Assembly: GCF_024220515.1 (NCBI RefSeq)
Contig: NZ_JAMXOT010000037.1
Coordinates: 1 to 35,130 of the forward strand
Source: Oscillatoria sp. HE19RPO
Lineage (GTDB): Bacteria; Cyanobacteriota; Cyanobacteriia; Cyanobacteriales; Laspinemataceae
DNA: 35,130 bases
Reading direction: 5' to 3'
Shown: positions 1 to 35,130 of the stretch, piece by piece
Position numbering within the stretch: the stretch's first letter is position 1
How the letters are laid out: every line of letters begins with the position of its first letter
Position numbers and translations under genes: made by a program
Notes under the pieces: generated by a model
The model's input: only the letters and a program-made list of their open reading frames with translations
Databases searched by the model: none
Told to the model about the DNA's origin: nothing

Positions 1-195
1 TGCTGGTGCGATGGGACAGTAGCCCATTGTGCTGTCTTTAAAAATGGTGTTTAGTTCTTCTTGAAACTCATCATCGAATATGTACAGACGGTTCAGGCGA
101 AGAAAAGTAAAAAGCTTGGCTTTTTTGATGCGATTAATAATTACCTGTTCTGAATCTGATAGCTCTACTGGGGGGTGCCACAAAGGAGGACGCAT
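1..195 (-). CDS. Transposase, N-terminal 65 codons, cut by the window edge
   Basis: Reading the minus strand from an ATG at 195 gives an open frame to base 1. It begins MRPPLWHPPVELSDSEQ and contains the stretch FLRLNRLYIFDDEFQEEL. This resembles the N-terminal region of cyanobacterial IS1182/IS5-like DDE transposases as I remember them. The catalytic domain would lie outside the window, so neither activity nor exact family can be judged. The gene runs leftward out of the window. The spacer to its right carries an imperfect hairpin (325-357), but I could not define a terminal inverted repeat for the element. Confidence 0.6.
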   Translation of the reverse strand, partial: MRPPLWHPPVELSDSEQVIINRIKKAKLFTFLRLNRLYIFDDEFQEELNTIFKDSTMGYCPIAPA

Positions 196-324
196 AGACT
201 TTAGGGAGTAATGAGCGCTTGAATTTAATTGGTTCTTCAATTTCAGTTATGCATAGTTGAGTTGTTTTGTCAAGCCCGGGTACTGAACCGACGCCCTAGG
301 GGTTTGGTCTCCAAACCCTCCCCT

Positions 325-357
325 CATGCCGGGATTTGAAAACCAAACCCCGACATG
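325..357. repeat. Imperfect hairpin between transposase and pentapeptide gene
   Basis: Arms CATGCCGGGATTTG and CAAACCCCGACATG pair with two mismatches around a short loop. A second small inverted repeat, GGTTTGG/CCAAACC, lies just upstream at about 301-317. The pair sits downstream (3' side) of the leftward pentapeptide-repeat gene and could help end its transcript. There is no clear T-run, so the role is uncertain. Confidence 0.4.
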
Positions 358-425
358 AAACCCCGATTTTTAATCATTAAATGGATCACCTTGACAGGAA
401 TACTCCTTAAAATCAGCAGAGTTAA

Positions 426-1331
426 CTAACTCATCGGAGCACTCACGACTCGCTCGGATTCATAGCTCGAACTGCCGCCGGTGGTTAAATAAAAGTAGCG
501 CCTGGTCAGTTCCGGTAAAACCGCCTCGGCAAAATTCGCGCCCTCCACATTCGTTCCCACCAAGGTGGCATTACTCAGATCCGCTTCCACCAATTCCGCC
601 CGATTTAAAGAGGCCCAATTTAAGTTCGCTTTCTGGAGAGAGGCTCCGGTTAAATTGGCTCCACTGAGGTCCGCCCCCATTAAACTCACCGATCGCATGG
701 TGGCATAAGCCAGATTAGCCGCAATCAGGTTCGCACCCTCTAAATTAGAGTTACTCAATTTGGCTTGCTTGAGATTGATGCCATTGAGATTGACCCCATT
801 CAAGTCCACCCCATTCAAATAGGCCCCTTCTAGGGTAATGCCGTTTAAATTCGCACCATAAAGCATGGCACCGCTGAGTCTGGCACAATTCAGGAGCGCC
901 CAACTGAGGTTGCTCCCCGTCAGATTGGCTGCTCGCAAATTGACCCATTCCATATTGGCTCCTGCCAAATTTGCACTCCGCAGATTAGCGCTTCTGAGGT
1001 TGGTGCTATTGAGGTTGGCACCACTGAGTTTGGCTCTCGGTAATTTGGCTTTAACTAAGATGGCACCGGAAAGCGCTGCTTTTGTCAGATCCGCATCCAT
1101 CAATTTCACGTTTTCCATCTTGGCATAGCTCAGATTCGCCCATTGCAATGCCGCCTTACTCAAGTCAGCTTTAGTCAGAGTTGCTCGACTCAAATTGGTC
1201 CCCCGCAGCACGGCATGGCTGAGATTTATTCCGACTAGGTTGGATCGGCTGAGATCGGCTCCACTCAGGTCCACCCCAGAAAAGTCCCTCTGACCCATTT
1301 CATACCGTTCAAGTAGTTCGCTAACGTTCAT
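426..1331 (-). CDS. Pentapeptide-repeat protein
   Basis: The 301-residue protein starts MNVSELLERYEMGQRDFSG, a typical cyanobacterial leader for this family. From about residue 15 to 275 it is an almost unbroken run of five-residue repeats of the form A(D/N)LXX, for example GADLS, GANLN and RSANL. Such repeats fold into a right-handed quadrilateral beta-helix. There is no signal peptide or membrane segment, so the protein is probably cytosolic. The C-terminus (about 276-301) is a short non-repeat tail ending SYESERVVSAPMS. Cyanobacteria carry many of these proteins and most have no known substrate; nothing here supports a gyrase-protection role. The repeat gives a visible 15-bp periodicity in the DNA. 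The gene appears to stand alone. Confidence 0.93.
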   Translation of the reverse strand: MNVSELLERYEMGQRDFSGVDLSGADLSRSNLVGINLSHAVLRGTNLSRATLTKADLSKAALQWANLSYAKMENVKLMDADLTKAALSGAILVKAKLPRAKLSGANLNSTNLRSANLRSANLAGANMEWVNLRAANLTGSNLSWALLNCARLSGAMLYGANLNGITLEGAYLNGVDLNGVNLNGINLKQAKLSNSNLEGANLIAANLAYATMRSVSLMGADLSGANLTGASLQKANLNWASLNRAELVEADLSNATLVGTNVEGANFAEAVLPELTRRYFYLTTGGSSSYESERVVSAPMS

Positions 1332-1918
1332 CGGATTCTTTACTCCCTCGATTTTTGTGAAAGGCTTGGCTCTCTCAACGTTTTTGTATTGGAACGTGGT
1401 TTATGCTTGGCTAGGATCAGCAGAATCATATAAAAATTTAATGCTCAGACCTATTCTGCCTCAAGCCATAATAAGGATGACTGCCCGGAAAATTAAATAA
1501 TTTATTCATATTTTCATTGTACGCTTAAAAAATGCCAGCTCGTAATAAGTTTTGTTTTAAAAAGTCTCGGGATCTCCCTTGCACTCAGGTCGAGTTGCAG
1601 TGCGCTCCGAGTCGTGCCAATCTCTAGGTCGTATTCCCTTAACCGAGAGTAGAAGTGCTTACTCCATCAACGGCGAAACTCGCAGCTTTGATCGTCAAAG
1701 CCGTAGCGATGGAGGTCTGGGATAGTCCGAATTGGGGCTAATCCGGTTCCCTATCCCTCAATCCACGACAATCCAAGCAGTCCTTTCAGGAAGGCGCTTT
1801 AGTTGGAGAGCGTTACGTCATGGAGTTCAGGATTGATCGCAAAGTAATGCCTGAGTATCCCAAGGAGGCGATCGCCTATTCTCAACCCCGAGCAAAAGTC
1901 CGTAGATTTGCCGACTTA
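1332..1918. other. 587-bp intergenic region with two consecutive stem-loops
   Basis: No convincing gene is seen. The left part (1380-1550) is AT-rich and probably holds the promoter of the pentapeptide gene. At 1663-1713 a compound hairpin can be read: TCCATC/GATGGA and ACGGC/GCCGT close over an inner GCTTTGA-TCG-TCAAAGC stem. At 1717-1761 a second one is closed by GGGATAG/CTATCCC with an inner CCGAATT/AATCCGG stem. A short plus-strand open frame ends at 1939, inside the DUF29 gene on the other strand, and is not recognisable. The stem-loops could be the end of a decayed mobile element or a small RNA. Confidence 0.4.
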
Positions 1919-2347
1919 TTAGGATTCGGCTGTCATTAAACCCAAGGCGCGATCGATAAGTTCTGCTCGATTTACTTTCTCTTCTAACTCCCGCACCTCG
2001 TAACGCCCTTCTTCCACTTCTAAAGAGGCTTCATCAATCGCATTAATATAGGCTTCTTCTACGGTTTCTAGTAACTCTTCCCGACTCAAGTAATAACCCC
2101 CAGCTTTCCGCCGCTTATTTTCCCGTTGAATTTCCCGAACTGAATTACGAATCGAGACCTCCCAAGACCGCATAGACCGATTTTCGACTTGTTGCTTAAT
2201 CAGATGAATCAGTAAAATCACCGCATAACTGCGAATGGTCTTGATGATGTCTTTCCGTCCCATTTCTGTCAATTCTTCAACCAGTTCTAAAGACCCTTGA
2301 ATATCGCCTTTGAGGAGTTTCTCTTTGAGTTCTAACAGTTCTTCCAT
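1919..2347 (-). CDS. DUF29 family protein
   Basis: A 142-residue protein. Residues from about 15 to 85 (GSLELVEELTEMGRKDIIKT and the following HLIKQQVENRSMRSWEVSIR) match the helical DUF29 pattern I know from cyanobacteria: a conserved ELxxMGR helix followed by an LIHLIK...RSWE.SIR block. No signal peptide or membrane segment is present. DUF29 genes occur in many copies per cyanobacterial genome and have no established function; some sit near toxin-antitoxin or mobile regions, which fits the decayed surroundings here. The protein is highly charged. The upstream spacer (2348-2638) is AT-rich and contains an AT-only inverted repeat. Confidence 0.75.
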   Translation of the reverse strand: MEELLELKEKLLKGDIQGSLELVEELTEMGRKDIIKTIRSYAVILLIHLIKQQVENRSMRSWEVSIRNSVREIQRENKRRKAGGYYLSREELLETVEEAYINAIDEASLEVEEGRYEVRELEEKVNRAELIDRALGLMTAES

Positions 2348-2542
2348 ACTTAAAATTTTTCATTTTTTATTTGATATGTCAATAATAATTTATAGCTAGA
2401 CTGAAATGATGAGGTAACTATCTCGAATCTTTCATAATCTGTTATTCCGTGGGGAATGCTATAATTTCAAAAAAAGCTACATCTCAAACGCTACAAAACC
2501 AATACTAATAGATTTCTATCGGATTGGGTTGAAGATAAAATT

Positions 2543-2606
2543 TGATAATAATTTTTTAAAAAATTAAATATCTAATTATGTTATTAAAAAACTAAAATTA
2601 TTATCA
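2543..2606. repeat. AT-only inverted repeat, 13-bp arms
   Basis: TGATAATAATTTT (2543-2555) and AAAATTATTATCA (2594-2606) are perfect inverted repeats around an AT-rich spacer. The element lies just 3' of the leftward membrane/coiled-coil gene. The stem has very few G-C pairs, so it would be a weak terminator; it may simply reflect the composition of this AT-rich island. Confidence 0.4.
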
Positions 2607-2638
2607 TAAATCACTTTAATTTACCGAATTGTACAGTC

Positions 2639-3916
2639 TTATTTGTGAATTCCATTAGTTTTTATCTTTCTCCTTCTTAACCAATAACGAATGCTTGCTG
2701 CTGCTAGATTTAAATCGGAAATATAGTTTTTAGATTTCTGATTCCGAGAGTAAATGTTTTGTGTTCTATCATCATCCATCTTGCAATAAAGTATATTACC
2801 ATCCATAGTAGTAATAGATAGTAAATCTCTATATTTTCTTCGGTGGTCTGAATTTTTCAGCCTTAAGGAAGACTTTTCTTGTGTTTTAATAGAAACAATA
2901 CTATCGTATAAATATTCACAGGTTTCTATGTCAACTGCATCTCTTTTAAGAAAATTCCAATAACATCTATAATAGGATAAAAAATTTTCAAATAAAAAGA
3001 TGGCCACAAACTCATAAACTCCATACTTAAACTTATTGTCTAGCCCTTTCAGGGAGTAAAAATCATTGGTGTCAATACATAATTCTTTGTTTTTTTCAAT
3101 TACAGGTTCTAATTCCCTGTTGGTGGTTATAATAAAATTTTCATGGGAAGGAGAACGTATTCCACAAAATGAAACGATTGGTTTAAAAAACTCTTCCTGT
3201 GCTTTATATTGACCAGGTTCAGGATTTTCTGGATCTTTAATTTGCAACTCATTTCGGGCTTTGTTAATCAAGTATTGTTCATCTTGTTCTATCCATTCGA
3301 GAATCTGATTTTCTAACTCTTTAATATAAGAAATATTTTCCTTTAATTTTCTAATCTTTATTAATTCAAAATTTGCTTTTTCATACTCTTGCTCTAATTC
3401 ATAAATTTTACCTTGATATTCTTGTTTTTTATTGGTAACTTCTTGGATATATAATCTTCTTTTTGTTTTAATAACATTAGGTATCTTTAAAGCAATATAT
3501 AGAATAGCAACCACTATCAAAATCGAACTAATTATCCCCCTAAAAGATAGGATGAATATACAAAAAACTACCAATATAAATAAATTGATATTTTTGTGCT
3601 TTTCATAATTCAAGCCCAAATTACTAAAAATTAATTTACAAACACTTTTAAGGTCCAAAATAACTGATAACCAAAGGTTGGAAATTAATTCATTAAATGA
3701 GAATGAAAGAGGAATATTAAGTTGGGCATTACAAAGAGATAGTAATTCATTAAAAGAAGATTTTTCCTGCTCTATTTTTAATAATTTATTTTTGATACTC
3801 TCTAATGAATCAATATTATCTAAATCATTATATTCTTGATCATAATAATATTCTTCCAAAAAGTCAAAATATTCTTTTATTTTTTCTTTTTGCTCCCTCC
3901 TTTGATTTTCATTCAT
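2639..3916 (-). CDS. Unknown protein with coiled coils and two or three membrane segments
   Basis: I do not recognise this 425-residue protein. The first 60 residues are acidic and helical. Residues about 110-148 are hydrophobic (LFILVVFCIFILSFRGIISS and the next 15 residues) and would form a membrane hairpin. Residues about 150-225 form a long Lys/Glu-rich coiled coil. The C-terminal 200 residues look globular and soluble (PFCGIR-like and CKMDDDRTQN segments). The start ATG at 3916 has a good ribosome site (GGAGG) and overlaps the end of the preceding ORF by 8 bases, so the two are probably translationally coupled. The gene is much more AT-rich than its surroundings, suggesting acquisition by transfer. 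A role in defence or conflict is possible but not shown. Confidence 0.7.
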   Translation of the reverse strand: MNENQRREQKEKIKEYFDFLEEYYYDQEYNDLDNIDSLESIKNKLLKIEQEKSSFNELLSLCNAQLNIPLSFSFNELISNLWLSVILDLKSVCKLIFSNLGLNYEKHKNINLFILVVFCIFILSFRGIISSILIVVAILYIALKIPNVIKTKRRLYIQEVTNKKQEYQGKIYELEQEYEKANFELIKIRKLKENISYIKELENQILEWIEQDEQYLINKARNELQIKDPENPEPGQYKAQEEFFKPIVSFCGIRSPSHENFIITTNRELEPVIEKNKELCIDTNDFYSLKGLDNKFKYGVYEFVAIFLFENFLSYYRCYWNFLKRDAVDIETCEYLYDSIVSIKTQEKSSLRLKNSDHRRKYRDLLSITTMDGNILYCKMDDDRTQNIYSRNQKSKNYISDLNLAAASIRYWLRRRKIKTNGIHK

Positions 3917-4226
3917 AAGACGCCTCCATTTTTTTTACAAGATTAGACATTTTTTTATCTCCAAGAATTGCACTTAATTTTATTCTTCCAGTTCTGAGCT
4001 TTTTACCCGTATTAACAAGCTTTGTCATTCGATCATAATAATCTTCTGGGGTTTTGAATTTTTTAAATTCTGATGAACGGGCCGGACGATAGTTTACATG
4101 GTAACAACAATAGTTGACAACCAATTCAAATACTTCTATCTCAAGCTCTTGAAAATCAAATCTTTCGGGATAAACCTTAGCTTTTTTTATAAGCTTCAAG
4201 ATATCCTCGTGGAAGCAAGGTTCCAA
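3909..4226 (-). CDS. Unknown small protein, 5' end uncertain
   Basis: The frame from a TTG at 4226 gives 105 residues, but that start has no visible ribosome site. The same frame stays open upstream for 51 more codons, back to a TGA at 4380-4382, and this stretch reads like protein (for example TFLGWVEWIYEESEYLTQLE). It is also exactly in frame with the upstream 132-residue ORF. The real 5' end could therefore lie in the 4227-4379 stretch, use a rare start codon, or belong to one longer gene broken by the TGA. An out-of-frame ATG at 4301-4303 followed by a run of six T is another possibility. The product is charged, helical and has no recognised domain. It is coupled to the downstream membrane protein gene. 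Confidence 0.5.
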   Translation of the reverse strand: MEPCFHEDILKLIKKAKVYPERFDFQELEIEVFELVVNYCCYHVNYRPARSSEFKKFKTPEDYYDRMTKLVNTGKKLRTGRIKLSAILGDKKMSNLVKKMEASYE

Positions 4227-4379
4227 TTGAGTTAAATACTCAGACTCTTCATAAATCCACTCAACCCAACCTAAAAAAGTATCTTTTGCTGGGGTTGGGT
4301 CATTGACTTGCCGAGGAATCTGCTGGAATATTTCAGTAGAGGGAGTTAACTTTGACCGATCCCGTTCGGACGGATTCAG

Positions 4380-4778
4380 TCATATATTGATAGGTCCTGA
4401 AAAAGTCTGTGTTCCGCCCTTGATGTTTATCCCTTTCCAATTTTCTGTGACAGTTACTCCTGGCTTATTCGCCTCTGTAACAGCTTGAAGAACTTGAGCA
4501 TAACATTCCGGATACGCCTTTACCGCAGCTTCTACTTCAAGCACAGCTTCAGCAATATCCGGGTCAGCCTTTACCGCAGCTTCTAGCTCAAGCACAGCTT
4601 CACCATAATCCAAAGGTTTTTCTAGGGCTGCTGCTGTCTGTGGAGATTTATCTTTGAGCAGCTTCCACAAACGAGTACCTTGGTCAATCACTTTTTCTCC
4701 TAGATTTGCGAGTGATCCTTCAGCGACTTTTTGAAGCGCCCAAGTAGCACCCACCACTGTTAGTTCTAATGGTTCCAT
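4380..4778 (-). CDS. Small helical protein of a cyanobacterial effector-associated type
   Basis: The 132-residue ORF has a strong ribosome site (GGAGAGG) before its ATG. It starts MEPLELTVVGATWALQKVAE, then a helical region (NLGEKVIDQGTRLWKLLKDK), then two near-identical 17-residue units of the form EAVLE(L/V)EAAVKA(D/Y)P. It ends in a strand-like Gly-rich tail (GINIKGGTQTFSGPINI). From memory, this layout resembles the N-terminal part of many cyanobacterial proteins associated with CHAT, caspase-like or NACHT effectors, but that is not proven here. The ORF stops at a TGA that lies in frame with the next ORF, so it could be a truncated N-terminal half of a longer protein. It heads the three-ORF minus-strand group. 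Confidence 0.6.
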   Translation of the reverse strand: MEPLELTVVGATWALQKVAEGSLANLGEKVIDQGTRLWKLLKDKSPQTAAALEKPLDYGEAVLELEAAVKADPDIAEAVLEVEAAVKAYPECYAQVLQAVTEANKPGVTVTENWKGINIKGGTQTFSGPINI

Positions 4779-4934
4779 CCGTTACCTCTCCAAATCAGCA
4801 AGGGTAAATCCAGGTATTTCCTTATGATAATGCATACGGTCTACTGGAAAACGAGTTAGTCCGGAAACACACCCAGACAGGAGTGCGCGTCCCTTACTCT
4901 TCTTTGGCCACCCAACCGTGATCTTTTCGGAAAA

Positions 4935-5297
4935 TCACTTAAAATCACGGACATTGGGTGTCAGTAGTTCCTTCATGCCGTAAACGAGCATTGTTGCCAG
5001 AATATTAGCATCATACACCTGTCTGCCACCCGTGGGAATTTCCTTTTCCTGGATCCGAAATTCCGGATGAAAAAAACGGATATCCTCACTCCATATCTCG
5101 ATTCCCAGAGGATTGGTAAATTGCTGGGGACGGGTAAGGATAGCTCAATATTCATTTTTGGATTACTGGTATAAGAGGTCCCACAACTCAACTTCGGAAG
5201 CGGGAAAGCGATGAATGACTTCTAGGGCTCTTTGGTGAAAGGGCGATCGCATCCCTGTGGCCTAAATTCGGATATTTCTGTCTAAAAATACAGCATT
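4935..5297 (-). pseudogene. Degraded VapC-like PIN-domain toxin gene
   Basis: One minus-strand frame, read from about 5297 to the TGA at 4935-4937, gives a recognisable PIN toxin with no frameshift but three internal stops: TAG at 5262-5264, TAA at 5163-5165 and TGA at 5145-5147. Recognisable blocks are AVFLDRNI (normally a V-x-L-D-T-N-I start), FHQRALEVIHRFPASEVELW, AILTRPQQFTNPLGIEIW and, near the end, GGRQVYDANILATMLVYG with ELLTPNVRDF. The last two hold the usual D-A-N and N-x-x-D-F acidic motifs. The N-terminal motif has R in place of T. The match is by family memory. No antitoxin gene was found next to it. Confidence 0.75.
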
Positions 5298-5511
5298 GCC
5301 GCCACTCTGGCAACCCTTCCTCTCGTCTCAAGAGAAAGTTTACCAGGCCAAGAGCCAAAATCATAGGGGGGAACGTTTCATGGGGGACCTGGGTTAGGAG
5401 GGCTTGTTCAGCGATCGCCTGATGGGATAAAATACAACAATAGACGCTCCATGCTGCGAAAACTTGTAGATTGGAGCGCCTCTAATCCGGGTTAAATTTA
5501 TAGAATTAAAT
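5298..5511. other. Spacer between the PIN fossil and the DUF309 gene
   Basis: About 210 bases with one HIP1 site and no recognisable gene or RNA. It presumably contains the promoter of the DUF309 gene. The former VapB antitoxin might be expected here on the minus strand, but no coherent frame is visible. Confidence 0.4.
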
Positions 5512-5952
5512 ATGATGACCGATGGGATTCCTGAAGAATTTTGGCAAGCGGTAGACCAGTTTAATACTCAAGATTTTTATGCCTGCCACGACACCTTAGA
5601 AGCCTTATGGATGGATGCAGTAGAACCGGACAAGAAGTTTTATCAAGGGGTGCTACAAATTGCCGTATCCCTTTATCATTTGGGGAATTTGAACTGGCGA
5701 GGTGCAGCAATTTTGTTGGGAGAAGGGATGAGTCGCTTAGGATATTATTCCCCTGAATATTATACCATAAATGTAGAAAAGTTAATCACGGAAAGCCAAG
5801 AAATTTTACGCGCTTTGCAAGCATCGGGTCCTGACAATGTGGCAGAGTTCGCGCAGCAGTTATTTACTTCGGATGTTGTAGCAGAAACCGATAAAATAGC
5901 GAGATTGCAAGTTCCTCAAATTGTGAAAGTTATCCATAGTGACCCTAAATAA
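5512..5952 (+). CDS. DUF309 domain protein
   Basis: A 146-residue protein in which almost the whole length matches the DUF309 pattern: FYACHDTLEALWMDAVEPDK, then FYQGVLQIAVSLYHL, then NWRGAAILLGEGMSRLGYY. The conserved CHD/E...LE..W signature and the following aromatic-rich helices are intact. It is a small soluble helical bundle, with no signal peptide or membrane segment. The function of the family is not established. Two adjacent ATG codons open the frame; either could be used. The gene stands alone, flanked on the left by the toxin fossil and on the right by a hairpin repeat. Confidence 0.88.
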   Translation: MMTDGIPEEFWQAVDQFNTQDFYACHDTLEALWMDAVEPDKKFYQGVLQIAVSLYHLGNLNWRGAAILLGEGMSRLGYYSPEYYTINVEKLITESQEILRALQASGPDNVAEFAQQLFTSDVVAETDKIARLQVPQIVKVIHSDPK

Positions 5953-5987
5953 CTCAAAAAAATACTCATGTAATTCCTCATGTAGGA

Positions 5988-6036
5988 GTGGGAGCGTCTC
6001 ACTCCCTGGCTGCACTAGGAAGCGAGACGCTCCCAC
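5988..6036. repeat. Hairpin repeat, 13-bp perfect arms
   Basis: GTGGGAGCGTCTC (5988-6000) and GAGACGCTCCCAC (6024-6036) pair perfectly around a 23-base loop. It lies shortly after the DUF309 stop codon, between convergent genes, so it may serve as a terminator for either side although no long T-run follows. From memory, this kind of GC-rich hairpin is dispersed in Oscillatoria-type genomes. Confidence 0.65.
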
Positions 6037-6190
6037 GCTTACCTTCTCCGGTCATCATGATTTAAACCCGCTATAAAATCACCCGGATAAACCCAGTTTG
6101 TTGACCCTATAACCTGATTTAAAACATCAAAAAAGGACAAGATATTGCCTTGTCCCTCCCTTTGTAATTCCTGATGAGTATTGGAATTGT

Positions 6191-8692
6191 TTAGACCACC
6201 CAACTTGCTAAATAGGCATCCGTTCCCCCTAATGGATTGGGATTGATGGCATTGGAAGTGGTGGCAACTCCGGGATTATTAACTGTTCCGAAAATCACTG
6301 CGCGATCGCCTGCCACAGCAAAAGAATTGACCGTTCCCGATGACCCATCAAGATCCCCTGACTCCGTTAACGGCGTCCAGAATTGGCGGGTGGTAAAATC
6401 TGCGGAGACTCCCAACACGGCCATTTCACCCTGGGTATAATTCCCCACCGGATCCCCATTAATGGTTTTTAAATTCCGGTTTTGAATAGAGGCAGCAGCA
6501 GCACCGCCAATGTAAACATTTCCGGATTCATCGACAGCGATGGAATTGGGATTGAAACTATTGGCATTCCCATTACTCAGGCGAGTGGCGATAAATTGAC
6601 CCCGGTCAATGACGCCGGTATTGCTATCAATTTTAGCAAAAAATGTAAATGAACCACTACCAGCGCCGGATAAATTATTATATTCATCCTCCTGAATTAA
6701 CCGACTGCCAAGGTTCGTGGTAATCGTATCACCATCCCGAGTAAAAACGTTATTTCCCCCATCAGTCTTTCCAAGAAAATAGAGAGTGCCATCATCACCA
6801 ATGGTTAAGCGTTCTCCCCGAGTATCTGCGCCTAAATTTTGCGATGTGACTTCACGCTCACTGTAATCCCAGGTATTCCAAATCTGATTTAAGTTCGTAT
6901 CGAACCCTCGGATAAAGGGAGTTTGCAAGTTCGTGGAAACTTGATTAAATCCCGTGACATAAACCTGATTATTTAGGGGATTAATGGCAATATCCGAGGG
7001 ACGAATATCGGGACCTGTTAAGGTGGTGGAGGCGAGGGAAGTGCCAGTCCCACTCCAGAAGGTGACGGTATCCGTGGCGATGTTTAAGGTGGCGATCGCA
7101 CCATTATTGGCGACTGCCACTCGATCCACCATTCCCGGTTGGGACCAGACAAGGTTCGTTCCGGTACTGTCAAATACTTTAATCCCAAAATCCCCGACGG
7201 TGACAATTTCTCCACTGTCGCGATCGATATCTAAATCCTTGACAGTCCCGCCTAAATCCGTTTGCGATAGAAGGGTATCCCCACGCTCAGAAAATCGCAG
7301 GAGTTGCGCTGTTGCGTTTAAATTCCCCGCCACAGTAATGGCGCGATCAATCGGAGAAATCTGCACAGCACTCGCTTCGTCATTTCCAGCACCTCCTAGA
7401 TAAGTTGCCTGGGTGAGTTCTAAATTATTGGGATTATCATTGTCAAGAATTTCCACAATGGCCGTATTTTGAGTTCCCAATACTGCACCACCGGAGAGAT
7501 TTCCTAGGGATAAATTGAGGGTTTCTGTGGGTTCGACTTCGCTATCATCACTGATGGTAATCGGGACGGTTTTAGGAGTCGTATCTCCCGCGCCAAAGGT
7601 GATGGTGATGGGTTGATTGGTGTAATCGGCGGGTGCAGTTGCGGTACCATTGCGGAGGAGCACATCGGTACTAATTGCGCCATCACTGCCATCCGTCCGA
7701 ACAACGCTGACAGAGGCGATCGCTGTTCCATCTTCTTTGAGCGTAAAGATCGGTGCACTAAATCCCACCGCGCCTGGTGTGGGTTCTGGTGTGGGTGTGG
7801 GTTCTGGTGTGGGTGTGGGTTCCGGTGTGGGTGTGGGTTCCGGTGTGGGTGTGGGTTCCGGTGTGGGTGTGGGTTCGGGATTAGAGATTCCTGGAGATGG
7901 CGTGGGTGCAAATACAATCTCTGGATCAGAAGAAGTGGGGGGAGAAAGGGAGATAAAATCATTCCAATCTAGGGTTGTGAAATCGACCCCATTTAAGATT
8001 GCTAAATAGTCAGCGGTGATTTTATCTTGAATGATAGTATGACTAGCATAAGCACCTGTCCCTTGAAAAATATTCAGGTCTTCAAATGCTAGTCCACCGT
8101 CTAAATAAATGCGATCGAGATTGTTTTTAAAATCCATAATCCAGTCCGCTTCTGGCAAGTTGGCGCTGCCGGTGGACCGAAAACCGGGTAAATCATCTCT
8201 CCTGGCGATCGCAAAGACATTATTGCCACTGCCACCCGTTAACGTATCCGAACCCAAATCCCCATAAAGGGTATCATCTCCTAAGTCTCCAAATAGGAAA
8301 TCATTTTCCTGACCCCCTCGCAACACATCATTTCCTTGTCCCCCATGAAGGGTATCATTTCCCGGGTTGCCATTGATGAAGTCATTTCCTTGATTGCCAT
8401 TAATAAAGTCATTTCCTTCTAATCCAAAAAGGCGATCGTCTCCATCCAGTGCTAGGATAAAATCCGCCAGAGGAGTCGCCACAACTGCATCGACATTGTT
8501 GGTTAAAAAGTAAGCGGTATTGTATCCGGAGATCGGTTGACGGCCTTCCTGTTTTCCATGCCGTTTAAAATGTTCTAATCCCGAGGTGAATATCCCCGTC
8601 TCTACCGCAACTTTGACGTCGGGATTAGCCGTTAAATAGTCCGTCTCATTTACCAAGATGGTAAAGGTATTTAAGTCTAAAAATCCTTCCAA
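6191..8692 (-). CDS. RTX / Calx-beta / beta-propeller protein, probably secreted
   Basis: The 833-residue protein is modular. Residues about 16-52 carry a (D/N)YL..NPDV..AV...F.SGLEHF..HG..EGR motif common in large bacterial secreted proteins. Residues about 83-158 hold RTX-type calcium-binding nonapeptides (GGxGxDxLx-like, for example GNDTLHGGQGNDVLRGG). A Pro/Thr/Glu linker follows (about 270-306, PTPEPT units). Residues about 311-420 look like a Calx-beta domain (DGTAIASVSVVRT, ending AIVEILDNDN). Residues about 425-833 look like an SBBP-type beta-propeller, opening YLGGAGNDEASAVQ and closing GGTDAYLASWVV. There is no N-terminal signal peptide. RTX repeats suggest type I secretion, and the protein is probably extracellular or on the surface. 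No type I secretion genes are seen nearby. Confidence 0.85.
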   Translation of the reverse strand: MEGFLDLNTFTILVNETDYLTANPDVKVAVETGIFTSGLEHFKRHGKQEGRQPISGYNTAYFLTNNVDAVVATPLADFILALDGDDRLFGLEGNDFINGNQGNDFINGNPGNDTLHGGQGNDVLRGGQENDFLFGDLGDDTLYGDLGSDTLTGGSGNNVFAIARRDDLPGFRSTGSANLPEADWIMDFKNNLDRIYLDGGLAFEDLNIFQGTGAYASHTIIQDKITADYLAILNGVDFTTLDWNDFISLSPPTSSDPEIVFAPTPSPGISNPEPTPTPEPTPTPEPTPTPEPTPTPEPTPTPEPTPGAVGFSAPIFTLKEDGTAIASVSVVRTDGSDGAISTDVLLRNGTATAPADYTNQPITITFGAGDTTPKTVPITISDDSEVEPTETLNLSLGNLSGGAVLGTQNTAIVEILDNDNPNNLELTQATYLGGAGNDEASAVQISPIDRAITVAGNLNATAQLLRFSERGDTLLSQTDLGGTVKDLDIDRDSGEIVTVGDFGIKVFDSTGTNLVWSQPGMVDRVAVANNGAIATLNIATDTVTFWSGTGTSLASTTLTGPDIRPSDIAINPLNNQVYVTGFNQVSTNLQTPFIRGFDTNLNQIWNTWDYSEREVTSQNLGADTRGERLTIGDDGTLYFLGKTDGGNNVFTRDGDTITTNLGSRLIQEDEYNNLSGAGSGSFTFFAKIDSNTGVIDRGQFIATRLSNGNANSFNPNSIAVDESGNVYIGGAAAASIQNRNLKTINGDPVGNYTQGEMAVLGVSADFTTRQFWTPLTESGDLDGSSGTVNSFAVAGDRAVIFGTVNNPGVATTSNAINPNPLGGTDAYLASWVV
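7782..7871. repeat. 18-bp tandem repeat inside the RTX gene, five units
   Basis: Five units of GGTTC(T/C)GGTGTGGGTGTG lie end to end, with a T/C difference between the first two and the last three. On the coding (minus) strand they encode repeated PTPEPT. The unit length is a multiple of three, so gain or loss of units changes only the linker length. Confidence 0.9.
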
Positions 8693-9290
8693 GGGAATTC
8701 CTCCATTTCAACTGTAATCGCGGCTATTCCAGTTCTGTAAAGCTAATAAATTCTCAGCAAAATACCGGGCAATCCTGAAATTGAACAGGACTTTGCTCAT
8801 CCCGGATTTCTGCGGATTTGTCTCGTGATATAATTACCTTTTCAAGAACTTGCCCAACTTTCCGGCAAAATCACTTCAGAAGTTTGCTTATTTTTTTAAG
8901 TTATTTTTTGATGAAAATTAAAATATTTTCCACAACAAAAAGGCAATAAATATTTTTCAATGTATTGTAAATAAATCTCATTTTTATAATTTTTGCCAAC
9001 CCTAAATGCCAAATGACCAATGACCAATGACCAATGACCAATGACCAATGACCAATGACCGCTCAAGAGACCGAAAGCCTCTGGCCCTTAATCCAGAGGG
9101 AGATAAAGTTTGGTAAAATCTTTTCCTAGTCAAGGCTTCCGAAACTTCGGAAGACTGGAAACCGTCAAACATCAAGCAGAACGGAGGCTACAGAAGTTGC
9201 CCTCGGACGCGATCCGGATTACGGATTGGTAGGATTGGCTAAACTACCAATAGAAGATGGCAGAACTCCATCTGCAATCCTCTTGCGAAT
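8693..9290. other. Intergenic region with 7-bp tandem repeat and two hairpins
   Basis: No gene is visible. The left part (8830-9000) is AT-rich and likely holds the promoter of the leftward RTX gene. A heptamer repeat array occupies 9012-9060. It is followed by two perfect small hairpins: CCTCTGG/CCAGAGG at 9078-9099 and CTTCCGAA/TTCGGAAG at 9136-9153. These may belong to the leader of the lptA-like gene. Confidence 0.55.
9012..9060. repeat. Seven copies of AATGACC
   Basis: Seven perfect end-to-end copies of the 7-mer AATGACC are present. Short tandem repeats of this kind (STRR) are well known from filamentous cyanobacteria. It is not a CRISPR: there are no spacers. The copy number may vary between strains. 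Confidence 0.95.
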
Positions 9291-9323
9291 GTGCTTATCG
9301 TGCCTATACCAGAGAACCCAGCT

Positions 9324-9770
9324 ATGATCCCCTCTGTCCGCTTAAGTTCCTCACATTTATTGCTTCGCCTCGGGTTGGCATTGATGATGCCAGTCGCTTT
9401 GTCGAGCGTTGTTGCCATGCCGAGTTATCCGCAAACGCCGAATGCCCAGCAAGACAACCGTGCCTTGCGAGTGCGATCGGATATGCAAGAATCTGACTCC
9501 AGAACCGGGATTATCACGGCACGCGGCAATGTCCGCATCAATTATCCTGCGCGAAATATGCAAGGGACCGCAGCCCAAGCCCAGTTTTTTAGCCGCGAGC
9601 AACGCATCGTGCTTAGTGGTAATGCTTATGTGATCCAAGATAACAACAGCATTCGCGGGGAAACGATTACCTATCTTTTGGATGAGGGCCGATTTATTGC
9701 CCTTCCGGAAGAAAACAAACAAGTGGAGTCGATTTATTTCCTACCGGATGGGACCTCTCCTGGACTCTAA
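9324..9770 (+). CDS. lptA: LptA-like periplasmic lipopolysaccharide-transport protein
   Basis: The ATG at 9324 opens a 148-residue protein; an in-frame GTG lies 11 codons upstream (9291), but the later start gives a clean signal peptide (LLLRLGLALMMPVALSSVVA). The mature part has the OstA/LptA beta-jellyroll pattern: RVRSDMQESDSRTGIITARG followed by NVRINYPARNMQGTAAQAQF, then EQRIVLSGNAYVIQDNNSIR. In other bacteria LptA forms the periplasmic bridge carrying lipopolysaccharide between LptC and LptD. The next two genes on the same strand are LptB and an LptF/G-type permease, which supports the assignment. The protein is somewhat short compared with E. coli LptA. LptC and LptD are not in the window. 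Confidence 0.82.
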   Translation: MIPSVRLSSSHLLLRLGLALMMPVALSSVVAMPSYPQTPNAQQDNRALRVRSDMQESDSRTGIITARGNVRINYPARNMQGTAAQAQFFSREQRIVLSGNAYVIQDNNSIRGETITYLLDEGRFIALPEENKQVESIYFLPDGTSPGL

Positions 9771-9919
9771 GGGAGACGATGGACTCCTAAACGGTTAACA
9801 ATGGTTAAGAAGGAGTGGTTCACAGGCGATCGCCCTATCGGTAACTCCTTCTCTCCAATCGGGGAAAACACTGCTCCGGTTGTAGAGATTAGCCCTTAGT
9901 CCCAAGAGGATAGTTCCGA

Positions 9920-10651
9920 GTGAAAATATGGTTGGAGAATGTTCACAAATCCTACGGCAAGCGTGCCGTCGTCAACCGGGTGAGCCTTTCGGTGTCCCAA
10001 GGGGAAATTGTCGGGTTGCTCGGTCCCAATGGGGCCGGAAAAACCACCACCTTTTATATGGTGACGGGACTCGAAAAACCCACCCAGGGGAAAATTTGGC
10101 TCGATAACGTCGATATTACCCCGTTATCCATCCAAGACCGCGCTCGCTTGGGAATTGGCTATCTGGCTCAAGAACCGAGCATTTTTCGCAATCTGACGGT
10201 CCAAGATAACATTTTGCTGGTTTTGGAACAAACGAAAGTCCCGCCTTGGCAGTGGCAGCAGCGTTTGAATACCCTGTTGCGAGAGTTTCGGCTGCAAGTT
10301 GTCGCCCATACGAAGGGCAAAAATGTCTCCGGGGGAGAACGCCGCCGGACTGAAATGGCAAGGGCCTTAGCCGTGAAAGGAGAGGGTCCTACCTTTTTGC
10401 TGTTAGATGAACCCTTTGCTGGGGTTGACCCGATCGCCGTGTCGGAAATGCAGCAAATCGTCGCCAAACTCCGCGATCGCCAGATGGGGATTCTGATTAC
10501 CGATCACAATGTCCGCGAAACCCTCGCCATCACCGATCGCGCCTACATCATGCGGGATGGACAAATTCTCGCCTTTGGCACCCCCGAGGAACTCGCCACC
10601 AATCCTCTGGTCCGACAATATTATCTCGGGGAGAATTTTACGCTATCTTAA
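9920..10651 (+). CDS. lptB: LptB, ATPase of the lipopolysaccharide-export ABC transporter
   Basis: A 243-residue ABC ATPase starting at a GTG after an AAGAGGA ribosome site. All catalytic elements are intact: Walker A GPNGAGKTT (35-43), Q-loop Gln84, signature NVSGGERRR (135-143), Walker B FLLLDEP (159-165) and the switch His196 in TDHNVRET. The GERRR after the signature, the GYLAQEPSIFRNLTVQDNI block and the ending PLVRQYYLGENF are characteristic of the LptB branch (YhbG). It powers the LptFG permease that lifts lipopolysaccharide out of the inner membrane. It follows the LptA-like gene by 149 bases and precedes the permease by 211 bases, so the three genes may be separate transcription units or a loose operon. 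Confidence 0.95.
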   Translation: MKIWLENVHKSYGKRAVVNRVSLSVSQGEIVGLLGPNGAGKTTTFYMVTGLEKPTQGKIWLDNVDITPLSIQDRARLGIGYLAQEPSIFRNLTVQDNILLVLEQTKVPPWQWQQRLNTLLREFRLQVVAHTKGKNVSGGERRRTEMARALAVKGEGPTFLLLDEPFAGVDPIAVSEMQQIVAKLRDRQMGILITDHNVRETLAITDRAYIMRDGQILAFGTPEELATNPLVRQYYLGENFTLS

Positions 10652-10862
10652 AATTAGCTCAATCTTTGTTTAATCGTGCTTTTTTCTTTAACAATTACGG
10701 TTGTCAATTCCCATTTATCCCTAAAATAACATGATTTAACTTTCATCAACTGAGAATAATCGAGGGATTTTCCCTCATTTTAATAAACAAATTTAGGGTT
10801 TATGCAGTCCCTCTCCGGGCTGCTAAAAACTGCCATCGCACCAACTCCTCCTCACACTTCCC

Positions 10863-12038
10863 ATGATCTCGAATTCATTAAAATCTTTTCAATCCTTCAG
10901 TTGGTGGCTGTTGCGAGGCTCGGTGATGGATCGCTATATCGCCCTTGAGTTAATTGGGCCGTTTCTCTTTGGAGTCGGCTCATTTTCTTCCGTCGGGGTG
11001 GCGATCGGGACCTTATTTGACCTCGTTCGTCGTGTCACGGAAAAAGGCTTGCCGATAGAAATTGCTGTCCAAATTTTCCTATTAAAACTCCCGGATTTTA
11101 TCGTTCTAGCCTTTCCCATGTCCGTGTTACTCGCCACCTTGATGGGGTATTCGCGGATGTCTGCCGATAGCGAAATCGTCGCCTTACGCAGTTGTGGCGT
11201 GAGCGTCTATCGATTAGTCGTTCCGGCGCTCGCCCTGAGCTTTTGCGTCACTGGATTGACCTTTGCCTTTAATGAACTGATTGTTCCGGCAGCCAACTAT
11301 GAGGCAACCATCACCTTACAGCGAGCCCTGAATCAAGAGAGACCCTCTTTTCAGGACCGGAATATTATTTACACGGAATTTGACCGGGTAACCCAAGAAG
11401 ACGGGAACCGAGTCACGGTGATGAAACGCTTGTTTTATGCGGAAGAATTCGATGGGGAACGGATGAAAACTTTAACCATTCTCGACCGTTCCCAGACTGG
11501 AGTCAGCCAAATTATTGCATCAGAATCTGCGATTTGGAATCCCAAGGAAAATAGCTGGGATTTTTTTAATGGCACAATTTATTTAATCGCTCCTGATGGT
11601 TCCTATCGCAATATTGTCCGGTTTGAACATCAAGAGCTCCAACTTCCTCGCACTCCTTTAGATTTAGCTTCCCGAGGGCGCGATTACGGGGAAATGAGCA
11701 TTGCCCAAGCCAAGGAACGACTGGAAATTATTCGCTATGGCGGGAGTGAAAAGGATATTCGGGAGTTAGAGGTGCGAATTCAGCAAAAATATGCCCTGCC
11801 CTTTGTCTGTGTTCTGTTTGGGTTAGTCGGGTCCACCTTGGGACTCGGACCGCGCCGCGCCAGTAAAGCGACCAGTTTTGGGATTAGCATTATTATCATT
11901 TTTGGCTATTATTTAACGGCCTTTCTCGCCAATGCTTTGGGTCAACTGGCGATTCTCTCTCCGTTTATGGCCGCTTGGTTGCCGATGGCGCTGGGGTTAG
12001 TGATTGGCGGATTTTTGTTAGTGCGGGCCTCCCGATAA
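10863..12038 (+). CDS. LptF/LptG-family permease (YjgP/YjgQ)
   Basis: A 391-residue inner-membrane protein. After a short N-terminal stretch it has membrane helices at about 30-55, 70-95 and 110-135. A periplasmic beta-jellyroll follows (about 135-290, NIIYTEFDRVTQEDGNRVTV and the region after it), then three more helices to the C-terminus. The FVCVLFGLVGSTLGLGPRRA block is the conserved C-terminal LptF/G motif. With LptB it forms the export ABC transporter for lipopolysaccharide. Only one permease gene is present here and, from what I recall, cyanobacteria often have a single LptF/G gene, which would imply a homodimer. I therefore do not assign F or G. A HIP1-centred palindrome follows the stop codon. 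Confidence 0.92.
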   Translation: MISNSLKSFQSFSWWLLRGSVMDRYIALELIGPFLFGVGSFSSVGVAIGTLFDLVRRVTEKGLPIEIAVQIFLLKLPDFIVLAFPMSVLLATLMGYSRMSADSEIVALRSCGVSVYRLVVPALALSFCVTGLTFAFNELIVPAANYEATITLQRALNQERPSFQDRNIIYTEFDRVTQEDGNRVTVMKRLFYAEEFDGERMKTLTILDRSQTGVSQIIASESAIWNPKENSWDFFNGTIYLIAPDGSYRNIVRFEHQELQLPRTPLDLASRGRDYGEMSIAQAKERLEIIRYGGSEKDIRELEVRIQQKYALPFVCVLFGLVGSTLGLGPRRASKATSFGISIIIIFGYYLTAFLANALGQLAILSPFMAAWLPMALGLVIGGFLLVRASR

Positions 12039-12066
12039 ACTGGGGTGGGTGGTAGAGGGACCCGAT

Positions 12067-12092
12067 AGAGCCACGGCGATCGCCGTGGCTCT
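12067..12092. repeat. 26-bp perfect palindrome centred on HIP1
   Basis: AGAGCCACGGCG-AT-CGCCGTGGCTCT is a perfect 26-bp palindrome with GCGATCGC at its centre, 28 bases after the permease stop. As RNA it would fold into a strong hairpin and could act as a terminator, but no T-run follows. Confidence 0.8.
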
Positions 12093-12100
12093 CATGCTCT

Positions 12101-12275
12101 TAAGGGAACTCCAAAAAATAAAATCTCCAAAACGTTCGTTTGTAGATCAACAGAGTAGCCCCGTCAATGTCGGAGTAAATGCTTGCGCCCTCCGGAGGGC
12201 GCAAGCATTGCGCCCCTACACATACCTTCCTTTCAGTTGAACGTTTGGAGGATTTATATTTTGCAATCCCCTAAG
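12101..12275. mobile_element. MITE-like repeat with imperfect terminal inverted repeats
   Basis: The left end TAAGGGAACTCC... with CAAAACGTT about 35 bases in is mirrored, imperfectly, by the right end AACGTTTGG...CCCCTAAG. This gives a 175-bp element with about 35-base inverted ends. Its middle holds a perfect 32-bp palindrome (12178-12209). Its first 70 bases recur at 35056-35125 with four differences. There is no coding content; the short frame across it is incidental. It fits a non-autonomous, hairpin-forming element or a repeat of REP/MITE type. No target duplication was clearly seen. Confidence 0.65.
12178..12209. repeat. 32-bp perfect palindrome inside the MITE-like element
   Basis: The arms AATGCTTGCGCCCTCC and GGAGGGCGCAAGCATT are perfect reverse complements with no spacer, giving a long GC-rich hairpin. 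Confidence 0.9.
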
Positions 12276-12342
12276 GCTGAGATTTCAGATTACTAATCCT
12301 GAACACCCTTATCAATAAGAACTCATCAATCCATTTAAGGAC

Positions 12343-12348
12343 TATAAT
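12343..12348 (+). promoter_or_regulatory. Possible -10 element (TATAAT)
   Basis: A perfect TATAAT lies 136 bases before the likely ATG of the Pro/Asn-rich protein gene. No matching TTGACA box is seen at the usual distance, so this is only a partial promoter match. Confidence 0.3.
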
Positions 12349-12483
12349 AAAAAGTAGGCAATCTTTATAAAAAGTTTATCCAGAACTGATTTCCTCGCCT
12401 CTAAAGTGCGAGTATTCTATAAAATAAGCAACATTGGATCAGATCATCCCTCTGCCTTGTCAATTCGCTCGGCATTAAAAGCT

Positions 12484-14142
12484 ATGTCACACCCTAAACC
12501 AACCTCTCCTGCTGTCCGCAAAATCCGAGCCAAGTTAAGAAATTACACGCGACCCTTCGTGTGGGGTTCCGTACTGATTCTGGGACTGTTAACCCTGTTG
12601 ATCTGGGAGTTCTCCAACAACCCCGAAGGATTTTATTTGTTGAACCTAGAGGATGAAGAGGAGTTGGAGGTGGGGAATCAACCAGAAGGGTGGATGGAAA
12701 TGTCCCCGGAAGACAGTGCGATCGCCGCAGATATTGATAGTTCGGCGGTGCTGCTCAATGATTTGAAGCAAATGGAACCGCCACCGCCCATTCCACTGCC
12801 TACCCCGAACAACTCTAACCGGAGGTCTCGATCAACGCGATCGCAACCCATCCCCATTCTCTCATCGGCTAACGGGGCTGTAAAGGGTGACCAAGACCCC
12901 AATCAAAACTGGGAAGATCTATACAAGCTGCCAGAACTCTCGCTTTTACCCCCATCCGATGATGCCGCATCTGAATCTGAAGCGTTACCCGAGGTGAGCA
13001 TTCTCGGCGTGCCTACGCCTCCGGAAAACAACAATGGGACCCCCCCGCCTCCCGGGAATCGCTTGGGAATCTATTCCGGTGGCGTTAATAATTTTGAGGC
13101 CCCAAACCTGACCCGATTGCCAGTGAGTCCCTTGCAATCGGCAATGGATCGCTTGTATTCTCGCAACACCTCTACAAGTGGCGATCGCAACCCTGACAAT
13201 CCCGAAGCGAGTCAAGGGGGAGACTCTACCCCTCAAAGAGAATCCAATCGTGAGAGTGCTGCTGAAAATCGCCCCAACGCCACTCCAAATCCCGCCAACA
13301 CTGGGTCCCGAACTTCAGCGAATTCCTCCGGAAACACCCCTCAACCGGCACAAACGCCTAACGGCACTCCCCAAAATGGCGCTAATCCCTACGCCAACCC
13401 CATTCCACCCGGACCCAATAACCCTTACGGCACGCCCTTAACTTCCCCGAGTCCCTACGGCAACAGTCCTCAACTGACGCCAACGCCTAACAGCACCCCC
13501 GGGAATCGCCCCAATTCCTCCGGAACCCAGGAATCCCTTTCCAATCAGCCCTCCGTGGATCCGAACCCGCCCATCACCCCGAGATTGCCGGGAGAAATGA
13601 GTCCGAACTATACCCTGGATTACTCTGAGGATGCCAACAATCCGAACAACTATCAACCCCTTCCCGCTACCCCCTTGGCTCCTAATTCCAACCCCACCAA
13701 CCCCACCAATGCCTATGATTATTTATTGCGATCGCGAGGGGAACAAGTTCCCTTGGCTCCCACTGCACCCACCGCTGCTCCCCAAGCACCCAACAACCTC
13801 GGAACTGCCACGGATCTAACCCCCAACTCTGGGATCTATCAGTCTCCTAGTAACCAACCTATGGACAACGCTCCTGCTGTTTCTCCAGGGGTCCAACCCC
13901 GGAATCAACCCAATAATCTCCCCAGTCCCTCCCCCCTGAATCAACCCACCAATGTCCCGACCTATCAACCCGTAAATCCCCCCTCGGTTCAGTCTCCTCA
14001 AGTGGAAAATTCTGGTCTGGATCTCAACCGAGACACCCCAGAAGTGCAACCTATTCAACAGATTCAGCCGTTTTCAGTTCCCAATTCAACTCCCGGTCGC
14101 CATATTGGAGGCGGTAATATTAATACCTTCTCCAATCCCTAG
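12484..14142 (+). CDS. Pro/Asn/Ser-rich single-pass membrane protein
   Basis: From the ATG at 12484 the protein is 552 residues; the frame also allows a GTG at 12406, which adds 26 residues of little character. A basic N-terminus (HPKPTSPAVRKIRAKLRN) precedes one membrane helix (about residues 25-42, FVWGSVLILGLLTLLIW). The rest is a long low-complexity tail rich in Pro, Asn, Thr and Ser, which by the positive-inside rule would lie in the periplasm. Two small ordered-looking parts stand out: LPVSPLQSAMDRLYSRN and the C-terminal QPFSVPNSTPGRHIGGGNIN. The layout recalls TonB-type proteins, but no TonB C-terminal domain is present. It could be a wall- or envelope-spanning spacer. No function is assigned. 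Confidence 0.75.
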   Translation: MSHPKPTSPAVRKIRAKLRNYTRPFVWGSVLILGLLTLLIWEFSNNPEGFYLLNLEDEEELEVGNQPEGWMEMSPEDSAIAADIDSSAVLLNDLKQMEPPPPIPLPTPNNSNRRSRSTRSQPIPILSSANGAVKGDQDPNQNWEDLYKLPELSLLPPSDDAASESEALPEVSILGVPTPPENNNGTPPPPGNRLGIYSGGVNNFEAPNLTRLPVSPLQSAMDRLYSRNTSTSGDRNPDNPEASQGGDSTPQRESNRESAAENRPNATPNPANTGSRTSANSSGNTPQPAQTPNGTPQNGANPYANPIPPGPNNPYGTPLTSPSPYGNSPQLTPTPNSTPGNRPNSSGTQESLSNQPSVDPNPPITPRLPGEMSPNYTLDYSEDANNPNNYQPLPATPLAPNSNPTNPTNAYDYLLRSRGEQVPLAPTAPTAAPQAPNNLGTATDLTPNSGIYQSPSNQPMDNAPAVSPGVQPRNQPNNLPSPSPLNQPTNVPTYQPVNPPSVQSPQVENSGLDLNRDTPEVQPIQQIQPFSVPNSTPGRHIGGGNINTFSNP

Positions 14143-14166
14143 TCCGGAGTTACCCTAAAGATTAGA

Positions 14167-14232
14167 AACCGGGTTTCTTATCAAAATCTCTGCCAAAAAA
14201 GCAATCAATTTAAGGCAGAAACCCGGTTTTTT
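14167..14232 (+). terminator. Hairpin with T-run after the Pro/Asn-rich gene
   Basis: AACCGGGTTTCT (14167-14178) pairs with AGAAACCCGGTT (14217-14228), which runs into six T (14227-14232). It lies between convergent genes and fits a Rho-independent terminator for the plus-strand gene. The left arm is itself nearly self-complementary (AGAAACC-G-GGTTTCT). The same motif recurs at 34970-35046, so this is a dispersed repeat used as, or mimicking, a terminator. Confidence 0.6.
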
Positions 14233-14238
14233 CCCACC

Positions 14239-15630
14239 TTAAAAATCGATGCTCAGGGGTGCACGGGGGAAGGGAATCACATCCCGGATGTTGCTCATCC
14301 CGGTCATAAATTGGACTAAGCGCTCGAATCCTAAACCGAACCCGGCATGAGGAACGCTCCCGTAGCGGCGTAAATCTAAATACCACCAATAATCCTCAAT
14401 ACTGAGTCCTTGCTGTTCTAACCTGCGTTGGAGAATATCCAGACGTTCTTCCCGTTGGGAACCGCCGATGATTTCCCCAATTTTGGGGGCGAGGATGTCC
14501 ATCGCCGCTACTGTCTTGTTGTCATCATTTAGCCTCATGTAGAAGGCTTTGATTTCTACGGGATAATCGGTGACGATCGCCGGTTTTTTAAATAACTCTT
14601 CCGCCAGATAACGTTCATGTTCCGACTGTAAATCTAGTCCCCACTCTACGGGAAACTCAAACTTTTTATCGGCTTTTTTCAACAGGGCAACCGCTTCGGT
14701 ATAGGTCACCCGCTCAAACTGATTATCAATGATATTATTGGCCGTTTCTAGCACCGTTTTATCGATGCGTTGGTTGAAAAATTCCATATCTTCCGGGCAT
14801 TTTTCCAACACAAACTTAAAGATATATTTTAAGAATGCTTCGGCTAAATCCATATCTCCGGTTAGGTCACAAAAGGCCATTTCCGGTTCGACCATCCAAA
14901 ACTCAGCGAGGTGTCGGGAAGTGTTGGAATTTTCCGCCCGAAAGGTTGGACCAAAGGTATAAACATCGCTCAATGCCATTGCCATGACTTCGGCTTCTAA
15001 TTGACCACTGACCGTTAGGTAAGCCGGTTTGCCGAAAAAGTCTTTTCCATAGTCCACTTGATTGCTATTTTCTAACCGGGGAATGTCCTGAAGATTTAAA
15101 CTGGTGACGGCTAACATTTCCCCGGCACCTTCACAGTCACTAGCGGTCATAATGGGGGTATGAACCCAGAGAAACCCGCGTTCTTGGAAGAATTGGTGAA
15201 TGGCAGTAGCAGCAGCGTTGCGGACGCGAAAGACGGCACCAAAGGTATTGGTGCGTCCGCGTAAATGTCCGATGGTCCGCAAAAACTCAAACGAGTGGCG
15301 CTTTTTCTGGAGGGGGTAGGTTTCTGGGTCAGATTCGCCATAAAGTTTAACCTCGGAGGCGTGGAGTTCGATCCGTTGTCCTTTGGCAGGAGACTCGACG
15401 AGAATGCCGGAGACTTCTAGGGATGCGCCGGTGTTGAGTTGTTTGAGAATTTCGGTGTATTGGGGTAAGTCGGGGTTGAGAACGATTTGAAGGTTCGCTA
15501 GGGAGGAACCATCATTGACTTCAACAAAGGTAAATTCTTTTAATTCTCGTTTGGTGCGGACCCACCCCTGAATGGTTACGGATGTTTGGGGTTCGCCAGT
15601 TCGCAAAATTTCAACTATCCTTTTTTTCAT
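14239..15630 (-). CDS. asnS: Asparaginyl-tRNA synthetase
   Basis: The 463-residue protein charges tRNA-Asn in the cytosol. An OB-fold anticodon-binding domain lies at about residues 15-100 ([20 protein letters not shown]). The class II catalytic core follows. Motif 2 is seen as [20 protein letters not shown] (about 226-245) and motif 3 near the C-terminus as [15 protein letters not shown], followed by RDVIPFPR. The [14 protein letters not shown] and FPR blocks distinguish AsnRS from the archaeal-type AspRS. The length matches bacterial AsnRS (about 463-466) and no catalytic motif is broken. It is transcribed leftward, convergent with the Pro/Asn-rich gene. Presence of AsnRS implies direct asparaginylation. 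Confidence 0.97.
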
Positions 15631-15706
15631 GTTAGAGTTGCGCGTTTAGGTGGAAATGGTAATGATTTTAACGGAGGGAAGGGGGGTGAGGGTGGTACTT
15701 TTGAGT

Positions 15707-16162
15707 TTAGTTGGCCCAGGCTCTTAATAACCAGCCGATGATGATGCCAATGCCGCCAAAGCGCAGGGCTTGCCAAAAGGGTTCTCTGAGGGCGCTAAAA
15801 CTGAAGAGTTCGCTTTCTAGGTTGAGTTCGATCGCCTCTAGGGTAGCCCGGATTTGTTTTAACTCTTGTTTGAGTTCAGGGATCAGGGACGGGTTACTGT
15901 TTTTGGCTTGACGAACTTCGCGACGGATGTCATCTCGGCGGTTTTGGAGTTCTCGTTGGCGCTGGCGATCGCGCTGGACTTGCGCGATGCGCTCTTTGAG
16001 GTGGTTGAGCGATCGCTCGGTTTCTTGGATCTCGCGCTCAATTTCTCCCAAGGGGTTGCTGTCTGGTCCGGAGGGACCCTCACGATTGACGGCGCGATCG
16101 CTGGACAATTCCCCCGATCGCTCAGAGTCTGAGGGGTCGGATGGGTCAGATGGTAATGTCAT
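15707..16162 (-). CDS. Coiled-coil protein with a C-terminal membrane anchor
   Basis: A 151-residue protein that I cannot place in a named family. The first 40 residues are Ser/Asp/Pro-rich and probably disordered (three DPSD-like repeats near the start). Residues about 41-115 form a long charged coiled coil (EIEREIQETERSLNHLKERI and the following RQRQRELQNRRDDIRREVRQ). Residues about 131-148 are hydrophobic (FGGIGIIIGWLLRAWAN) and end the chain, a tail-anchor arrangement. It lies 76 bases downstream of where asnS begins on the same strand, so the two might be co-transcribed. Function unknown. Confidence 0.75.
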   Translation of the reverse strand: MTLPSDPSDPSDSERSGELSSDRAVNREGPSGPDSNPLGEIEREIQETERSLNHLKERIAQVQRDRQRQRELQNRRDDIRREVRQAKNSNPSLIPELKQELKQIRATLEAIELNLESELFSFSALREPFWQALRFGGIGIIIGWLLRAWAN

Positions 16163-16358
16163 TCGAGACTGTTAGGAATAAAAATAGATAATTTTACAAG
16201 CTCACCGTGCAGGATTCCATAAATATGATATGCTACTTCTACTCTTTTTCCATTCAAGACATCCTGCCCCTAAAATAGGGTAGATTGAATTGATGCGCTC
16301 ATCTATTCCTGAGTGCGCACCAGAAACTCGCCCCCATTGAATTGATGGGATTTGTACA

Positions 16359-16688
16359 ATGGCTAACCCCACTCCAACCCACGGCAACCGGACGATGGGA
16401 TTGCACAGTCCGCTTTCGGACAAGTTACAAGAGTTTAGTACCCTAGAGCTCGCGCAGGTCCTCGCCGAACGCCTGACTTTAACCGAAACCGATTGGCATC
16501 GCTTGAAGTCTAACCGTTCAGTTCGTGCCAAAGAACAGGCGGCTGCCGCTTTAGTGTTTTTGCTCAAGGAAAACCCCGAGGAAGCACTGTTACGACTGCA
16601 CCAAGCTGTGGGGTGGATTGACCGCTCGATTAGCGCTCCTCCCTGTCCAACTCATGGCGATCGGTCTTCTAAATCTTCTAGTCAATAG
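16359..16688 (+). CDS. Small conserved cyanobacterial protein (DUF6439-like)
   Basis: A 109-residue soluble protein. The core ELAQVLAERLTLTETDWHRL, then RSVRAKEQAAAALVFLL and LLRLHQAVGWIDRSISAPPC, matches a short family widely conserved in cyanobacteria, which I believe is DUF6439; the exact number is from memory. It ends CPTHGDRSSKSSS, with Cys and His that could bind metal. There is no signal peptide. It is divergent from the coiled-coil gene on the left, with about 200 bases between. Function is not known. Confidence 0.8.
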   Translation: MANPTPTHGNRTMGLHSPLSDKLQEFSTLELAQVLAERLTLTETDWHRLKSNRSVRAKEQAAAALVFLLKENPEEALLRLHQAVGWIDRSISAPPCPTHGDRSSKSSSQ

Positions 16689-16790
16689 TCCCTACACCAA
16701 GGACCTTACGGGAGCATTTTTCCCTGGTTTGGGTCAAGTTTCAAAAATGAGCCACCCGGGATTTCGGGATCCGGTGACCAGGGCGATCGC

Positions 16791-17240
16791 TTATCGAAGT
16801 CTCGGTAATCGTGAGGACTGATTAAATTGTTTACATAATTTGAGTTCTCGGCTGTTATCGTCCCAATTTACTTGATCAAAAATTTGGTGTAAAATAAAAA
16901 GCCCTCTGCCGCATTCTCCTTCATCATGAGGCAAATGTTCCTCGGGCTCGACGTGACAAGGACAAGCACAGGCAAAGCCTTTTCCTTGATCCGCGATCGC
17001 CCACCAGTATTCATCTGCGATCGCACTAAATCGCACTACCACAGTTTTTCGGGGATCTAAATTGTTTCCATGCTTGGCAGCATTGACTAACGCTTCCTGA
17101 AGTCCGAGACGGATTTCAGCCTGCCATTGGCGAGGAATATCAACCAACAGCAGATCTAGGATTGGACACAAATAAAGCGTGGAAGCAAAGCTAATGGTGT
17201 TCCAGCTACGCTCTATTGGACGAGGTGAAATAGCAATCAC
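16791..17240 (-). CDS. RsbW-like anti-sigma factor / serine kinase (GHKL ATPase)
   Basis: A 149-residue protein of the HATPase_c_2 type. The N-box is EALVNAAKHGN (Asn53), the G1 box DQGKGF (83-89, Asp84) and the G2 box ECGRGLFIL (109-117). These are the ATP-binding motifs of RsbW/SpoIIAB-like proteins, which bind sigma factors and phosphorylate anti-sigma antagonists. An insert between G1 and G2 holds a CACPC cluster, a His and a further Cys, which is unusual for RsbW but which I recall in cyanobacterial members. No sigma factor or STAS antagonist lies next to it. The SpoIIE-type phosphatase at 27866-33178 is a possible counterpart. Confidence 0.85.
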   Translation of the reverse strand: MIAISPRPIERSWNTISFASTLYLCPILDLLLVDIPRQWQAEIRLGLQEALVNAAKHGNNLDPRKTVVVRFSAIADEYWWAIADQGKGFACACPCHVEPEEHLPHDEGECGRGLFILHQIFDQVNWDDNSRELKLCKQFNQSSRLPRLR

Positions 17241-18060
17241 AGAAAAAACCCCGCAGCTTTAGAAAAAATACATCAATTGGTTAAGCAAGACCCTGTAGAA
17301 TACCTGAACGCTCAGGTTGCACCCTTTACCTTGAATCGGTTGGAATCTTCTTGGACTTAAAACTGCCCTATAGATTGTTTCCTGGGCGATTCCCAGAGGG
17401 ATTGCGCCGGTCAGGGGACTGTGAATCTCCATATTGCTAAAACCATGTTTGTGACCTGAATCACGAACTGCTTTTCACTTTTATTGTACCGAATTGCATT
17501 GAAAAAGCCACTATTTCACCGATAGAACCTCTCTGAACTGTTAGCCTTATGCGGTTAACGGGGAGAGCGATCGCCCCCCATCGTCCCTAAAAATCCCGGG
17601 AAATCGGGAAGGGCCGAATCGGGTAAAAGCCAGTCACTCCAAGCGATCGCCTTGTTGAGACGATCCGGCGAGCCGGAGTTCAGTCTCGGGTTAAGGGGAA
17701 GCGCTAATAAAATAATAATATTTTTACATTTCTACGCAAGTATCTGGGCGATCGGCCCAGAATTCTGAGCTTTCCCCTGAGCTTTGATTGGTTGTGCTTA
17801 TGTTGGGAGGATAGGGGAGATGGGGAGGATGGGGAGAATGGGTCCAATGTTTGTAGTAACGACTTCAGTCGTTGCTCTCGTGTCATGGCGTCCGCCATGA
17901 CACTTACCATGAGCGGATTAAGGACCTGTTTGGGAACTGGAGCGATCGCCTCTTTAAGGAGCGCGTGATTTGGCTAACGCCAAGTCACGCGGAAACGACT
18001 GAAGTCGTTACTACGAACATTTTTTCATCCTCCCCATTCTCCCCATCTCCCCCATCTCCC
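17241..18060. other. 820-bp intergenic region, mostly repeats
   Basis: No gene is supported. The left part (17241-17700) is unremarkable with two HIP1 sites. The right part (17814-18060) is a compound inverted repeat: purine-rich G-runs on the left and their pyrimidine complement on the right enclose a nested-hairpin element. It lies directly beyond the stop of the leftward heptose-kinase-like gene, so it may also end that transcript. Confidence 0.5.
17846..18021. repeat. Nested palindromic element, 176 bp
   Basis: The outer arms, 17846-17873 and 18021-17994, are complementary over 28 bp with one T/G wobble; the perfect core is GTAGTAACGACTTCAGTCGTT (21 bp, ending at 17873 and beginning at 17994). 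Inside sit two further hairpins: GTGTCATGGCG/CGCCATGACAC (17880-17903) and GCGTGATTTGGC/GCCAAGTCACGC (17963-17990, one wobble). The result is a three-stem fold. Purine-rich tracts outside extend the inverted symmetry. Confidence 0.8.
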
Positions 18061-19104
18061 TCAAACCGTCTCCTCACTCAACAGTAAAGCTAACGCCTCC
18101 TTCATTTCCCCTTGAGTGGTGGTGGCGGTACCAAATTGCCGGACGACAATGCTGGCGGCCAAATTGCCGAGAACTGCCGCCTCCCAGTAGGAACCCCCGG
18201 CACAGAGTCCGAGGGTGAGTGCAGAGACTACCGTATCCCCGGCACCGGTTACGTCAAACACATCAGTGCGATTGAACGGGGGGATATGATGTTCCATCCC
18301 GCTGCGATCGCATAAGGTCATGCCTTCATCCCCTCGGGTAATCAGCATTTGTTTCGCCTGGGTAAGGTTTAGCAGGTCCCGTGACGCTTGGGTGACCGAT
18401 TGAGGCGTGGTAATTGCGTATCCCACCGCTTGTTCCGCTTCTGGGACATTGGGGGTAAAAATGGTCGCACCGGCATAGCGATGGAGAGCGGTTTGAGTAT
18501 CCACCACCGTCAGTTCATGTTGTAATGCCGCCTCAATCACCTGTGGAGTCAGGACCCCATCGCCATAGTCGGAACAGACAACGGCATCCACCGTGGGGAG
18601 TTGAGCGCGGATGTAGTCGGCGAGTTGTTGCTGTAAGTCTAAGCTGGGTAACTCATCGGATTTGCGATCGACCCGAACCACCTGCTGAGTCACCGACTGA
18701 CGCGCATGGCCGGAAATCCGGGTTTTGGTGACCGTAGGCCGATCGCCATCAATGAAAATCCCTCCAGTATCGATTCCTGCCGCTTCAAAAATGCGGCAGA
18801 GGGCTTTTCCTTGGTCATCTTGGCCAACTAAACCCGCGACTTTAACATTCGCTCCCATTTTTGCCAGATTATAAACCGCATTGGCTCCCCCTCCGGGGAC
18901 TTGGCGGGTGCTTTCATGGCGCAGAATTAAGACAGGTGCTTCTCGGGAAATACGCTCCACCTGACCCGTGAGAAATTCATCCAGGGTCAAATCGCCAATT
19001 ACAAGGACTCGCGCTGTTGAAAAGCGGTCAATCAACTCTAGGGAGCGCCGTGCTCCTTCCCGGAGGCGATCGGCAAAGTGGGACTCAATAGCCATTTCGG
19101 TCAA
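18061..19104 (-). CDS. rfaE1: PfkB-family kinase, RfaE domain I type (heptose-7-phosphate kinase)
   Basis: A 347-residue ribokinase-fold protein. The N-terminal block VLVIGDLTLDEFLTGQVERI, then SREAPVLIL and VPGGGANAVYNLAKMGA, is the pattern of RfaE/HldE kinase domains (GD.MLD.Y..G...RISPEAPVP). The catalytic GAGD motif is intact (FDVTGAGDTVVSAL, 287-290). This activity adds a phosphate to heptose 7-phosphate on the way to ADP-heptose, a sugar of the lipopolysaccharide core. The nucleotidyltransferase half of bifunctional HldE is absent, so the protein is kinase-only. The sugar could differ in this organism. The gene lies upstream (5') of a repeat-rich spacer and 225 bases from the response-regulator gene on the same strand. 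Confidence 0.82.
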   Translation of the reverse strand: MTEMAIESHFADRLREGARRSLELIDRFSTARVLVIGDLTLDEFLTGQVERISREAPVLILRHESTRQVPGGGANAVYNLAKMGANVKVAGLVGQDDQGKALCRIFEAAGIDTGGIFIDGDRPTVTKTRISGHARQSVTQQVVRVDRKSDELPSLDLQQQLADYIRAQLPTVDAVVCSDYGDGVLTPQVIEAALQHELTVVDTQTALHRYAGATIFTPNVPEAEQAVGYAITTPQSVTQASRDLLNLTQAKQMLITRGDEGMTLCDRSGMEHHIPPFNRTDVFDVTGAGDTVVSALTLGLCAGGSYWEAAVLGNLAASIVVRQFGTATTTQGEMKEALALLLSEETV

Positions 19105-19328
19105 CTCTCTGTTAAAAGTTCAGACATCAGAATTCTGGACCACAGGGACGAGATCGGCAATAAGAGCGATCGCACCGGAAACAGAGCGATCGCCTCAGCA
19201 ACTCTCTCCACAGAGGTCCTGGGGGCATTCACCCCCCATTCAACCCACGCCAATTCCCCGTCAAGTCCGACAGAAACCAGACGGTGGGATTGAACTGAGT
19301 TTATTAACGCCATCCCTGGGCCTAGGGA

Positions 19329-19889
19329 CTACTTCAACTTGGTTTTGATCAGGGTCACCACTTGACTCATCTGTTTCTTTAATGCATTAATTTCAGCCTG
19401 CATCTTAGCCATTTGCTGCTTGAGGGCTTTAATTTCAGCGGCACTGGCTCCTCCAGCCGCTCCACCAGGGGCGGCTTGAGGGGGTGCAGCACCGGCAGGT
19501 TGCCATTTTTTAGCCTTTGCCATTGAAGTTTTAATCGCTTCAATCAGGGATTTCTTCTCGAAAGGCTTCTCGATAAACTCAAAATACTCGAACGGTTCGG
19601 CAATTTTTTCCGCAACTTCCTCCTTGCGTCCTGACATCAGAACGAGTGGAGTCATCTTTCCTTCAGTTTTGGAGATCTTATCCAACTGCTGAAACACCTC
19701 CCAACCGCTAACCTTTGGCAATAGGAAGTCCAACATAATCAGATTAGGGCGTTCTTCGCGGATCTGTTTGAGTCCTTGTTCGCCGTCTTTTGCTTCTAAC
19801 ACTTCAAAGTTACCGGCAGGCAGCATATCTCTGACCATGCGCCGGATCACTGCACTATCATCGATAACTAGGATCTTGTGACTTGCCAC
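19329..19889 (-). CDS. Response regulator with a C-terminal coiled coil
   Basis: A 186-residue protein. Residues 1-125 form a receiver domain: acidic pair D10/D11 in VIDDS, phospho-acceptor D54 in IMLDFLLPK, S86 in LVLMSG and K108 in FIEKPF. An Ala/Pro/Gly-rich linker follows (about 131-150), then an amphipathic helix of about 36 residues (ALKQQMAKMQAEINALKKQM and on) that probably oligomerises the protein. No DNA-binding domain is present. The output must therefore run through partner proteins or the coiled coil. No histidine kinase is adjacent. It is divergent from lipA. Confidence 0.9.
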   Translation of the reverse strand: MASHKILVIDDSAVIRRMVRDMLPAGNFEVLEAKDGEQGLKQIREERPNLIMLDFLLPKVSGWEVFQQLDKISKTEGKMTPLVLMSGRKEEVAEKIAEPFEYFEFIEKPFEKKSLIEAIKTSMAKAKKWQPAGAAPPQAAPGGAAGGASAAEIKALKQQMAKMQAEINALKKQMSQVVTLIKTKLK

Positions 19890-20244
19890 GACTGACTCCT
19901 CTGGGGGTGAGTGAAAGCTGTAATTCTAACAAGAGAGTTTTTTCATTATGCCTGCCCTGGGGATATTGATGCACCCGCGCCAAAACTAGACGGAGGGCAT
20001 GAGAGATCCCATAAATGACAGCTTTCTTGATTGTATTGGCCTTTGCGCCCGGGTTGATCTCCCTCTTGGCTCTTTTTGCACGAACCGGGTCTATGCTAAC
20101 CTCATCATGATTGCAATTCCCTCTGTGAAGGGTGTCTGGGATTACAGATCCACCGGGGCAAAGGCTTAGAGTAAAATAGGTTCGCTCCGCTTCAGTCCTA
20201 GGCTGGAATGGAGCAGTTTTTACCCCCTTCACCCTTTTAACGCC
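19890..20244. other. 355-bp divergent spacer between response regulator and lipA
   Basis: No gene or strong repeat is visible on careful reading. It should hold the promoters of both divergent genes. A long minus-strand frame through it (19858-20808) also crosses lipA and is not coding-like. Confidence 0.4.
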
Positions 20245-21177
20245 ATGTCTGCTCAACCCAACCCCCCAAATCCCACTGCTGCCACGCCATTGCGGAGTGA
20301 AATCGAGGCAATGCCGGACTGGTTGCGTCGCCGAGGTATTGGCAAGGCGAGTGAGTTGTCCGAGGTGCAACGAATTATCAAGCAACGGCAGATCCATACG
20401 ATTTGTGAAGAGGGCCGTTGTCCCAATCGCGGGGAATGTTATGGAAATAAGACGGCGACGTTTTTGTTGATGGGTCCGACTTGTACTCGCTCTTGTGGGT
20501 TCTGTCAGGTGGATAAGGGTCATGCGCCGATGCCGTTGGACCCCCAGGAACCGCAAAAGGTGGCAGAGGCGGTGCAGTTGTTGGGGTTGCGGTATGTGGT
20601 GCTGACTTCGGTGGCGCGAGATGATTTGGCGGATGGCGGTGCGGGATGGTTTGTGGCAACGATGAATGAAATTCGCGATCGCACCCCAGAAACTCAGATA
20701 GAGGTGCTCACGGCAGATTTCTGGGGGGGACAGGGGGCGGAGTTGGCACAGTTGCAACGGGAGAGAATTGCAACGGTTGTGGCAGCAAAACCAGCTTGTT
20801 ACAACCATAATATTGAGACAGTGGGCCGGTTACAAGGGCGGGTACGTCGAGGGGCGAAGTTGGAGCGCTCTTTGGCGGTGTTGAGGATAGTTAAAGAACT
20901 GGATGCCACGATTCCTACGAAGTCGGGTTTGATGTTGGGACATGGGGAAACCCAGGATGAGATTATTGAGGCGATGGCGCAGTTGAGGGCGGTGGATTGC
21001 GATCGCCTGACTTTGGGGCAGTATATGCGGCCCTCGTTGGAGCATTTGCCGGTGCAGAAATATTGGACACCGGAGGAGTTTGAGGAGTTAGGAGCGATCG
21101 CCCGAGACATGGGGTTTTCTCATGTGCAGTCGGGTCCCCTGGTTCGCAGTTCCTATCATGCCGGGGAAGCGGAGTAA
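20245..21177 (+). CDS. lipA: Lipoyl synthase
   Basis: A 310-residue radical SAM enzyme that inserts two sulfur atoms into the octanoyl group on lipoate-dependent proteins. Both iron-sulfur motifs are intact. The auxiliary-cluster motif is C54-x4-C59-x5-C65 ([13 protein letters not shown]) and the radical-SAM motif is C80-x3-C84-x2-C87 (CTRSCGFC). The C-terminal RSSYHAGE is also conserved. The rest matches LipA, including [10 protein letters not shown]-like ([15 protein letters not shown]) and [12 protein letters not shown] blocks. The length is normal. The GC-rich coding sequence produces a long open frame on the opposite strand. No lipB is seen in the window. Confidence 0.97.
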
Positions 21178-21311
21178 ATTGGGCGACTGGTTCTGCTAGA
21201 AATCCATCCCTTTTGTTGCTTTATTCCCCTCTTCCAAAAGGGTGAAATGATGATCGCAACTCCCCTCTTATGGGAGTCCCATCAAAGCTTGGAACGTGCT
21301 TTTCTAGCATT

Positions 21312-21554
21312 GTGGTTAACAAACCAGGAAAAGGGGAAGCGGTGAAAGTTTATGAGGGAATTGATGCCAAATCCTCGGAAATAACAGGGCGAAAATTAGG
21401 CACGTTAACGAGATTTACGGAAGCATTATCTGGGTATGATGCCGGGAAGTGTTTGGAGGCGGCGCAGTTGTTTGGGGACTGGGTGTAGCAGAATCCGGGC
21501 GATCGCGTGGCGCAGATTTATGGCGATCGCGCTCAACGGAAGCATCATCCCTAA
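21312..21554 (+). pseudogene. Fossil C-terminus of a third kinase/ATPase/cyclase paralogue
   Basis: The frame reads VKVYEGIDAKSSEI, then KLGTLTRFTEALS, a TAG at 21486-21488, and then QNPGDRVAQIYGDRAQRK up to a TAA at 21552-21554. It lines up from end to end with the extreme C-terminus of the 1813-residue protein (VTVYEVFDADSPEI, KLATLDRFTEALS, QNPGDRVAHIY). A 19-base stretch is identical between the two (21412-21430 and 27389-27407). The rest of the gene is missing. It is therefore a relic of an upstream paralogue, lost by deletion. Confidence 0.85.
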
Positions 21555-21731
21555 AGGGGTCAAGTTGAGTCCCCTGGGGAAAAGGAGGACTCGGGAAGTC
21601 CAAACCCCAGAGAATCCGTGGCGGGGAAATGGGAATGATTACCCCAAATTCTAAGGGCGATCGCCTCAAAATTCCGAGAACAGATAAGCTATCCTAGAAA
21701 GCACTTGCCTGGGTTCAAGGTGGCGACAAAA

Positions 21732-21751
21732 TTAAACTCAAACTATCAATT
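21732..21751 (+). promoter_or_regulatory. 20-base motif shared by both giant genes
   Basis: TTAAACTCAAACTATCAATT occurs here and, with one change, at 27772-27791. It lies 345 bases upstream of the first giant gene and 75 bases upstream of the second. It may be a conserved control element, or part of the duplicated unit. Confidence 0.4.
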
Positions 21752-22095
21752 TCATTGGGGTTCATGAGGGTCCTTAATTTTAAGGTTCTCGTTTGTTGAT
21801 ATTCCTCTCCTGAGTCGGGTCAGTATCTGAATTGCTCTTTCTCAGAGAAAGCGTCAGGGGTGACCCTAACTTCATTTGAGGGGTTTATTCAGTTCAGTTT
21901 ATTGCTTAAGCCGCATCTATCTTAAGACTGATATTTAAGCCGATTTTTTACTGGGACCCACTGGACTAATTGGGGACAGTGGGTTCGGAATGGTCCGTTT
22001 ACCCATTTTAGTCCCGTTGTGATATTGATGGGGTTTGACTGGCGATCGCCCCGGCATTCTCTCAAATTTCATAGCTTTCTAGCGACCCTGTAACT

Positions 22096-25000
22096 ATGCT
22101 GACTCTTCCTGGTGTTGCCGTTCAAGTGCAAATCTATGAAAGTGCTAACTCCCTCTTATATCGAGGGATTCGTGAGCAAGATAACCAATCTATTATCCTA
22201 AAACTTCTCAAAGAAAATTATCCCACTCCTCAACAACTGATTCGCTATCGCACGGAATATGAAATTACTAAATCCCTGAATGTATCCGGAGTGGTTCAAG
22301 TCTATGATTTGCAAAAATATCAAAATCGCCTCGTCATGTTGATTGAGGATTTTGGAGGCGAATCTTTAAGCTATTGGATGCAGCATCGCCAATTTACCTT
22401 ATCCAATTTTTTGCAAATTGCCATTAAAACCACCGAGGCCCTGGCCCAGATTCACGCTGCCAATATTATTCATAAAGATATCAATCCCGGTAATCTGGTT
22501 TTCAACCCCACAACGGGACAGATTAAAATTATTGATTTTGGAATTTCTACCCCATTCAACCGGGAAAATACTACACTCAAAAATCCCAATGGCCTGGAAG
22601 GGACCCTTGCCTATTTATCTCCGGAACAAACCGGCAGAATGAATCGCTGTGTGGACTATCGCAGTGACTTTTATTCCTTGGGAGTCACTTTTTATGAACT
22701 GCTGACCCACCGCTTACCCTTTGAAAGTACCGACCCTTTAGAATTAATCCACTGTCATATTGCCAAACAGCCCATTCCCCCCCATCTACTGGTGGAAAAC
22801 CTTCCTACAGAAGGGAAAAGTTGGGAACGGGGAATCGATAATATTCCGCCAGTTCTCTCGGAAATTATTCTCAAACTGATGGCAAAAACCGGAGAAGAAC
22901 GGTATCAAAGTGCTTATGGATTAAAAGCCGATTTAGAATTTTGTTGGCAGCAACTCCAGAACACTGGACAAATTTCTCCCTTCCCGATTGCGCTTCAGGA
23001 TATTTCCGATAAATTTCAACTCCCTCAAAAACTCTATGGCCGAGAAGCAGAAATTGCAGCCTTAATTTCTGCTTTTGAGGGGGCAAGAAGGCAAAGTCAA
23101 CTGATGCTGATTGCTGGATATTCCGGCATTGGAAAATCAGCTTTAGTGCAGGAACTTTACAAACCGATTACGGCTCATCGGGGCTATTTTATTTCGGGGA
23201 AATTTGACCAATATCAGCGGAATATTCCCTATAGTGCTTTGGTGCGATCGCTACAACAGTTAATCAAACACCTCTTAACTGAAAGTGAACCTCAACTTAA
23301 ACAATGGCAGGAGAAACTATTAACCGCATTAGGGGTCAATGGTCAAGTCATTGTGGAAGTCATCCCAGAAATTGAATTAATCATTGGCAAGCAACCCCCG
23401 GTCCCCACCCTCGGTCCCAACGAGTCCCAAAATCGGTTTAATTTAGTCTTCCAAAAATTCATTAAAGTCTTTACGCAACCGGAACATCCTTTAGCCTTAT
23501 TTATTGATGATTTACAGTGGGCAGATGGGGCATCCTTGAACTTAATTCAACGACTGATGGCAGGGGCAGTCCCGGGACTATTTTTAATTGGGGCCTATCG
23601 AGATAATGAAGTCTCTCCCGGTCATCCACTGGAGTTAATGGTGGATGAAATGACTAAAAATGGAGCTATTATTGAGCGAATTTCTTTATCTCCCTTAGAG
23701 TTACCGACCATTGCCCAATTAATTGCCGATACCCTGAAATCAACCCCAGCAGCGGTGATGGAACTGGCGGAATTAGTCCAGTTTAAAACTGGGGGCAATC
23801 CCTTTTTCATGAATGAGTTTTTAAAGTCTCTTTATACGGAAGGACTGCTACAGTTTAAAACCCAAGTTTTTGAGGGTCCTGATGCCCATTTTGCTCTCCC
23901 TGATTCTCCAAAAAACCTAGGCATAGATAGGGTTGGATGGTTCTGGGATTTAGGGCAGATTAAGGCCCGAAATTTTACAGATAATGTAGTGGAACTGATG
24001 ACTGGAAAAATTCAAAAGCTACCCGAATCAACCCAATTATTAGTGAAATTAGCCGCTTGTATTGGCAATGAGTTTGACTTAAATCTTTTAGAATTAGTCA
24101 GTCAGCAATCTTTGAAAAAAACGGTAGAAGATTTAAAGGCAGCGGTTGCAGAAAATTTAGTCATTTCTCAAATAAATCAAGGGGAAATCGAGTTAATCCT
24201 GACTGAAGAAGATTATTCCTACTGTTATTTACCTCGAAAGGAATATCCGGCCCTGATTTATCAGTTCGTTCACGATCGCATTCAACAGGCGGCTTATTTT
24301 CTGATTCCGGACGCCGAACGAACTCGGGTTCATCGAGATATCGGACAAATTCTTCTGGAGAATACTCCCCCCAGTCGCCGGGAAGAAAAACTCTTTGACA
24401 TGGTGAATCAATTTAATTTTGCCCTAAACTTAATCACCGAATCCGAGGAAAAATATAAATGGGCAAATTTAAATTTAATGGCTGGGGAAAAAGCTAAACT
24501 ATCGGCTGCTTATCAACCGGCTTTGACTTATTTAAAAGTAGGGATAGAGTTATTAGAAGAGGACAGTTGGCACCAGCATTATCCTTTAACCTTATCTCTG
24601 TATGCAAAGGCCGCAGAAGTGGCTTATTTGAATACAGATTTTGAGTTAATGGACCAAATGATTGAGGCAGTTTTGAGTCAGGCTCAAACGGTTTTAGATA
24701 CGGTGGCTGTGTATGAAGTTAAAATCTTGGCTTATAATGCCCAGAGTCAATTTAATGAGGCGATCGCCATTGGATTAAAAGTCTTGAAACTCCTGGGGAT
24801 TAACCTCCCCAGTCATCCTCACACCGGCCATGTTTTATGGGGTCTGTTGCAGACCAAATTAGCCCTCGGATTTAAACCCGTTGCCAGCTTAGTAGATCTG
24901 CCCTTGATGACCGATGTTTATCCCAAAGCGGCCATGAGTATCCTGGGAAAAATCACCTCCTCTGCCTATTTTGCCGCCCCTTTAATGTTTCCCTTGATTG

Positions 25001-27537
25001 TATTTAAAAATGTCACCTTATCCATTAAATGGGGCAACAGTTCAGAATCCGCTTATGCCTATAGTAGTTATGGGGTAATTCTCTGCGGAGTCGTGGGACA
25101 ATTGCAGACGGGATATCAATTTGGTCAACTCTGCCTCCAGGTTCTTTCTCAACTGAATGCCCGAGATGTGAAAGCCAGAACAGAATTTGTGGTAGGGGCT
25201 TTAATTCAACATTGGATTGACCCCCTCCCTTCAGTCTTAAAACCTCTGCTGAATGCCTACCAAATGGGTTTAGAAAATGGAGATTTGGAATATGCCGCTT
25301 ATGCGGCTTGTCACTATTGCTACAATGCCTTTTTAAGCGGGCAAGAGTTAGTCCCCTTGGAATCACAAATGGTCACCTATGCCACCTGCATTCAGGAAAT
25401 GGGACAGATGCGGGTTTTGAATTTACAAGAAGTCTTTCATCAGGGAGTGCTGAACTTACTGGGAAAATCTGCGAATCCTTGCACCTTGAAAGGGACCGCT
25501 TTTGATGAAGCAATTATGCTGCCAGAACTTGAAAGCCGGAATGACCGAACGGCTATTTGTTATGTTTATTTTAATAAATTAGTCCTCAGTTATCTGTTTG
25601 GAGATTTAGAACAGGCACTGAACTCGGCTAATCTCTGCGAAGCTTATCTGGATGGAGTAACTGCTTCTCCCGTGGTGATTTATTTTTGTTTTTATGATTC
25701 TCTGATTCGGTTGGATATTGCAGCAAAATCCGACCCTGTGTCCGTAAAAATGTTTCTCAAAAAAGTTAGAGAAAACCAGAAGAAGCTTAAAAAGTGGGCG
25801 CGAATTGCTGGGATGAATAATGCCCATAAATTTGAGTTAATTGAGGCAGAACGGTATCGAGTGTTGGGCAAAAAACAACAGGCTGCCGCCTGCTATGACT
25901 CCGCCCTTGAGTTGGCTCAAAAACGGGATTGCCCCCCCGAGACTGCCCTAATTTATGAACGGGCGGCTAAATTCTATTTTGCCCAACGAAAAATATTAAT
26001 TGCTAAAGCCTATTTGCAGGAATCTCACTATTTTTATCAACTCTGGGGTGCAGTGGCTAAGGTGAAGCAGTTAGAGGAATTATATGATAACTTCCTCACT
26101 CCAGAAAATCGGAAAATTCCCGATACGCAACAAACGATATCGGCTAGTGCAGCAGACTTACTGGCTCATCTGGATATCTCAACAATGATGAAGGCATCCC
26201 AGGCGATTTATGGGGAAATTGTTTTAGAGAAATTGCTCTCTAGTTTAATGAAGATTGCCATTGAGAATGCGGGGGCACAACGGGGTTGTTTGATTTTATC
26301 CCATCAGGGACAGTTGAGGATAGAAGCGGAGGGAACGATTGATGGCGATCGCATCACCGTGTTGCAATCAATTCCCCTGACTGAATCCGACCGGGTTGCG
26401 GTGGCGATCGTGAATTATGTGGCCCGAACTCAAGAAGCCATTGTCTTAAATAATGCCACCCAAGAGGGTGATTTTACCAATGATTCCTATATTCAAAACA
26501 ATCAGATTCAATCTATCCTCTGTGTTCCCCTGATTGATGGCGGCAAGCTGGTTAGTATTGTTTATTTAGAGAACAATCGCACCACTGGAGCCTTCATCCC
26601 GGAACGGGTAGAAATTTTAAAGCTGCTCTCAGGACAAGCGGCGATTTCTATTCAAAATGCCAAACTTTATTCCGAAGTCCGCAATAATGAAAAGCATTTA
26701 GCCCAACTGAATCAAGCTTATGAACGATTTGTTCCCCGTCAGTTTCTCCAGGTTTTAGATAAAGCGAGTATTGTCGAGGTGGAATTAGGGGACCAAGTTC
26801 AGGTGGAAATGTCGGTGTTGTTTTCTGATATTCGCGACTTTACGACCCTGAGTGAAAGTATGACTCCGGAAGAAAACTTTAAATTTATTAATTCCTATTT
26901 ATCTCGAATGGAACCGGCAATTTCTGAGCATTCAGGCTTTATTGATAAATATATCGGGGATGCAATTATGGCCCTCTTTAGTGGAGAAGCAGATAATGCC
27001 GTTAAAGCTGGAATCTCTATGCTGCATCGCCTCGTTGATTACAATCAGCATCGGGCTAATTGTGGCTTTGCACCCATTAAAAATGGGATTGGGATTAATA
27101 CTGGGTCTTTAATGCTAGGAACCGTCGGGGGAGAAAATCGCATGGATGGGACGGTGATTAGCGATGCGGTGAATTTAGCCTCCCGGGTGGAAAAATTGAC
27201 GAAAAATTATGGTGTTTCGTTATTAATTACGCACCAAACTTATTCGCGGTTAATTCATCGCGATCGCTATGCCATTCGCCGCATCGATCGCGTACAAGTC
27301 AAAGGAAAATCGCAAGAGGTGACCGTGTATGAAGTGTTTGATGCCGACTCCCCAGAAATCAAAGCCGGAAAGTTAGCCACCTTAGACCGATTTACGGAAG
27401 CATTATCCCTATTTGAGGACGAAGATTTTCTAGGTTCAGCCCGGTTATTGGCTTATTGCTTGAATCAAAACCCGGGCGATCGGGTGGCACATATCTATTT
27501 TGAACAGTGTCAAAGGAGGTTTACTGGATTACGCTAA
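22096..27537 (+). CDS. Giant Ser/Thr kinase-STAND ATPase-GAF-adenylate/guanylate cyclase
   Basis: An 1813-residue cytosolic protein. The kinase domain (about 10-285) has Lys36, HKD (126-128, catalytic Asp128), Asn133 and DFG (147-149), but no Gly-rich loop. A STAND/AAA_16-type ATPase follows, with Walker A GYSGIGKS (341-348) and Walker B LALFIDD (466-472). A long helical, TPR-like region reaches about residue 1340. The GAF domain is at about 1360-1525. The class III cyclase is at about 1570-1745, with metal Asp1578 (FSDIRDF) and Asp1622 (DKYIGDA), purine-specificity Lys1618 and Thr1686, and Asn1693/Arg1697 (NLASR). The Lys/Thr pair is what I recall for cyanobacterial adenylate cyclases, so cAMP is likely. 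The start MLTLPG... QIYESANS matches relatives. Confidence 0.92.
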   Translation: MLTLPGVAVQVQIYESANSLLYRGIREQDNQSIILKLLKENYPTPQQLIRYRTEYEITKSLNVSGVVQVYDLQKYQNRLVMLIEDFGGESLSYWMQHRQFTLSNFLQIAIKTTEALAQIHAANIIHKDINPGNLVFNPTTGQIKIIDFGISTPFNRENTTLKNPNGLEGTLAYLSPEQTGRMNRCVDYRSDFYSLGVTFYELLTHRLPFESTDPLELIHCHIAKQPIPPHLLVENLPTEGKSWERGIDNIPPVLSEIILKLMAKTGEERYQSAYGLKADLEFCWQQLQNTGQISPFPIALQDISDKFQLPQKLYGREAEIAALISAFEGARRQSQLMLIAGYSGIGKSALVQELYKPITAHRGYFISGKFDQYQRNIPYSALVRSLQQLIKHLLTESEPQLKQWQEKLLTALGVNGQVIVEVIPEIELIIGKQPPVPTLGPNESQNRFNLVFQKFIKVFTQPEHPLALFIDDLQWADGASLNLIQRLMAGAVPGLFLIGAYRDNEVSPGHPLELMVDEMTKNGAIIERISLSPLELPTIAQLIADTLKSTPAAVMELAELVQFKTGGNPFFMNEFLKSLYTEGLLQFKTQVFEGPDAHFALPDSPKNLGIDRVGWFWDLGQIKARNFTDNVVELMTGKIQKLPESTQLLVKLAACIGNEFDLNLLELVSQQSLKKTVEDLKAAVAENLVISQINQGEIELILTEEDYSYCYLPRKEYPALIYQFVHDRIQQAAYFLIPDAERTRVHRDIGQILLENTPPSRREEKLFDMVNQFNFALNLITESEEKYKWANLNLMAGEKAKLSAAYQPALTYLKVGIELLEEDSWHQHYPLTLSLYAKAAEVAYLNTDFELMDQMIEAVLSQAQTVLDTVAVYEVKILAYNAQSQFNEAIAIGLKVLKLLGINLPSHPHTGHVLWGLLQTKLALGFKPVASLVDLPLMTDVYPKAAMSILGKITSSAYFAAPLMFPLIVFKNVTLSIKWGNSSESAYAYSSYGVILCGVVGQLQTGYQFGQLCLQVLSQLNARDVKARTEFVVGALIQHWIDPLPSVLKPLLNAYQMGLENGDLEYAAYAACHYCYNAFLSGQELVPLESQMVTYATCIQEMGQMRVLNLQEVFHQGVLNLLGKSANPCTLKGTAFDEAIMLPELESRNDRTAICYVYFNKLVLSYLFGDLEQALNSANLCEAYLDGVTASPVVIYFCFYDSLIRLDIAAKSDPVSVKMFLKKVRENQKKLKKWARIAGMNNAHKFELIEAERYRVLGKKQQAAACYDSALELAQKRDCPPETALIYERAAKFYFAQRKILIAKAYLQESHYFYQLWGAVAKVKQLEELYDNFLTPENRKIPDTQQTISASAADLLAHLDISTMMKASQAIYGEIVLEKLLSSLMKIAIENAGAQRGCLILSHQGQLRIEAEGTIDGDRITVLQSIPLTESDRVAVAIVNYVARTQEAIVLNNATQEGDFTNDSYIQNNQIQSILCVPLIDGGKLVSIVYLENNRTTGAFIPERVEILKLLSGQAAISIQNAKLYSEVRNNEKHLAQLNQAYERFVPRQFLQVLDKASIVEVELGDQVQVEMSVLFSDIRDFTTLSESMTPEENFKFINSYLSRMEPAISEHSGFIDKYIGDAIMALFSGEADNAVKAGISMLHRLVDYNQHRANCGFAPIKNGIGINTGSLMLGTVGGENRMDGTVISDAVNLASRVEKLTKNYGVSLLITHQTYSRLIHRDRYAIRRIDRVQVKGKSQEVTVYEVFDADSPEIKAGKLATLDRFTEALSLFEDEDFLGSARLLAYCLNQNPGDRVAHIYFEQCQRRFTGLR

Positions 27538-27865
27538 CTTCTGGCGTTTTTACGACTCTCCCTCGCCGGTTTGCTGTGGGGCGATCGCACCACTCTTCCT
27601 TCGACCGATATGCTCTCCTAGAGCATCGGTACAGTATCCGTTTAATCGCACCACGGCTTTTGTCACTAATTTGCTGCTAATTGGTGGAAATTTTGGAAAC
27701 AATCCGGGTTCTAACTTTTACTCCCCGGAAACACTAGAAAAAACTGGCCTTCTTGCAGTCTACCGATTAAGTTAAACTTAAACTATCAATTCCTTCGAGG
27801 GTGGTGCTTTAGTACCAGTCCGAAATACCACAAAATTTGATTCTTTACTCCCCCCTATTCTAACT
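27538..27865. other. 328-bp spacer between the two giant genes
   Basis: Nothing coding is supported; one HIP1 site and the second copy of the shared 20-base motif (27772-27791) are present. The last bases before the ATG (CTAACT) are also found before the first giant gene (GTAACT), so the duplicated unit probably begins just upstream of the start codon. Confidence 0.4.
27772..27791 (+). promoter_or_regulatory. Second copy of the 20-base shared motif
   Basis: TTAAACTTAAACTATCAATT differs at one position from 21732-21751. It ends 74 bases before the ATG of the phosphatase-ending giant gene, a distance that could suit an upstream control site. Confidence 0.4.
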
Positions 27866-30800
27866 ATGCTGACTCTTGCGGGCGTTACCATTCAAACTCA
27901 AATCTATGAAAGTGCCAACTCCATTGTCTATCGCGGGATCCGGGATGTAGATTCTCAACCGATTATCCTAAAAATTCTCAAAGAAAATTATCCCACTCCC
28001 CAAGAACTGGCCCGCTATAGCACCGAATATCAGATTACCCAATCCCTAAATGTCCCGGGGGTGGTGAAGGTTTATGATTTGCAGAAATATCAAAATACCC
28101 TCGCCATGTTTGTCGAGGACTTTGGAGGCGAATCCCTAAAACATTGGCTGAGTGAACGCAGCTTTACCTTAGAAGAGTTTCTGCATCTGGCACTCGCCAT
28201 CACTGAAGGATTAGGACAAATTCACGGGGCGAATATTATCCACAAAGATATTAACCCGAGCAATATTGTTTTTAATCCAAACACCGGACAGGTTAAAATC
28301 ATTGACTTTGGCATCTCCACTCAATTAACCCGAGAAAATACTACTCTAAAAAATCCCAACATCCTAGAAGGCACTCTCGCCTATCTCTCCCCGGAACAAA
28401 CGGGGCGAATGAACCGCTGCATTGACTACCGCAGTGACTTTTATTCCCTAGGGGTGACCTTCTACGAACTGCTCACCCACCGACTACCTTTTGAAACGAC
28501 CGACCCCCTGGAATTAGTCCACTATCACATTGCTAAACAGCCGATTCCTCCCACGGATATTGAGGCCAGCATTCCCCCAGTCCTTTCAGACATGATCCTC
28601 AAGCTGATGGCAAAAACAGCGGAAGACCGCTATCAGAATGCTTATGGATTAAAAGCAGATTTAGAGGAATGTCTGCGTCAACACAATGCAGATATTGTAT
28701 TAAATTTTTCCTTGGCCCGTCACGATGTTTCGGATAAATTTCAATTACCACAAAAGCTCTATGGCCGAGAGTCAGAAATCCAGAGTTTATTATCAGCCTT
28801 TGCCGAAAGTAGTATCCAAAGTCAACTGATGCTGATTGCGGGATATTCCGGCATTGGCAAATCGGCCTTAGTCCAAGAACTCTATAAACCGATTACGGAA
28901 AAACGGGGTTATTTTATTTCGGGGAAATTCGACCAATATCAGCGAAATATTCCTTACAGTGCGATAGTTCGAGCCTTTCAAGGCTTAGTCAAACAACTGC
29001 TGACAGAAAGTGAAAGCCAGCTCAATCAGTGGCGGGACAACCTGTTAGGTGCAGTGGGAGTGAATGGACAAGTGATTGTGGAGGTGATTCCAGAAATAGA
29101 ATTAATTATTGGACAACAACCGGAGGTTCCGGAACTGGGGCCAAATGAGTCCCAAAATCGGTTTAACTTAGTGTTTCAGAATTTCATTAAAGTATTTACT
29201 CAACCCGAACATCCCTTAGCCTTATTTATTGATGATTTGCAATGGGCGGATGGAGCATCTTTTAAGCTGATGCAATTGTTGATGGGTTCTCGATCGCCGG
29301 GATTATTCTTAATCGGGGCCTATCGAGATAACGAAGTTTCTGCCGCCCATCCCCTGATGTTAACCTTAGATGAAATTGCCAAAACTGGCGCAGTCATCCA
29401 GCGTATTTCTTTGGTCCCCTTAAACTTAGCAACCATCGCCCAATTGATTGGAGATACCCTCAACTGTGACTTAGAAACAGTCCAACCCCTCGCCGAGTTA
29501 GTTCAAGGCAAAACCGGCGGAAATCCATTTTTTATGAATGAATTTTTGAAATCTCTCTACACCGAAGAACTGGTGGATTTTGACCTAGAAACTCTGCGGT
29601 GGGAGTGGGATTTAGAGCAAATTCAAGCCCGGGGCTTCACGGATAACGTGGTAGAACTGATGGTGGATAAAATTCAAAAACTGCCTCAAGACACCCAAGA
29701 ACTGTTAAAACTGGCTGCTTGTACTGGCAACCAGTTCGACTTAAACATTATCGGGTTAATTTGCGAAAAATCTCTAGCAGAAATGGTCACGGAGTTGCAA
29801 TCAGCCGTTGCCGAAAATTTGGTGATACCCTTGGGGAATTTAGGAGAATTTTCCTTGACGATCGCCGAGTCAGAATTTTTGACCCCTGACTTCATCGAAA
29901 CTCACCGAAAATCTTTACAATACAAATTTGGCCATGACCGAATCCAGCAAGCGGCCTATTCTCTAATTGACGAGGTTCAAATTCCCTATCTTCATCGGAA
30001 AATTGGAGATGTAATTCTCCAAAATACGCCGAAACATAAGCAAGAAGAGAAAATTTTTGATATCGTTAATCAACTCAATTTTGGCGTTGAATTAATCAGC
30101 GAACAGGCTCAAAAAAATGAACTGGCTGAATTAAACCTGATGGCTGGGAAAAAAGCGAAACTCTCCACCGCTTATCAGCCTGCTTTGAATTATTTGCAAG
30201 TGGGGATAGAACTCTTAGGAACCCAGAGTTGGCAAGACCAGTATGCCCTGACCCTTTCCCTCTATGAAGAAGCGACGGAAGTCGCCTATCTCAAAGCCGA
30301 TTTTGCCTTGATGGATCAATGGGTGGAAACCGTAGTCGCGCAAGCCAAAACTGTCCTCGATAAGGTCAAAGTTTATGAGGTAAAAATTCAAGCGGGGGTA
30401 TCCCAAAGCAAGTTTAATGAAGCCTTGGATATCGGACTAGAAGTCTTGAGCTTATTCGGAATCAAATTACCGAGGCAGCCTAAAACCGTTGATATTTTAT
30501 TAGGACTGATTCGGACAAAACTGATGATTGGGTGGCGACCGATCGCCAGTTTACAAGACCTCCCTCCCATGACCCAGCCTGAGATTCAAGCCATCATGGG
30601 AATTTTATCGAAACTCAATACCGCCATCTACTTTTCCGCCCCTTTATTGTTTCCCTTGGCTGTTTTTCAACAGGTCAATTTATCGATTAAATGGGGCAAT
30701 ACTTCAGAATCTGCTTATGCCTATAGTTGCTATGGATTGATTCTCTGTGGCCTGGGAGATATTGAGTCAGGCTATCAATTTGGTCAACTGGCCCTCAACT

Positions 30801-33178
30801 TCCTCAAACAACTCAACACCAAAAAAGACAAGCCCCGAACGGAATATCTGGTTCATAGCTTTATTAAACATTGGAAAGACCCAGTGCAAGAGATGTTAAA
30901 CCCAATGTTAGGAGCTTATACCGTCGGGCTGGAAACGGGAGATTTGGAATTTGCGGCCTATTCTGCGTTCCATTACTGCTACTATAGTGTTTTAATTGGC
31001 GCTGAACTGACTCAACTGGAGTCAGAGATGGAAATCTATGCTCAAGTCATCGAGGAAACAGGACAGGAAAGAACGACGGACGGGCATCGGATCTTTTATC
31101 AAACTGTTCTGAATCTGCTCGGTCAAGCTGAAAATCCTTCTCATTTAATCGGAATGGCTTTCGATGAACAGGTGAGGATGCCCATCCTCCAGAGTCGCAA
31201 AGACCGGAGTACAATTTTTGTGATATACTTCAATAAATTAATCCTGTGCATTCTGTTTGGAGAGGTTGAGCAGGCGATCGCCAATGCGGACCTAGCACAA
31301 GCGTATATCGATGCCGTTCCCGCTACGCTGCTCCTTTCTCACGTTTGTTTTTATGATTCTTTAGCGCGTTTAGCCCGGGCATCCGATGCACCCCGATCGC
31401 AGAAAAATTCCTGGATTCGCCAAGTTTTCCGCAACCAGAAAAAACTTAAAAAATGGGCGCATTATGCTCCGCAAAATAATTCCCATAAATATTGGCTGGT
31501 AGAGGCGGAACTCTGTCGGGTACAAGGCAAAGATGTACAGGCGAGCAATTACTACGATAAAGCCATCATCCTAGCCCAAGAAAATAACTATCTCCACGAA
31601 GCAGCGATCGCTTATGAACTCGCCGCCAAATTCTATCTCTCCAAAGGGAAAGAAAAAGAGTTGACTGCCATCGCCTATATGCAGCAAGCTCGCTACACTT
31701 ATCAACTCTGGGGTGCTACGGCAAAGGTTCAGGATTTAGAAACGCGATATGGCGAGTTCTTTATTACCCGGGAACGGGTCAGCACAAACAGTACAACCAA
31801 ATCCGTCGCCAGTACCACTGGATCCGGGTCTAGCCTCGATATTGCCACAGTAATGAAAGCTTCTCAAGCCATTTCCGGGGAAGTTTTGCTGGAGAAATTA
31901 CTCTCTAGCTTGATGCAAATTCTCATCGAAAATGCTGGCGCACAACGGGGCTACTTAATTTTATCAATTCAGAGCCAATTGCTCATCGAAGCGGCAGGAG
32001 AAATAGAAAATGAGCGGGTCACGGTGTTGCAATCGATTCCCGTAGCCAACTGTCAGACCCTTTCCGAATCGATTGTCAATTATGTAGCCCGAACTCAAGA
32101 AACCGTGGTATTAAATGATGCCACGCGCAATGGCAATTTTACCAGCGATGCTTATATCCAACAGGCTCAACCCAAGTCAATTCTATGCGTCCCCCTAATT
32201 GATAGAGGTAAACTCGTCAGTATTGTTTATTTAGAAAATAATAGCACCACGGGAGCCTTTACCCCGGAACGAGTGGAAGTGTTACAGTTGTTATCGGGCC
32301 AGGTAGCAATTTCTATTGAAAATGCCCGCTTGTATCAAACCTTGGAAGAGAAAGTCAAGGACCGAACTGCCCAATTAGCCAATGCCAATGCAGAAATTAC
32401 GATTCTGAATGAGCGGTTAAAAGCGGAAAATATCCGGATGGGGGCGGAGTTAGATGTGACGCGGCAACTGCAAAAAATGCTCTTACCTAGCCAATCAGAA
32501 TTGGATGCGATTGAGGGTTTAGATATTGCTGGATTTATGGAACCGGCAGATGAAGTGGGGGGGGATTACTATGATGTGATCAAAAGTGGGGAGCGCACCA
32601 AAATTGCGATCGGGGATGTGACGGGACATGGGTTGCAAAGTGGGGTGGTGATGATGATGGCTCAAACGGCGGTCCGGACGTTACTGGAAGGAGATTTTAC
32701 GGACCCGGTACAATTTTTAGATGTCATCAACCGCACGATTTATAAAAATGTCCAGCGCATCAATGCTGATAAAAATATGACTCTGGCGCTGCTGGATTAT
32801 CATCAAGGCAAATTAACCTTAAGTGGGCAGCATGAAGAGGCGATCGTCATGCGTGCCGATGGAAGCGTAGAGTGTATTGATACCGTTGATTTAGGATTTC
32901 CAATAGGTCTCATTGATGAGATTGCGGATTTTGTGAGTACCACGGAGATTGAGTTAAATTCTGGGGATGTGGTGGTGTTGTACACCGATGGAATTACAGA
33001 GGCGGTGGATAGCAATTTGGTACAGTATGGTCTTGAGCCGATGATTGCATCAATTCGCCATCATTTACAGGGTAATGCGCGGGAAATTTGTCAAGCTGTG
33101 ATTGAGGATGTCCGGCGACATATTGGCGGGCAGAAGATTTATGATGACCTCACCTTAATTGTTCTCAAACAGAAGTAA
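27866..33178 (+). CDS. Giant Ser/Thr kinase-STAND ATPase-GAF-SpoIIE phosphatase
   Basis: A 1770-residue paralogue of the preceding protein. The kinase domain again has Lys36, HKD (Asp128) and DFG (Asp147). The ATPase has Walker A GYSGIGKS (326-333) and a LALFIDD Walker B. A helical TPR-like region leads to a GAF domain (about 1323-1490). Then it departs from its neighbour: a coiled-coil linker (LEEKVKDRTAQLANANAEIT) leads into a PP2C-like SpoIIE/RsbU phosphatase (about 1550-1770). The four metal-site motifs are present: Asp1567 (VGGDYYD), Asp1584 (IGDVTGHG), Asp1708 (YTDGITE) and Asp1761 (YDDLTL). The likely job is to dephosphorylate a phosphoserine protein, such as an anti-sigma antagonist, in response to signals sensed by GAF or ATPase. 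The partner is unknown. Confidence 0.92.
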   Translation: MLTLAGVTIQTQIYESANSIVYRGIRDVDSQPIILKILKENYPTPQELARYSTEYQITQSLNVPGVVKVYDLQKYQNTLAMFVEDFGGESLKHWLSERSFTLEEFLHLALAITEGLGQIHGANIIHKDINPSNIVFNPNTGQVKIIDFGISTQLTRENTTLKNPNILEGTLAYLSPEQTGRMNRCIDYRSDFYSLGVTFYELLTHRLPFETTDPLELVHYHIAKQPIPPTDIEASIPPVLSDMILKLMAKTAEDRYQNAYGLKADLEECLRQHNADIVLNFSLARHDVSDKFQLPQKLYGRESEIQSLLSAFAESSIQSQLMLIAGYSGIGKSALVQELYKPITEKRGYFISGKFDQYQRNIPYSAIVRAFQGLVKQLLTESESQLNQWRDNLLGAVGVNGQVIVEVIPEIELIIGQQPEVPELGPNESQNRFNLVFQNFIKVFTQPEHPLALFIDDLQWADGASFKLMQLLMGSRSPGLFLIGAYRDNEVSAAHPLMLTLDEIAKTGAVIQRISLVPLNLATIAQLIGDTLNCDLETVQPLAELVQGKTGGNPFFMNEFLKSLYTEELVDFDLETLRWEWDLEQIQARGFTDNVVELMVDKIQKLPQDTQELLKLAACTGNQFDLNIIGLICEKSLAEMVTELQSAVAENLVIPLGNLGEFSLTIAESEFLTPDFIETHRKSLQYKFGHDRIQQAAYSLIDEVQIPYLHRKIGDVILQNTPKHKQEEKIFDIVNQLNFGVELISEQAQKNELAELNLMAGKKAKLSTAYQPALNYLQVGIELLGTQSWQDQYALTLSLYEEATEVAYLKADFALMDQWVETVVAQAKTVLDKVKVYEVKIQAGVSQSKFNEALDIGLEVLSLFGIKLPRQPKTVDILLGLIRTKLMIGWRPIASLQDLPPMTQPEIQAIMGILSKLNTAIYFSAPLLFPLAVFQQVNLSIKWGNTSESAYAYSCYGLILCGLGDIESGYQFGQLALNFLKQLNTKKDKPRTEYLVHSFIKHWKDPVQEMLNPMLGAYTVGLETGDLEFAAYSAFHYCYYSVLIGAELTQLESEMEIYAQVIEETGQERTTDGHRIFYQTVLNLLGQAENPSHLIGMAFDEQVRMPILQSRKDRSTIFVIYFNKLILCILFGEVEQAIANADLAQAYIDAVPATLLLSHVCFYDSLARLARASDAPRSQKNSWIRQVFRNQKKLKKWAHYAPQNNSHKYWLVEAELCRVQGKDVQASNYYDKAIILAQENNYLHEAAIAYELAAKFYLSKGKEKELTAIAYMQQARYTYQLWGATAKVQDLETRYGEFFITRERVSTNSTTKSVASTTGSGSSLDIATVMKASQAISGEVLLEKLLSSLMQILIENAGAQRGYLILSIQSQLLIEAAGEIENERVTVLQSIPVANCQTLSESIVNYVARTQETVVLNDATRNGNFTSDAYIQQAQPKSILCVPLIDRGKLVSIVYLENNSTTGAFTPERVEVLQLLSGQVAISIENARLYQTLEEKVKDRTAQLANANAEITILNERLKAENIRMGAELDVTRQLQKMLLPSQSELDAIEGLDIAGFMEPADEVGGDYYDVIKSGERTKIAIGDVTGHGLQSGVVMMMAQTAVRTLLEGDFTDPVQFLDVINRTIYKNVQRINADKNMTLALLDYHQGKLTLSGQHEEAIVMRADGSVECIDTVDLGFPIGLIDEIADFVSTTEIELNSGDVVVLYTDGITEAVDSNLVQYGLEPMIASIRHHLQGNAREICQAVIEDVRRHIGGQKIYDDLTLIVLKQK

Positions 33179-33266
33179 CGAGGGTGAGCAAGAGGCTGGG
33201 TAGAGGATGAGTCAAGCAATCAACGCTAAACCTCACCCCAGCCCGATCAGTTAGTCACAGAGTTTA

Positions 33267-34769
33267 CTACTTGTAAACTGGCATTTCGCCACTGTTGAGA
33301 CGGAGCATATAACTGTCGAGATCGGCCCGAACTTTGTCTGCCAGGAGGAACCCGCCCAACATATTGGGAAAGGCCATTGCAAAGAACATCATATCGGAGA
33401 AATCGAGGATGGCACCGAGGTTGATGACGGTCCCGAGGAAGACGCAAACGACATAAATCACGCGGTAGATAATCATGCTGCTTTCGCCAAACAAGTAGGT
33501 CCAGGAGCGTTCACCGTAGTAACTCCAGGAAATCATGGTGGAGAAGGCAAACAGAAAGACGGCCAAAGTGAGGACAGTGGGGAACCAACTGATCACGGAA
33601 GCAAATGCGGCAGCGGTGGTTTCTACCCCAGGCGCTGTGTTGGGGTTGGCATATTCTCCGGTGATAATGACGACTAAGGCGGTCATGTTACAGATAATTA
33701 CTGTATCGATAAAGGGTTCGAGGAGGGCGACAATGCCTTCTCGGACGGGTTCTTCAGTTCGGGCGGCAGCATGGGCGATCGCCGCTGAACCGAGCCCGGC
33801 TTCATTGGAGAATGCCGATCGCCGGAACCCCTGGACCAATACGCCAATAAATCCCCCATAAGCTGCTTGGGGGACAAACGCTTCGGTAAAAATTTGGGCA
33901 AAGGCAGCGGGAATCTGAGGCAGATTCATCAGAATAATCCACAAAGATGCTGCCACATAAATGGTACACATCGCCGGAACCAAGGCACCGGCGACGTTCC
34001 CGATCCGCTGAATCCCCCCAATAATGACGAGGGACACCAGGAAGGCTAAAGCGATTCCGTACAGCCAGTTGGGTAGCGCCGGGAATAGACCGGAAACGGC
34101 GACAAAGGATTGATTCGCTTGGAACATATTGCCCCCACCGAAGGCGGCCCCAATACAGAGGATGGCAAACAAACTCGCCATGATATTGCCAAATTGACCC
34201 ATGCCTTTTTCCGCTAAACCCCGAGAGAGATAGTACATGGGGCCCCCGGCAATCCGACCATCGGGCAGGACAATGCGATATTTTTGGGCGAGGGTGCATT
34301 CAACAAACTTGCTCGTCATGCCGAATAAGGCGGCAACGGTCATCCAGAACATGGCCCCGGGTCCTCCGATGGAAACGGCGATCGCCACCCCGGCAATATT
34401 CCCGAGTCCCACCGTAGCGGATAGGGCCGCAGCCAGGGCTTGGAAATGGCTGACCTCTCCAGCTTCGGCAGGGTCGTCATAGTGACCTTGGATCACGAAA
34501 AAGGCGTGTTTCAAGGCGCGGAAGTTGATAAAGCCCATGCGAATGGTGAAATAAACCGCACCGCTAATCAACCAGACGACAATGAGGGGGATGCCTAGGC
34601 CAAAATCGAAAAACAGGACGGCAGACATCCAAGCCACCACTTGCGTGAAGACGGCATCGAGGGTGGGGAGGAAGCCGGTGGGTGCAGCCTCTTGAGCTTC
34701 TTGGGCGACTGCGGCGATCGGCAGGGCCAGTAGAAATAGGATGATCGGTGAAATCCAGCGTTTCTTCAT
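33267..34769 (-). CDS. Sodium:alanine/glycine symporter (AGCS family)
   Basis: A 500-residue inner-membrane transporter. A cleavable-looking signal sequence (ISPIILFLLALPIAAVA) comes first, which is less usual for the family. Then follow about 10 to 11 helices. The family signature is intact: FQALAAALSATVGLGNIAGV followed by AIAVSIGGPGAMFWM, and later GGPMYYLSRGLAEKGMG and the block RSAFSNEAGLGSAAIAHAAA. It would import alanine or glycine with sodium. The substrate cannot be told from sequence. The gene is convergent with the phosphatase-ending giant gene; a weak inverted repeat (GGGTGAG/CTCACCC) lies between their ends. Confidence 0.93.
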   Translation of the reverse strand: MKKRWISPIILFLLALPIAAVAQEAQEAAPTGFLPTLDAVFTQVVAWMSAVLFFDFGLGIPLIVVWLISGAVYFTIRMGFINFRALKHAFFVIQGHYDDPAEAGEVSHFQALAAALSATVGLGNIAGVAIAVSIGGPGAMFWMTVAALFGMTSKFVECTLAQKYRIVLPDGRIAGGPMYYLSRGLAEKGMGQFGNIMASLFAILCIGAAFGGGNMFQANQSFVAVSGLFPALPNWLYGIALAFLVSLVIIGGIQRIGNVAGALVPAMCTIYVAASLWIILMNLPQIPAAFAQIFTEAFVPQAAYGGFIGVLVQGFRRSAFSNEAGLGSAAIAHAAARTEEPVREGIVALLEPFIDTVIICNMTALVVIITGEYANPNTAPGVETTAAAFASVISWFPTVLTLAVFLFAFSTMISWSYYGERSWTYLFGESSMIIYRVIYVVCVFLGTVINLGAILDFSDMMFFAMAFPNMLGGFLLADKVRADLDSYMLRLNSGEMPVYK

Positions 34770-34969
34770 AATTGCAGTCAGTTAAAGGGAATGGGACAGG
34801 GAATGGGAGTCTTCAAGAGGTGACTATACTGCCCTGGGCGGGTCAAGCTGGGCTTAAAGAGAAATATTCCGCCTTGTTATCGTTCAAGCTGTAACCAATC
34901 TGCGTAATTTTGTCAAGAAACTGGGGGTTGATTCTATTATCGGGAGCCTAGTCCGGGGGTACAGTCACG

Positions 34970-35046
34970 GGACAAGAAACCGGGTTTCTTAACCCAAATG
35001 TTGGTGATTAGCAACAGATTCGGTTAAGAAACCCGGTTTCTTGTCC
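34970..35046. repeat. Inverted repeat with 25-bp perfect arms
   Basis: The arms at 34970-34994 and 35022-35046 are perfect reverse complements over 25 bp. Each arm contains the near-palindrome AAGAAACC-G-GGTTTCTT, so each can also fold on itself. The motif is shared with the terminator-like hairpin at 14167-14232. Confidence 0.85.
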
Positions 35047-35055
35047 TAGCTGATC

Positions 35056-35130
35056 TAAGGGAACTCCAAAAAATAAAATCTCCACAACGTTCGTTCGTAG
35101 ATCAACGGAGTAGCCCCGTCACTGTAGGGG
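35056..35130. mobile_element. Left part of a MITE-like repeat, cut by the window edge
   Basis: Bases 35056-35125 match 12101-12170 at 66 of 70 positions, beginning with the same TAAGGGAACTCC end. The copy then continues GTAGGGG, which could open the hairpin seen in the other copy. The right end lies outside the window. Confidence 0.75.

Follow-up and report, generated by a model that had tools for sequence, protein, structure and literature searches.

The closest described systems to the genes considered here are the HstK-type dual kinases, which combine a Ser/Thr kinase, a GAF domain and a histidine kinase, and for which we know of no signal assigned so far to the large helical region. In STAND ATPases a superhelix senses and the ATPase switches, the sensor of the MalT-like members being of the TPR type, and bacterial sensor proteins shuffle their domains over long times. 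Prokaryotic STYK architectures have been the subject of an earlier survey (PMC1262709), diversifying NTPase conflict systems have been reported in multicellular bacteria (PMC7159879), and shuffling of GAF and HisKA domains was inferred in 2007 for cyanobacterial Ser/Thr kinases (PMC2176072), a work that, in the portion considered here, covers such shuffling and does not include the exchange of helical cores. Among the matches listed in our literature search, neither helical-core exchange in this chassis nor the architecture itself was described.

The window, that is, the whole stretch of DNA analysed here (35,130 nucleotides), is one entire contig (C391) of the 7.67 Mb genome of Oscillatoria sp. 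HE19RPO (own genome, G000), and it carries two giant genes in tandem:

22096..27537, + strand: P0001 (CYC), kinase-AAA_16-helical-GAF-class III cyclase, 1813 aa (ORF and Pfam)
22150..22908, + strand: P0001 Ser/Thr kinase domain, aa 19-271 (Pfam)
23029..23565, + strand: P0001 AAA_16 (STAND-type) ATPase (Pfam)
23962..26130, + strand: P0001 helical region, bounds approximate (segment alignment)
26224..26652, + strand: P0001 GAF domain (Pfam)
26806..27324, + strand: P0001 class III nucleotidyl cyclase, active-site motifs present (Pfam and 3r5g alignment)
27866..33178, + strand: P0002 (SPO), kinase-AAA_16-helical-GAF-SpoIIE phosphatase, 1770 aa (ORF and Pfam)
27914..28633, + strand: P0002 Ser/Thr kinase domain, aa 17-256 (Pfam and PknB alignment)
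28754..29299, + strand: P0002 AAA_16 (STAND-type) ATPase (Pfam)
29663..31810, + strand: P0002 exchanged cassette, about codons 600-1315, type A here and type B in other species
31889..32317, + strand: P0002 GAF domain (Pfam)
32588..33169, + strand: P0002 SpoIIE/PP2C phosphatase, metal-site motifs present (Pfam, motifs and solved relatives)

Pfam matches follow the same order in both proteins (Pkinase, AAA_16, a long unmatched region, GAF), which is the HstK-like chassis order, and BLASTP aligns the two at 62% identity (956/1545) up to the point where the GAF domain ends. Unlike the HstK-type proteins, neither has a C-terminal histidine kinase, the hallmark of HstK itself, according to Pfam; its place is taken in P0001 by a cyclase (Guanylate_cyc, 69.8 bits) and in P0002 by a SpoIIE phosphatase (133.7 bits), and these outputs are 17% identical. 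Pfam and BLASTP hence agree with the original prediction of two giant genes that share one chassis order and diverge abruptly where the GAF domain stops, one into a class III cyclase and the other into a SpoIIE domain. Histidine-kinase versions of the chassis, which it called common, form the commonest class (59/114) among the chassis proteins fetched. Walker A and B motifs were read by eye in the AAA_16 domains of both proteins, as was a coiled-coil-like linker between the GAF domain and the output of P0002, and a predicted TPR-like superhelix follows the ATPase. Searched alone against Pfam, the helical region of P0002 gave no match. An AlphaFold model of P0002 residues 560-1320, made with an alignment of 48 rows (pLDDT 90.9, pTM 0.83), predicts that the cassette consists of a short mixed helix/strand part, lying between the ATPase and the TPR-like portion, where a winged helix would be expected in a STAND NTPase, followed by an all-helical superhelix, and the best 50 Foldseek rows include TPR superhelices, 6mfv among them (best E 2.5e-5, TM by query 0.12-0.40). 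Judging from its fold and family, this superhelix is likely to be the sensor.

The catalytic motifs of both genes look intact, as had been predicted. When the P0001 cyclase is aligned with the solved cyclase CyaB (3r5g), the two Asp motifs for metal binding coincide, as do the specificity residues Lys and Thr and the transition-state Asn and Arg. Lys and Thr at the specificity positions denote ATP as the substrate, and their presence in P0001 suggests ATP here as well, that is, predicted cAMP synthesis. The Asp motifs of the P0002 SpoIIE domain (GGDYYD, GDVTGHG, YTDG and DDLTL) were identified by eye, and solved PP2C/SpoIIE relatives match this output. Both kinase domains retain the Lys, the HxDxxxxN motif and DFG, as judged for P0002 by alignment to PknB and for P0001 by eye; the usual glycine loop was seen in neither kinase domain.

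Segment by segment, P0001 and P0002 are 76% identical in the kinase, 76% in the ATPase, 56, 55 and 48% along the helical region and 71% in the GAF domain. When the 19 near-full-length chassis proteins of the own genome (the pair and 17 others) were aligned, the two were mutually closest in all six chassis segments, by a narrow margin in the last helical third (48 vs 47% for the next paralogue), and in 60-residue sliding windows other paralogues sometimes equal or beat their similarity. An N-terminal tree of 26 rows places CYC, SPO and a third tandem gene (PCY, described below) in a single clade (95/95) apart from the chassis of other genera, here represented by four out-of-genus rows, mostly from P0001 searches and all with cyclase outputs. 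These data support a duplicated chassis with different outputs, as first proposed, and the contrary case, in which the chassis halves would be no closer to each other than to homologues elsewhere, was examined and did not apply within the genome. The distance of the pair to cyclase chassis of other genera hardly exceeds that between its own members, the P0002 ATPase being 82% identical to that of G096:C24 vs 78% to that of P0001, and the duplication is therefore old and not recent. An old local duplication behind P0001 and P0002 is well supported by sequence comparison. The nearest outputs within the own genome lie elsewhere, in L016 for the cyclase (66%) and in L013 for SpoIIE (67%). Because none of the 13 out-of-genus genes fetched with the P0002 helical region ends in SpoIIE (11 have cyclase and 2 histidine-kinase outputs), SpoIIE was probably the acquired output of the two. 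The own genome also contains a decayed chassis gene (L030, L032; G000:C420), whose matched stretch is interrupted by eight stops.

The neighbourhood of the pair comprises genes for a class II tRNA synthetase, a PfkB protein, a receiver protein, a radical-SAM protein and an Na/Ala symporter, together with an RsbW-like gene, and these neighbours are 85-100% identical between genomes, where fetched and found; the tandem array therefore varies within a fixed neighbourhood. Three congeneric genomes (G003, G004 and G005) present three genes in the order PCY, CYC, SPO, in which PCY, open in all three, encodes a chassis-GAF-PAS-cyclase protein of 1912-1923 aa (PAS seen in the G004 protein) upstream of CYC. 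Elsewhere, G006 has CYC and SPO, G007 only CYC and G002 only SPO, and the locus is fragmented in G001. In the window, a remnant of PCY is found upstream of P0001:

21315..21551, + strand: C-terminal remnant of PCY, last 79 codons with one in-frame stop (70-75% identity to G003/G004/G005)

Positions 19661-21257 align at 93% with the sequence that precedes PCY in G004. The third tandem gene has been lost from this genome, and the locus was once larger. Outside the tandem locus, G007:C39 (L242) carries a 619-aa frame with a cyclase part 78% like that of P0001, followed on that strand by shorter frames (512, 372 and 256 aa); judging by its cyclase match, this is perhaps a broken PCY-like gene.

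The comparison of the orthologues across the genus points to an exchange within the genes themselves. The seven SPO orthologues agree closely at both ends in all 21 pairs (kinase 88-93, ATPase 85-93 and GAF 89-95%), but their helical part falls into two types, A (G000, G004 and G001) and B (G002, G003, G005 and G006); type A members are 83-92% identical to one another, type B members 69-91%, and members of different types 58-70%. The PCY genes of G003 and G004 carry type B (64-89% to SPO type B), and that of G005 has a version of its own, type C, which is 43-56% identical to the helical parts of the remaining tandem genes (60% to the two other PCY in the last third). The CYC helical region is of a single type, 84-99% alike in the seven genomes with the gene, and its placement among other genera is uncertain (89/73). 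The SPO clade is recovered at 100/100 in the N-terminal tree and at 100/99 in the GAF tree and is rejected in the helical tree (27 rows, p-AU 0.00015), and the PCY clade, recovered in the GAF tree (100/99), is likewise rejected by the helical segment (p 0.0004), the AU-tested groups following gene identity but having been tested after the identity table was viewed. In the N-terminal tree PCY forms no clade, PCY_G004 standing beside SPO (97/97), and a joint PCY is not rejected (p 0.10); the fronts are therefore not entirely free of exchange.

At the DNA level, type A and type B sequences lose identity at about codons 600-640 and recover it at 1280-1320. For SPO of G000 vs G005, identity falls from 92 to 74 and 61% across codons 561-680, stays mostly below 80% inside the core (81-84% at codons 1201-1280) and reaches 90% from codon 1321. 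Maximal chi-square values for the four type-B genes against PCY_G004 and SPO_G004 were 498-689, with 30 permutations giving at most 22, and the best-scoring segments had widely scattered starts (codons 212, 421, 463 and 638) and ends at 1091-1240; SPO_G000 against PCY_G004 and SPO_G005 gave 198 (null at most 15). The test of SPO_G000 with CYC_G000 and SPO_G004 (31 vs a null of 29) yielded no signal of exchange with CYC. The helical core of SPO is, by these comparisons, recombinant between shared, fixed ends. A break at the output junction alone was rejected as a description of the locus, given the second and larger exchange in mid-gene. No small neighbour gene that co-varies with the core was found between CYC and SPO, and the 328-base spacer between them is alignable in type A and type B genomes alike. 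The distribution of the two types would also fit one switch on the species tree.

The source of the cassettes is less evident. No sequence above 47% to type A was found elsewhere in the eight genomes of the genus, and among 291 genomes of the order, with at most four candidates scored per genome, the best out-of-genus match reached 62%; type A may therefore be of outside origin. Type C is 43-60% identical to all other tandem genes, and it is possible, if rather unlikely, that cassettes came mainly from other lineages by recombination with foreign DNA and not from tandem neighbours. Against this, type B is common to SPO and its tandem neighbour PCY, and the SPO genes G002:C34 and G004:6.84M share a core (87%) on N-termini that are 64% identical, G002:C34 giving with G004:6.84M and G003:C26 a maximal chi-square of 968 (segment 712-1177). 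We consider it likely that P0001 and P0002 are survivors of an old array of tandem receptor kinases of the STAND type, in which recombination between copies replaces the helical middle as a cassette.

The generality of core exchange was addressed with a wider set of 114 chassis proteins, being those fetched from 8 genomes and not all that these contain, which resolve into 15 singletons and 19 groups of similar N-termini. Pairs with N-termini at least 82% identical (n=263, mutually non-independent) were called discordant when the helical mean lay more than 15 points, or the lowest helical third more than 25 points, below the N-terminus. Discordant cores were detected in 47 pairs and 7 groups, distributed by class as 19/122 for histidine-kinase (HK) groups, 18/33 for SPO and PCY of this locus, 7/62 for SPO, 3/3 for HK with one unclassed member, 0/28 for HK+CYC and 0/15 for CYC, the cyclase gene of this locus. 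Confinement to SpoIIE-output genes was rejected, because histidine-kinase groups are affected too (16/20 pairs in one of them). Four further families of the chassis (three with HK outputs, one with HK plus cyclase), chosen for agreeing lengths and not as a random sample, had 0/105 pairs flagged, and the L013 SpoIIE group (10 proteins, tandem in three genomes) had none discordant among 45 pairs; its setting is illustrated by L230, L232 and L233, where two to three SpoIIE chassis genes stand in tandem without core exchange.

These figures bear on the view that the helical region is merely fast-evolving, without any exchange. It is indeed the least conserved chassis segment between paralogues, but 12 of the 19 groups contain no discordant pair, and in the eight of these for which a median is given the helical part is only 0.2-9.1 points below the N-terminus. 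The view is also contradicted by the rejection of the SPO clade in the helical tree and by a core in PCY_G004 that is 77-89% like that of SPO_G005 and 57-65% like that of SPO in its own genome. In another genus, moreover, two genes of G238 (L253 and L254) have DNA-identical cores over some 520 codons (about 681-1200), with 90-96% identity in the adjacent DNA, 83-92% in most of the GAF domain and 51-91% in the output, and with protein identities of 81% in the kinase and 63% in the output. Rapid evolution alone is accordingly a very improbable account. The identical core of L253 and L254 may stem from an exchange of very recent date or from a mis-assembly at a repeat, and several of the genomes are drafts or MAGs, in which long repeats can give mis-joins. 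We nevertheless attach very little credence to assembly chimeras of repeated genes as a general cause, given that three genomes carry type A and four carry type B, and that G004, assembled in 3 contigs, has SPO of type A, PCY of type B and an array at 2.85-2.89 Mb on one contig.

Recombination between tandem copies remains our preferred reading, and this G004 array (2.847-2.886 Mb) contains pairs of kinases with similar ends (89-99%) and dissimilar cores (32-54%). Six of its ORFs were compared, the seventh being omitted on account of a 13-base overlap. The g2 and g4 proteins are 92% identical in the kinase, 92% in the ATPase, 47, 32 and 54% along the helical region, 99% in the GAF domain and 96% in the output, with DNA identities of 86-99% outside codons 601-1260 and 41-79% inside; for g1 and g6 the DNA values are 83-100% outside the core, with the final bin dropping to 64%, and 46-76% within it. 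In all, seven large tandem ORFs are seen at G004:C1 2847135-2886034 (L225, L226, L284). In genus g24, the cyclase chassis of G096:C15 and G032:C8 compare with four others at 81-89% in the kinase and 88-91% in the output, but at 76-79% in the ATPase, 46-64% in the helical region and 70-74% in the GAF domain.

Outputs, too, are exchanged between chassis. Eleven SpoIIE proteins have outputs that are 92-99% identical on four chassis types, and same-genome pairs on unlike chassis have output DNA identities of 95.2 (G000), 95.1 (G003), 96.1 (G002) and 92.1% (G004), comparable with the 91.3-95.1% of orthologue outputs, on N-terminal DNA of 59-66%; in the other four same-genome SpoIIE pairs compared, outputs were 74.7-75.9% identical. 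Other arrangements of outputs were also observed. In Microcoleus and Tychonema (L091, L101, L104, L108), a chassis-histidine-kinase gene has beside it a stand-alone cyclase gene (590-608 aa) with 69-70% identity to the P0001 output, that is, an output in trans. In another phylum, a Leptospiraceae MAG (L098, 17739-19214) has a weak SpoIIE-like frame (24%) directly after a chassis-cyclase gene, with both outputs thus side by side. Frames of 1045, 1124 and 1055 aa at G004:C1:6647852, G006:C5:332949 and L100 consist of helical region and output, apparently without kinase or ATPase.

The original prediction had further proposed that one input may drive both outputs, and this part is not upheld. Along the chassis, the pair is least alike in the presumably sensing helical region (48-56%), and the SPO core varies in type between species and is held in common with PCY, while CYC keeps its own; for these reasons P0001 and P0002 probably listen to different signals, each having its own input. 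An operon with one input was likewise not supported, since the helical cores of the pair differ and CYC keeps its own type. That a single sensor module was duplicated and rewired, so that one stimulus would drive both cAMP synthesis and dephosphorylation, is consistent with the high identity of the kinase, ATPase and GAF domains and with a conserved element upstream of both genes, but it seems quite unlikely in view of the divergence of the helical region and of a P0002 core that differs in type from several sister-species orthologues when P0001 has one type throughout. The element in question is a 20-nt sequence:

21732..21751, + strand: 20-nt element upstream of P0001, TTAAACTCAAACTATCAATT
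27772..27791, + strand: same 20-nt element upstream of P0002, TTAAACTTAAACTATCAATT

None are expected in shuffles of the window, and with up to 2 mismatches these are the only two sites in the whole genome (a reversed control pattern gave 1 match). At the same tolerance the element lies upstream of 6/7 CYC and 7/7 SPO genes of the genus, the sole CYC without it being that of G001, where the frame is broken and the anchor was set inside the gene; its distances to the genes are not all comparable, as some gene starts are mis-set. It was found at 0/3 PCY genes when whole loci were scanned with up to 4 mismatches. This conserved element would be compatible with co-expression of the pair.

A possible partner for the SpoIIE output of P0002 is the RsbW-like kinase encoded 5 kb upstream of the pair:

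16791-17240, - strand: RsbW-like HATPase_c_2 protein, 149 aa

The genome has three small genes of this kind above the cut-off. The one given here is syntenic at 95-98% in the four relatives for which the stretch was fetched (G003, G004, G006 and G007), but it is still present in G007, which lost SPO.

Taken together, these observations are best explained by a building plan in which a Ser/Thr kinase, an ATPase switch, a TPR-like superhelix and a GAF relay are followed by an exchangeable output. The ancestor probably had a class III cyclase at its C-terminus, and one copy would have acquired the SpoIIE phosphatase by a fusion just where the GAF domain stops. The conserved kinase/ATPase end and GAF/output end would then serve as arms for homologous recombination between copies, by which the helical core is swapped as a unit and, on occasion, the output too. 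A signal bound by the superhelix would open the ATPase switch and be relayed through the GAF domain and linker to the output, P0001 presumably reporting its own input as cAMP and P0002 its own as dephosphorylation of a partner protein, and cassette exchange would alter what a fixed output listens to. Orthologues in fixed neighbourhoods thus keep front and output with another version of the core between them, and the clearest cases allow breakpoints to be placed with a precision of tens of codons. Such natural chimeras offer material for probing which signal the large helical region perceives in HstK-type proteins and for asking whether arrays diversify recognition in filamentous cyanobacteria.

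Among known systems outside the HstK type, the STAND ATPase with a TPR sensor of 6mfv resembles P0002 in having an ATPase followed by a TPR-like superhelix, but its global match to the P0002 core is weak (TM 0.29), and P0002 has enzymes at both ends. In fungi, Mak2 and Mak3 begin with a Ser/Thr kinase and also contain a GAF domain (PMC5383687). A likeness to the Chk1/Mak2/Mak3 group is also seen in the PCY protein of G004, which matches Pfam TPR_CHK1 below the cut-off; these fungal proteins, however, end in a histidine kinase and a receiver, unlike P0001 and P0002. In the fungal NLR repeats of het-d and het-e, a fixed effector end is combined with variable recognition repeats; a further work deals with such repeats (PMC12222747). 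It is tempting to postulate a combinatorial receptor repertoire in which, within arrays of giant STAND kinases with fixed ends, the superhelix is swapped time and again by recombination, with boundaries that recur and with selection favouring novel recognition, as a bacterial counterpart of NLR repertoires; we put this forward tentatively and regard it as unlikely on present data. Were it true, rapidly changing cues (phages, peptides of neighbours, self/non-self) would feed cAMP, phosphatase or histidine-kinase outputs. The parallel has its limits in any case, since in fungal NLRs it is single repeats that vary, whereas here whole superhelices appear to swap between paralogues and the outputs are signalling enzymes.
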